A stretch of 51,175 nt of DNA, taken from Acidobacteriota bacterium. GTDB taxonomy: Bacteria > Acidobacteriota > Vicinamibacteria > Vicinamibacterales > 2-12-FULL-66-21. Both the position numbers and the translations under genes were made by a program. The notes under the pieces are model-generated. The model was not told the origin of the DNA, searched no databases, and saw only the letters and a program-made list of their open reading frames with translations. Where the stretch lies: assembly GCA_003222675.1 (NCBI GenBank), contig QHWT01000059.1:1-51175 (forward strand), written 5' to 3'. Below, in pieces: positions 1 to 51,175 of this stretch (the first letter of the stretch is position 1; the number at the start of each line of letters is the position of its first letter).

Positions 1-54
1 CGGCGCCGCCACGGAGACGATCGTCGCCTGCTTCACGAAATCGCGGCGGGTCAT
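1..54 (-). CDS. N-terminus of an unidentified Tat-exported protein (partial)
   Basis: Only the first 18 codons lie in the window. Read on the minus strand they give MTRRDFVKQATIVSVAAP, a twin-arginine motif (TRRDF) followed by a hydrophobic stretch, which is the usual start of a Tat signal peptide. A second ATG two codons upstream (position 60) is possible. The product cannot be named; the style matches the other Tat-exported enzymes in this window. Confidence 0.6.
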   Translation of the reverse strand, partial: MTRRDFVKQATIVSVAAP

Positions 55-81
55 GAGCATGGAGCTTGGTTCTTTGACTCC

Positions 82-155
82 CGTGGCTTCCGCCTTTTCA
101 GGCGGAAGACTTCTCAGAAGGCGCGCCGATCGTCCGGCTGAAGCCGGAAGCCACG
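82..155. repeat. composite palindromic (REP/BIME-like) repeat
   Basis: Outer arms CGTGGCTTCCG (82-92) and CGGAAGCCACG (145-155) are perfect inverted repeats of 11 bases. Inside lie two smaller hairpins: CTTCCGCC/GGCGGAAG (87-108, six-base loop) and CCGGCT/AGCCGG (134-147, two-base centre). It sits between two minus-strand genes and may act as a transcript-end structure or be a mobile REP-type element. Confidence 0.6.
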
Positions 156-166
156 AAATCCTTCCT

Positions 167-1381
167 CTATGTCTTCTTCTCCAGCGTCTGGCGAAGACGT
201 CGCGCGACGATCTTCTCCTCGCCGGGCCGCATCATCCATACGCCAACGACAAGCGCGTCCCCTTCTGACCGCGTCCCGATCGAAGGCTCCCCGTCGAGAA
301 GGATCTTGACGACCTGCTCCGCCGTCATCCCGCTGCCTGCCGCCCAGGAGATCCGCACATGGGGCACGTGGTTGGCGACTTCCGGCACGAAGACCTCGGC
401 GGTGACGCCAGGCACCGCCGCGGCGCTGCTGCGGATGATCTCGGCGCGTTTCTCGAACTCGCGCTGCTCCTGCGCATGATCCTTCGCGAGGTAAAACTCC
501 ACCGCGGCCAGCATGCCGACCATCTCTTCCTTGTTGACCTTGAGACCGCGGCCAATCGTATTGCCGTTCGGCGGAGCGTTCAGGCGCGCGGCGGCAATGA
601 GATCCCTTCTTCCGAGCAGCAGGCCGGCACTCTGCGGTCCACGGATGCCTTTGCCCCCTGAGAAGGTGACGAGGTCGAAGCCCATTTTCGTGTACTTCCA
701 CAGGTTGTCCACAGGCGGCACATCCGCCGCGGCGTCGTTGAACGTCGGGACGGAGTGCTTCTTCCCGAGTTCGACGAACTCCTCGTCCTGGATCCGCCCC
801 ACCTTGTTGTTGTTGTTGTAGAACAGCATCATCGCGGTCTTGTCGTTGATCGACTGCTCCAGATCTTCGCGCGTTTCCACCTCGACGAGCCGCACACCAC
901 AGTTGCGGACGGCATGGTCGTAACCGAAACGGTGTGACTTCTGGATGATGACCTCGCGCTTCATCCCTGCAAGGTTGGGGAGATCGACCATCTTCTGTCG
1001 GTCCACTCCCGTGAGAACCGCAGCGGTCCCAAGCGTGAGGGCGGACGCGGCGCCTGACGTCACCATGGCTGCCTCGCAGTGGACGAGCGTGGCGATTCGT
1101 TCGCCAATCTTGTCGTGGAGCTCGTCGAGCATGACGTAGTGCCCCGAAGCGTAGTTGATGGCCTCCATCACTTCATGCGGCATCAGCGACGCGGTCATCG
1201 CCGTGTATGTCCCTGCCGCGTTGATGAACGGACGGACACCCAGCTCGCGAAAGTAGTCGCGCTCTCCCCGTCCGACAACTGCGCCTCCGGCAGCGCCGAG
1301 TGGACGCGTGCCGGCGCCGATGAATCCTCCCACAAGCGGCAATCCCGAAGCGGTCGTCAAAAAACGTCGTCGGCTCCACAT
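167..1381 (-). CDS. Tat-exported PLP-dependent enzyme of the SelA/DgaE-like fold
   Basis: 404 residues from the ATG at 1381, chosen because it gives MWSRRRFLTTASGLPLVGG, a clean Tat signal; an upstream in-frame extension to 1498 has no signal-like sequence. The body has the layout of the family that includes L-seryl-tRNA selenium transferase and D-glucosaminate-6-phosphate ammonia-lyase: an FNDAAAD segment (Asp about residue 216) and the probable Schiff-base lysine in FSGGKGIRGPQS (about Lys244). The reaction cannot be named. It is very unlikely to be the tRNA-modifying SelA because it has an export signal. The nearest upstream gene is divergent, about 100 bases away. Confidence 0.8.
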   Translation of the reverse strand: MWSRRRFLTTASGLPLVGGFIGAGTRPLGAAGGAVVGRGERDYFRELGVRPFINAAGTYTAMTASLMPHEVMEAINYASGHYVMLDELHDKIGERIATLVHCEAAMVTSGAASALTLGTAAVLTGVDRQKMVDLPNLAGMKREVIIQKSHRFGYDHAVRNCGVRLVEVETREDLEQSINDKTAMMLFYNNNNKVGRIQDEEFVELGKKHSVPTFNDAAADVPPVDNLWKYTKMGFDLVTFSGGKGIRGPQSAGLLLGRRDLIAAARLNAPPNGNTIGRGLKVNKEEMVGMLAAVEFYLAKDHAQEQREFEKRAEIIRSSAAAVPGVTAEVFVPEVANHVPHVRISWAAGSGMTAEQVVKILLDGEPSIGTRSEGDALVVGVWMMRPGEEKIVARRLRQTLEKKT

Positions 1382-1478
1382 GTCGCGTCTCCATTGGACG
1401 TTTGCATTGCGGCTTCTGCGGCGAGAGGATAGCAGGTTGCCGCAAAAAACCAATCTCAATGCCAAACGCTGAACGCTG

Positions 1479-3730
1479 ATGTCAATTCCTCCGGCCACGA
1501 TTCTGGGGCTCTTGCTCGCGGCGTTCGACGCCCGCGAGCAGACGCTCGAGGTTGGGAAGCAGGCTTACGAAGCCCGATGCGTGGGGTGTCATGGATCAGA
1601 TGGTGCCGGCGGCGCGCACGGCCCCGGAACCGCAGCGGCATTCCCGAAGCGGGCATGCCAGCTTTCGCGATCCCCGACGCGGAGCTCGACGCAGTCGTCA
1701 GTTATCTGGAAGTCCTGCGCTCGCCCGCGACCGATCACCCTACGCCTGGCGACGCGGTTGCCGGCGAACGCTTCTTCACGGGAGAAGGCCACTGCACGAG
1801 GTGCCACATGGTACGCGGCCGGGGCGGCATTCTCGGCCCCGATCTATCGAATCTCGCGCGCGAACGAAGGACGCCGCAGATAGACCACGCGTTGCGCGAG
1901 CCAGGCACGTCGCGGTCCTTCAGAGCTCTGTCATTACGCATGCGCGACGGCGCAGCGCTTCGTGGCATCGCGAAATACGAGACTCCGTTCGACCTTGGCG
2001 TCGTTGATTTGGACGGGAAGTTTCACTCCATTCCCAGGCCACAGGTCGCGGAAGTGACGTGGGAACGATCGCTGATGCCGAAAATGCAAGCATCGACCGA
2101 AGAGATGCAGAACCTGATGGCATATCTCACTCGTCTGATCGTGGACCGCTCACCGGGGGCAACGTTCCGCGGGCACGATGCGATCGGTGAAGGCCTCACG
2201 TTCGAGGATATCGCTCGTCCGAAGGCCGGAGAGTGGCCAACGTATCATGGACACCTGAGCGGGAATCGTCACAGCTCCCTGGATCAGATCAACACCAACA
2301 ATATCGCGCGGCTCGCACCCGCGTGGACTTTCCCGGTTCCTGGAGCACACGGCGCGCTTCAAGTCACTCCCCTCGTCGTCGACGGACTGATGTACGTGAC
2401 AGCCGTCAACGCCGTCTGGGCGCTCGATGCGCGGACCGGCGGCGAAGTGTGGCACTACAGCCGGCCTCGCACGCCGGAACTTGTCGGGGATGCGGCAGGC
2501 GGCATCAATCGCGGCGTGGCGGTGGCTGGCGATCGCGTCTTCATGGAGACAGATCATGCGCACGTCATTGCGCTTCACCGCATCGGCGGTCAGCTCCTCT
2601 GGGATGTCGAGATGGCGGACCATCGCCTGCACTACGGCGGCACGAGCGCGCCGCTCGTGATCAACGACCTCGTGATCGCGGGCGTGTCCGGCGGGGATGA
2701 AGGCAATCGAGGATTCATCGACGCATATAAAGCATCGACTGGCGAGCGTGTCTGGCGTTTCTGGACGGTTCCCGCGCAAGGAGAGCCATTGTCCGATACC
2801 TGGGTTGGCAAAGCGCTGGAGCACCCGTGTGCCTCGACCTGGCTGACGGGAACGTACGATCCGGACGCGCAGCTGCTCTACTGGCCGACCGGCAACCCGT
2901 GTCCCGACTACAACGGCGACGAGCGCAAGGGCAACAACCTGTACTCGAACTCCGTGGTCGCGCTCGAGCCGACGACGGGGACGCTGAAGTGGTATTTCCA
3001 GTTCACGCCGCACGATCTTCATGACTGGGACGCGACCGAAACGCCGTTGCTCGCGGACGTCGATTTTCGCGGCCGCCCGCGAAAGCTGCTGCTCCATGGC
3101 GATCGGAATGGTTTCTTTTACGTGCTCGACCGTCTCACCGGCGAATTCCTGCTCGCGGAGCCCTTTGTCAGGAATCTCACCTGGGCGACCGGCATCGGAC
3201 GCGATGGGCGTCCACTGCTGGCGTCGGGGCAGGCGCCGACATCGGAGGGTACGCGAGCGTGTCCTTCAGAGGCAGGCGCCACGAACTGGCCGTCCACGGC
3301 GTTCAGCCCGGCGACGGGCTTCTTCTATTTGATGGCTGAGGAGTCCTGCAGCATCTTTACGAAAAACGCACAGTGGTGGAAACGAGGAGAGTCTTTCTAC
3401 GGCGGCGGCACACGCCATTCGCCCGGAGACGTCAGCGTGAAATACCTCCGCGCGTTGGACGTGCAGACAGGAAAGGTTGCCTGGGAAATCCCGAACGTCG
3501 GCGGCGGAATCCTCGCGAGCGGGTTGATGAGCACGGCGGGCGGCCTGGTGTTTTATGGCGATTCCGCCGGGGGCGCCCTCGTCGCAGCGGACGCGCAGAC
3601 CGGAAAACTCCTCTGGCACTTCAACACCGGCCAGAGTTGGAAATCGAGCCCCATGACGTACGCGATCGATGGCACGCAGTTCATCGGCATCGCCGCCGGG
3701 TCGACGATCATGACCTTCGCATTGCGTTAG
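1479..3730 (+). pseudogene. cytochrome c-PQQ dehydrogenase (quinoprotein), frame broken in first cytochrome domain
   Basis: The ATG at 1479 opens a signal-like segment and the first haem motif CVGCH, followed by GSDGAGGAHGPG. The reading frame then changes near 1620-1645, and the rest (GIPEAGMPAF onward) continues in another frame to the stop at 3730. The second part has another haem site (CTRCH) and an eight-bladed PQQ-propeller-type domain with NPCPDYNGD, HDLHDWD and GATNWPS segments. The family oxidises alcohols or sugars in the periplasm and passes electrons to cytochrome c. In relatives roughly 20 residues separate the GPG and GIPE segments; they are missing here, and the missing length must be 1 modulo 3. 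Either real decay or an assembly deletion; restored, the gene would encode about 750-770 residues. Confidence 0.8.
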
Positions 3731-3774
3731 AGACATCCACCATAGTCACGTACGATTTCACGCCGAGATCGCGG

Positions 3775-3796
3775 AGCGCGCAGAGCGCGCTTTGTT
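3775..3796 (+). terminator. candidate rho-independent terminator after the PQQ gene
   Basis: AGCGCGC (3775-3781), loop AGA, GCGCGCT (3785-3791), then TTGTTG. It lies about 45 bases after the PQQ-gene stop and between convergent genes. The T tract is short, so strength is uncertain. Confidence 0.45.
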
Positions 3797-3844
3797 GAAC
3801 ACTCAATTTGAAGTTCCTCTCCGTGAGTACGTCCGTGATTCTTC

Positions 3845-5284
3845 TCACGCGAGCAGCTTCGTGACCACCTCGCCGCTGACGTCGGTCAATCGGAACTCTC
3901 GTCCTTGAAATCTGTACGTGAGCTTCTCATGGTCGAGTCCCATCAAATGGAGGATGGTCGCGTGCAGATCGTGGACTTCGATCGGATCCTCGACCACGTT
4001 GTAGCCGAGATCGTCCGTGCGTCCGATGGTGACGCCGCGTTTCACGCCGCCGCCCGCCATCCACATGGTGAACGCGCGCGGGTGATGGTCGCGTCCCATG
4101 AGCCGTGACCCATTGCGTGCCTCGTTCATTGGCGTCCGGCCGAACTCGCCGCCCCAGATGACGAGCGTCGTATCGAGCAGGCCTCGTTGTTTGAGATCCG
4201 TCACAAGGGCGGCGGCCGCGCGATCGGTCTCGAGGCAGAGGGCCGGAACCCTGTTCGCAATGTCGGTTCCGACGGTGGCGCCGTGCGTGTCCCAGCCGCG
4301 GTGATACAGCTGCACGAATCGGACGCCGCGCTCGATCAACCGGCGGGCCAGCAGACAGTTGTTTGCAAACGATACTTTGCCCGGTTCGGTCCCGTACAAC
4401 GCGTGGATCGCCGGCGCTTCGTTCGAGATGTCCGTGAGCTCCGGCACGCTGCTCTGCATCCGATACGCCATCTCGTACGATGCGATACGCGTGTCGATCT
4501 CCGGATCACCCGTCTCGGCCCGATGCAGCCTGTTCAAGTCCGTTACGAGGCCGATTGATTCGCGGCGCGTGAGGGCATCCACGCCCTCGGGATTCGAGAC
4601 GAAGAGGACCGGATCGCCCTTCGATCTGAACTCGACGCCTTGATACACGGTCGGAAGGAATCCGCTTCCCCAGCACGACTTGCCGCCATCCGGCGCGTTC
4701 TCACCCGACAGCAGCACGATGAAGCCAGGCAGGTCGCGGCTCTCGCTCCCGAGCCCATACGCGAGCCACGACCCCATGCTCGGACGGCCGAACACCTGGC
4801 TGCCGGTATTCATGAAGATCTGTCCTGGCGCGTGATTGAACTGCGTCGTGTGAACGGACCGAACGATGGCGATGTCGTCGACGATGGTCGACAGATGCGG
4901 GAGCAGCTCCGACACCTCGGCTGCGGCCTGGCCGTACTTCTTGAACGTAAAAGGCGATCCCAGCAGGCGAGGCGTTCCTTTGATAAAGGCGAACCGCTCT
5001 CCCTTCGGAATGAACTCTGCGGGAATCTCTTCGCCATCATGCTTCTGGAGCGTGGGTTTGTTATCGAACAGATCGAGCTGCGTTGGCGCGCCAGCCATGA
5101 ACAAATAAATGATGTTCCTGGCTTTCGGCGCGAAGTGCGGTGGTCGCGGCGCCATCGGGTCCGCCGCCTGAGCGAACAGCTTGTCGTCGAGCAAGGCAGA
5201 CAGCGCCAGGCCGCCGATGCCAAAACCGGACTGCTTGAAGAAATGCCGCCGGGTGATCGCGCGAAGAATAGCGGGATGCATCAT
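3845..5284 (-). CDS. DUF1501 family exported protein
   Basis: 479 residues. Starts with [20 protein letters not shown], a Tat signal with the RRHFF motif, then the DUF1501 (sulfatase-like alkaline-phosphatase fold) body: [42 protein letters not shown] and a C-terminal [20 protein letters not shown]. The function of the family is not settled; it is nearly always paired with a cytochrome/DUF1549/DUF1553 protein, as here. The start codon overlaps the stop of that upstream gene by four bases (ATGA), so the two are probably translationally coupled. Confidence 0.9.
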
Positions 5285-8200
5285 TCCTTTGTCAGCGTTT
5301 CATCGAGGTTGAGGAGCGCGTTTGCGACGAGCGTCCAGGCGGCCTGTTCAGCCGGATCGAAGCCGTCCACCGCGTAGTCTTTGATGACGCGTGCGGCGGC
5401 GTCGTGATCTGTGCGGAACCGTTCGAGATGTTGCGCATACGAGGCAACGATGCGGTCGAGCTCTTCAACTGTCGGCCTCCGCGAGACCGCGATCCGAAAT
5501 GCACGTGCAGCGCGGAGCTTCAGCTCCGCGGGTTCGGCGCCGCTCGAGCCGCGCGCGACGAGTGAGGACGGTTCGCGCAGGATACGGGCCGCCAGGGCTC
5601 GAGCCGCCTCGAAAAACGCTTCATCGTTCAGCGTGATCAGCGCCTGAAGAGGCGTGTTCGTCCGCACGCGTCGGACGGTGCAGCGCTCGCGGCTCGTGGC
5701 GTCGAACGTCAAAAGGCTTGGATACGGCGCGGACCGTCGGATAAACACGTACAATCCGCGACGGTATCGGTCTTCGCCCGTGCTCGGGATCCATTTCTCA
5801 TCGCTGTACGGTATGTCCCAGATCCCCTCGGGCTGCGGCGGGAACACGCTCGGCCCGCCGATCTTGAGGTTGAGCAAGCCGCTCGCGGCGAGGACCGTAT
5901 CGCGCACCATTTCCGCTTCCATTCGGAAGCGCGGCCCACGCGCGAGCAGACGGTTGTACGGATCGCGGTCCAGGAGCACCCGCGTCGCGGTCGACGTCTG
6001 CCTGTAGGTCGCTGACGTGACGATCAGTTTGTGCAGCGCCTTCATCTGCCAGCCGCTCCGCACGAATTGTGTGGCGAGCCAGTCGAGCAGTTCCGGGTGT
6101 GACGGCGGTGTTCCGCGCGTGCCGAAGTCCTCGCTCGTCTCGACGAGGCCGCGCCCGAAGAACTGCTCCCACGCGCGGTTCACCGCGACGCGCGCGGTCA
6201 GCGGGTTCCGCTCGTCGACGAGCCAGTGAGCCAGCCCGAGACGATTCGGCATCTGGTCCTCGCCAAGTGGATGCAGAACTTCAGGAACGCCCGCGTAAAC
6301 CTTCTCGGTCTTGTCCATGAAGCTGCCACGTCGATGCACGTACGCCGACGGGCGCTCGTACGCAACCCGTTCGCGCATCACGAGTGCCGTCGGAATCGAG
6401 AGCTTCGCGAGCTCCTTTTCCAGAGCGGCCAGCCGATCGCGCGTGGGCTTGAGCGACGGCGCGACCGTGCGATAGAAGGCCGAAAGTTCCGCGCGTTGTT
6501 TCTCCGTCCGATTTGTGGCTGGGATCGCCAGGATGGGTCTGAGCTTCGCCGGGATCTCAACGACGCGCTGCGGGGTGCTGCTGGAGGTCACCGACAGCCG
6601 AAACCGGCCCAGCGCTTGACCGACCGCACTTCCGTAGTGCTTGAGACGAATCCGGAGCCGGACCCCCGCCGCACTCTGCAATGGTCGATCGAGCGTGAAG
6701 ACGATCTGTCGGGCAATCCGTGTTTCGTCCCGGCTCGCGTCGATGCGCCATCCGCGTGGCGCGGACGCGTCGCGCGGGAGAACTTTGGGAGAGAAGGAAT
6801 CGACGCTCGCGCCGCCGGCTGCATCATCGGCCTTGATCGCTTTGAGCGAGGAGGGAAGCGCGGCGAAGCCGCGCCGCCGAGCGAGCGGGGGTGGGGCTCC
6901 GCGAGCATTGAGAGAAGCTGACTGAGATGCCGGGACAACCCCAGGCCCCGACGTCTCAATCTCGATCCCATTCAATTGAAAGTTGCCGTACACATCGCGT
7001 CCGGGCCCTCCTTTCGGCAGCGATGGATCCGGCACCGCCTCGAGGCGAATCGCGGTCACGATTGGGAGCGCCGCCGCGGCCTCGACGGTATAAACCGTCT
7101 CACCCGGGTTCGGCCCCGACGCTGTGACCGATCCGTCGTGCATCGGCGTCAACACCACACCGCCTGTTGCGATCAGCCTCTTCGGCGTGAGTACCGTCCA
7201 GCGCACGGCCGGCTCGAGCCTCATCGTCTGCTCCCACCCAGCCTGAGCGCGGTCGAGCGCCCGCGTTTGCGTTTTTTGGCGTTCGTTCAGCCGATCGATC
7301 TCCGACTGAATGGCTTTTCGTTTCGTTTCCTGCTCGGGCGTCGGCACATCGATCGTCGTCTCGAAGAACTTCGTTCCGTCGCTCCGCTTGCTCACCTCGT
7401 AGTCGGTGTTCGAGAAGAACGCCATCATCCTGTAGTAATCCCGCTGGCTGAACGGATCGTACTTGTGATCGTGGCACTGCGCACAGCCGAGCGTGGTGCC
7501 GAGCCACACTGTCGCGGTCGTGTTGACGCGATCGACGAGCACCTCGTAGAGCGCCTCCTCCGGGTCGATGCCGCCTTCCTCGTTCGTCATCGCATTGCGG
7601 TGGAACCCGCTTGCAATCAATTGATCCCTCGTCGCGTCCGGCAACATGTCGCCGGCGATCTGTTCGATCGTGAAGCGATCGAACGGCATGTCGTGATTGA
7701 GCGCGTCGATCACCCAGTCGCGGTACTTCCACATGACTCGCGGCAAATCGCTCTCCATAATGCGGTGACGCGAGCAGGCGATCGACGAGACGCGCGTACG
7801 CGGCGCCGGTGCCATCCTGCGCGGCCTCCGCGCTGACTTGTTCCACTTCCTCAGGCGATGGCGGAAGCCCGATGAGATCGAGCGAGACACGACGGACGAG
7901 TGTTTCGAGCGGCGCCTCTGAGGATGGCGCCAGGCCTTCGTGCTCGAGCCGGGCGAGGATGAATTGATCGATAGGCGTTCGCATCCAGTTAGCGTTGCGG
8001 ACGGTCGGCAGTGCGGGGCGGACCGGGGCGCGATAAGCCCAATGGCGCGACTGCTCCGTTTCAGCTTGCGATGCAGTCGCGGGTGCATCGGCGCTTTCAG
8101 GCCACACGGCCCCTTGATCGATCCACGCGCGAATCAGCTCGATCTGCGCGCGGGCCAGAGGATCCTTGTCCTTTGGCATCTGGTCCTCGCCATCGAGTCC

Positions 8201-8485
8201 AAGCAGCCGCCGGACCATCAGACTCTGCTCGCTGTTGCCCGGAATGACGGCGGGGCCGGTTTCCCCTCCTTTCATAGCGACGGTTCGCAGATCGAGGCGC
8301 AGGCCGTGCTTCTGCTTCTCGCGACCGTGGCACTCGTAGCAGTGTGTCTGGAGAATGGGCTGGATATCGCGAACGAAGTCGATCGACGGCGCGGCCGTGG
8401 GCTTCTGCGCCTGGACCGACGTCCACGTCAACGCAAGCGCTGCGACTCCGGTGATCGTGCAAACCGTGGGATAGCGGCTGAGCAT
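5281..8485 (-). pseudogene. PSD1-type cytochrome c/DUF1549/DUF1553 protein, frame broken
   Basis: From the ATG at 8485: a Sec signal peptide (to about VQAQ), a planctomycete-type cytochrome c domain (CYECHG, and KDKDPL before the helix AQIELIRAWIDQG), then DUF1549 (LVRRVSLDLIGLPPSPEEV). The frame is lost near 7765, after ASPHYGER, and coding resumes in another frame at LPRVMWKYRDWVIDALN, with a second haem-like site CAQCHDHKYDPF and the DUF1553 C-terminus ending at 5281. Relatives carry about 15-20 conserved residues (roughly WxRHWLDxARYADxNGY) between these points; they are absent, and the missing length must be 2 modulo 3. Downstream DUF1501 gene overlaps by ATGA. Without the break the protein would be about 1,080-1,090 residues. 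Confidence 0.8.
6858..6913. repeat. palindromic repeat inserted in frame in the PSD1 gene
   Basis: GCGCGGC-GAA-GCCGCGC hairpin (6858-6874) followed by GAGCGAGCG (6879-6887), TGGGG and ATTGAGA (6907-6913). On the coding strand it is translated as the low-complexity run ASLNARGAPPPLARRRGFAA. The element at 23783-23831 shares the GGC-GAA-GCC hairpin core and the GAGCGAGCG, TGGGG and ATTGAGA blocks, though with the hairpin in a different position. Confidence 0.45.
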
Positions 8486-8503
8486 GTTCGCAGAAAAGCC
8501 TTC

Positions 8504-8980
8504 TCACCGTGCGGCGATGCAGTCGATTTCAACCAGAGAGTTGCCTGGAACGCCGCCGTAAGCCGCAATCGTCGTCCGCACTGGAGGATTCGGACCAAAC
8601 CGGCCGCGGAAGACTTCGTTCATCGCGTCGAAGTCGTGGAGGTCATGAAGGTACACGTTCACCTTCAGGACCTTCTCCATCGAGGAGCCGGCTTTCTTGA
8701 GCTCGGACTCCAGCTGATCGAGAACAGATTTCGTGTGGACGGTGATATCTCCCGGGCCGTGTTCTCCTTTGCCGGCAATGAACACGAAACCGCCGTACGT
8801 AACCCAGGATGAGAAAAGCGGCGGCTTGCTCTCCGGCGCCGCGTTGTCGCTCGACGTCTTCTTCGCCGTGTCGCTCGTCTGCGCGTGAGCCACCCCGAAC
8901 AGGCCGGCGCCGGCGGCGGCCATCGTGGCAAAGAAAGATCTGATGACGGATCGGCGCGAAGCATTGTCAGTCGGATGCAT
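8504..8980 (-). CDS. exported RidA (YjgF/YER057c/UK114) family protein
   Basis: 158 residues: a Tat-type signal (SRRSVIRSFF... to AHAQ, about residue 34) followed by one RidA domain. Typical segments are FVFIAGKGEHGPGDI, VLKVNVYLHDLHDFDAMNEV and the PVRTTI segment carrying the conserved substrate-binding arginine. Cytosolic RidA deaminates reactive enamine/imine intermediates; the role of an exported form is unknown. The gene is 18 bases upstream of the PSD1 gene on the same strand and probably heads the RidA-PSD1-DUF1501 operon. Confidence 0.85.
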   Translation of the reverse strand: MHPTDNASRRSVIRSFFATMAAAGAGLFGVAHAQTSDTAKKTSSDNAAPESKPPLFSSWVTYGGFVFIAGKGEHGPGDITVHTKSVLDQLESELKKAGSSMEKVLKVNVYLHDLHDFDAMNEVFRGRFGPNPPVRTTIAAYGGVPGNSLVEIDCIAAR

Positions 8981-9097
8981 GGGCGAAGCCTCCCAGTGCG
9001 AGCCTTACGTTGCGCGATTCTGCGGCGAGAGAATATCGGGCCGGACGATTGGAGGCAAGCGGCGCATCGAGGCCGATGCTGTCAAGGTGTTCGACCT

Positions 9098-9131
9098 GTC
9101 CCGCCGAAGCCGCCCTGTGGCGAAGGCGGAC
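9098..9131. repeat. short palindromic (REP-like) repeat
   Basis: Arms GTCCCGCC (9098-9105) and GGCGGAC (9125-9131) pair with one bulged base, with an inner CGCC-CTGT-GGCG hairpin (9111-9122). It lies four bases beyond the stop of the BACON-repeat gene and could end its transcript, though no T tract follows on the minus strand. Confidence 0.5.
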
Positions 9132-9134
9132 GTC

Positions 9135-10790
9135 TCAACGACCCCCCTCGTTGACGATGTAGCTCTGGCCGGCAATCGTGAGGGTACCGCTTCGCGCGCC
9201 TCCCGGGTTCGGCGCGGCGACAAACTGCACCAGGCCGTTGCCGGCGCCGGATGCGCCTGCGATGAGCTGAATCCAATCCGCATTGCTCACCGCCGTCCAG
9301 GTGCACGCGCCGCTGACGATGATGAGGATGTTGCCTGCACCGCCTGTCGCGGTGAATTCGTGCGACGGCGGCGCCATAACCCACGTGCACTGCGAAGCCT
9401 GAGTCACGGTGAAGGTCTGACCGGCGACCGTGATCGTTCCGCTGCGCACCGGACCTTGGTTCGCGGCAACCGTGTACGTGATTTGCGCGGGTCCGGCGCC
9501 CGACAGCGCCGACATGGTGATCCACTCCACTCCGCTTCTCGCAGTCCAGCTGCAGCCTGCCGCTGTACTGATCGAGGCAGCGCCGGTGCTGCCCGTTCCG
9601 GCTGCGTCCTGTGTTGATGGCGATACGGTGTAAGCGCAGCCGCTCGCCTGCGAGATTTGTACGGACTCCCCGGCAATCGTGGCTGATGCGGCGCGCGCGG
9701 GCCCGGCATTTGCCGCGACCGTCAGCTGCGTCTGGCCCGCTCCGCTGCCGCTCGTTCCTCCAGTGACGGTGATCCACGCGGCACCACTTGCTGCGGACCA
9801 CGTGCAGCCGGATGTGGTCGCAACCTGAAAAGTGCTCGCGCCTCCCGGCGCACCAACACTCAGGCTCACCGGACTGACCAAAAAGCTGCAGCCGAGCGAC
9901 TGGGCAACGGTCACGGTTCGGCCGGCAACCGTCAGCGTGCCCGCTCTCGCCGGTCCGTTGCTCGGTGCGACGCGGAACCCGACCACGCCGGGACCACTGC
10001 CCGTGCTCCCGGTCGTGACGGTGAGCCAGGGCGTCCGGCTGTCGGCAGTCCATGCGCAACCGGAAGGCGCCGTCACTGCGACCTGACGATCGCCGCCGGA
10101 CGGGTCGAGGCTGAAGGTGTCCGTCCCGATCGCATAACTGCAGCCTGTCCCCTGGTCGACCTGTACGGTCTGGGCGGCAACGGTGATCGTACCGGTCCTC
10201 GGAGGTCCGCTGACCGCATCCACATGAAAGCCGACAGTCCCGTTCCCGCGGCCTTCACGTCCTGCCACAATGGCAATCCATTGCACGTTGGTCGCCGCCG
10301 TCCAGCCGCACTGCGCAGCACTCGCGCGCACGTCGATTGTCCGATCTCCTCCTGCTCCCTCGACCGTCTCGTGATTCGAAGAGACTGTAAACTCACACGG
10401 TTTCCCCTCCTGTGAGATTCGCAGGCCTTGATCGTTCACACTGATGCTCGCGGCGCGTGACGACGGATCTGCGTTTGCGACAACGGTGAACCGGACTGAC
10501 CCTTCACCCTGCCCCTCAACCGGAGGTGAGAGGGTCACCCATGCGGCGTCGCTTCTGGCCGACCAAGGGCACTCACGACTTGTCGAGATGCGGAGGGCTC
10601 CCGAGCCGCCTCCTGGCGGAAAGGCGGCGCTCTCGGCGCTCACTTGCACCGCGCACTTCGTCGTCGACGGCGCCGTTACCGTTTCGGTTTCTGAAGATGA
10701 GCCGCAGGATGTCGAGAGGAGTGCGACGGCCGCGATAGACACGACGGCGTGCAGTCTGACCGATGAACCGGAGGGAGCGACCGTTTGCAC
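9135..10790 (-). CDS. lipoprotein with six BACON-like Ig-fold repeats
   Basis: 551 residues. The N-terminus has a hydrophobic core followed by LLSTSCGSSS, a lipobox-like site (Cys about residue 29). The rest is six tandem units of about 85 residues, each with a GG turn, a C-x-WTA-x-S motif, a WI/WL-T strand, a G-x-G-x-G loop and an R-xGT-ITVAG-x4-V-x-Q ending. This is the pattern of BACON domains, thought to bind carbohydrates or mucin-like surfaces. Each repeat keeps two cysteines that may form a disulfide. Single gene on the outer surface by inference; no enzymatic domain is present, so a binding or structural role is likely. Confidence 0.8.
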   Translation of the reverse strand: MQTVAPSGSSVRLHAVVSIAAVALLSTSCGSSSETETVTAPSTTKCAVQVSAESAAFPPGGGSGALRISTSRECPWSARSDAAWVTLSPPVEGQGEGSVRFTVVANADPSSRAASISVNDQGLRISQEGKPCEFTVSSNHETVEGAGGDRTIDVRASAAQCGWTAATNVQWIAIVAGREGRGNGTVGFHVDAVSGPPRTGTITVAAQTVQVDQGTGCSYAIGTDTFSLDPSGGDRQVAVTAPSGCAWTADSRTPWLTVTTGSTGSGPGVVGFRVAPSNGPARAGTLTVAGRTVTVAQSLGCSFLVSPVSLSVGAPGGASTFQVATTSGCTWSAASGAAWITVTGGTSGSGAGQTQLTVAANAGPARAASATIAGESVQISQASGCAYTVSPSTQDAAGTGSTGAASISTAAGCSWTARSGVEWITMSALSGAGPAQITYTVAANQGPVRSGTITVAGQTFTVTQASQCTWVMAPPSHEFTATGGAGNILIIVSGACTWTAVSNADWIQLIAGASGAGNGLVQFVAAPNPGGARSGTLTIAGQSYIVNEGGR

Positions 10791-10891
10791 AGGCCCTCGC
10801 TTCGGCTATCGCAGCTGACCGAAGTACCGCTGGGGGGAAACGCCAATGAACGTACTCGGAGCCGAGCAGTTCGGGCTCCCGCGGCGGCAAA

Positions 10892-10897
10892 ATTATA
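10892..10897 (-). promoter_or_regulatory. candidate -10 box for the BACON lipoprotein gene
   Basis: The minus strand reads GGATATAATTTTGCC, with a perfect TATAAT at 10897-10892 in otherwise GC-rich DNA, about 100 bases before the start codon at 10790. No good -35 hexamer is visible at 16-18 bases, so this is a partial match. Confidence 0.35.
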
Positions 10898-11029
10898 TCC
10901 GATCGTGCAGCTACGATAGGTGACTCCAGAGAATCGGGACCGGCTTGAGGTACCGGCTGGTGCAACGCGATAACAACATCGGACGGAAATGTTTGGCCAT
11001 AATGGGGCCGCCGTCGAGCGACAGTCCAG

Positions 11030-11329
11030 TCAGGATTTATTCGGGTCGCGCCTGTGACGCTCACTGTGGGGTGGTGACGGCGGCGGCTTGGGCCAGCGGC
11101 GCTGATGAACGAATCCTCGCACGCGATCACGCGTGGGCGGGCGAATCATCTCCTGGAGTTCCTCGCGTAACCGGCGGGTCTGCTGCGTGAGTGCGCGAAG
11201 CTCGGCGTTGATACCTTCTTCGGATCCACGTACTTTTTTCACGGTGTGTTCACGGACGTTGCAGCCATCCGGTCGCGTGAGGGCTGTGTCAGCGGATTGA
11301 GCAGCTTTCGCGCCAACCCGGTCGATCAC
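11030..11329 (-). CDS. small hypothetical protein downstream of vapC (uncertain)
   Basis: 99 residues from a GTG at 11329 whose last bases overlap the VapC stop (GTGA), which would permit coupled translation. Residues about 32-62 are rich in Glu, Arg and Leu (GINAELRALTQQTRRLREEL) and could form a short coiled coil; the C-terminus is basic and proline-rich. I recognise no family, and it may be a chance reading frame in a gap of about 530 bases otherwise without a gene. Confidence 0.25.
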   Translation of the reverse strand: MIDRVGAKAAQSADTALTRPDGCNVREHTVKKVRGSEEGINAELRALTQQTRRLREELQEMIRPPTRDRVRGFVHQRRWPKPPPSPPHSERHRRDPNKS

Positions 11330-11706
11330 CAGACGCGCTTCACACCATATCTCTCGAACACGTCGTCAGACGACACGATCTTGAGTTCCTCGACTGTCGC
11401 TTGAGCGACGAGGAGCCGATCGAAGGGGTCCCGATGATGGAACGGCAGGTCTACGATCGCCGCGGCGTGTTCGAGCGCAATCGGCAACAGCGCGAAGCCG
11501 TTAAGGACGAGCTGCTGATGGACGAAGCGATCGAGGGCGCCCGGCACGTGCAACTTCCGAAGAGCGACCTTGATCGCCATCTCCCAACAGCTCGCGACGC
11601 TGAGGAGGCACTCGTCGCGCGCAATTGCGCGCCGCGCCGGCTTCGTCAGCCGCGCATCGTCCGACACCCACCAGAGGAAGGCGTGGGTGTCGAGGAGCAG
11701 CGCCAT
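11326..11706 (-). CDS. PIN-domain toxin, VapC type
   Basis: 126 residues, full length for a VapC-like PIN ribonuclease. Acidic residues expected for the metal site are visible: LLDTHAFLWW (Asp6), the SCWEMAIK glutamate (Glu42) and HHRDPFDRLLVAQA (Asp93/Asp96). The toxin cleaves RNA when freed from its antitoxin. The start codon overlaps the stop of the antitoxin gene by one base (TGATG), the usual arrangement for such pairs. Confidence 0.9.
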   Translation of the reverse strand: MALLLDTHAFLWWVSDDARLTKPARRAIARDECLLSVASCWEMAIKVALRKLHVPGALDRFVHQQLVLNGFALLPIALEHAAAIVDLPFHHRDPFDRLLVAQATVEELKIVSSDDVFERYGVKRVW

Positions 11707-11945
11707 CAGAGGTAGTCGTCGAAGTCGGCAGGCGTCGCGTCGAAGTCGCGGGCCATGCGGATCTGCCCTTTCGCCGACCCGGGCTTCCGATCGACGACGC
11801 CGATCGGCACGATCTTGACGAGCGGCGTGTTGTCCTTGGCCACGATGATCTCTTCCCCTTGCAGCGCGCGGCGGACCAACGTAGAGAACTGCGCCTTAGC
11901 CTCCGCGACGTTGTAATGACGGGGCTTGTGGGGTGGATATTTCAC
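11706..11945 (-). CDS. Phd/YefM-type (prevent-host-death) antitoxin
   Basis: 79 residues from a GTG start at 11945; no in-frame ATG lies nearby. HYNVAEAKAQFSTLVRRALQGEEIIVAKDN is the DNA-binding Phd/YefM fold, where NVAEAKAQFS and the GEE-IIVAKDN strand are diagnostic. The acidic tail (FDATPADFDDYL) would bind and block the toxin. Expected to repress its own operon together with VapC. Confidence 0.88.
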   Translation of the reverse strand: MKYPPHKPRHYNVAEAKAQFSTLVRRALQGEEIIVAKDNTPLVKIVPIGVVDRKPGSAKGQIRMARDFDATPADFDDYL

Positions 11946-11991
11946 ATGGTCATGTTACAGGACCATCTCTGGGTTTGCAAACGAGCGCGGC

Positions 11992-13260
11992 CTACGCACG
12001 GAGATCATGGTCCTTCGTTTCGCGCGTTGCCGCGAGTCCCATCATCGTGAGCGCCGAGGCGCCGGCGAGGTAATAGCCGACAAACGGCAAGCCGTACGTC
12101 TTGGCGAGCCACGTCGCGATGTATGGTGCCAGGGAGGCGCCAAAGATTCCGGCAAGATTGAATGCCAGTGAACTGCCGGTATACCGCACGGTCGTTGGGA
12201 ACAACTCGGACAGCGTGGTACCGAGCGGACCATACGTCAGGCCCATCAACGAAAGACCCAGCGCCATCGCCAGCATGACGCCCGCCGTGCCGCCGAGAAG
12301 CAGCGGCGCCAGCACGAAACCGAAAGCGCCAATCGCGGCGGTCACCCACAGCAGCGTGCGGCGCCGGCCGTACCGGTCCGCCAGTTTTGCCGAAAACGGA
12401 ATCGTGGCGGCGAAGAAGACGATGCCGAACAGCTGGATGAGGAGGAACTGCTGCCGCGTGTAGCCGAGCGCACTGGTGCCCCACGCGAGCGCGAAGACCG
12501 TCGTCAGATAGAACAACACGAACGTCGCGAGCGCCGCGAGCGTGCCGAACACCAACGTCGCGGGATGGTTTCGCAAGACGGTCAGCATCGGCAGCTTGAC
12601 GCGTGCACGCCGATTCAGCGCGTCGCGGAAGACGGGCGTTTCCGTGATCGTCAGGCGCACGTACAAGCCGAGGATGACCAGCACGGCGCTGGCGAGGAAC
12701 GGAATGCGCCACCCGAAGCGGAAGAACTGAACATCGGTGAGCCACTCCGAGAGCAGCAGGAAGATGCCACCCGAGCAGAAGAACCCGAACGGCGCCCCCA
12801 ACTGCGGGAACATGCCGTACCATGCGCGACGGCCCGGCGGCGCATTCTCGATCGCGAGCAGCACGGCGCCGCCCCACTCCCCGCCAAGACCGAGCCCCTG
12901 GCCGAATCGACAGCTTGCGAGCAGCAGCGGCGCAGCCAGCCCAATCGACGCGTAGGTCGGCAGCGCACCGATCGCGACCGTCGAGAGGCCCATCGTCAGG
13001 AGCGCCGCGACGAGCGTGGTCTTGCGGCCGATGCGGTCGCCGAAATGGCCGAACAATGCGGACCCAATCGGGCGCGCGACGAAGGCAATCGCAAACGTCG
13101 CGAGCGAGGCCAACGTGGCGGACGCAGGATCGGACGGCGGGAAGAAGAGCCTTGGAAAGACGAGGACCGCGGCGGTCGCGTAAATATAGAAGTCGAAGAA
13201 CTCAATCGTCGTGCCGATCAAGCTTGCAAAGAGCACCTGACGAGGGGAGTTGACGGACAC
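11992..13260 (-). CDS. MFS metabolite:H+ symporter (MHS family)
   Basis: 422 residues from a GTG at 13260, with about 12 hydrophobic segments. FDFYIYATAAVLVFPRLFFP in the first helix region, the loop 2-3 motif GHFGDRIGRKTT and the later ADRYGRRRTL motif are those of the metabolite:H+ symporter group (shikimate, citrate, alpha-ketoglutarate permeases). Substrate is unknown; as last gene of the fucosidase/enolase/isomerase run it may import a sugar acid. A gap of 135 bases with a palindromic repeat separates it from the isomerase gene, so operon membership is plausible, not certain. Confidence 0.88.
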   Translation of the reverse strand: MSVNSPRQVLFASLIGTTIEFFDFYIYATAAVLVFPRLFFPPSDPASATLASLATFAIAFVARPIGSALFGHFGDRIGRKTTLVAALLTMGLSTVAIGALPTYASIGLAAPLLLASCRFGQGLGLGGEWGGAVLLAIENAPPGRRAWYGMFPQLGAPFGFFCSGGIFLLLSEWLTDVQFFRFGWRIPFLASAVLVILGLYVRLTITETPVFRDALNRRARVKLPMLTVLRNHPATLVFGTLAALATFVLFYLTTVFALAWGTSALGYTRQQFLLIQLFGIVFFAATIPFSAKLADRYGRRRTLLWVTAAIGAFGFVLAPLLLGGTAGVMLAMALGLSLMGLTYGPLGTTLSELFPTTVRYTGSSLAFNLAGIFGASLAPYIATWLAKTYGLPFVGYYLAGASALTMMGLAATRETKDHDLRA

Positions 13261-13326
13261 GTGGGTCCGCTGAAGGATATCTCAGCGGCGGACCTCAGGG
13301 TCTCCGCCCTGCAGCCACAGAGCACT

Positions 13327-13350
13327 GTAGGCCGGGTCTTCAGACCCGGG
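13327..13350. repeat. palindromic repeat, GTAGGCCGGGTCT-TC-AGACCCGG family
   Basis: CCGGGTCT (13332-13339), centre TC, AGACCCGG (13342-13349), preceded by GTAGG. The same 23 bases occur in inverted orientation at 49460-49482. It lies between the isomerase and MFS genes. Confidence 0.7.
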
Positions 13351-13395
13351 CGGCATGGGCTGCGCTGCACCGTGAGTCATGAGCCTTGAGGCAGA

Positions 13396-14310
13396 CTAGA
13401 GCGCCAGCGCCTTCCGCGCAAACGTGAGGTCGCGTCGAGCGGCATCGAGCGCTCGGCGCGTGCGCTCCTGCGGCGTAGTGCCGCCCGTCTCGTATTCGAG
13501 GTGCATCGAGATCGGGCCTGTGAAGCGCACGTCGCGCAGCACGGATCCGAACCACGTCCAGTCGACCTGCCCCTCTCCGAGCGGGCAATCTTCGATCACC
13601 CATCCCTTGTCCGTTTTCCGCCAGAAGAAATCTTTGAGAGCCACCATCTTCAGTCGGGGCGCGACCAGATGCGTCGCCGCCTTCCAGGCTCCGCCGCCGC
13701 CCTCAGCAACGGCATGCCGCGGATCGAAATAGTACCCGGCCCAGCGTGGATCCAGGCGATCCATTGCCGGCGCGATTTCCCACAGCGCGGCGCCGATGTA
13801 GCCCGCGTGATTGTGGAACCCCATCTCGATGCCGCAGTCGCGCGCGAGCGCGGCGAGGCCGACCAGCGCCTCGCCCGTCGCGGCTACCTGCGCGCGGACG
13901 TCGGAAGACGACGAGTAGAGCCAGTATCCCGGCTTGAAATACGTGACGCCGCTGTGCGCTGCCGCCTGCAGCAACGGTCTGGCGATCGGCATGCCGGCCG
14001 AGGTCAGCTCCGTCGTAATCATCGGCACCTTTGCGCCGCGCGACGTGATGGCTTCGATCGCGCGCGGCAGATCCTCGGCCGCGCGTTCGGGCGCTACGTG
14101 ACCGTTCCGCCGCACCGTCAGGTCCACGCCATCGAAGCCTGCTTCCTTCACCGCGGACGCGAGATCGTTCCATGCGACGTCGGGCACGTGCTTCGAGAAC
14201 AGGCAGAACGTCGGCGCCATCGATGCCGCCTTCGGGTCCACGCGGCATCCGATCGCCGCAACGACTGCCGTCTGACCGACCGCCGACATCCATTCCCTTC
14301 GAGACAACAT
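13396..14310 (-). CDS. exported sugar phosphate isomerase/epimerase-like TIM-barrel protein
   Basis: 304 residues from the ATG at 14310, which gives MLSRREWMSAVGQTAVVAAIGC, a Tat/lipoprotein-like signal; the upstream extension to 14346 would overlap the enolase gene more. The body is an AP-endonuclease-2/xylose-isomerase-like barrel: AGFDGVDLTVR, MGFHNHAGYIG, YYFDPRHAVAEG, LKDFFW and ISMHLEYE, which hold the usual His/Asp/Glu metal ligands. Substrate unknown, probably a sugar or inositol. The gene follows the enolase-superfamily gene by 13 bases. Confidence 0.85.
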   Translation of the reverse strand: MLSRREWMSAVGQTAVVAAIGCRVDPKAASMAPTFCLFSKHVPDVAWNDLASAVKEAGFDGVDLTVRRNGHVAPERAAEDLPRAIEAITSRGAKVPMITTELTSAGMPIARPLLQAAAHSGVTYFKPGYWLYSSSSDVRAQVAATGEALVGLAALARDCGIEMGFHNHAGYIGAALWEIAPAMDRLDPRWAGYYFDPRHAVAEGGGGAWKAATHLVAPRLKMVALKDFFWRKTDKGWVIEDCPLGEGQVDWTWFGSVLRDVRFTGPISMHLEYETGGTTPQERTRRALDAARRDLTFARKALAL

Positions 14311-14323
14311 CACGCTCCTCCGA

Positions 14324-15787
14324 TCAGCCGCGTGGCGGCACCGCACCGAGTCCGGGTCCGGTGAGCTGACCCGTGTTCATCATGCCGCCGTCAATCGTAA
14401 ACAGACCGGGGAATCGTGCGTCCCACGCGCGATTCGCGCTCGGCACGAACTGGCGGGCGTTTGCCTCAATGCCGGCGTTCCCCGGCACGCGTGCCGCAAT
14501 GCCGGCCGAGTGAATCAACGAGGCGCCCGGACATGTGAGATCCTGCACGCAAAGGAACATGCCGAACTTCTGCGCCGCGGCCGCCATGAGCATCGCCTGA
14601 CTCTGTCCCTTGCACGCCTTGAGGGCGACGCCGGTGTAGCCCATCTCTCGGGCGAGCAACAGGGTTTCGAGGTCGGTCAGCGACTCATCGATCACCACGG
14701 GCCGCAGGCGTGCGGCCTCATGCATCACGTTCGCGCGGTCCTTCTGCAGATCGCGCGCGGTCGGCTGCTCGATGTACAGAATGCGATCGAAGCCGCTCGG
14801 CGTCGCCTCGCGGACCCGGTGCAGGAATTCGAGCAGATACGCCACGTTCGGGCAACCTTCGTTGAAATCCAGCGAGTACTTCCAGTCCGCCACCCGCCGC
14901 GCGGCCTGCGCGCGAGTCACGATGCGGTCGATGCGAACCACACGATCGAAATCCGCCGCAAGGTCACCGCCATTCAGCTTGATCTTGAATCGAATGAGCC
15001 CATCGCGCGGGATCCACTCCTCGAGCGTGTTCGGAAGCCCGTCGTCGATGCGTGTGAAAACGTCGGCGTCTTCCAGCGGGTCGCTGGCGCCGACTGAATG
15101 AAAGACTGGCATGCGCGGACGTGGCGCGGAGGGCACGTACCGATCCAGGAACTCTCCCTTGAACTCGGATCCGAGATCGACCGCAAGGTCGCGGCGCATG
15201 AACGAGGGCCGGTAGGTCTCGTAGCAACTCACGCCGAACGCCTTGCCGTATGCGTCGTGAATCGCCGCGTCGAACGCGCTGGCGACGACGAGTGTGCAGA
15301 GCTTGGGGATTGGTGCGGGCAGCGCGCGGGTGCGGGAGAGCGCGGCGGCTGCGCGGAGGTACGCTGGTTCGAGCACGCGAAAGAGATCGATCGGATGACC
15401 TGTGTCGTCGCATTCGCCGGTCAGCGTGACGAGCTCTCCTGCGAGCGCCATCATCGCCCCGAGCCCCGCGTCCTCGGGGGCGGCGGGGAACGCCCAGGCG
15501 TTCCCCAGCGTCATCGATCCGAATCCCCACGCCTGGCGGCCGTCGCCCGTGCGCACGCGGCAATTCACGTTGAGTATCGTGACGCGATCGACCGAACGCC
15601 CGCCGAATTTGTAAGGCGCCCGATAGCGGAATTCCTCAAACTGATGATCGACGTCGACGATCCGGAGGTCAGTGGATCTCGACGCTCTCACAGCGGGCGC
15701 GCGCGGCGCCATGCAGCCCGCAAGCGGCAGCCATGGTGTAGCTGCGATGGTGCGCAGCAGCGCTCGACGCGATATCTCAACCGGCAT
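14324..15787 (-). CDS. exported enolase-superfamily (mandelate racemase-like) enzyme
   Basis: 487 residues. [25 protein letters not shown] joins a twin-arginine motif to a lipobox-like LAGC, suggesting a Tat-exported lipoprotein. The barrel has the K-x-K motif ([10 protein letters not shown]), [24 protein letters not shown] and LKACKGQSQ, i.e. the general acid/base lysines and the Asp-Glu-Asp type Mg ligands of the superfamily. Members dehydrate or epimerise acid sugars; the exact substrate is not readable. The gene overlaps the upstream GH29 gene by 11 bases, pointing to an operon for fucose or acid-sugar breakdown. Confidence 0.85.
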
Positions 15788-17132
15788 ACAGCCTGACAGA
15801 AATCTTCACGGCCGGCGCGACCGCATCATCGATAACGAGGCGGACGCGTCGGACCGTTGAGGGCTCGAAGCGCGCGATGCGCGCGTATCCGATTGTCGTT
15901 CCGCGCGACAGCACGCGCCACGGGCCGCCGTCAGACCCCAACAGCGAAAAGGCGGCGACGACCTGCCCGTGCGTAATGTCTTCTTCGAGCCGCGCGATGC
16001 TCGCGACCGCGCTGCGGCCCAGATCGATCTCGGCCGCGCGCCAGTCGGTCTGCCACGTGATGCGCGCGCCGGACGCCAGGTCGGCTGCAAGCAGCGATCT
16101 CCGCAGATCATGGAACCCGTTCAGGCTCGCGACGTCCGCGTCGTGCAACAGACCGTCGCGCGTGGGCGGGACGTTCAGCAACAGCTTCGAGTTGCGTCCG
16201 ACCGAGCTCATATAAAGATCGAACAGCTGATCGCCCGTACGCACGCGACCGTCTTCCGCCGGATGATAGAACCAGCCGGGGCGTATCGAGGTGTCCGCTT
16301 CCGCGGGACGCCACACGCTCCCGGCGGGATCGCCGTGCAGCAGCGCGCGCGTGACGCCGGGGCCGGATGCTCCCGGAGCCGTCACGGCAGCCGGATCGAC
16401 GCTCGACCAATTGGGATCCCCTGCCACACCTTTCTCGTTGCCACACCAGCGGACGTCGGGTCCCGCGTCCGAAAACATCACGGCATCCGGTTGAAGACGA
16501 CGGACGAGCGTCCAGACGCGCGGCCAGTCGTAATCCTGCCGCCTGCCGTTCGGTCCTTCGCCGTTCGCGCCGTCGAACCAGACCTCGGCGAGCCTCCCAT
16601 AGTTCTTCAACAGCTCCGTCAGCTGATCGCAATACAGATCGTTATAACGCGGTGAATCCCCATAGGCTGGATTGTTGCGGTCCCACGGAGAGAGGTAAAG
16701 GCCGGGCCGCAAGCCTTCCGCGCGGCACGCATCCACGAATTCGCGCACGACATCCCCGTGGCCTCCGCGCCAGGGACTCCTTGCCACAGAGTGCGTCGTC
16801 GTCCTGCTCGGCCACAAACAGAATCCGTCGTGATGCTTGGCCGTCAGGATCATCGCGCGGAATCCGGCGCTGCGCGCGGTTCGCGCCCATTGCCGCGCAT
16901 CGAGCTTCGCCGGCGCGAAGATCGCCGGATCCTCCGTGCCATCTCCCCACTCGCGATCCGTAAACGTATTCACGCCGAAGTGGAGGAATATCGCGAGCTC
17001 GTCGCGCTGCCAGGCAAGCTGCGCGGACGTGGGCCGCGGGCGCGTGGCGCGCGCCTCGACCGAGGTGCGCGGGATCATCGCAGCGAGCGCGCCCGCGCTC
17101 GTAATCACGAACGAACGTCGAGTGATCGTCAC
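15777..17132 (-). CDS. GH29 alpha-L-fucosidase, exported
   Basis: 451 residues from a GTG at 17132, preferred because it yields [20 protein letters not shown], a Tat signal, with GAGAGGGAAG upstream; the longer frame to 17375 adds no signal. The catalytic barrel has [35 protein letters not shown] and [11 protein letters not shown], whose Asp is the expected nucleophile of GH29. The C-terminal 130 residues look like a beta-rich accessory domain. It would release terminal fucose from glycans in the periplasm; the following genes could process the products. Confidence 0.9.
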
Positions 17133-17373
17133 CGGACCGTGAACTTCCCTCTCAGGCAGATATCTCTCGACGAGCCGCGGATGATGGCTCGGGGAACCAC
17201 GATGTCGGCTCACCGTACTTGATGTGAGCCGATGTGTCATCTGCCGAGGAGCGGGTCCTACTGTTTTGTGGCAACCACGCCGTCCTGTCGAGCGGATGAG
17301 CCCCGCCGACGTCATTACTGCTGACTTAATGCTGGCGGCCTCCGGTGTCGATAGGCGGACGAGGAGCACCCCC

Positions 17374-18132
17374 ATGTCCGGATTATCGGTGTACGAACGG
17401 CTGAGGCAGTCGAGGATCGCTCGCGGAGAGGACCTCGCGTCTCTTGCACGGCGCGCGGGCGTCCGCGAGGCACTTCTGCAGGCGATTGAGCAAGGACGGT
17501 TCGCGGATCTGCCCCGCGGGATCTACGGGCGCTCGGCGATCCGATCGTTTGCCTCCGCGCTCGGGCTCGACGCGGTGGAGGTGCTGGCCGAATGCGACCC
17601 GCTGTTGCCCCGCGCCGACGATCCGATTGACGCGCTTGCTCGTCTCCGGGGCATCCGGGCGTCGCGCAAAACCGAGCCGCCCCGTACGCCCGTTGATCCG
17701 GCGCCGGTTCACGCCATGCAGTGGCGTGAGTCCGCGGCGATGTGGAAGCCGCTCGCTGCGGCCGCGATCGACGGAGGCATCATCATGGCAATGCTGTTGT
17801 TTCTCGTCGCCATCACGATGATCTTCTGCCGCGCTCCATTGTCGGCATTCCACGGGACGTCCGCGCCGGCATTCGGCCTGATGGGAATCCTGCTGGCCGG
17901 CTGTTACTTCGTCTGTTTCGCCGGGATCGCGTGCGCGACGGTTGGCGAGCGCGCGACGGGTCTCGCGCCAGCGCCCCCGGATCTGGCGTCGCACGATTTG
18001 CATTCCGTGCTCGCCCGTACTTTGCGGGGCGTGCTTCGTGACGTATCGTCCATTCGCACGCTGGGCGACACGGTCGGGCGCGCGGCCATTGACTGGCACA
18101 CGCGAATCCACTCGCCGACCACAACGGCGTAG
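17374..18132 (+). CDS. RodZ-like HTH protein with RDD-like membrane domain
   Basis: 252 residues from the ATG at 17374 with GAGGAG ten bases upstream; an upstream in-frame ATG at 17224 has no ribosome site. Residues about 5-75 are a HTH_25/RodZ-type helix-turn-helix (VYERLRQSRIARGEDLASLA and GIYGRSAIRSFASALGLD). Residues about 125-240 have two strong membrane helices (around IIMAMLLFLVAITMIFC and GLMGILLAGCYFVCF) and a VGERATGL segment like the end of RDD domains. Possibly an envelope protein or membrane-bound regulator. Divergent from the GH29 gene. Confidence 0.7.
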   Translation: MSGLSVYERLRQSRIARGEDLASLARRAGVREALLQAIEQGRFADLPRGIYGRSAIRSFASALGLDAVEVLAECDPLLPRADDPIDALARLRGIRASRKTEPPRTPVDPAPVHAMQWRESAAMWKPLAAAAIDGGIIMAMLLFLVAITMIFCRAPLSAFHGTSAPAFGLMGILLAGCYFVCFAGIACATVGERATGLAPAPPDLASHDLHSVLARTLRGVLRDVSSIRTLGDTVGRAAIDWHTRIHSPTTTA

Positions 18133-18173
18133 AGAATTCTACGCGGAGGTCGTCAGCAGCACGCAGCGCGTCC

Positions 18174-19427
18174 TCAGCAACGGTCGGGATCCGTCCTTCG
18201 AGCCGGGCTCGAGTGATGACGGTTCACCACCTCTTCATAAAACGCCGCGGTCTCTCGCGCGATGCTGGTCCAGCTGAACTCGCGCTCGACGCGCGCGCGC
18301 GCCTTCTGCGCCATTGCCGCACGGAGCTGCGGATCGTCGAGCAGGACGTTCACCGCCGCGGCGAGGTCGCGGGAAAACTGCTCGGGGTGATGCGGCTCGA
18401 CTTCCGTCGCGCTGAGCGTTTCGAGGACCACCAGGAGTCCGGTCTCGCCGTGATCCACGACTTCTGGAATTCCGCCGACCGCGGATGCAACGACCGGCGT
18501 CTCGCAGGCCATCGCCTCGAGGTTGATGATGCCGAATGGCTCGTACACCGATGGGCAGACGAAGATCGCGGCGTGCGTGTACAAGGTGATCACCTTCTCC
18601 TTCGGCAGCATCTCGCGGATCCAGACGATCTTGTGCCCGCTCTGGGCGCGCGCCCGCTCCACCGCCGCATCCATCTCCCTGCCGATCTCCGGCGTGTCCG
18701 GCGCTCCGGCACAGAGAACCACCTGCGCGCCGGGATGGAAAAAGCGAATGGCATTGACGAGGTGAATAATCCCCTTCTGGCGCGTGATCCTCCCTACGAA
18801 CAAGACATACGGGACGTCCCGATCGATGTCGTACTCGACCAGCGTGTCGGCACTGGGCGTCGGCCGATACTGCTGCAGATCGATGCCGTTGTGAATCACG
18901 CGGATCCGGTCGTGCGGAACTCCATACAGCTCGTGCACGTCGCGCTTCATGGCCTGGGACACGGCGATCACACCATCCGAGTTTTGATACGCGGTGCGCT
19001 CGATCCACGTCGACACGTGATACGCCGTTCCGAGTTGCTCGACCTTCCACGGACGGTGCGGTTCGAGCGAATGCGTCGTGAGAACGAGCGGCACACTCTG
19101 CAGGCGCTTCACCAGACACCCGGCGAAGTGCGTGTACCACGTGTGGCAGTGCACGACGTCAATGGCGGAGAGCTTTGCACTCATCGCCAGATCCTGTAGA
19201 AGCGTCGCGAAGAGCTTCGTGTGACGCGAATCCTGCCCCTTCAGCTCGACCGGCGGCTGCACCCCTTCGACACGAAGCCTCTCCTCGCGTGCGTCCTGGT
19301 CTCCGAACGACAGGACGCGCACCATGTGGCCCAGGCCTGCGAGCTCGCGCGTCAGGTATTCGACGTGGACCCCCGCGCCACCATACACATTGGGCGGGTA
19401 CTCGTTGGTTAAAATTCCTATTCTCAT
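18174..19427 (-). CDS. glgA: GT5/GT4 glycogen synthase, Corynebacterium/actinobacterial type
   Basis: 417 residues from the ATG at 19427, giving MRIGILTNEYPPNVYGGAGV; the longer frame from 19463 overlaps the divergent kinase start region. NEYPP-x-VYGGAGVHVEYL, HSLEPHRPWK, HNGIDLQQYRP and the retaining-transferase E-x7-E motif EPFGIINLE are close to the actinobacterial GlgA/GlgM family, which uses ADP- or UDP-glucose to make glycogen or maltose-1-phosphate. I cannot decide between GlgA and GlgM activity. Cytosolic. No other glycogen gene is adjacent. Confidence 0.85.
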   Translation of the reverse strand: MRIGILTNEYPPNVYGGAGVHVEYLTRELAGLGHMVRVLSFGDQDAREERLRVEGVQPPVELKGQDSRHTKLFATLLQDLAMSAKLSAIDVVHCHTWYTHFAGCLVKRLQSVPLVLTTHSLEPHRPWKVEQLGTAYHVSTWIERTAYQNSDGVIAVSQAMKRDVHELYGVPHDRIRVIHNGIDLQQYRPTPSADTLVEYDIDRDVPYVLFVGRITRQKGIIHLVNAIRFFHPGAQVVLCAGAPDTPEIGREMDAAVERARAQSGHKIVWIREMLPKEKVITLYTHAAIFVCPSVYEPFGIINLEAMACETPVVASAVGGIPEVVDHGETGLLVVLETLSATEVEPHHPEQFSRDLAAAVNVLLDDPQLRAAMAQKARARVEREFSWTSIARETAAFYEEVVNRHHSSPARRTDPDRC

Positions 19428-19480
19428 GACGATCTTTGTCAGCGTCAGGCATGTCTCCTGCACTCACCCGGAGGGCCATC

Positions 19481-20907
19481 ATGCCTGACGCGAAGGTGCT
19501 GCGTCGAGAGATCGAAGGTGTTCTCGAGCCGGACCGCGCGGCGAGCGACGCGAGCTTGCGGGAGGAACGCGAGCAGGCGGACGCGGTGATCGAAAAGGAC
19601 ACGGACCGCAAGCTGGAGCATACGCGCGCGGCAACGGATGAATGGATTGAGGCGAATGGCCCCACTGCGCCGAGGGCGCCATCGAACCCGCTGCCGGAGG
19701 TCGCCGATACGCTGATCACCGCCGCAGACACGCTCGCTGATGCGGCCGACGGATTGGCGCAGGCCGCGCTGCAGCTGAAAGATATTCAAGAGACCGGCGC
19801 CGTGACCAAGCTGCACACGGCGCTCGAGACACTCGATGCAGCGGCGACCAAGGTTGGCGGAGTGCCGCCGGACCATGAGTCGCCCATTCCTTCCTTGATA
19901 GCTGCCGACGAGCCCGCGCCAGTCGTGGCGGACAAATTGTCGGCAGTCGCGCAAAGCCTGGGTGTCGTCGCGGCCAACCTTGCGGAGGAACGCGTCGAGG
20001 TTGACGCAACCTTGCGCGAAGAGCGTGCTGTCGTCGACGAGACGCTGCGGGCAGAACGGGAGATCGTTGACGAAGCGCTGGACGAGGAACGCGAGGCGAA
20101 ACGGACGCTGCTCGAAGCGGAACGGATCATGACCGATCGTGACCTCGCGCGAGAGCGCGAGGACACGGACCGCGCCGTCGACTACACCGTCTCGCTTCTG
20201 CAGGAGGAGCAGATCGGGCACCAGCGCGCGCTCGATGTCATCCTCTCGCGTGACGAGTACCTCTCAATCGTGAGCCACGATTTGCGCACTCCACTTAACG
20301 TGATCAGCGTGAGCGCGACGCTGCTCGCCGGCCACGCGAAGGACGACGCGCGCGTGAAGGAGTGCACGCACAACATCAGTCGTGCGGCCTCCCTGATGGG
20401 CCGTATGCTGTCGGACCTGCTCGACGCGACGCGATTCGAGGAAGGACGGTTCCGGCTGGCGCCACGGCACCAGGACGCCGTCGAGGTGGTCAAGGAGTGC
20501 GCCGCGACCTTCGGCCCGCTCGCGCATACTGCAGGCCTGTTGCTGCGCGTCGAGGCACCTTCATCGGAGGTATACGCGCGGTTCGATTACGACCGCGTCA
20601 CACAAGTGCTCTCGAACCTCTTGCGGAATGCCATCCAGTTCACGGATGGCGGGGGGACGATCACCGTCAGGGTCGCGCGCGCCGATGGTGGCTGCCGCAT
20701 CTCGGTGAGCGATACCGGCAAGGGGATCCCCCCGCGGATCTTGGACGAATCTTCGATCGTTTTCATCAGGCCGCGGGTGGAGATCATCGCGGACTCGGCC
20801 TCGGCCTCTACATCTCGAAGGCGATCGTCGACGCGCACGGCGGCTACATCTGGGCCTCCAGCGAACCCGGTCGCGGAAGCACGTTCTCGTTCACGCTACC
20901 TGCCTAG
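19481..20907 (+). CDS. sensor histidine kinase with long charged coiled coil; one-base frameshift
   Basis: ATG at 19481 with GGAGG ten bases upstream. Residues 1-255 are a charged, probably coiled-coil region built of variants of LREER-x2-VDE-x-L-x2-ER; no membrane helix, PAS or GAF domain is seen. The kinase core follows: H-box SHDLRTPLN (His266), N-box [14 protein letters not shown]1 DTGKGIPP. At a run of six C (20728-20733) the frame shifts; one extra C restores [12 protein letters not shown], the G2 box GLGLGLYIS and the end at 20907. As sequenced the protein lacks a functional ATP lid. Cytosolic sensor if intact; partner unknown. Confidence 0.8.
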
Positions 20908-21351
20908 CTCCCGCTTGTTACAGTTTCCGTTGCGTACGAGTGTAGAGCGCATGCCGGAACTGGCGGCCGTCTCGAAAGACATCTCCGCGAGATCGTTTCT
21001 CGCGAGTTTCCTTGTAGTCGCTCGCCGAATCGGGCACGAAATCGGTGGGACGAACGGCTCCCGCTGGTCCCACTGGTGCGATTCACGTCGATGCGACACT
21101 CTTCTGAAGGAATTTGGTAAACAGGGACGAGTGGCTCAAATCCCCTAATCCCGTAAAAGCCGAACCGCCTGCAAGTTACGGCGTCGCTGCTCAATCCTTG
21201 AGGTGGCGCTTGATTTGCTTTGTAGCTGAGGCGACGCGGGGTCGACGGCCCACCGGAGGCGACCCAGGCTCCTGTGACAGTTGGCGGTAAACCAACGCGG
21301 CGGTGACCGTTCTCAGTGGACGTGTCCCCTTGGAAGGCTTGGGGGGCGGTC
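20908..21351. other. 444-base stretch without a recognisable gene
   Basis: No reading frame here resembles a known family, and no tRNA or clear terminator was found. A segment near 21120-21160 (GTGGCTCAAATCCCCTAATCCCG) is vaguely like a tRNA 3' arm, but no acceptor or anticodon arms fit. May hold the promoter for the following small gene or remnants of an element. Confidence 0.4.
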
Positions 21352-21759
21352 ATGAAAAAGGACGCGAAGACCCCTGATGTCGACAGAATCCTGAAGACCC
21401 TTCGCTCGCTTGGGACGGGAGGACTCCTGGGAAGCGCCGCCGGGATTGGCGCGTACGTCCTCCTGCCGTCGGTCCGGGCTGCGGGTCTTTCCTTGCAGGT
21501 GGCGGCCGGAGTCGGTGCGGCGGTTGGCACCGCGGTTCACCGTGCGATCACGCCGGTGCTCCCCTGCCTGAATCATTATCGGCAGATGGCCGAAATCCAG
21601 GCGGAGGTGTGGCTCGGATTGATGTCGAAGGACCTCGCCGAGCAGCTTCGCACGGAACTGCAGCTCCGGTATTTTCTAGGCGAGGGGCAACCGCGTGCGC
21701 GCGGCTCGCCGATGATCTTCGTCACCAAATCGCACGGACGGCTACAGCGATCCGTGTGA
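21352..21759 (+). CDS. small hypothetical protein with glycine-rich hydrophobic helices
   Basis: 135 residues from the ATG at 21352 (GGGGGCGGTC upstream). Residues about 20-65 (SLGTGGLLGSAAGIGAYVLL and LQVAAGVGAAVGTAVH) form one or two glycine-zipper-like membrane segments; the C-terminal half is amphipathic (EIQAEVWLGLMSKDLAEQLR). No family recognised. It converges on the AhpD-like gene with a gap of only five bases. Confidence 0.45.
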   Translation: MKKDAKTPDVDRILKTLRSLGTGGLLGSAAGIGAYVLLPSVRAAGLSLQVAAGVGAAVGTAVHRAITPVLPCLNHYRQMAEIQAEVWLGLMSKDLAEQLRTELQLRYFLGEGQPRARGSPMIFVTKSHGRLQRSV

Positions 21760-21764
21760 TCGGT

Positions 21765-22361
21765 TCAACTGCGCGCGTACCCGTGTGTCGCCATCCGCTT
21801 GCCGCCCTGCCGGTGAGCGGCATCCGACATCGCGTGCACGCCTGTGGCATCAATCCAGCGGTTGTAAAAGTTGAACAAGGCGCACACGGTGATCGCGAAA
21901 TAGATCGCCTCGTCGGTCCAGCCGATCGCGTGGAGCGCGTCGATCTCCGCGGGACCGATGTTCGGCGAATCGTGGTTCACCTTGTCGATGAACCGGAACA
22001 ATGCCTTGTGGCGATCGTCGAGCGCCGACGATTCGACGTCCGCCATCACACCCGCGACGAGCGCTCCATCCCCCAGCAGTTCCGCCGCAACTGCGGCGTG
22101 CGACTTGATTCAAAACGGGCAGTGATTGCGCTGCGACGTATAGGCGGCAATCAGCTCCCGTATACCGGGACTGAGCGGCGAAGGGCCGCGGAGGATCTCC
22201 TGCGTGAACCGCGCGAGGTGATCGGTCGCGGACGGCAGGTACGCGAACAGATGCCAGATCTGCGGGTACTCTGCTCCCTGCCGCTGCATCACCTCGATTA
22301 GATCCCGGTAGGGACCCGACTTCGGGTCCTGCTCGACACCAGCGAGAAACATCGAATCCAT
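21765..22361 (-). CDS. AhpD-like/carboxymuconolactone-decarboxylase-fold peroxidase, candidate selenoprotein (in-frame TGA)
   Basis: A single reading frame of 198 residues if the TGA at 22112-22110 is read as selenocysteine (Sec84). Start ATG 22361 with AGAGAGG five bases upstream. Upstream half ends TSQRNHCPF, then TGA, then IKSHAAVAAELLGDGALV and the second half with FNFYNRWIDATGVH. In AhpD-like peroxidases this is the active site: Glu-x11-Cys-x2-Cys-x3-His. Here Glu69, Cys81, Sec84 and His88 keep exactly that spacing, so Sec takes the peroxide-attacking cysteine. Both halves are in the same frame with no indel, and a GC hairpin follows the TGA. A plain nonsense mutation of a Cys codon is the alternative. 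Operon with the MetE-like gene 15 bases upstream. Confidence 0.75.
22083..22098 (-). promoter_or_regulatory. SECIS-like hairpin inside the AhpD-like gene
   Basis: On the mRNA, 11 bases after the UGA, CGCCGC (22098-22093), loop AGUU, GCGGCG (22088-22083) form a perfect six-pair stem. The apical loop begins 18 bases after the UGA and has G at its second position. Bacterial SECIS elements are described as a stem-loop just downstream of UGA with the loop about 16-37 bases away and a G among its first two bases, so this fits; no search was run. Confidence 0.6.
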
Positions 22362-22376
22362 ATTCCTCTCTACGCC

Positions 22377-23591
22377 TCACGCGGATCGTCCGGCGACGGT
22401 CTTCGGGACGATATCGAGTTGCAATGCGGGGTCGGCGGCCGGCACCGCGCGCTCATCGAACCCGAGCTCTCGCCGGATGATGTTGCAGCCCTGGACGATC
22501 GCGGTCGCCTTGTAGAACGCGATTTCGCGGTTGCAGCCCTGGCGGCCGAAGCCGCAGTCGCTCGACACGATCAACTGCTCCGGCGCGATGTGCGCGAGCG
22601 CCATGCGGATGGACGCGGCCACGTCTTCTGCGCGATCGGCTTGCAGTGTGCGATGGCTCACCGCCCCAATGCAGATTTTCTTCGGCAGCGTGCCCTTATA
22701 GGAACCGAACAGCTCGATGTCCGCGAAATTGCGATCCTTCGTCTCAATCGTCCAGACGTCGCCCTTCATCTCATTGAGGTACAACTCGAATGACGCCTTG
22801 TAGCTGGTGTCTTCCATGACGCGCTGCATGTTCGGGTTGCCCCAGCACGTATGAATCCAGATTTCGACGTCGTCGAGTCCCTGCACCTCGCGGTTGTAGC
22901 ACTCGATCATGAACTTCACCTTGTCGTCGTTCGGGCCGAAGGTGTTCGCCATGAAGTGCAGCGTGGGCTCCTCAATCTGGATGCAGCGGCAGCCGGCCGC
23001 GCGCAAGGCGAGTAGTTCCGTGTTCATCGCGACGGCCATGTCCCAGACGACCTCGCGGTTGTCCTTGTACTTATTGGTGTGAATGTCGAGAAAGAGTCCC
23101 ATCACCTGCGAGCAGCAGGTGCCGAAGCGCACCGGTTTAGCGGACTTGCCCTGTGCGATGCGCCAGATTTTTGGATAGTCGAGCGGCCGGTGCTCGATCT
23201 TGCCGACAACCCGCGGCCAGCGCCACGCGGTGTAGATCTCATTGAGCAGCGTGCCCGGTGGATACTTCAGCCAGGGGCTGCGCGTCTGCTCGGACTGGAG
23301 GTGATCCCCCTCGAAGCCGCTCCAGCGCTGGAGCGGATAGTGGTGCCAGCTTCGGCCGGCGAAATCCTCGTCGCAGTGGAAATCGCCGTGCGTGAGGATG
23401 TCGAGACCGGCACGCTGCTCGTCGCTGATCACGACTGCCATGGCGTCCTGGAATTTTTCGCGGAAGCGCACGTCCATCATGCAGGTATCGAGCGGTCGTC
23501 CCCACATGCTCGTGTCGAACCATCGCGGGCGCGGCCACGAACCGGTGACGGTGGCCGGCAGCATCAGATTCCTGGTGACGGTGAACGCCAT
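22377..23591 (-). CDS. cobalamin-independent methionine synthase (MetE C-terminal domain) family protein
   Basis: 404 residues, about the size of a single MetE catalytic barrel. TGSWPRP at the start of the barrel, GLDILTHGDFHCDEDF, IQIEEPTLHF, IHTCWGNPN and SSDCGFGRQ give the expected zinc ligands (His and Cys of HTCWG, a Glu, and Cys of SDCGF). MetE moves a methyl group from a folate to a thiol; short versions like this one may use other methyl donors, so the substrate is open. It lies 15 bases upstream of the AhpD-like gene and probably in the same transcript. Confidence 0.82.
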   Translation of the reverse strand: MAFTVTRNLMLPATVTGSWPRPRWFDTSMWGRPLDTCMMDVRFREKFQDAMAVVISDEQRAGLDILTHGDFHCDEDFAGRSWHHYPLQRWSGFEGDHLQSEQTRSPWLKYPPGTLLNEIYTAWRWPRVVGKIEHRPLDYPKIWRIAQGKSAKPVRFGTCCSQVMGLFLDIHTNKYKDNREVVWDMAVAMNTELLALRAAGCRCIQIEEPTLHFMANTFGPNDDKVKFMIECYNREVQGLDDVEIWIHTCWGNPNMQRVMEDTSYKASFELYLNEMKGDVWTIETKDRNFADIELFGSYKGTLPKKICIGAVSHRTLQADRAEDVAASIRMALAHIAPEQLIVSSDCGFGRQGCNREIAFYKATAIVQGCNIIRRELGFDERAVPAADPALQLDIVPKTVAGRSA

Positions 23592-23638
23592 GCGATGGAG
23601 AATATCACCGCGAAATCAGGAGAGTGAAGGAGACATCG

Positions 23639-24838
23639 ATGAGTGATGGGATCAGGATGGGCGCGGGCGTAGACCGGCGCGAGTTCTTCAAGGTCGCCAG
23701 CGCGGGACTCGCCGCGGCGGCCCTACCGCCGAACGAGCGCCAGCGCGTGAGCCACGCGAGCGGAGCGGGGCCAGGGGCCCCCGCGAGCGAGCGTGTTGGG
23801 GAGTTCGAGGGGCGAAGCCCCTCGATTGAGAATGCGCAATCGCTGGCGGAGAAGAACAAGTTCGATCGCATCGCGTCCTGCTCGTATCCAATTCGCTACA
23901 TCTTCAAGTCGCGCCCCCGGCCCGCGGGTGCCCCTCCTGGCGGCGGCGGATCGCAACTATCGGAAGAACTGAAGAAGAAGTACGGCGAGATCACGATGCT
24001 GGACTTCCCGCAGTTCACCAAGGACACCTTTCCCGGCGTCACGCACATGGACCTGTTTTCGGGGCTGTTCGGCGACGTCACCGACGACAGCATGTTCGCG
24101 GGGCGCCAGTTCGATCCGTCCAGTCCGTCGGGCCGCAAATGGCTCGATGCGCTCGTCGCGAAGATGGCCGCAACGGGAACGAAGCTGCAGCACATCTCCA
24201 ACAACGCGCCGACCAATCTTGCCGAGTCGGATACGGCGCTTCGCAAGGCGGGCGTGGAGATCGGCAAGCGCTGGCTCGACGCCGCCGTCATTCTGGGCGC
24301 CAAGTCGGTCCGGATGAATTCTCCGCAGGCGCTCGGACCCAGCATCCGCCCGAACGCGATAATCGATCCGGAGACTCGGTACCCGAAGAACAACGAGATC
24401 CCGCCGCTGCTGAACAACGCCATCGAATCCTACAAGGAGATGGCGGACTACGGCGGCGACCGCGGGGTGAAGGTGACGATCGAAAACCACTGGGGCCTCG
24501 CCGCCGATCCGATCAACATCCGCATCATTCTCGAGGACGTGAACCATCCGTACTGCGAGGCCTCGCCCGACTTCTGCAACTGGGAACACGAGCACATGCT
24601 GTTCAGCGGCCTGAAGGCGCTCGCGCCCTACGCGCACACGAACGTGCACGCGAAGTACTGGGATCGCTGGGGCGAGAAGAATGACGTGCAGCGCGCCACG
24701 AGAATCATGCTGGCGGGCGGCTTCAAAGGCACCTTCGCGCTGGAGTATGAAGCGGGTCCGCTGAACGGGATCGAAGGCGCGAAGTACCTTTATAAAGAAG
24801 TACTGGCGGCGCTGTCCTCTCCAACACCGGTCGTCTGA
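23639..24838 (+). CDS. exported sugar phosphate isomerase/epimerase (TIM barrel)
   Basis: 399 residues from the ATG at 23639, chosen for its GAAGGAG site; an ATG 15 bases upstream would leave none. MSDGIRMGAGVDRREFFKVA is a Tat signal (DRREFF). The barrel has MLDFPQFTKD, KLQHISNNAPTNL, VKVTIENHWGLAAD, FCNWEHEHM and FALEYEAG, the layout of the xylose-isomerase-like AP2Ec family. A low-complexity insert at residues about 50-65 coincides with a palindromic repeat (23783-23831). Substrate unknown. It converges with the Gfo/Idh gene. Confidence 0.85.
   Translation: MSDGIRMGAGVDRREFFKVASAGLAAAALPPNERQRVSHASGAGPGAPASERVGEFEGRSPSIENAQSLAEKNKFDRIASCSYPIRYIFKSRPRPAGAPPGGGGSQLSEELKKKYGEITMLDFPQFTKDTFPGVTHMDLFSGLFGDVTDDSMFAGRQFDPSSPSGRKWLDALVAKMAATGTKLQHISNNAPTNLAESDTALRKAGVEIGKRWLDAAVILGAKSVRMNSPQALGPSIRPNAIIDPETRYPKNNEIPPLLNNAIESYKEMADYGGDRGVKVTIENHWGLAADPINIRIILEDVNHPYCEASPDFCNWEHEHMLFSGLKALAPYAHTNVHAKYWDRWGEKNDVQRATRIMLAGGFKGTFALEYEAGPLNGIEGAKYLYKEVLAALSSPTPVV
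23783..23831. repeat. palindromic repeat inserted in frame in the isomerase gene
   Basis: GCGAGCGAGCG (23783-23793), TGGGG, a hairpin CGAGGGGC-GAA-GCCCCTCG (23806-23824), then ATTGAGA. Translated as ASERVGEFEGRSPSIE, just after the Tat signal, before the enzyme body. Shares blocks with the element at 6858-6913. Confidence 0.45.
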
Positions 24839-24885
24839 CAGGACCAACCCGGCGTCAGGGCCAAACTGTCAGCATGTGCCATGAG

Positions 24886-25962
24886 TCATCCGCGATGAGC
24901 CCATTTCGGCGCCAGCGATACGCGATGTCGCTCGCGCGCGGATTGGTACGCCGCAAATGCCGCAGCGAGCGAGGTGCGCGCGTCGCGAATGGTCGCGGCT
25001 GGTTGCCGTCCGTGCTCAACGCACTCGATAAGGTGCGCTAACGGCAGCGGAGCGCCGGGCGCGAAGGGTTCCTCGGCCTGCCGCTCGAATACCCAGTCGC
25101 GCGCCCCTGCCGCCAGCACCGCGCGTCCCGGCGCGCGAAACCACTGGTCGTGGATCTCTCCGCGCGTGCCAACGAGCTCGAGCCGGACGACGCTGTTCTG
25201 CTTTGGCGACGGACCGCTCGTCCTCGGCGCGTTAATAGTCCACGACGCTTCGAGCGTGGCAATCGCTCCATTACTCATCGTGAACGTCGCCTGACCCCAG
25301 TCCTCGACGCTGAGGCTCCGGTGAACGATGTTGGCCGTCCGCGCTTCGACGTCGAGAATGTCCGCGCCCGTGAGCCATCGGAACGCATCGATCCAGTAGA
25401 TGCCCTCGTCGATGAACGCGCCGCCTGGCACGCGATCCGGATCGACGAACCAGCCGGGCGTCCCAGAGCGATACCAGTCTTCCGCGATCGACCAGCGGCA
25501 CGTCTGGTGGATGACGGCGAGATCCCCAATGTCGCCCGCATCGAGGCGCGCCTTGAGGTCCGCGAGCCGCAGACGCATGATCCCCTGGAACGGAAAACAG
25601 CAGACGCCCGCGGCTTCCACAGCGTCCACCATTCGATCCGCCTGCTCCAGCGTCATCGCCATGGGCTTGCCGACGATCAGGTGCTTGCCGGCGCGCGCCG
25701 AGAGAATCGTGACGTCGCAGATCTCGGCGACCGGTGTGGCGATGTGGATGATATCGACGCGCTCGTGTTCGAGAAGCGCGGCGTAGTCGCGGTAGGCCTT
25801 GATGCCGAACGTCCGGGTGAACGCCTCGAGCTGCGGCGCGTCGTGCCACGCCGCCGCGACGAGCTCCGCCTTCGGATACTCCGCCAGCCCGCGCGCCAGG
25901 TTGTACGCTGAATACCAGTGGCCGAGGCCGAGGATGGCCAGGCGCCATTTCCGAGTGGTCAC
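24886..25962 (-). CDS. Gfo/Idh/MocA family NAD(P)-dependent oxidoreductase
   Basis: 358 residues from a GTG at 25962. N-terminal Rossmann fold with LAILGLGHWYSAYN, IDIIHIATP-type strand (VDIIHIATPVAE) and GKPMAMTLEQADRM, a variant of the EKP motif; C-terminal GFO_IDH_MocA domain with GGAFIDEGIYWIDAFRWLTG. No export signal, so cytosolic. The family oxidises sugars, inositols and related alcohols. The start lies 16 bases after the borosin methyltransferase stop, on the same strand, so it is probably cotranscribed; whether it acts on the peptide is unknown. Confidence 0.85.
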   Translation of the reverse strand: MTTRKWRLAILGLGHWYSAYNLARGLAEYPKAELVAAAWHDAPQLEAFTRTFGIKAYRDYAALLEHERVDIIHIATPVAEICDVTILSARAGKHLIVGKPMAMTLEQADRMVDAVEAAGVCCFPFQGIMRLRLADLKARLDAGDIGDLAVIHQTCRWSIAEDWYRSGTPGWFVDPDRVPGGAFIDEGIYWIDAFRWLTGADILDVEARTANIVHRSLSVEDWGQATFTMSNGAIATLEASWTINAPRTSGPSPKQNSVVRLELVGTRGEIHDQWFRAPGRAVLAAGARDWVFERQAEEPFAPGAPLPLAHLIECVEHGRQPAATIRDARTSLAAAFAAYQSARERHRVSLAPKWAHRG

Positions 25963-25978
25963 GTATCGCCGATCCGTC

Positions 25979-26800
25979 CTATTTGCGCGGCGCCATCGCT
26001 GCGGTGCCGCGCTCGGTCATCCAGCGCTTCACGCGTGGATCGCGAAGGCGTGAGGGCCGCGGCGGCACGTACAGCGTCATCATCGGCTGCACGGTGCTTC
26101 GCGACAGCTTCGCAAGCGACGTGCGCCTGATAGCGGCGTCACAGATCACAAAGGGAGACGCCTCGTACAGGAACACGGGGTGCCGCGGAGGATAGAACCG
26201 CCCGAGCCACGCCGCGAGCATCGCGAGACGCTCGGGCCGGCATGTCATGCCGTCGTGAACGCTCGGCTCGCCGAGCACGCCGACCTGCCAGAGGATCAGC
26301 GCGCTGGACGGATCGAACCTGCGACGGGCGGCGAGAAAATCGGTGGCCTCGAAACTCTGACATCCGGCCGCCGCCGGATTCACGCCGAGATCGGCGAAGA
26401 GACAGTCCTCGGCGGAAATCCCGGGAAGCATTCGCGCGCGGAACCCTTCACGCCGCGCGCGCCGAATCGCGTCGTGAGACGGGCCGACGAAGACGCCCGG
26501 GTGGCCGTAAAAAGCCGCGCATACCGCGAGGCCGCCTCGGACGGCCGCAAGGATGCGCTCGGTCATCTCGCGATAGGAGTGGCGGCGGGCGCGTCCCGGG
26601 CGATAGGCATCGGCCAGCGACTCCGCCGTCGGGTTCAACTCGCGGACCCACGCGTCACTCAGCGGATCGGCCACCAGGTAAAAGAGCTTGTCGGCCCGCT
26701 GCATCGCGCCAAGCGCCTCGGGGGTCGTCTGCTCGATGACCCTGATGCCCGTGCCGACAACGACCAGCGACCCGCGAGATCGATCGGCTATCGCTTCCAC
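25979..26800 (-). CDS. borosin-type peptide alpha-N-methyltransferase (tetrapyrrole-methylase fold)
   Basis: 273 residues from the GTG at 26800 (a TTG at 26803 is also possible). The protein reads like OphMA/SonM: GSLVVVGTGI, ADKLFYLVADP, FYGHPGVFVGPSH, RARMLPGISAEDCLFADLG, GCQSFEATDFL and LWQVG. With this start, Tyr66, Arg72, Tyr76 and Tyr98 fall at the same numbers as the catalytic or SAM-site residues known for OphMA. The enzyme would methylate backbone amides of a peptide using SAM. It ends after the methyltransferase domain, so it is not fused to a core peptide; the precursor is the overlapping upstream gene. Siroheme/cobalamin methylases are excluded by the HPGVFV and ARMLPG pattern. 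Confidence 0.88.
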   Translation of the reverse strand: MEAIADRSRGSLVVVGTGIRVIEQTTPEALGAMQRADKLFYLVADPLSDAWVRELNPTAESLADAYRPGRARRHSYREMTERILAAVRGGLAVCAAFYGHPGVFVGPSHDAIRRARREGFRARMLPGISAEDCLFADLGVNPAAAGCQSFEATDFLAARRRFDPSSALILWQVGVLGEPSVHDGMTCRPERLAMLAAWLGRFYPPRHPVFLYEASPFVICDAAIRRTSLAKLSRSTVQPMMTLYVPPRPSRLRDPRVKRWMTERGTAAMAPRK

Positions 26801-27006
26801 CAACCCACCACCATCACGGGCCCGGGAAAGCCGCCGTCGATCGCCTTCAATACCTTGTCCAGATCGCGTGACATGAGAAGTGTGCGCTGCTCCTCGGTCA
26901 GCTTGTACTGATCGAGCAGGTCCACGAAACCCTTGAACGTATTTTGCGCCTTGCCTGGTTCCTGGACAGCGCGCATCAAGGCGATCAGACCATCCTGCTG
27001 CTGCAT
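26788..27006 (-). CDS. split-borosin precursor peptide (predicted)
   Basis: 72 residues from the ATG at 27006, with AGGAG five bases upstream; a GTG six bases earlier sits on that site and is rejected. Residues 1-57 look all-helical (NTFKGFVDLLDQYKLTEEQ, then LLMSRDLDKVLKAI), as in the borosin-binding domain of SonA and in LigA-like small proteins. The remaining tail GGFPGPVMVVGWWKR is short and hydrophobic (VMVVGWW), like OphMA and other borosin cores. Its 3' end overlaps the methyltransferase start by 13 bases in another frame. I infer that the methyltransferase binds the helical part and methylates amides of the tail. No protease or export gene for maturation is adjacent. Confidence 0.78.
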   Translation of the reverse strand: MQQQDGLIALMRAVQEPGKAQNTFKGFVDLLDQYKLTEEQRTLLMSRDLDKVLKAIDGGFPGPVMVVGWWKR

Positions 27007-27072
27007 CGTCACTCCTATCGCACCCGTGGACGGCGGGGGTGACGCGATAATGGCCGGGGTGCGCCGCCTACC

Positions 27073-29679
27073 CTATCGTGCGAGACCGAGGCCCGCAAGT
27101 AATTTCGCGAAGCGCGCGTCCGGCCGCAGGCTGTCGAAACGCGGATCGACGGCGAGGTAGCCGACCCAGGGCTCCTGTCGATCTTTCGCACGTTCGAGCC
27201 AGGTGAAGGCCTGCTCGGTGTCGCCGAGCCCGGCACGCACGACCGCGACGGCGGCGGCGACGTCAGACTCCTGTCGGCTGTAGCGCGCCGCCAGATCCTC
27301 GGCAATACGCTCCGCCTCCGATCGCCTGCCGGCACGCGCGAGGATATAGCCCTTCGTGGCATCGGTAATGGGATCGGCGGCCATCAGCGCCGATGCCCTG
27401 TCCGCTTCTGCCAACGCTCGCGCGAAATCCCCCTGGTAGCCGTAGACCTCGGCCAGGGCGAGGTGGGTCCTCGCGAATCCTTGCTCCATCTGCAGAGTCT
27501 TTTCGAGTTGCGTGGCAGCCTTGTCGTACTCGCGGCTGAAGATCTGCAGCGCGCCGACCACGACGTTGACGCTGGGGGACAGCGGATCCAGCGCAAGCGC
27601 CGCGTTGATCTCGACGTTCGCCTCCCGCAGGCGGCCGCGCTTCGACAAGTAGTCCGCATACCAGTGGTGCGCTGTCGCGTATGCCGGCTTGAGTGCCACG
27701 GCGCGCTGGAAATGCTGTTCGCCGGCGTCCCACTCGAAGCGTTGCTCCGCGATCAGGCCGAGCGATGAGTGCGCTTCGGCGAGCGAATCGTCCAGCGTCA
27801 ACGCCGTCGACGCCGCGGTCGACGCGCGCGCCGCGGCCTCTCCACGCGGCGCATGACCATAGATCGACAACAGGGTGTACCCATCGGCGAGGCCGGCATA
27901 CGCCCGTGCGAATTTCGGATCGCGATCGATGGCTTCCTGGAAATACTGGATGCTCCGCTTCAACCCTTCTTCCGTGCGCATGTTCCAGTAATAGCGGCCC
28001 CGCAGATACAGATCGATGACCGCTGCATCCTGCCCGCCCACGCCCTCGCGCGCCGCCATCGTCAGCGCGCTCTGCTGCTGCGGGTTCAGGTGCAGATTGA
28101 TGCCGTCGGCGACTGCCTTCGCGATTCTGCTCTGCAGCGCCAGCACGTCGGTGAGCGCCACCTCGAAGGTCTGGTTCCAGATCTGAGCGTCGGTACCCGC
28201 GTAGATCAGCCTCGCGGTCACACGTACTCGGCTGGGCGCCTCAGCACGGCCCTCGCTTCCACGAACGACGAACACCGTGCCTTCGAGCGCCGCGTCGACG
28301 TGCAGCGCCTGCGCGATCTCGGGAATGCGCGCGTTCGTCCCTTTGAAGCGCATTGCCGACGTGCGAGAAATCACCTTCAGGCCTTTGAGCTGCCCGAGCG
28401 CGGCAATCAACTCGTCGGTCATCGCATCCGCGAAGTAGTCCTGCCCGGCGTCTCCGGACACGTTCGCCAGCGGCAGGACCACAAGTGATTGCACCGGCTG
28501 GAGTGCCGGACGCGAGAGAGAGACAGGCCAGAGCCGCGCGACGGCCAGAGCGAGGAGCAGGATCGCGGCGCCAAACGCCCCCGCTCGCCACCATGCCGGC
28601 CGTACACGTACGGGCGCCGGCGCCGGCGCGGTGATCGTTGGCGTCGTGTTCGCACCCTCGAGTGCGCGAAGGAGGTCGGCCTCGAACGCACCCGCACTCG
28701 GGTAGCGCTCCTCTGGATTGGCCGCAAGCGCGCGCTCGACGACCCGCACGAACGCGGACGGTAAATCAGGTCGCGCGTCGCGAAGCGCGATCGTGCGCCG
28801 CTCGACGTGCTCGGTCCGCAGTTGCTCAATGGTCGACGCGCGAACGGGGAACGATCCGGAAACGAGGCGATACAACACCACGCCGAGGCTGTACAGATCC
28901 GTCCGCACGTTGGCGGCCGCGCCGCGGAAGATCTCCGGCGCAATATAAAGAGGGGTACCCGCAACATCTCCGACAGTCGTCGCGTGCTCCGGATTCAGTT
29001 CCCGTCCCGTCCCGAGATCCATGAGGACGATCCGTCCGCCCTCTTCACGCATCACGTTCTGGGTCTTGATGTCGCGGTGGACGAGTCCTGCCGCATGGAT
29101 CGCGGCGAGCGCGTGGCACAGTTCGATCCCGACGATTGCGGCTTCGCGTGCGCCCATCGGTCCGTGCGTGGCGATGAATTCCTCGAGCGTCAGGCCCTGC
29201 ACGAGATCCATCCAGAGGCCTACCCGCCCGCCATGACTCGCCACGCCGTGCACGGTCACGACGTTCGGATGCCGCATGCGCGCCAGCAGTCTTGCTTCGG
29301 CCGTGATGCGCGATGTGATCAGATCCGCGTCGGGATCGTCCGTCCGCAGCAGCTTGAGCGCGACTTCGCGCTCGAGATCGCGATCCCACGCGCGGTACAC
29401 ATCGCCGGACGTGCCGCCGCCCAACCGCTCGAGCAGCAGCAGCGGCCCCCATGTGCCTACGGCAGACTGTTGCGACACGCGCGGCGCGACGCGGCGCGCG
29501 ACCGGATCCGGCGGCACCGGCAGACTGCGGTGCAGCACCGCCAGTTCCGACACGACGCGAAGCTGACGGACGAGGTCGCGGTGATCGGGGCTGATCTGCG
29601 ATTCCACCTCGTTCCAGTCGACGGCGCGGCCGTCGGCGATCGACTCCGCGAGCGCGAGGAGCACCGCCTCAGACGGCAC
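27073..29679 (-). CDS. transmembrane Ser/Thr protein kinase with TolB-like and TPR domains
   Basis: 868 residues. Kinase domain about 78-340: glycine loop LGGGTSGDVY (85-94), Lys109 in VALKLL, HRDIKTQN (201-208), DLG (221-223) instead of DFG, and APE in LYIAPE. One membrane helix about 364-384. Outside: a FlgO/TolB-N-like domain (LVVLPLANVSGDAGQDYFAD) and TPR repeats to the end. Typical acidobacterial STK with sensor/TPR tail. It overlaps the ECF sigma gene by 11 bases and lies 66 bases upstream of the borosin precursor, all minus strand; a kinase-sigma pair that may control expression. Confidence 0.88.
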   Translation of the reverse strand: MPSEAVLLALAESIADGRAVDWNEVESQISPDHRDLVRQLRVVSELAVLHRSLPVPPDPVARRVAPRVSQQSAVGTWGPLLLLERLGGGTSGDVYRAWDRDLEREVALKLLRTDDPDADLITSRITAEARLLARMRHPNVVTVHGVASHGGRVGLWMDLVQGLTLEEFIATHGPMGAREAAIVGIELCHALAAIHAAGLVHRDIKTQNVMREEGGRIVLMDLGTGRELNPEHATTVGDVAGTPLYIAPEIFRGAAANVRTDLYSLGVVLYRLVSGSFPVRASTIEQLRTEHVERRTIALRDARPDLPSAFVRVVERALAANPEERYPSAGAFEADLLRALEGANTTPTITAPAPAPVRVRPAWWRAGAFGAAILLLALAVARLWPVSLSRPALQPVQSLVVLPLANVSGDAGQDYFADAMTDELIAALGQLKGLKVISRTSAMRFKGTNARIPEIAQALHVDAALEGTVFVVRGSEGRAEAPSRVRVTARLIYAGTDAQIWNQTFEVALTDVLALQSRIAKAVADGINLHLNPQQQSALTMAAREGVGGQDAAVIDLYLRGRYYWNMRTEEGLKRSIQYFQEAIDRDPKFARAYAGLADGYTLLSIYGHAPRGEAAARASTAASTALTLDDSLAEAHSSLGLIAEQRFEWDAGEQHFQRAVALKPAYATAHHWYADYLSKRGRLREANVEINAALALDPLSPSVNVVVGALQIFSREYDKAATQLEKTLQMEQGFARTHLALAEVYGYQGDFARALAEADRASALMAADPITDATKGYILARAGRRSEAERIAEDLAARYSRQESDVAAAVAVVRAGLGDTEQAFTWLERAKDRQEPWVGYLAVDPRFDSLRPDARFAKLLAGLGLAR

Positions 29680-30250
29680 GGTTCATCTCCTCGGCGAGGC
29701 GCAGCAGCGCGCGACTGACCGCCATCCGCGCGGCGTCTGCCGTGGGCTTCCCCAGGGCCTGCGCGACCGCGTCGTAAGTCGCGTCCATTTCCACGCGCGT
29801 GATGATCGCTTCCCGCTCCTCGGGCCGCAGGCGCGCCAGTGCGGCTTCGTAGCGGTCCACCGCTTCACGTCCGATGGCTAAGTCGAGCGGTGAAGCGCCC
29901 CCTTCCGGATGGTCCTCATCGAGTGTCGTGGCGACGGGCGTGCGGGCGCTGCGACGCACCTCGTCGCGGATCCGATTCATTACCGCCTGACGGAGGTACG
30001 CCTGCAGCGCCCCCTCATGTCGCGGCTCGAACGCGTCGACGCGTTTGACGGCGCGCAGGACCGTTTCCTGGACGAGGTCGTCGGTATCCATCAGGTCGCG
30101 CGTCCAGCGTGGCAGGCGGCCGCGGGCCCAGCGCCTGAGCGGCGGCAGGCAGCGGGCAAAGAGGCGATCGAGGGCTCCGGCGTCGCCGGTCTTCGCGAGG
30201 CGCACCAGGGCAAGCGTCGATTCGAGGTCGGGTGGGCGCGGCTTGTCCAT
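29669..30250 (-). CDS. ECF-type RNA polymerase sigma factor (kinase-linked group)
   Basis: 193 residues from the ATG at 30250; the longer frame to 30484 is uncharacteristic. Sigma2 region LPRWTRDLMDTDDLVQETVL and a sigma4 helix-turn-helix (YDAVAQALGKPTADAARMAV, with MNRIRDEVRR between) are visible. The gene overlaps the kinase gene by 11 bases. Sigma factors of this type in Acidobacteriota and Planctomycetes are typically paired with Ser/Thr kinases. Its targets are not known; the downstream borosin genes are in line. Confidence 0.85.
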   Translation of the reverse strand: MDKPRPPDLESTLALVRLAKTGDAGALDRLFARCLPPLRRWARGRLPRWTRDLMDTDDLVQETVLRAVKRVDAFEPRHEGALQAYLRQAVMNRIRDEVRRSARTPVATTLDEDHPEGGASPLDLAIGREAVDRYEAALARLRPEEREAIITRVEMDATYDAVAQALGKPTADAARMAVSRALLRLAEEMNRAV

Positions 30251-30508
30251 GGGAGCGGGAGGTCCCGCGGAACGGGTACGGTCAGTATCATAGGAGTTCA
30301 CGCACCGGGTTTGAAGGGCCATGTTCAGTCCCGCCAACGCGATTGCCGCCCCGACCCGCCGCACACCCATACGCATGGCTCGTCCCACCCAATCCCTCGT
30401 CCTCGTATAACGACAAAGGCGAACCGATAGAACACCGTGTTCGTCTGAACCGGCGGGTGCGTTGATTGAGATGACGGGATTCACCCCGTCCTCTCACGAG
30501 CGATCGTC

Positions 30509-31438
30509 ATGCACATTACGGCAGGATCTCAGCTGGGTCCGTATCGGGTTCAGGAACTCATCGGCAAAGGAGGCATGGGAGAGGTCTATCGCGCCTACGA
30601 CTCGCGGCTGGATCGCGGCGTGGCGCTGAAGGTGCTGGCGCCGGACGTGCCGAGCACGCAGGAACACCTCGCACGATTCGCGCAGGAAGCGCGCGCCGCG
30701 GCGACCATCAATCATCCCAATGTCGTGACGGTGTACGACGTGGGCGCGCACGACGGGACGCCCTTCATCATCTCCGAGCTCCTCGAGGGAGAAACGCTCC
30801 GCGCGCGCCTGGCGGCGCGTGCGCTGCGCGCGACGGCCGCGGTGGCCTACGGGCGGCAGATCACGGAAGGCCTCATCGCGGCGCACCGGCTTGGCATCGT
30901 GCATCGGGATCTGAAGCCCGAGAACGTCTTCATCACGCGCGGCGAGCGCGTGAAGATCCTCGATTTCGGCCTCGCACGATGCCGCGAGCAGGCAATCGAG
31001 CGCCTGCAGGATCCGGTGATCTCGACACGCCCCGGCACCCTCCTCGGAACCGTCGGCTACATGTCGCCGGAGCAGATCCGCGGGCACGCGCTCGACGCAC
31101 GGTCCGACCTGTTCAGCCTCGGCGCGATCCTGTACGAGATGGTCGCGGGTGCGCCGGCGTTTCATGGCGATTCGCCCATCGAGACACTGAGCGCAATTCT
31201 GCGAGACGATCCGCCGCGCTTGCGCTCGGCAGCGGCCGCGGTGCCGGAATTCGACCGCGTGATTCGGCACTGCCTTGAAAAAGACCGCGACGCGCGGTTC
31301 CAGTCGGCCCGCGATCTGCTGTTCAATCTGGAGCTCGTCGCAGCCGCGCGACGGGACCGCGGCGCACAGTGCAACGTCGGCGACGATGCGTGGACGTCGA
31401 TCAAGGTCAACGGCTGGTGGCACCGCTGTTTCGGGTGA
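30509..31438 (+). CDS. Ser/Thr protein kinase, catalytic domain only
   Basis: 309 residues. Hanks-type domain with IGKGGMGEVYRAYDS, Lys41 (VALKVL), HRDLKPEN (132-139), DFG (152-154), GTVGYMSPEQ. The C-terminus after the domain (about 275 onward) is short, with no membrane helix or sensor domain, which related acidobacterial kinases usually have, so the gene may be truncated; the end NGWWHRCFG is not typical. Divergent from the sigma gene by 258 bases. Confidence 0.88.
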   Translation: MHITAGSQLGPYRVQELIGKGGMGEVYRAYDSRLDRGVALKVLAPDVPSTQEHLARFAQEARAAATINHPNVVTVYDVGAHDGTPFIISELLEGETLRARLAARALRATAAVAYGRQITEGLIAAHRLGIVHRDLKPENVFITRGERVKILDFGLARCREQAIERLQDPVISTRPGTLLGTVGYMSPEQIRGHALDARSDLFSLGAILYEMVAGAPAFHGDSPIETLSAILRDDPPRLRSAAAAVPEFDRVIRHCLEKDRDARFQSARDLLFNLELVAAARRDRGAQCNVGDDAWTSIKVNGWWHRCFG

Positions 31439-31484
31439 TCCCGCCTCATTTCTTGTCGCGAATGAGGGTAAGCTCTCGGCACGC

Positions 31485-32837
31485 ATGAGCCCTGCTGCGC
31501 CCTCCACACTCCTCCTCATTACATTCGCCGGCGTCGCGTTAGTGGTAGTGCTCATCACCTGGCTGCGGATGCCGGCGTTCATCGCGCTCGTTATCGGATC
31601 CCTGTGTGTCGGCGTCGCCGCGCGGATGCCCGCCGCCGACATCCCGCGCGCGTTTCAGCAGGGTGTCGGCGATACGCTCGGCTTTACGGCGATGGTCATC
31701 GGCCTAGGCACCGTGATTGGCAAGCTGCTCGCGGAATCCGGTGGCGCGGTCGTCGTGTCGCGCGCGCTGGTCCGCGCGATGGGCGAACGGCGAGTGGATT
31801 GGGCGCTGATGCTCTCCGCGTTCATCATCGGTCTGCCGGTGTTCTTTCAGGTCGGCCTCGTGCTGCTCGCCCCGGTGCTCTTCACGCTCGCGCGCCAGGC
31901 GCCGCGTGACGACATGTCGCTCGTCCGCCTCGGCGTGCCGCTCGTCGCCGGCCTATCGGCCGCACACGTGCTGGTGCCGCCGCATCCCGGACCGCTCGCC
32001 GCGATTGAACGGCTCGGCGCGGACCCAGGACGCACGCTGTTCTATTCCCTCCTCGTCGCCCTGCCCGCCGCGATCGTGTCAGGGCCCCTTTTCGGCCGCT
32101 TCATCGGCAAGCGCGTTCGCATCGATCCCGGCGGAGTGGCGGAACAGTTCGCAGGCGCAACCGTGGCGCGTCCGCCGTCGCTCGCGGTGACGCTGGTGAC
32201 GATTCTTCTGCCGGTGCTGCTGATGCTCATCGCCGCGCTCGCGCAGGCGACGCTCCCCGATGGACGCGCGCGTCAGGCGCTCGCGTTTGCCGGCAGCCCG
32301 CTCGTCGCATTGCTGCTCGCGACGATCCTGTCCATGTTCACCTTCGGCCGCGCGTGCGGGTTCGATAAGGCGCGCCTCTTGCGCTTCGCGGAAGACGCCG
32401 TTCCCCCGATCGCAAGCGTCCTGCTCGTGGTGGGTGCGGGCGGCGGTTTCGGGCGTGTGCTCGATGCGGCGGGCGCAGCGAAGGCAATCGCGCAGTTGAT
32501 GGGAGGGCTCGAGTTCTCGCCGCTCGTGCTCGGCTGGGTGATCGCGTCGGTCCTGCGTCTCGCGGTGGGCTCCGCAACGGTGGCGGTGGTGACCGCCGCC
32601 AGCATCATGGCGCCTATCGCCGCCGCATTACCGCACGTGAGCAAGGAACTGCTCGTCGTCGCCATCGGCGCCGGTTCCGCGATCGCGTCCCATGTGAATG
32701 ACGGAGGATTCTGGCTGGTGAAGGAGTACCTCAACATGTCCGTGCCGCAGACCATCGTCACGTGGACGGTGCTCGAAACGATCGTGGCCGTCGCCGGACT
32801 CGCAGGCGTCCTGGTGCTCGCCGTCATCGTGAGGTGA
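31485..32837 (+). CDS. GntP family gluconate-type H+ symporter
   Basis: 450 residues from the ATG at 31485 with GAGGGTAAG upstream; the open frame reaching back to 31275 overlaps the kinase gene in another frame. About 12-14 hydrophobic segments, with AFIALVIGSLCVGVA, FTAMVIGLGTVIGKLLAESG, HVLVPPHPGPLA and SHVNDGGFWLVKEYLNMS characteristic of GntP permeases. Imports gluconate or related sugar acids with protons. Four bases separate it from the dipeptidase gene, so they form an operon. Confidence 0.9.
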   Translation: MSPAAPSTLLLITFAGVALVVVLITWLRMPAFIALVIGSLCVGVAARMPAADIPRAFQQGVGDTLGFTAMVIGLGTVIGKLLAESGGAVVVSRALVRAMGERRVDWALMLSAFIIGLPVFFQVGLVLLAPVLFTLARQAPRDDMSLVRLGVPLVAGLSAAHVLVPPHPGPLAAIERLGADPGRTLFYSLLVALPAAIVSGPLFGRFIGKRVRIDPGGVAEQFAGATVARPPSLAVTLVTILLPVLLMLIAALAQATLPDGRARQALAFAGSPLVALLLATILSMFTFGRACGFDKARLLRFAEDAVPPIASVLLVVGAGGGFGRVLDAAGAAKAIAQLMGGLEFSPLVLGWVIASVLRLAVGSATVAVVTAASIMAPIAAALPHVSKELLVVAIGAGSAIASHVNDGGFWLVKEYLNMSVPQTIVTWTVLETIVAVAGLAGVLVLAVIVR

Positions 32838-32841
32838 AGGC

Positions 32842-33903
32842 GTGCTGATCGTCGACGCGCACCTCGACCTCGCGATGAACGCGCTCGAGTGGAATCGCGA
32901 CCTCACGCGGCCGATTGATGAGATCCGCCAGCGCGAACAGGGGCAGACCGACAGGCCCGATCGCGGTCGCGGCACGGTCTCGTTTGCGGAAATGCGACGC
33001 GGTGAGGTCCGCCTGTGCGTCGCCACGCAGATTGCGAGGTACGTGGCGCCAGGCAATCCACTGCCAGGATGGCATTCCCCGGAACAGGCATGGGCGATGA
33101 CGCAGGGGCAGCTCGCGTGGTACCGCGCCATGGAAGAGCGCGGCGAGCTCGTGCAGATTCGAGATCTCGACGGTCTGGAGAGGTTTGTCGGTCATCTGCA
33201 CCACGCAGAAAAAGTCGGGATCGGGTATGTCCTCAGTCTCGAGGGTGCCGACTCCGTCGTGACGCTCCGTCACCTTGAACGCGCGTACGGGGACGGACTG
33301 CGCGCGGTCGGGCCGGCGCACTACGGCCCCGGCATCTACGCACATGGGACGGCCGCATGCGGCGGCCTCGGGATCCGCGGACGCGAGCTGCTGCGCGAAA
33401 TGGAACGCCTCGGCATCATCCTCGACGTCACGCACCTGTGCGACGACAGCCTTCGCGAGGCGCTGGATCATTTCCGCGGCCACATGTGGGCGAGCCACTC
33501 GAACTGCCGCGCCCTCGTCCCACACGATCGGCAGTTTTCCGACGATCAACTGCGTGAGCTCATTCAGAGGGATGCCGTCATCGGCGCCGCGTTCGACGCG
33601 TGGATGCTCGTGCCCGGCTGGGTGCGTGGGCAGACGACGCCCGATCGCGCGGGCGTCACGCTCGAGACGGTGATCAATCACATCGATCACATCTGCCAGA
33701 TCGCCGGAAGCGCGCGCCACTGCATGATTGGATCGGACCTGGACGGCGCGTTCGGGCGCGAGCAGAGTCCCACGGACATCGCGACGATTGCAGACCTGGC
33801 GCGGCTGCCCGCGCGCCTTGCAGCGCGCGGGTACTCGGAGGAGGAGGTCCGTGGGATCGCCCACGGGAACTTCTTGCGCTTTCTACGCGGCGCCTGGGGA
33901 TGA
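32842..33903 (+). CDS. membrane (renal-type) dipeptidase, peptidase M19 family
   Basis: 353 residues from a GTG at 32842, four bases after the GntP stop. Zinc-site segments: DAHLDLAM (His7/Asp9), LSLEGADSV (Glu), ILDVTHLCDDS (His), MWASHSNCRAL (His) and GSDLDGAFGREQ (Asp). M19 enzymes hydrolyse dipeptides, including those with a D-residue, and dehydropeptides. No signal peptide is seen, so it may be cytosolic and act on dipeptides after import. The 3' end overlaps the convergent receiver gene by 21 bases. Confidence 0.88.
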   Translation: MLIVDAHLDLAMNALEWNRDLTRPIDEIRQREQGQTDRPDRGRGTVSFAEMRRGEVRLCVATQIARYVAPGNPLPGWHSPEQAWAMTQGQLAWYRAMEERGELVQIRDLDGLERFVGHLHHAEKVGIGYVLSLEGADSVVTLRHLERAYGDGLRAVGPAHYGPGIYAHGTAACGGLGIRGRELLREMERLGIILDVTHLCDDSLREALDHFRGHMWASHSNCRALVPHDRQFSDDQLRELIQRDAVIGAAFDAWMLVPGWVRGQTTPDRAGVTLETVINHIDHICQIAGSARHCMIGSDLDGAFGREQSPTDIATIADLARLPARLAARGYSEEEVRGIAHGNFLRFLRGAWG

Positions 33904-34269
33904 TCGCCGGCTCGCAGACCGGACGACGCGCCGTACTTCGGAAATGAGGAGGGAAGGATCGACCGGCCGGAGCAGGACGCTCGCGTAGCCGAGCGCATCG
34001 GCCTGATCGGTGTCACGCGGATCTGACGTAATGGCAATGGCGGGCACGGCCCGCCCGCCTGAAAGCACCCGCATCGCGGGATTCGTACAGCAGCGCATTC
34101 CGATAACGACGACGTCGGGCGCAACGCGGCGCGGTGGATAGGTGCGGCTCGCGTCGGCCGCCGACGCGGCCTCCACGCGGAAGCCGGCCCATCGCAGGAC
34201 TTCGGCAAACATCGCCGCGCTGTCCGGATGCGGTTCCACGAGCAGCACCGTCGATGAAGGAATCCGCAT
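33883..34269 (-). CDS. degenerate (pseudo-)receiver domain protein
   Basis: 128 residues from the ATG at 34269, which overlaps the glycosyltransferase stop by one base (TGATG). The response-regulator fold is clear (TVLLVEPHPDSAAMFAEVL, GFRVEAASAADA, PDVVVIGMRCC, LLRPVDPSLL), but the phosphoacceptor Asp is Gly (VVIGMR), the acidic pair is changed (VEPHP) and the conserved Lys is Arg (LLRP). It probably does not take phosphate and may be a protein-interaction module linked to the glycosyltransferase. Confidence 0.75.
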   Translation of the reverse strand: MRIPSSTVLLVEPHPDSAAMFAEVLRWAGFRVEAASAADASRTYPPRRVAPDVVVIGMRCCTNPAMRVLSGGRAVPAIAITSDPRDTDQADALGYASVLLRPVDPSLLISEVRRVVRSASRRSSPGAA

Positions 34270-35486
34270 CACACCACCTCACGTGCGCAGGGGCGTGGTT
34301 CAGCCGCGGCGCTCGACAGCAGGCGCGCGAGCTCCGACACGTTCCGGGTCTGATCGAACGAGCGCTCGACTTTCTGACGGGCGTTGGTGGCGATGTGCAC
34401 GCGGAGACGGACGTTGTCGAGCAGCGTTTCGAGCGCACCGGCGAGCCAGTGCGGCTCCCGTGGCGCAATGAGCCGCCCGGTCCACCCATCGTCGATCACC
34501 TCAGAGATACCGTCGACGGACGTGGACACGACCGGAAGGCCCATCGCCATGGCTTCGAGCAGCGCGCCCGGCACGCCGCCGCCACAGGAGCTGGGGAGCC
34601 GCCGGTACGGCAAGGCCATCAAGGTATGCGTCCGCATCAATGTTGAAAGCGGGGTGGCGAGCCCTGACTCGGCCTCGCCGCCCAAGAGGGCGACGCGATC
34701 GTCGAGGCGGCGGGAGATGATCCGTGCCTTGAGTTTCTGCACGGACGCGCCCGCGCCAACGATCGTCAGTCGGACGGGCGCCGGCCGTCGATCGCGGAGG
34801 ATGCCGATCGCGTCGATCAGATCTTCGAAACCACTCGCCTGCACCAGCGGACCAGCGGCAAGCACCGAGTCGGCGTCCCGGTTCGCATCCGCGCAGAACG
34901 GGAGCCGTTCGACAGCGACACCGCGATAGATCCGGCAGACGTGACCGGCGACGGTTGGACCGGTCATCGACAACAGGTGCGCGCGGCTGACGTCGCTCGG
35001 CGTGATCACGAAATCGGCCTCGCGCACGTGATCACGAAGCGCGGATGGATCGCGCCTGGTCTCGTGGACGGTGCTGCCGGCCACCGTGAAGCTGTAGCCC
35101 ACGTGCGTCAGGCGTTTGACATGGCGCGCGACATCAGCCGTGGCAAGATGCGCATGCAGGTGACCGATTCGACGGACCGTCACTTCGCGAGCAATCCAGC
35201 GGGCGTGCCCGGGCAGCGAACGGTCGACGAAAAAGACATGGACATCGAGGCCGCAGCGTTCGAGTTCGAGGATTTCGTCGAGAACGGGCTTCAGGCGCTC
35301 TGCGCCTCGATCCAGCACGTAGCCGACGGGGGTGGCGTATGCGGTCCTGGCGCGCTTTTCCGAGGCATCACTGCCTGATTCAGCCGCAAGGCGCAGGATC
35401 CCGCGCGAGTCGGGACCGATGGAAGCCGGGGAGCCGGGTCCGCGGCGGCCGTGCGGAACGCCCACGTGCCATTTACTGGCGCTCAT
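34269..35486 (-). CDS. GT4-type glycosyltransferase
   Basis: 405 residues from the ATG at 35486. A short N-terminal domain with IGHLHAHLATADVARHVK and GYSFTVAGSTVHE (GT-B acceptor side), then a C-terminal donor domain with LVQASGFEDLIDAIGILRDR, VRLTIVGAGASVQKLKA and GVPGALLEAMAMGLPVVST, which carries the retaining E-x-MAMG motif of GT4. Likely attaches a sugar to a lipid or polysaccharide; substrate unknown. No signal peptide, so cytosolic or peripheral. Coupled to the downstream pseudo-receiver by a one-base overlap. Confidence 0.8.
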   Translation of the reverse strand: MSASKWHVGVPHGRRGPGSPASIGPDSRGILRLAAESGSDASEKRARTAYATPVGYVLDRGAERLKPVLDEILELERCGLDVHVFFVDRSLPGHARWIAREVTVRRIGHLHAHLATADVARHVKRLTHVGYSFTVAGSTVHETRRDPSALRDHVREADFVITPSDVSRAHLLSMTGPTVAGHVCRIYRGVAVERLPFCADANRDADSVLAAGPLVQASGFEDLIDAIGILRDRRPAPVRLTIVGAGASVQKLKARIISRRLDDRVALLGGEAESGLATPLSTLMRTHTLMALPYRRLPSSCGGGVPGALLEAMAMGLPVVSTSVDGISEVIDDGWTGRLIAPREPHWLAGALETLLDNVRLRVHIATNARQKVERSFDQTRNVSELARLLSSAAAEPRPCAREVV

Positions 35487-35887
35487 GCGGCCTGCTCTCG
35501 GGAAGTTGACGGATTTGAACCGGATATGCCCCGTTGCCGGAGACGGTCGGCGAAGGTGGCAGGGCGAACGCTCGCGTGATGACTTCAATCAACGCGAGCC
35601 CCACGACCGCGGGGTCTGGTCCCCCGGCTTCCGGCTGGCCCGGAAACTCCCCTTCCGTCCACAGAATGGGCATTTAACTAATAAGGGCCGCGGCCCAGCC
35701 GGAAAATATAGGGTGGTAGATTCTTCCCGAAAATTCCGTGCGCGGGCCGGTTTCTGCTGTATTACTAGGCACTCACGAATACCCTCTGGACTGTCATCTC
35801 TCACGGAGACTTGTCTGACGAGAGCACGTCGGGTCAGGCCGATGATGAACCACGTCAAGGAGCCATTCGGGCGGGAGAGGCGGTCCG
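35487..35887. other. 401-base intergenic region between divergent genes
   Basis: Separates the minus-strand glycosyltransferase from the plus-strand sigma/CHAT genes, so it should hold both promoters. A clearly AT-richer part near 35700-35750 includes AAATATAGGG (35704-35713). The same ten bases occur inverted at 39326-39335, between the CHAT and zinc-finger genes. No gene is recognised here. Confidence 0.4.
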
Positions 35888-36475
35888 GTGCGAGGCCCTG
35901 ATGGCGGTGCGCCTGACGCGTCCTGGAGTGACGAACGGCTCGTTCGCGCGTGCCTCGATGGGGACGAGCGGGCCTGGTCGGCACTGATCGACAAGTACGA
36001 GAACCTGATTTACTCCATTCCCCTGAAATTCGGCGCGAGCCGCGCCGACGCGGCGGACGTGCTGCAGGCGGTGTGCCTCGAGCTGTTCAACGAGCTGCCG
36101 CGCCTGCGCCAGAGCGCCGCCTTGCGGGGATGGCTCACAACGGTGACGGCGCACAAGGCGTCACGGTGGAAACAGCGGCAGCAGCGCCGCGCAGAGCAGG
36201 AATTGACCGAATTCGAAGAAGATCGGCTCGAAACTACGGCGCTCATCGCGCCCGAGATCCTCGAACAGGCCCAGCGCGAACAGATGGTGCGCGACGCGGT
36301 CAGCGGCCTGTCGCGGCGGTGCCAGGAGATTATCCGCCTGCTGTTTTACGAGCAGCCGCCGCTGCCCTACAAGGACCTCGCGCAACGACTGGGACTCGCG
36401 ACCGGATCCATCGGGTTCATCCGCGGGCGCTGCCTCGCATCGCTGCAACGCGCCCTGGAGAAGGCGGGATTCTAG
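35888..36475 (+). CDS. ECF-type RNA polymerase sigma factor
   Basis: 195 residues from a GTG at 35888 with GGAGAGG upstream. Sigma2 (LVRACLDGDERAWSALIDKY, ADVLQAVCLELF) and sigma4 helix-turn-helix (YKDLAQRLGLATGSIGFIRG) are visible. Its stop (TAG) is directly followed by the CHAT gene ATG with no gap, so the two are coupled. Likely controls the island and possibly itself, with the zinc-finger protein (39376-39990) as a candidate anti-sigma factor. The partner and targets are inferences. Confidence 0.85.
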   Translation: MRGPDGGAPDASWSDERLVRACLDGDERAWSALIDKYENLIYSIPLKFGASRADAADVLQAVCLELFNELPRLRQSAALRGWLTTVTAHKASRWKQRQQRRAEQELTEFEEDRLETTALIAPEILEQAQREQMVRDAVSGLSRRCQEIIRLLFYEQPPLPYKDLAQRLGLATGSIGFIRGRCLASLQRALEKAGF

Positions 36476-39316
36476 ATGGATCTCATCGAGCAGCTTGCGC
36501 GGGTCGAGAACGGGCAGGCGCGCGCGCGAGTGCTGCGGCAGCACCGGCACCTCTGGAGTCCCGCCCTGATTCAACGCATGTACGATGATGTCGTGCGACT
36601 GGCGCGCGTCGACCTGCAACAGGCCGGCCGCCTTGCCCGCGCGGCGATGTGGCTCGCCGATCAGATCGATGACGATGCGGCGCGGGCGCAGAGTCTCCGC
36701 GCGCTGGGCCATGTATCACTGAGCCTCGGACGTCACCGGGAGGCCGTGAAGCGCTACGAGGCCGCGCTGCGTCTCTTCCGCGCCCTGGGACACGACGTCG
36801 ACATCGCCAGGACGCTCAACGGATCGCTCCAGAGCCTGATCTCGCTCGGCCGATACCGACAGGCCTACACCTGGGCGGAAGAAGCGCGCGGGATTTTCGA
36901 GCGTGAAGGCAACCGGCTCGGCCTCGCACGCCTCGACACGAACGTGGGCAACATCCTCTATCGCCAGGATCGCTTCGAGGAAGCGCTGGCGCTGTACGAA
37001 CGCGCCTTTGCGCAGCTCGCGGATCTGGGCATCCCCCAGGACGTCGCTGCGGTCCTCAGCAACATGGCGATGGTCTATATCAGTTTGAGCGACTTCGACC
37101 AGTCGCTCGAGACGCACCGCCGCGCGCGCAACTACTGCGAACAGCACGGGATGCCGTTGCTGGTGCTGAGGGCCGACTACAACATCGCGTACCTGTATTA
37201 CGTGCGAGGCGAGTACACGCGTGCGATTGACCTGTACCGCACCACACAGGAGGAATGCGACGCGCTCAGCGACAAGTACCACAGCGCCCTATGCGACATG
37301 GACTGCTCGGAAATGTATCTCGAGCTGAATCTGAGCGAGGAGGCGGCACTCCTCGGCAAGCGCGCCATGACGCAGTTCAACGACCTCGGGATGGATTACG
37401 AGATGGCCAAGTCGTTGACGAACATGGCAATCGCCACGAGCACGCAAGGGGATCTTGGTGAATCGCTCGACCTGTTCAACCGCGCCAGGCGGCTCTTCCT
37501 CCGCGAACAGAACGAGGTCTGGCTCGCGCTCGTGGACTTTTACGAAGCCCTCGTCCTGTTTCGGAACGGGCAGTACCGGCGCGTGCGACGCCTTTGCGAG
37601 CGGGCGCTCTCGCAATTTGCGCGCGTCAGAGCCCCCGGGCGGCAGGCCTTGTGCGAACTGCTGCTGGCACGACTGGAGCTTCAGGCCGGCAACTTCCAGC
37701 GCGCCGAACATGCGTGTGAAGCCGCGTTTGCCCGCGTCGCGACATCCGCGACGCCCAACCTAACGTATCAGGCACACCTGGTGCGCGGGCTGATCCGCGA
37801 GGCCCGCGCCGACACGCCGTCCGCGCTGGCGGCGTTCCAGGCGGCGCACGCCGATCTGGAGCAGTTACGCACGCACCTCCACACGGAAGGGCTGAAGGTC
37901 GCATTCCTGGCTGACAAACTCGCTGTGTACGAGGGGCTCGTCACCACGTCGCTGGCGCTAGGGCCGGGTCAGGGCAACAAACACGCGGCCTTCGGCTATA
38001 TCGAGGAAGCCAAGTCGCGGAGCCTGGCGGACCTGATCGCGTTCCGAGCCGCGACACTGGAGCCACACGTCCAGGGGCCCGCCGGCGAGGAGGTCGGACG
38101 GTTGCGCCACGAACTGAACTGGTACTACCGCCAGCTCGAGTTCGAGGAAGTGAGCCGCGAAAAGCGCAGCCCGGAACGTCTCGCGACGCTTCGTCATCGG
38201 ACGACCTCGCTCGAAACCCAGCTCGCCCGATCGCTCGATGCGCTCCGCCGCACCGATGCCGAGTTCGCGGCACTCCAGAGCGGCACAGCGGACCGCATCG
38301 AGGAAATCCGCTCGACCCTCGATGCCAACACGCTGCTTCTCGAGTACTACCAGGCCCAGGGACGCTACTACGTCTGCGTCGTCAGCCGCGACGGACTCGA
38401 GGTCGTCACCCTGTCGAACGCGGAGGAAGTGCGCAAGCGCGTCTCGCTCCTGCAGTTCCAGTTGCTCAAGTTCCGTCTCGAGCCGGCCTTCATCGAAGCC
38501 TTCGGCAGCCAGCTTCTGAACGCCACCGAGACACATCTGCGCGCGTTGCATGCGGCGCTCATCGCCCCCATCCGCGACCGCCTCCGCGCCGACCATCTCG
38601 TCGTCGTGCCGCACGACATCCTTCATACGCTGCCGTTTCACGCGCTGCTCGATGCCGACGGACGTTTTCTGATCGACGGCTTCACCGTGTCGTACGCGCC
38701 GAGTGCCACGGTTTATCGCCTCTGTTGTCAGAAACGCCCGGCGGCAACCGGCGCCGCCCTGATCATGGGCCTGCCCGATCGTCTCGCTCCGTGCATCGCG
38801 GATGAAGTGCGTGCGGTCGCCGAGATCCTGCCGAACCCGCGCGTCTTCCTCGATGCGGACGCGACGGCGGATCAACTGCGGGCGATCGGGCCGACAAGCC
38901 GGTTCGTCCACATCGCGACGCACGGGTTTTTCCGGCGCGACAACCCGATGTTCTCGTCGATCCGTCTGGGAAGCGGACCGCTGTGCGTCTACGACTTGTA
39001 CGAGCTGCGACTGTCGGCCGACCTCGTGACGCTGAGCGGGTGCAGCACCGGCCTGAACGCCGTGGTCGGCGGCGACGAGATCCTCGGCCTCGTCCGGGGT
39101 CTGCTCTACGCTGGCGCCCGCTCGGTGCTGCTGACACTCTGGGACGCGCACGACCGCAGCACAGCTGATTTCATGCAGACGTTCTACCGGCAGCTGGAGG
39201 GCGGCGCGAGCAAGGCTCGCGCCGCCCAGCTCGCGATGCAGCACATCCGCGAACAATATCGTCATCCGTTCTATTGGGCCCCTTTCAGCCTGATGGGTGA
39301 CACTTTGAGCGCCTAA
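36476..39316 (+). CDS. TPR-CHAT protease-like protein
   Basis: 946 residues. Residues about 75-480 hold many TPR repeats (e.g. RHREAVKRYEAALRLFRALG, YLYYVRGEYTRAIDLYRTTQ). Residues about 600-946 form a CHAT (caspase HetF-associated) domain with the catalytic His816 in IATHGFFRR and Cys856 in LSGCSTGLN, both present. CHAT proteases are caspase-like and act when the TPR part senses a ligand or partner, as in Craspase and gasdermin-activating systems. No signal peptide, cytosolic. Coupled to the sigma gene. Whether it cleaves a neighbour is unknown. Confidence 0.9.
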   Translation: MDLIEQLARVENGQARARVLRQHRHLWSPALIQRMYDDVVRLARVDLQQAGRLARAAMWLADQIDDDAARAQSLRALGHVSLSLGRHREAVKRYEAALRLFRALGHDVDIARTLNGSLQSLISLGRYRQAYTWAEEARGIFEREGNRLGLARLDTNVGNILYRQDRFEEALALYERAFAQLADLGIPQDVAAVLSNMAMVYISLSDFDQSLETHRRARNYCEQHGMPLLVLRADYNIAYLYYVRGEYTRAIDLYRTTQEECDALSDKYHSALCDMDCSEMYLELNLSEEAALLGKRAMTQFNDLGMDYEMAKSLTNMAIATSTQGDLGESLDLFNRARRLFLREQNEVWLALVDFYEALVLFRNGQYRRVRRLCERALSQFARVRAPGRQALCELLLARLELQAGNFQRAEHACEAAFARVATSATPNLTYQAHLVRGLIREARADTPSALAAFQAAHADLEQLRTHLHTEGLKVAFLADKLAVYEGLVTTSLALGPGQGNKHAAFGYIEEAKSRSLADLIAFRAATLEPHVQGPAGEEVGRLRHELNWYYRQLEFEEVSREKRSPERLATLRHRTTSLETQLARSLDALRRTDAEFAALQSGTADRIEEIRSTLDANTLLLEYYQAQGRYYVCVVSRDGLEVVTLSNAEEVRKRVSLLQFQLLKFRLEPAFIEAFGSQLLNATETHLRALHAALIAPIRDRLRADHLVVVPHDILHTLPFHALLDADGRFLIDGFTVSYAPSATVYRLCCQKRPAATGAALIMGLPDRLAPCIADEVRAVAEILPNPRVFLDADATADQLRAIGPTSRFVHIATHGFFRRDNPMFSSIRLGSGPLCVYDLYELRLSADLVTLSGCSTGLNAVVGGDEILGLVRGLLYAGARSVLLTLWDAHDRSTADFMQTFYRQLEGGASKARAAQLAMQHIREQYRHPFYWAPFSLMGDTLSA

Positions 39317-39375
39317 ATTCACGCTCCCTATATTTCGACCGGGGATCGTGGCCCTTGTATATGTGAGAGCCACCA

Positions 39376-39990
39376 ATGACACATTTCGAGACCTGGCAGT
39401 GGGCAGACTTTTCGCGCGGGCTGGACACGGGCGTCGATCGTTCCGCGATGCAGTCCCATTTCGAGGCGTGCGGACGCTGCCGCCGGACCGTCCAGATTCT
39501 GAGTACGGTCGCGTCCATGGCGGCGGCCGAAGCGGCCAACACGCCGCCCGGCGATGTCGTGCGACTGGCAAAGGCCATCTACACACCGCCACCCTCGGAG
39601 CGTTTCCTGGCTCGTCTTGTTTTCGACTCGTTCCTCGCGCCGCTGCCTGCGGGCGTACGCACGCAGGACAGGCAGACCCGACAGGCCGTGTACGAGGCGG
39701 GCAGTTATTGCGTCGACGTGCGTGTCGAGCACCAGCCGCGCCGTGGGACGACGACACTTGTCGGCCAGCTGGCTGACCGGGACCACCCGGGCGCCAACGC
39801 GGCCGATGTCAGCGTGTTGCTGAAGACAAAACAAAAGACGATCGCCAGCGCGCCTTGCGATCAGTTCGGCGAGTTTTACCTCGAGTACCGGCCAGCTCCC
39901 TCTCTTCGGCTGGACGTGTGCCTCGGACAGAGTGGACGCGTCCTGGAGCTGCCGCTCAGCGAGCTTATGGATGAGTCGGCTCACAGGTAA
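39376..39990 (+). CDS. zinc-finger (anti-sigma-like) protein
   Basis: 204 residues from the ATG at 39376 (GAGAG upstream). N-terminal MQSHFEACGRCRRTVQIL is an H-x3-C-x2-C motif typical of ZAS-type anti-sigma factors. No membrane helix follows; the C-terminal half (about 110-200) looks like a small beta domain (TTLVGQLADRDHPG, VLLKTKQKT), as seen beside acidobacterial CHAT genes. It follows the CHAT gene by 59 bases and precedes the subtilase by 180. I infer it may bind the ECF sigma factor of this island. Confidence 0.6.
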   Translation: MTHFETWQWADFSRGLDTGVDRSAMQSHFEACGRCRRTVQILSTVASMAAAEAANTPPGDVVRLAKAIYTPPPSERFLARLVFDSFLAPLPAGVRTQDRQTRQAVYEAGSYCVDVRVEHQPRRGTTTLVGQLADRDHPGANAADVSVLLKTKQKTIASAPCDQFGEFYLEYRPAPSLRLDVCLGQSGRVLELPLSELMDESAHR

Positions 39991-40172
39991 GACCAGTTCA
40001 CTAAAATTTCACTACGAAAAACCGAACGGATAGGGTAGGCTCCCCAGTGCGCAAACAGGCCTTCCGGTCGCCTCCTGCGCATCAGCCATTTTTTCCAGCG
40101 GTGAAGCAGATTGGTTCCGTACGCATCCGCGGGACGCGTCTGCTTTGCCATCGATCCCAGGGGAGGTTCGGA

Positions 40173-42541
40173 GTGCCCAGGGACACCTCGTCGGCGTTAG
40201 CGACGCGACGTCGCTCCACGCGGCTCGCGACAGCGCTGTTCGTCTTTGTGCTTGCGTGGTCCGCTCAACGCGTGGAGATTGCGCACGCGCAGGGACTCAT
40301 CACGCTGGCTCCGGCGCCGCAGCCGTCCACCGAATTCCTGCTGCACGCCTCCCCCGACAGCATCCAGAACGTCGCCGCGCGACACGGTCTCACGATCATC
40401 CGCGCGCTCGACGTTCCCCCGTACGACGTATTTCTCGTCACAGCGGCGAACGTGTCAACCAACGGCACCGGCAGAGCAGACGACCTCACGCCGGAGCAGA
40501 AGGTCACCGAGATCAGCGCGGACGCCGAAGTTGTCGACGTCGAGCTGAATGCTGTGGCAACCGCGCCGGAGGTTCCGTCAGGTCTTCGTCTCGATCAATC
40601 GCCTGTCTCGATTCTCGATGCGCTTACCGCTCCTGCCCTCGTCAGCTTTGCCGGCGCCGAAGTGTGGAACCAGTACGTGGCGCAGGCGGCAGTCAATGCG
40701 ATTCATCTCCCGGACAGCCGCAGTCTGGCCACCGGTGCCGGAGTGATCGTCGCGATCATCGATACGGGTGTGGACCCGCATCATCCGTTGCTGCAGGCGT
40801 CATTGGTGCCGGGCTACGATTTCATTACTGATGTTCAGGGTCCGGGTTCCGAGTGGAGTGATGTCGGTTCGGGAGTAGCGGCCGTCCTCGATCAATCGCC
40901 CGTCTCGATTCTCGATAGCGTGTCTCCGGTTGCGTTGAATCCGTCTACGCTGGCCATCCTTGATCAGCCTCGAGTGGCCGCACTGACCACGCTGCAACTG
41001 CCGGCCGCGTTCGGTCACGGCACGATGGTCGCTGGGATCGTTCACCTCGTCGCGCCATCCGCGCGAATCATGCCGCTGAAGGCGTTCAGCGCTATCGGCA
41101 CGTCGCGTGTGTTCGACATAGTGCGGGCGATCTACTATGCGGTGGACCACGGCGCGCGCGTCATCAACATGAGCTTCAGCACGACGACGTGGTCTCCGGA
41201 GATCACGCACGCCATCAACACCGCGACGGATCGCGGGGTGATTTGCGTAGCCTCGGCGGGCAACCTCGGACAGGAGCTGCTGGTCTATCCCGGTGCGCAG
41301 CGCAACGTGCTCGGCATCGGGTCCACGAACGCCGCAACGCCGCCCGCGCGCAGCATCTTCAGCAATTACGGCGACTCGCTCGTCAGCCTTGCGGCGCCGG
41401 GCGAAGGGATCATCACCACGTATCCGGGCGGCGGCTATGCCGGTGCATGGGGAACGTCATTCAGCGCGCCGATGGTGGCCGGCGCCGCTGCGTTGCTCGT
41501 TCAGATCGATCCGACGATCACCTACAGCGAGGCTGCAAGTCTGCTCGGCAGGGCGGACGCCATGGCGCGCAGCGGCCTTGGCAAGGGGCGGCTGAACCTG
41601 TCCGGCGCCTTGAAGCTCGCCGCTGACTCAACCGCGCCGACGGTGACGTTCCTCGCGCCAGCAAGCGGCGCCGTCTCGCAGACGATCTCCGTCTCCGCAT
41701 CCGCGACCGACAATCTTGCTGTCGCGGGCGTGACGCTCCTCGTCGACGATCAGCCGATTGGCGGCGAGGTGACGGCAGCGCCGTACGTCGTTTCGTGGGA
41801 CACCACAGCAGTGGCGAATGGCTCTCACGTATTGACAGCGGTAGCGCGCGACGCGGCGGGCAACAAGTCGACGGCCACTCGCGGCGTCACGGTCTCGAAC
41901 GACATCACGGCGCCGACCGTCGCCATCACGAGTCCTTCACCGGGCACGGTGGTCAACGCGGTCACGGTCTCAGCGTCAGCGTCAGACGACACCCAGGTTG
42001 TCGGCGTGCAGCTCAAGCTCGATGGCGTCGCTCTCGGCGCCGAAGACACGGAAGCCCCGTACGAGTTGACGTGGAACACGGCAAGCGCCACCAACGGCGC
42101 GCACGTCCTCACCGCGACCGCGCGCGACGCGGCAGGACATTCGACGACCTCGGCCGGAGTCACCGTGGTGGTCGCGAACAACGCCATTGCACGTGATGCG
42201 GGACACGCCGCGACGGCAGAGGTCATCACGGTCGCGGTGTCGAACCACATCGTGGCGCCGACAGTCGCGCTCACGACGGAAGGCGGCACGGCCACCGGAA
42301 GCGTCGCCATCACCGCCGCCGCATCGGACGACATCGGTGTCGTCGGCGTGCAGTTCCTCCTCGACGGCGAGGCTCTCGGTGCGGAGGTCACGACGCGCGG
42401 CTACGATGTCGCGTGGGACACGACGACCGTGACGACGGCCTCCACGTCCTGACCGCGGTTGCGCGCGACGCTGCAGGACGCAGCGCGACCGCCGCGACCG
42501 TCAGCATAACGGTCGCGACCGCCGCAGGAACGCTTTACTAA
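40173..42541 (+). CDS. secreted subtilisin-like S8 peptidase with Ig-like repeats; frameshift near the 3' end
   Basis: GTG at 40173 with GGGGAGG upstream gives a Sec signal ending AHAQ; an upstream GTG at 40047 has none. Catalytic residues are present: Asp197 (AIIDTGVDPHHP), His282 (FGHGTMVAGI) and Ser429 (GTSFSAPMVAG). An 85-residue insert between Asp and His holds a second copy of LDQSPVSILD. After about residue 475 come three Big_7/Ig-like repeats (TAPTVTFLAPASG, WDTTAVANGSHVLTAVARDA and so on). The frame stops at 42452 inside the third; adding one base near 42430 restores VTNGLHVLTAVARDA and a stop at 42541. About 790 residues. Confidence 0.85.
40590..40916 (+). repeat. duplicated 30-base motif in the subtilase gene (LDQSPVSILD)
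   Basis: Copies at 40590-40619 and 40887-40916, 297 bases (99 codons) apart, differ at one base (GCCTGTC/GCCCGTC). Both encode LDQSPVSILD; a degenerate third form, LAILDQPRVAAL, follows. One copy precedes the Asp of the triad, the other lies between Asp and His. Confidence 0.8.
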
Positions 42542-42936
42542 CAGGCGCGGGAATACTTCTGCAGGTTCGCTGACAGCAGGCGATTGATCTCGTTTACGAG
42601 CGCATCCGGCAGGCAGGGCTTCGGAAGAAAGCAATCACACCCGCTCTCGATCGCGGCGGCGGCGTCTCGGCGCGACACGCACGCCGACACCGCAATGATC
42701 GCGGTGCGCTCGAAGCCCGCGGCGCGCAGCTGGCGACTCACCTCTGTTCCATCGATATCCGGCAGCCGCATGTCCAGGACAACGACGTCCGGACGACAGC
42801 GCTGCGCCTTTTCGAGGGCTTCACGTCCGGTCCCTGCTTCCGTAACTTTGAAGCCGCAAAAACGCAGATATTCTGCGTACCCTTCTCGGTTATCGCGCAC
42901 ATCGTCGACGATCAGGATCAGAGGCCGGGAAGGCAT
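42538..42936 (-). CDS. single-domain response regulator (receiver)
   Basis: 132 residues from the ATG at 42936, giving MPSRPLILIVDDVRDNREGY; the open frame to 42984 has no better start. Acidic pair VDD, phosphoacceptor in VVVLDMRLPDIDG and the lysine in FLPKP are all present, so it is a functional-looking receiver without an output domain, like CheY or Spo0F. Partner kinase unknown. Its 3' end overlaps the restored subtilase end by four bases. Confidence 0.88.
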   Translation of the reverse strand: MPSRPLILIVDDVRDNREGYAEYLRFCGFKVTEAGTGREALEKAQRCRPDVVVLDMRLPDIDGTEVSRQLRAAGFERTAIIAVSACVSRRDAAAAIESGCDCFLPKPCLPDALVNEINRLLSANLQKYSRAC

Positions 42937-43078
42937 CAGGTGATTGTATGCACCCCGCAGGCCGAAACGGCAGGGCTGGTTCAAACCTTTGTGGCTGTTC
43001 TATTTGTGACACTCGTTGGCATCCGCGAGATACGCCCTGCTGTCGGGTTTCGAGTCGGCAAACTTACACGGTAGCTCG

Positions 43079-43435
43079 TCATTGGACGGTCATACCCGGC
43101 CCGGGCAACGAGTAGGTTTGCCCTCGAGTCGTGCGCAATTCGCGCACGGACGTGCGAAAACGCACAGTGGCGTTGCCACCATCGAGCGATGTGAGGTCGG
43201 CGCGCTCGAGAGCTCCGTCACGCCATTCGGCACTGATCTCGAAGCCGCCTCGGGCGCGAAGCCCTTTGAAGCGGCCGTTGGCCCAAGGCTTCGGCAACGC
43301 TGGGAGCAGCGTGATCTGGCCGTCGTGACTCTGAAGCAGCATCTCGGCGATGCCTGCCGTGCCGCCGAAATTTCCGTGGATCTGAAACGGCGGGTGATTG
43401 TCGAAGAGGTTCATCAACGTGGACAGCAGTGGCAC
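43079..43435 (-). pseudogene. C-terminal fragment of a GH95 alpha-L-fucosidase
   Basis: 118 residues whose [39 protein letters not shown] and [17 protein letters not shown] match the final part of GH95 enzymes (about 750-800 residues). No earlier part is present: the exonuclease stop lies two bases upstream of the fragment's first GTG on the same strand. So the gene was cut, and the junction fell just after the neighbour. It may be read through but cannot be a working glycosidase. Confidence 0.8.
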
Positions 43436-43437
43436 GT

Positions 43438-44286
43438 CTAGCGGCTCCTGATGGCGGCATCGAATCGGCGGGCGAGATCAGCGAAGGCAGGCGTCGGGCC
43501 GCGCCATCGCAGGTCTTCGACATCGTCGAACAGATCTATTTCGGTGCGAAGCGTCGCGAGGTCCCGGAAGAGGAAGGCGTGATCGCGATCGCGCGTCAGG
43601 GTCGTCGCGAGGCGCGCAGGGTTGAACGCGTTGACGGACCATGTTCGCCAATCGTCCGGGATTTGTTCCAGGTGTGCAAATCGCGCGAGCACCGCTGCAG
43701 CGGACTTGGCGCCCCAGCCGGTGAGACCGGGATATCCGTCGGCGGCATCACCCACCAGCGCGAGGTAATCCGGAATCGATACCGGAGGCACACCGAACTT
43801 CTCGACGACCTGTCGTTCGTCGCGAATGGCGTTGGTGCGGCGGTTCAACTGCACGACGTGAGAGCCGCGGACACACTGGGCGAGATCCTTATCCGGAGTG
43901 CAGATCAGCACGCGATCGACGCCAGGCGCGAGCGCCGCCTTCATCGCGCCCGCCGCCAGCGCATCGTCGGCTTCGAACTCAATCATCGGCCACACCGCGA
44001 CGCCGAGCGCTGACAGCGCGGCTTCGAGCAGCGGAAACTGGGCGAGAAGGTCCGGTTCAATTCCCGCACTTGTCTTGTAATCAGCCCAGAGCTCGTTGCG
44101 GAACGATTCGATGACGTGATCGGTCGCGACCGCCACGTGTGTCGCGCCGCGGTTGATCATGCCTAGAACAGAAGCGACCACTCCGCGTGCCGCCGCCACT
44201 TCCCGCCCCTCGGTGTCGAGAGCGGACGGCAGTGCATGGTAGTGACGAAACAGCTCGTAGGTACCGTCGATCAGGTAAACGTCCAT
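43438..44286 (-). CDS. 5'-3' exonuclease (flap endonuclease-like)
   Basis: 282 residues, the size of the stand-alone PolI N-terminal exonuclease domain. PIN-fold acidic residues in [24 protein letters not shown] and [11 protein letters not shown], then an H3TH segment with [20 protein letters not shown] and [17 protein letters not shown]. It removes 5' flaps or RNA primers in the cytosol. No polymerase domain is attached. Its promoter would be in the 44287-44600 gap. Confidence 0.88.
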
Positions 44287-44600
44287 CGCGCAGCTTCTTC
44301 GTGGTTTCGCTTTCAGCCAAGGACGATGACCGATGCCCTCCCGATCTCCGACCTCGACTCTATTGTGCCTGAGCAGGGCAAGCGCGTCGGTACGACCGCG
44401 AAGGGAAGACTATAGTGGCGCGCCTAAATTCGCGGTCCGCGGGCCAGGTTGAGGTGGTAATTAGGGACATCCTTAAATCGTTCTTTTCACACAAATCGCT
44501 TCCGTTCTACTCAAAACAGGCGTATACATTCAGCCGTCCGTCCCACCGCCGGTTGGGTGACGTACGTGTGCGTATCCTCGGCTCGGAGAAGGAGGAGTCT
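44287..44600. other. 314-base intergenic region with candidate promoter for the TonB receptor
   Basis: Divergent promoters are expected here. TTGAGG (44449-44454) and TTAAAT (44473-44478), 18 bases apart, are a weak sigma-70-like pair ahead of the TonB receptor. No gene is recognised, although an open frame from 44415 joins the receptor in frame. Confidence 0.35.
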
Positions 44601-47600
44601 GTGGGCGAGTGTCGCTATCGTCAGACGAGCCATCGTTTGCTCGTCGCTGTTCTAACTCTCTGCACCATTGGTCTAACGGCGCCCCCCGTCATAGGGCAGA
44701 TTCTGTATGGCAGCGTTGTTGGTGTCGTGAAGGACGCTCAGGGTGCCGTCATCCCTGGCGCTACTGTCACCATCGTCAACAAGGAAACCAATCTCACCCG
44801 CGAGACGACGACGAATACGGAGGGTTCCTACACTCTCACGAACGTGCTGCCGGGGCAGTACGACGTCAAGGTCTCGCTCTCAGGCTTCCGTGAATCGGTG
44901 CGTTCGAGCGTGCCCGTCACGATCAGCCAGATCAGCCGCGTTGACGTCGCTTTGGAAGTCGGCACGCTGTCCGAGACCGTCACGGTCGCATCGGAAGCGC
45001 AGCTCCTCCAGACCGACAAGGCGGACGTGCACACCGAGCTGAAATCGGCCGAAGTGACGGCGATGCCGCTCAACCGCTTCCGCAATTACCAGGCGCTCAT
45101 GAACCTCGTGCCCGGCACGACGCCGATGGCCTTCGGCAACGCGGAAACCGACACGCCGGCGCGCTCGCTCGCGACGAACGTGAACGGGCAGGTGAACACG
45201 AACAACACCACCCGCACCGATGGCGCCACGAACATGAATATCTGGCTGCCGAACCACAACATGTACATCTCCCCTGCGGAGACGGTGGACACGGTGAACG
45301 TGTCGACCAGCAGCTTCGACGCCGAGCAGGGGAACGCAGGTGGGGCAGCCGTCACGGTCATCACCAAGTCCGGGACGAACAACTTCAAGGGCTCGGGCTT
45401 CGAGTTCTACAACAGCGATAAACTGAACGCGACGCCACGATTCTTCGGCGCCGGCGACGTGCCGAAGAAGCTTCCGTTGAAGGCGAACACCTACGGCGGC
45501 ACGCTGGGCGGTCCGGTAAGCAAGAACAAGGTGTTCTTCTTCACCTCGTTCGAGGGCTTCCGCAGAAGCCAGAGCCTGTTCACGTTCTTCAACGTTCCTG
45601 ACGCGAGAATGCGCGCCGGCGATTTCAGCCAGGCGACGAACAGTGGCGGCACCCTGCAGCAGATTTACGATCCGCTCACCGGCAACGCCAATGGCACCGG
45701 TCGGACGGCGTTCGAGAACAACGTGATTCCGGCGGGCCGTATCGATCCGATCGCGTTGAAGGTCCTGCAGCTCTTCCCGCTGCCCAACTCACCGGGCATC
45801 GGCTTGGGCGGCTTGACGAACAACTATAAACGTCAGGAAGACCGCACCTTCGCGCGCGACAACTACGACGGCAAAGTGAACTGGAACCGTACGTCCGCGC
45901 ACCAGATCTGGGGCAAGTTCAGCTACATGAACGCGGTGGTGGTCGACCTGACCAACTATCTCGGACCGGATCCAAATGCGTCGGGCGACGGTGGTTTCAC
46001 CAAGGTGTACCAGGCGACCGCCGGCCAGACATGGACGTTGACGCCAACACTGCTGATGGATATGACGTTCGGCTTCGGACGCCAGAATCAGCAGGTGTAC
46101 GGACCGGACTTCCAGGCCGGCAACTATGGCCTCGACGTGCTCGGGATTCCGGGCACCAACGATCAGGCAACCAGCAACTTCGCCTTCCGCGACCGGTACG
46201 CCGGGTTCCCGCAGTTCGAAACGGGACTGAGCGCGGTGGGCAACCGCGACGGCTGGAACCCTATCTTCCGTGACGAGCGGACGTATTCGCTGGCCACCAA
46301 CATCTCCAAGGTGAAGGGACGCCACGACATCCGCGGCGGCTATCTCCTGAACTTCTTCTACCTCGATCACTGGCAGCCGGAGACGGGCAATCCGCGCGGC
46401 CGGTTCGACTTCAACTCCGGGACGACGCGGCTTAACGGCGGGCAGAACGGCAACCTGTACAACCAGTTCGCATCGTTCATGCTGGGCTACGTCGGCACGG
46501 CGGCGAAGAGCGTGCAGAACGAGCTGATGACCGCGCGCGAGTGGCAGCACTCGTTGTACATCCGCGACCGCTGGACGCCGAGCGCAAAGCTCACGCTCGA
46601 TCTCGGCATGCGGTACGAGCTCTATCCGATCATGCACCGTGCGGACGGCCGCGGCGTCGATCGCGTCGATCTCACGACACTCGACGTGCTGATCGCGGGC
46701 CGCGGCAGCAACCCGCAGAATAGCGGCATGAAAATGGGGTGGAACAACTTCGCGCCTCGGCTCGGTGCGATCTATCGCCTCAACGAGAACACGGTGTTCC
46801 GCACGGGTTACGGGATCACCTACAACGCGACCCCGTGGGCACGCGCGGTGCGCGGGGACAACGATTACCCGATTACGATTGCGGCGAGCTTCCCGTCCGT
46901 CGACACGTTCGGCTTCTCGCGAACACTCGGGCAGGGCATTCCGATCATCGTCGCGCCCGACCAGAGCAGCGGCCGCGTGCCGCTCGATCGCAGCGCAGCG
47001 GAGTACACGCCTGAAATCAACAACATCGATCGCGGCTACGTCCAGACGTGGAACGTCGCGTTTGAACGTCGGTTGCCGTTCGACACGTCGGTGGACGTCG
47101 CATACGTCGGAGCCAAGGGTACTGATGGCTACGCGGCGGTGGACATCAACGCCCCGACGGTGCTCGGCACCGGCAATCAGGGTCGTCCATACTTCAGCCT
47201 CGGGCGCATTATCCGCCTCGATTCATGGGGCGAACGGCTGAAGACCAACTATCAGTCGATGCAGGTGTCAGTGAACAAGCCGTTCACGCACGGGCTGCTG
47301 TTCAAGGGCGCGTACACGCTCAGCAAGTCCAAAAATGAGAGCGACAACGACGGACGTGCGACGTTGAGCTGGAACACGCCGAGCGAGTTGTTCCGCAACT
47401 ATGCGCCGGCCGGCTTTGATCGCCGTCACAACTTCCAGCTCGGATTCGCATACTCACTGCCGTGGCAGAGCAACGGCCATTACGACGGCCTTGTGAAGTC
47501 CGTCATCGGCGACTGGCAGGTCAACGGCGTGCTGGCGGTATTCAGCGGAACACCATTCACCGTGACCGCGGACGGCGCATCAGTCAACACGCCCAGTAAT

Positions 47601-47957
47601 ACGCAGACCGCTGACCTCGTCGGAACGTTCGACGCGCAGGGCAACATCGGCGCGGCCGGCAAGTGGTTCGACACGTCAGCGTTTGCGCAGCCGACTGGCG
47701 TTCGCTTCGGCAACACGGGCCGCAACCAATTCTACGGCCCGGGCGGCTACAACCTCGACTTCTCGCTGTTCCGCTCGTTCCCGATTGGCGGTCAGCGGCG
47801 GCTCGAGGCACGGATGGAAGCGGGCAACATCCTGAACCATGGCGTCTACAACAACCCGCAGGGCAGCTTGACGTCTGCCACGTTCGGGCAGATCACCAGC
47901 GTCCGGGACAACTATCCGGAGCGGCAGATTCGCTTCGGTATGCGCCTGACCTTCTAG
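44601..47957 (+). CDS. Oar-like TonB-dependent receptor with carboxypeptidase-regulatory domain
   Basis: 1118 residues from a GTG at 44601 with AGGAGG about six bases upstream; the frame extends back to 44415 but that stretch precedes the signal peptide. Sec signal (LLVAVLTLCTIGLTAPPVIGQ), then a carboxypeptidase-regulatory-like beta domain (GVVKDAQGAVIPGATVTIVN), a plug (ALMNLVPGTTP, FDAEQGNAGGAAVTVITKSG) and a long beta-barrel ending in RQIRFGMRLTF, an aromatic C-terminal residue as outer-membrane barrels have. Acidobacterial members are thought to take up glycans or oligomers. No TonB box was identified. Confidence 0.9.
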   Translation: MGECRYRQTSHRLLVAVLTLCTIGLTAPPVIGQILYGSVVGVVKDAQGAVIPGATVTIVNKETNLTRETTTNTEGSYTLTNVLPGQYDVKVSLSGFRESVRSSVPVTISQISRVDVALEVGTLSETVTVASEAQLLQTDKADVHTELKSAEVTAMPLNRFRNYQALMNLVPGTTPMAFGNAETDTPARSLATNVNGQVNTNNTTRTDGATNMNIWLPNHNMYISPAETVDTVNVSTSSFDAEQGNAGGAAVTVITKSGTNNFKGSGFEFYNSDKLNATPRFFGAGDVPKKLPLKANTYGGTLGGPVSKNKVFFFTSFEGFRRSQSLFTFFNVPDARMRAGDFSQATNSGGTLQQIYDPLTGNANGTGRTAFENNVIPAGRIDPIALKVLQLFPLPNSPGIGLGGLTNNYKRQEDRTFARDNYDGKVNWNRTSAHQIWGKFSYMNAVVVDLTNYLGPDPNASGDGGFTKVYQATAGQTWTLTPTLLMDMTFGFGRQNQQVYGPDFQAGNYGLDVLGIPGTNDQATSNFAFRDRYAGFPQFETGLSAVGNRDGWNPIFRDERTYSLATNISKVKGRHDIRGGYLLNFFYLDHWQPETGNPRGRFDFNSGTTRLNGGQNGNLYNQFASFMLGYVGTAAKSVQNELMTAREWQHSLYIRDRWTPSAKLTLDLGMRYELYPIMHRADGRGVDRVDLTTLDVLIAGRGSNPQNSGMKMGWNNFAPRLGAIYRLNENTVFRTGYGITYNATPWARAVRGDNDYPITIAASFPSVDTFGFSRTLGQGIPIIVAPDQSSGRVPLDRSAAEYTPEINNIDRGYVQTWNVAFERRLPFDTSVDVAYVGAKGTDGYAAVDINAPTVLGTGNQGRPYFSLGRIIRLDSWGERLKTNYQSMQVSVNKPFTHGLLFKGAYTLSKSKNESDNDGRATLSWNTPSELFRNYAPAGFDRRHNFQLGFAYSLPWQSNGHYDGLVKSVIGDWQVNGVLAVFSGTPFTVTADGASVNTPSNTQTADLVGTFDAQGNIGAAGKWFDTSAFAQPTGVRFGNTGRNQFYGPGGYNLDFSLFRSFPIGGQRRLEARMEAGNILNHGVYNNPQGSLTSATFGQITSVRDNYPERQIRFGMRLTF

Positions 47958-47982
47958 ACCCGACATCGATCGGGTAATCTGC

Positions 47983-48018
47983 AAGGGCGCGGCGACATCG
48001 CCGCGCCCTTGTCGTTTT
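47983..48018 (+). terminator. rho-independent terminator after the TonB receptor gene
   Basis: AAGGGCGCGGCG (47983-47994), loop ACAT, CGCCGCGCCCTT (47999-48010): a perfect 12-pair stem, then GTCGTTTTC. It starts 25 bases after the receptor stop, and the next gene's ATG is only ten bases after the stem. Confidence 0.75.
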
Positions 48019-48019
48019 C

Positions 48020-49414
48020 ATGCGGCTGTTCTCGCTCTTCCTGCTTCTCGTGCTGCTCGACGTCGTGTCGGCGTCTGCGCAATCCTCCGTTCCCCCGCTT
48101 CCGACACTCGCGCTCGACACGTATCCGCCGGCGGCGCGCGAGGCGATCGCGCGCACGCATCGTGACGCCGTCGCCAGGGGGACGGATGCGGAGGCTGCCG
48201 GCGCGCTCGGCCGCGCCCTGCAGGCATGGGAGCAATGGGATGCCGCGCACGATGCTTATATGCGGGCGCAGGCGCTCGCGCCGCGCACGTTCGAATGGCA
48301 CTACCTGGACGCCGCGGTCCTTCAACGGCTCGCACGGCCGGCGGATGCTGCGACGCAGCTGGAGAAGGCACTCAGCGCATCCCCGGATTACCTGCCTGCG
48401 CGCCTGAAGCTCGCGGAGGCGCGCCTCGACGCCGGAGAACTCGCAAAAAGCCAGCAGCTCTTCTCGGCATTGACCGATCCGGACTGCGCGCCCGCGAGAG
48501 AGTTCGGCCTCGGACGCATCGCCGCGGCTGAAGGGCGGCACGACACTGCCGTCGAGCATTTTCAGCGCGCGATTGGGCTCTTTCCCGAGTTCGGTGCGGC
48601 GCATTACGCGCTCGCGCTGTCGTACCGCGCGCTTGGACGCCGCGAGGAGGCGCAGGCTGCGCTCGTGCAGCACGCGCAATATGGCGCACGATGGCCGGCG
48701 GTACCGGACCCTGTACTGGCAACAGTCAGCGCCCTGCGGGACGATTCAGGGGCGCTCGTGCAGCGAGGGATCAAACTCGCAGACACGGGGGATCTCGATG
48801 GCTCAATCGCGGCTCACGAAGCCGCACTGAAGATCGATCCCTCGCTCGCCCAGGCTCACGCAAACCTCGTGTCGCTCTACGGGCGGCAGCGCAACTGGGC
48901 CAAGGCGGAGGAGCATTACCGAGCGGTCGTGGCGCTCGGCGTCAATGTGGCCGACGCGCATTACGACTACGGCGTGTTACTCGGCTCGCAGGAACGGTGG
49001 GACGAGGCGGCGGAGGCGTACCGCCGCGCGCTCGCGTTGAATCCGCTGCACGCGCAGGCCCACAACAACCTCGGCCAAATCCTCGAACGCACCCGCCAGT
49101 TCGACGAGGCGGCCGCCGAGTATGGCCGGGCCGTCGAGAGCCAGCCAACATTGCGGCTGGCGCGGTTCAATGTGGGACGCATGCTCATCGCGCTGGGACG
49201 CGCGGACGAAGCCGTCATTCAGTTGCACAAGCTCACCGAACCGCGCGACGCCGAGGCGCCGCGGTACTTATTCGCCCTCTCGACCGCTTACATGCGCGCA
49301 GGACACAAGAACGAGGGCCTCAAATGGGCAGCCGAGGCACGCGATCTCGCCAGGCATTATGGAGATACGGCGCTCGCCGACGCCATCGATCGCAACCTGG
49401 CGGCGATTAAATGA
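48020..49414 (+). CDS. exported TPR-repeat protein
   Basis: 464 residues with a Sec signal (MRLFSLFLLLVLLDVVSASA). About nine or ten TPR units follow (e.g. AHYALALSYRALGRREEAQA, WDEAAEAYRRALALNPLHAQ). No catalytic domain. Its ATG has no ribosome site and lies directly after a strong terminator, which may allow leaderless or attenuated expression. Its stop overlaps the next gene's ATG by four bases (ATGA), so it is coupled to the ASPIC/UnbV gene, a common pairing. Confidence 0.85.
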   Translation: MRLFSLFLLLVLLDVVSASAQSSVPPLPTLALDTYPPAAREAIARTHRDAVARGTDAEAAGALGRALQAWEQWDAAHDAYMRAQALAPRTFEWHYLDAAVLQRLARPADAATQLEKALSASPDYLPARLKLAEARLDAGELAKSQQLFSALTDPDCAPAREFGLGRIAAAEGRHDTAVEHFQRAIGLFPEFGAAHYALALSYRALGRREEAQAALVQHAQYGARWPAVPDPVLATVSALRDDSGALVQRGIKLADTGDLDGSIAAHEAALKIDPSLAQAHANLVSLYGRQRNWAKAEEHYRAVVALGVNVADAHYDYGVLLGSQERWDEAAEAYRRALALNPLHAQAHNNLGQILERTRQFDEAAAEYGRAVESQPTLRLARFNVGRMLIALGRADEAVIQLHKLTEPRDAEAPRYLFALSTAYMRAGHKNEGLKWAAEARDLARHYGDTALADAIDRNLAAIK

Positions 49415-51175
49415 CGAAGCTACGTTCCTTGACTGCAATTCTGCTTGCAGGGTTGTTCGCCGGGTCTGAAGACCCGGCCTACAAAGTTTGGGAACTCACA
49501 TTCGTAGGCCGTGTGTTTAGACCCGGCGCTGTGCCCGCGCTCCAACCGCTGTTCATCGAATCCGCCGAATCGACCGGCCTGAAATTCACGCACGTCAACG
49601 GCGCGAGCGGCCAGTACTACATGGCCGAGCAGATGGGGGCTGGCGTCGCGCTGTTCGACTACGACAATGATGGCGACCTGGACGTCTTCCTCGTGCAGGG
49701 TGGCCCGCTGGACGGCACGAATATGTCGCGCACGTCAGGTCCGTCCTGTCGCCTCTTCCGCAACGATCTCACGGTCGGGTCGGACGGCAGGCGATCGCTG
49801 CACTTCACCGACGTCACCGAGCGTGCCGGGCTCGCGTTGCGCACATACGGCATGGGCGTGGCGGTCGCCGATTACGACGGCGACGGCAACCTCGATCTGT
49901 TCGTCACCGGGTTCGGACCCGACACGCTGTTCCGCAATAATGGGGACGGCACCTTCACCGACGTCACCGCGCAGGCGGGGGTCAGCGACGCGTTGTGGAG
50001 CACGAGCGCGGCATTCATCGACTACGACCGCGATGGCGATCTCGATCTCTTCGTCGCCAACTACCTCGATTTCAACCTCGCATCCAACAAGGTCTGCCAC
50101 GATGCCGTCGGCACGCGCGATTACTGCAGCCCCCGGGCGTATCACCCCGTCCCCGACAAGCTCTATCGAAACGACGGCAATGGCCGCTTCACGGACGTGA
50201 CCGACGCCTCGGGCATCAGCAAGGCGGACGGCGCGGGGCTGGGCGTCACGACCGGAGATTACAACGGTGACGGCTGGCCGGATCTGTATGTCGCCAATGA
50301 CGCCACGCCGAACCAGTTGTGGATCAACCACCGAGACGGCACTTTCGTCGACGAAGGCCTGCTCTCGGGGAGCGCGTTGAACGCCGCCGGGAATCCCGAA
50401 GGCAGCATGGGGATTGCGTCGGGCGATTTCGATCTCGATGGCGACGAGGATCTGTTCGTCACGAACATCATCGGCGAGACGTTCGCGCTCTACGTCAACG
50501 ACGGCAAGGGCAACTTCGAGGATGCTCGCGTGAAGGCAGGGCTCGCCTCCCCCACCGCGGCATTCACCGGCTTCGGCACCGACTGGTTCGACTACGACAA
50601 CGACGGCTGGCCCGATCTCTTCATCGCGAACGGTGCGGTCAACATCATCGCGGCAGAGCGGGGACAGCCGTCACCGTTCCGCATGCGGAATCAGCTGTTC
50701 CACAACGCCCTGGGGTCTGACCTCAGTGTCCGGAACCGGGCAGCGGGGTCAGACCCCAGTCGGCTCGTTACGTACTTCAAGGAGACGAGTGCGGAGGGCG
50801 GCCCGGCTTTCGAACGCGCGGAGATCGGACGCGGCGCCGCATTCGGCGATATCGACAACGACGGCGACGTCGATATCGTCGTCACGAACAATGGCGGTCC
50901 CGTGAGGTTGTTGCTGAATCAATCGCAAGAGTCCGGTACGCGGAACCATTGGCTGAGCGTCCGGGCTGAGGACGGGCCGAAGAATCGTTTCGGCTTCGGC
51001 ACATGGATCGGCGTCGAGCGCATGGGCCAGCCCACGCTGTGGCGCCGGGTGCGAACGGACGGCAGTTATTTGTCGGCGAGCGACACGCGGGTCCACTTCG
51101 GCCTGGGCGCCACACCCGGAGTGACGGCAATCGTCGTCCAGTGGCCTGATGGAACGCGCGAGCGCTGGACGGGCA
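49411..51175 (+). CDS. VCBS/FG-GAP repeat protein with ASPIC/UnbV domain (CRTAC1-type), 3' truncated
   Basis: 588 codons, still open at the window edge. Starts with MTKLRSLTAILLAGLFAG, a signal sequence interrupted by a palindromic repeat (49460-49528, GSEDPAY and VGRVFRPG). Then at least five FG-GAP/VCBS calcium-loop blades (FDYDNDGDLDVFL, ADYDGDGNLDLFV, YDRDGDLDLFVAN, GDYNGDGWPDLYVA, DIDNDGDVDIVVTNN). From about residue 510 the ASPIC/UnbV domain begins (NHWLSVRAEDG, HFGLGATPG, VVQWPDGTRERW). Function in this family is unclear, possibly surface binding. Coupled to the TPR gene by ATGA. Confidence 0.88.
   Translation, partial: MTKLRSLTAILLAGLFAGSEDPAYKVWELTFVGRVFRPGAVPALQPLFIESAESTGLKFTHVNGASGQYYMAEQMGAGVALFDYDNDGDLDVFLVQGGPLDGTNMSRTSGPSCRLFRNDLTVGSDGRRSLHFTDVTERAGLALRTYGMGVAVADYDGDGNLDLFVTGFGPDTLFRNNGDGTFTDVTAQAGVSDALWSTSAAFIDYDRDGDLDLFVANYLDFNLASNKVCHDAVGTRDYCSPRAYHPVPDKLYRNDGNGRFTDVTDASGISKADGAGLGVTTGDYNGDGWPDLYVANDATPNQLWINHRDGTFVDEGLLSGSALNAAGNPEGSMGIASGDFDLDGDEDLFVTNIIGETFALYVNDGKGNFEDARVKAGLASPTAAFTGFGTDWFDYDNDGWPDLFIANGAVNIIAAERGQPSPFRMRNQLFHNALGSDLSVRNRAAGSDPSRLVTYFKETSAEGGPAFERAEIGRGAAFGDIDNDGDVDIVVTNNGGPVRLLLNQSQESGTRNHWLSVRAEDGPKNRFGFGTWIGVERMGQPTLWRRVRTDGSYLSASDTRVHFGLGATPGVTAIVVQWPDGTRERWTG
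49460..49528. repeat. pair of inverted palindromic repeats inside the ASPIC/UnbV gene
   Basis: CCGGGTCT-GA-AGACCCGGCCTAC (49460-49482) is the exact complement of the 13327-13350 repeat; a degenerate opposite copy GTAGGCCGTGTGTTTAGACCCGG (49504-49526) follows. The pair forms a BIME-like structure and is translated. Confidence 0.7.

Follow-up and report, generated by a model that had tools for sequence, protein, structure and literature searches.

The window, that is, the whole 51,175-nucleotide stretch analysed here, very probably carries a split borosin operon placed under its own signalling module, in which a kinase would sense a cue, a sigma factor would set transcription, and the tail of a small precursor would be methylated. 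Borosins are ribosomally made peptides with an N-methylated backbone. Judged by sequence similarity, we hold with high confidence that the enzyme and its precursor form a split borosin pair similar to type IV, and it is likely that the sensor kinase and the sigma factor encoded upstream control this pair. Across the borosin loci that we compared, the link between borosin genes and tetratricopeptide repeat (TPR) sensors is general, with the output domains varying. The occurrence of this link in many phyla provides a testable hypothesis on the role of borosin peptides, which is seen most clearly in the acidobacterial operon, since a single run of genes there encodes the sensor, the sigma factor, the peptide, and the enzyme. 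The features of the operon are as follows.

30287..30315, minus strand: putative sigma-70-type promoter, TTCAAA-N17-TATGAT, upstream of the sigma gene; 9 of 12 matches
29669..30250, minus strand: ECF sigma factor; reading frame open to 30484, likely start MDKPRPP at 30250
27073..29679, minus strand: transmembrane Ser/Thr kinase, 868 aa; kinase domain 83-327, one TM helix at about 366-388, C-terminal TolB/CadC-like and TPR part
26788..27006, minus strand: precursor peptide gene, 72 aa from ATG; binding domain at about residues 2-57, then a C-terminal tail
26791..26817, minus strand: presumed core VMVVGWWKR, residues 64-72; V64-V67 lie near the positions of SonA Leu63 and Ile65
25979..26803, minus strand: borosin alpha-N-methyltransferase; start TTG 26803 or GTG 26800; Pfam TP_methylase 3.4e-18

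The sigma factor-kinase-borosin gene run

The genes are transcribed from the minus strand in the order ECF sigma factor, Ser/Thr kinase, precursor, and methyltransferase. The sigma gene extends 11 nt into that of the kinase, a gap of 66 nt separates the kinase gene from that of the precursor, and the precursor and methyltransferase genes overlap by 13-16 nt, the codons of VMVVGWWKR extending into the methyltransferase start. The putative promoter was the sole promoter-like site between 25900 and 30700, where shuffled sequences averaged 0.4 such sites. The same hexamers with a 17-nt spacer precede the sigma gene in the related loci L006 and L007, and the exact pattern was absent ahead of the sigma gene in L003, L008, and L151; the DNA of L002 and L140 is too short upstream for this comparison.

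A quick maximum-likelihood search on 63 methyltransferase rows, with 5 of the 67 representative loci excluded as cut or very distant, gave a tree in which 22 of 60 inner branches had support below 80; there, the window fell in a nine-row clade with an SH-aLRT value of 99. The order sigma-kinase-precursor-methyltransferase was found in all eight clade loci with enough upstream DNA (the window, L002, L003, L006, L007, L008, L140, and L151), and the link to a kinase and a sigma factor, which the first-pass annotation had pointed out, is real and conserved. L005 (also seen as L152) reads kinase, precursor, methyltransferase, and then contig end; L004 is cut, and in L141 the TPR gene is cut and a clear precursor is lacking. 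When size, strand, and first residues were compared by eye, no downstream gene was common to the loci except in the close pair L004/L005; therefore, the unit consists of these four genes. Nor was any protease, exporter, or immunity gene conserved at the clade loci compared. The Gfo/Idh/MocA gene at 24886-25962, a candidate tailoring enzyme only 16 nt downstream, was rejected, being unshared between loci. From this layout, the borosin pair would close a four-gene operon that is probably co-transcribed.

The sigma gene product matched Pfam Sigma70_r2 (1.2e-12) and, over its cut-off, NCBIfam sigma70-ECF (5.8e-21), and its region 2.2 reads DTDDLVQE, with the acidic residues kept. No anti-sigma gene lies beside it in the window, its other neighbour being a kinase gene at 30509-31438. 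The kinase of the operon matched Pfam Pkinase (4.8e-43) as well as TPR, and its kinase domain has HRDIKTQN at residue 201 and DLG at residue 221 of the protein. It has one hydrophobic segment (about 366-388, hydropathy peak at 368), which is richer in Arg on its N side; therefore, the TPR part is predicted to lie outside the cell. The portion past this segment matched TPR proteins (9e-22), and its predicted structure (12-sequence alignment, pLDDT 91) begins with an alpha/beta domain and continues as a TPR superhelix. In a Foldseek search with this model, designed and O-GlcNAc-transferase TPR superhelices were the best matches, and the CadC periplasmic domain ranked sixth (E 1.5e-8, target TM-score 0.64-0.67, rmsd about 6 A). 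The modelled ectodomain thus appears sensor-like in architecture, which says nothing on its ligand.

A Ser/Thr kinase gene adjoining an ECF sigma gene with no anti-sigma factor is also described for PknS/EcfK and EcfP/PknT of the ECF43 group (PMC13147305, PMC8999054), to which the window operon adds RiPP genes. According to PMC13147305, PknS phosphorylates EcfK in Xanthomonas citri, and the pair induces a type VI secretion system that confers resistance to amoeba predation. ECF43 factors have lost the acidic DAED motif of sigma region 2.2, as PMC8999054 describes it, whereas the window sigma factor keeps its DTDD; therefore, the phosphorylation switch reported for ECF43 (PMC13147305) is not directly applicable, and a switch in the window would work differently. 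We propose, on the precedent of PknS/EcfK, that the membrane Ser/Thr kinase, with its kinase domain inside and its CadC-like TPR sensor predicted outside, would respond to a cue from outside the cytoplasm by acting on the sigma factor, and that this factor would then set transcription; both the phosphorylation of the sigma factor and the nature of the cue are argued from analogy. The 72-residue precursor would fold as a five-helix binding domain and dock on the methyltransferase, which would then methylate backbone amides in the C-terminal tail of the precursor.

Sigma-kinase modules of this kind are not confined to borosin loci. The window genome holds a second sigma-kinase pair with no borosin beside it, and the sigma family is commoner than the borosin methyltransferase, with relatives at 1e-30 in 70 of the 162 genomes of the order. 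Among 12 further sigma loci that were fetched, nine have a kinase and four (L221, L222, L224, and L226) adjoin SagB-type peptide dehydrogenases, which suggests that sigma-kinase modules serve RiPP clusters more widely. The TOMM kinase/cyclase fusion (TIGR03903) is, by its name, likewise a kinase/cyclase signalling protein tied to a RiPP system; the window kinase scored 100.6 against this model, below the cut-off of 705.75 and over the kinase domain only.

TPR sensors beside borosin genes

We compared the neighbouring genes of 89 borosin loci, of which 22 were dropped upon clustering at 80% or higher methyltransferase identity and 67 were kept. Genes were called with custom scripts rather than a gene finder, and those directly beside the methyltransferase or precursor gene (adjacent, n=144) were set against those three or more genes off (far, n=178). 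TPR proteins made up 40/144 adjacent and 1/178 far genes (p 9e-15), protein kinases 24/144 and 2/178 (p 2e-7), AAA_16 proteins 17/144 and 0/178 (p 7e-7), class III cyclases 9/144 and 1/178 (p 0.006), and BTAD proteins 4/144 and 0/178 (p 0.04), the p-values assuming independence among loci that share descent. Histidine kinases, considered as a further candidate neighbour, showed no enrichment (3/144 adjacent and 4/178 far) and were set aside. At least one of the enriched neighbours was found in 42 of the 67 loci, and the remaining 25 had none by the profiles used.

These domain profiles, like those used for the SonM-like loci below, were made from the neighbours themselves, and Pfam agreed where it was run, the families being the first 25 listed. 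Pfam identified 23 Pkinase proteins among 136 of the 144 adjacent proteins, the other eight, including the kinase in L051, falling outside the scan for their size; among 120 of the 178 far genes, it identified one, namely the gene at 30509-31438 of the window itself. The far genes are shorter than the adjacent ones and include some truncated at locus ends; when only proteins of at least 400 aa were counted, kinases (24/72 adjacent versus 0/38 far) and TPR proteins (28/72 versus 1/38) were still concentrated beside the borosin genes, whereas the counts of class III cyclases (9/72 versus 1/38) and BTAD proteins (4/72 versus 0/38) were not significant. At least 17 switches of neighbour type are needed on the tree, switches to and from "none" included, and 12 if only presence or absence is scored. 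The architectures of the neighbours include the following.

Acidobacteriota: kinase-TolB-TPR
Cyanobacteriota: kinase-AAA
Planctomycetota: kinase-WD40
Thermoplasmatota MAGs: cyclase-TolB-TPR
Actinomycetota: cyclase-AAA-TPR
Chloroflexota: BTAD-AAA-TPR
Alteromonas: TPR-histidine kinase hybrid

For the CHARACTERISED system, we took loci from the first 20 distinct genomes ranked by E-value with SonM as the query, all of which belong to one order; SonM relatives at 1e-40 occur in 47 of 197 genomes of the order of the Alteromonas locus L079. In 19 of these 20 SonM-like loci, the borosin genes have a GGDEF gene no more than two genes away, and the remaining locus (L183) has TPR proteins instead. GGDEF proteins accounted for 16/47 adjacent and 3/114 far genes, and TPR proteins for 13/47 and 0/114. 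Pfam recognised TPR in all ten SonM-like neighbours that were scanned and GGDEF in eight, with GGDEF on a separate reading frame in L173. Of the 18 full-length GGDEF proteins encoded no more than two genes away, every one contains a hydrophobic stretch at about 372-412, and 14 have, at the threshold used, a hydrophobic N-terminus. In these 18 proteins, as in the window kinase, a hydrophobic segment near 370-410 parts the TPR from the catalytic portion. The SonM-like loci, in which a TPR-GGDEF protein takes the place that the sigma-kinase pair has in the window, fit the sensor link seen in the other borosin loci.

Our search of largely open-access literature found nothing that joins borosins with tetratricopeptide repeats and nothing useful on borosin kinases or gene neighbourhoods, kinase-TolB-TPR proteins, or TOMM kinase/cyclase proteins. 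GGDEF appears in a 2024 figure legend on borosin architectures (PMC11395268); therefore, as far as that legend goes, the idea of a sensor link may be partly known.

What the methylated peptide would do is a question on which two readings have to be weighed. The first, to which we give real weight yet less than an even chance, takes the peptide as an effector (antimicrobial, membrane-active, or binding nucleic acid through the cationic tail present in relatives), with the kinase and sigma factor setting the timing of its production, for example under stress or predation. The precedent of PknS/EcfK and its type VI secretion against amoebae (PMC13147305) agrees with it, as do the tails of seven relatives, with net charges of +12 to +28, and the SagB-type dehydrogenases beside 4 of 12 related sigma-kinase modules. 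However, the short tail in the window is close to neutral, with a charge of +2, the locus lacks a conserved immunity or export gene, and a mere regulator leaves the recurrence of TPR with so many output domains unexplained.

This recurrence is what the second, rather unlikely reading accounts for, namely that the adjoining TPR sensor binds the N-methylated peptide as its ligand, which would make the peptide a pheromone or self-signal, with kinase, class III cyclase, GGDEF, and BTAD as interchangeable outputs. A loop in the window would then run from the peptide to the outer TPR domain, the kinase, the ECF sigma factor, and back to its own operon. The counts beside borosin genes, in the SonM-like set as well as in the 67 loci, the repeated switches of neighbour type on the tree, and the shared hydrophobic segment between TPR and catalytic portions all speak for it. 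Because the outputs change around a constant TPR, sensing of something linked to the peptide is favoured. Proximity, however, fits operon regulation equally well as product sensing, paralogous sigma-kinase pairs exist without a borosin, no export route is conserved at the locus, and 25 of the 67 loci have no such neighbour by the profiles used; moreover, the shared descent of the loci makes the counts non-independent, and all 20 SonM-like loci belong to a single order. RRNPP receptors are TPR proteins, and RRNPP peptides are unmodified. As in RRNPP systems, where a small peptide gene adjoins the receptor gene, the peptide gene in the window adjoins a TPR kinase, but RRNPP receptors are intracellular (PMC10075063), whereas the TPR part in the window is predicted to lie outside and is fused to a kinase. 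If this tentative reading held, bacterial split borosins would constitute a class of peptide signals in which a protease-resistant N-methylated peptide is read by a TPR sensor. We consider the regulation of an effector peptide at least as likely as the pheromone reading.

The precursor and its hydrophobic tail

The first-pass annotation had described the product of the small gene as a helical leader like SonA followed by a hydrophobic core. When the window precursor was used as a lone query against the PDB, SonA was not found, and the best matches were unrelated (0.15); the SonA match required a family profile built from 23 precursors. This profile matched SonA at 1e-14 and the OphMA clasp at 0.005; LigA, the alpha chain of protocatechuate dioxygenase, came between them at 0.0017 and outscored most OphMA entries. 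In a leave-one-out test, the window precursor scored 19.9 bits, compared with 3.1 bits for the best of 200 residue shuffles, and ranked weakest among the 23. AlphaFold with the family alignment predicted five helices (residues 2-57) and a disordered tail at a mean pLDDT of 69. A Foldseek search with this model returned SonA chains in 22 of 23 matches and LigAB in one, none significant (best E 0.64), and its VIA Z was 6.0 for SonA, which is weak for a helical bundle, and 5.1 for LigA. In structural alignment, the precursor and SonA share about 15-18% identity. LigA was rejected as the family of the precursor: the weak matches (0.0047 with Pfam and 0.0017 with the profile) reflect a resemblance that SonA has too, SonA itself having been deposited as a LigA-domain protein. 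Judged by the profile scores, the precursor bears a divergent yet recognisable borosin-binding domain, and the SonA-like leader is upheld by sequence, while the predicted fold lends it weak support.

SonM/SonA (Shewanella oneidensis, type IV, PDB 7LTC) and the window pair have in common a methyltransferase of the same family with the same catalytic residues, and a separate precursor of about 70 aa with a binding domain and a short hydrophobic C-terminal tail; unlike in SonM/SonA, the precursor gene in the window precedes and overlaps that of the methyltransferase. In OphMA, the omphalotin enzyme, the core is part of the methyltransferase's own chain, whereas in the window it is carried on a separate gene.

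Past the binding domain, the window precursor reads GFPGPVMVVGWWKR, a tail of 14 residues with 50% hydrophobic residues and a net charge of +2. The tails of the eight clade relatives with a recognised precursor are different. Those of L002, L003, L005, L006, L007, L008, and L140 are 35-90 residues long, rich in Lys, Arg, Pro, and Ala, and charged +12 to +28, and that of L151 has 73 residues with a repeated EQNN motif and a net charge of +7. Outside the clade, the archaeal tails of L010, L013, and L018 are less cationic (+6 to +9), L019 has a tail of +19 on a doubtful reading frame, and short hydrophobic tails following Pro-Gly occur in L026, L047, and L069. The other frames past VMVVGWWKR, inspected by eye for a frameshifted cationic tail, gave no Lys-rich reading; therefore, the cationic tail seems to be absent rather than shifted.

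Of the proposed core, VMVVGWWKR and its hydrophobic character stood, and its conservation did not: the tail is long and cationic in seven of the eight relatives and carries repeats in the other. The first-pass annotation had counted an unconserved tail against the pair; although the exact core is not conserved, this variation does not refute the pair because cores vary freely among borosins. By its sequence, the hydrophobic tail is thus a plausible core, yet one unconserved in its clade. SonA is methylated at Leu63 and Ile65 (PMC8429565), and by position from SonA, the backbone of the window precursor would be methylated most likely within V64-V67.

The same features raise the question of whether the window precursor is a decaying copy that has lost its cationic tail, whose binding domain is drifting, and from which no peptide is made. 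We regard this as improbable. The weakest binding domain among the 23, the 14 residues past it compared with 35-90 in the eight relatives, and the lack of the methyltransferase in one other searched genome of the genus (88% complete) would agree with decay. However, the precursor frame is open, with a GC3 of 0.77 as in the neighbouring genes, a Shine-Dalgarno-like AGGAG lies five bases 5' of its ATG, every catalytic residue is kept in the methyltransferase, and the tails of L026, L047, and L069 demonstrate that short hydrophobic tails after Pro-Gly exist elsewhere in the family.

Identity and distribution of the methyltransferase

The identification of the larger gene as a borosin methyltransferase, and the positions of both genes of the pair, were borne out when the sequence was re-read and searched. 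In a PDB search with METHYLTRANSFERASE, the top matches were SonM (4.9e-53) and borosin enzymes of fungi, among them OphMA (4.2e-52, over 245 residues), whereas the first tetrapyrrole methylase, precorrin-2 methylase, appeared at 0.39. Counting the GTG as residue 1, Tyr66, Arg72, Tyr76, and Tyr98 are all there. The presence of these residues, claimed in the first-pass annotation, was confirmed, and their numbers are those used for OphMA. In the methyltransferase alignment, Tyr76 and Tyr98 occur in 63/63 rows, Arg72 in 61/63, and Tyr66 in 52/63, and all four are kept in 9/9 members of the window's clade, so the catalytic residues are indeed conserved in orthologues. That the enzyme is instead a cobalamin/siroheme or other TP-methylase beside an unrelated small gene can be dismissed, since, although Pfam names just the general TP_methylase family, the SonM and OphMA matches of 1e-52 to 1e-53 stand against 0.39 for precorrin-2 methylase, the borosin catalytic residues are in place, and the methyltransferases of relatives too adjoin a binding-domain gene.

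A survey by Imani et al. in 2022 reportedly defined further borosin types. Borosins have been sorted into types 0-X plus a proposed type XI (PMC11395268), and, according to PMC11285071, types IV-X are bacterial and, like split borosins in bacteria, widespread. According to the 2021 SonM/SonA paper, no type IV pathway had been tied to a final natural product at that time (PMC8429565). The literature search found no work on split borosins that mentions Acidobacteria, and one paper that names borosins and Acidobacteria together, each once. The pairs had been thought to be known in Proteobacteria and fungi; the range is wider, with relatives, judged by record titles, in at least 10 phyla and, in PMC11285071, a wide spread in bacteria. 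A genome-wide search found a single methyltransferase gene in the window genome and no second borosin. Own genome included, the methyltransferase is present in 9 of 297 genomes drawn from the phylum and in 11 of 162 genomes of the order, in 11 of 86 genera. The window genome (G000) is placed in one family with G299 and G304.

Sigma-kinase modules and SagB-type dehydrogenases

We observed that sigma-kinase modules related to that of the window are followed, at four loci recovered by the sigma-factor search, by genes for SagB-type peptide dehydrogenases, all of which matched TIGR03605 (2e-34 to 2e-31):

L221, 4527-5843, SagB-type peptide dehydrogenase
L222, 3553-4725, SagB-type peptide dehydrogenase
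L224, 3768-4877, SagB-type peptide dehydrogenase
L226, 4650-5792, SagB-type peptide dehydrogenase, separated from the kinase by a Lys-rich ORF of 90 aa

On the basis of these neighbours, we proposed that sigma-kinase modules of the window's kind may serve RiPP clusters more widely. The window and two related sigma loci each have a short second Ser/Thr kinase gene, in divergent orientation to the sigma gene, that may also be part of the module:

Window, 30509-31438, + strand, short second Ser/Thr kinase
L007, 99-1058, - strand, short second Ser/Thr kinase
L220, 1433-2356, - strand, short second Ser/Thr kinase

Neighbours and architectures of other borosin loci

In genomes of the Alteromonas order (loci L170-L189, from the SonM search), a TPR-GGDEF gene adjoins the SonA-like precursor genes. 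At the cyanobacterial loci (among L022-L062, together with L074), the precursor tails are acidic and of the DPGPDPLPDPDP type, the methyltransferase mostly lies 1-3 kb from the precursor, and the precursor is usually followed directly by a kinase gene, which in L022 carries an AAA domain. Other architectures were found at six loci:

L053, 4069-4998, precursor longer than 300 aa, with VVYAAG / MVYGA repeated many times
L065, 4021-4998, precursor longer than 300 aa, with VVYAAG / MVYGA repeated many times
L084, 542-1501, binding domain fused N-terminally to the methyltransferase, with a second methyltransferase gene alongside
L085, 545-1504, same fusion and second gene
L086, 442-1401, same fusion and second gene
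L069, 4893-6629, methyltransferase ORF of double length

Judging from their repeats, the L053 and L065 products look like multi-core precursors.

Contigs of archaeal MAGs, a genome label and downstream genes

Borosin methyltransferase and precursor genes were present on six contigs (L010, L011, L012, L013, L018, and L030) of MAGs assigned to the archaeal Thermoplasmatota, in which contamination is possible; on three of these (L012, L013, and L018), the borosin genes are adjoined by a class III cyclase-TolB-TPR gene. Although the contig title reads Acidimicrobiia, the MAG of locus L008 (genome G396) apparently groups within the order of the acidobacterial window genome, and is thus likely mislabelled. 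Two further genes are located downstream in the window (22377-24838): one resembles cobalamin-independent methionine synthase, and the other encodes a TIM barrel similar to xylose isomerase.
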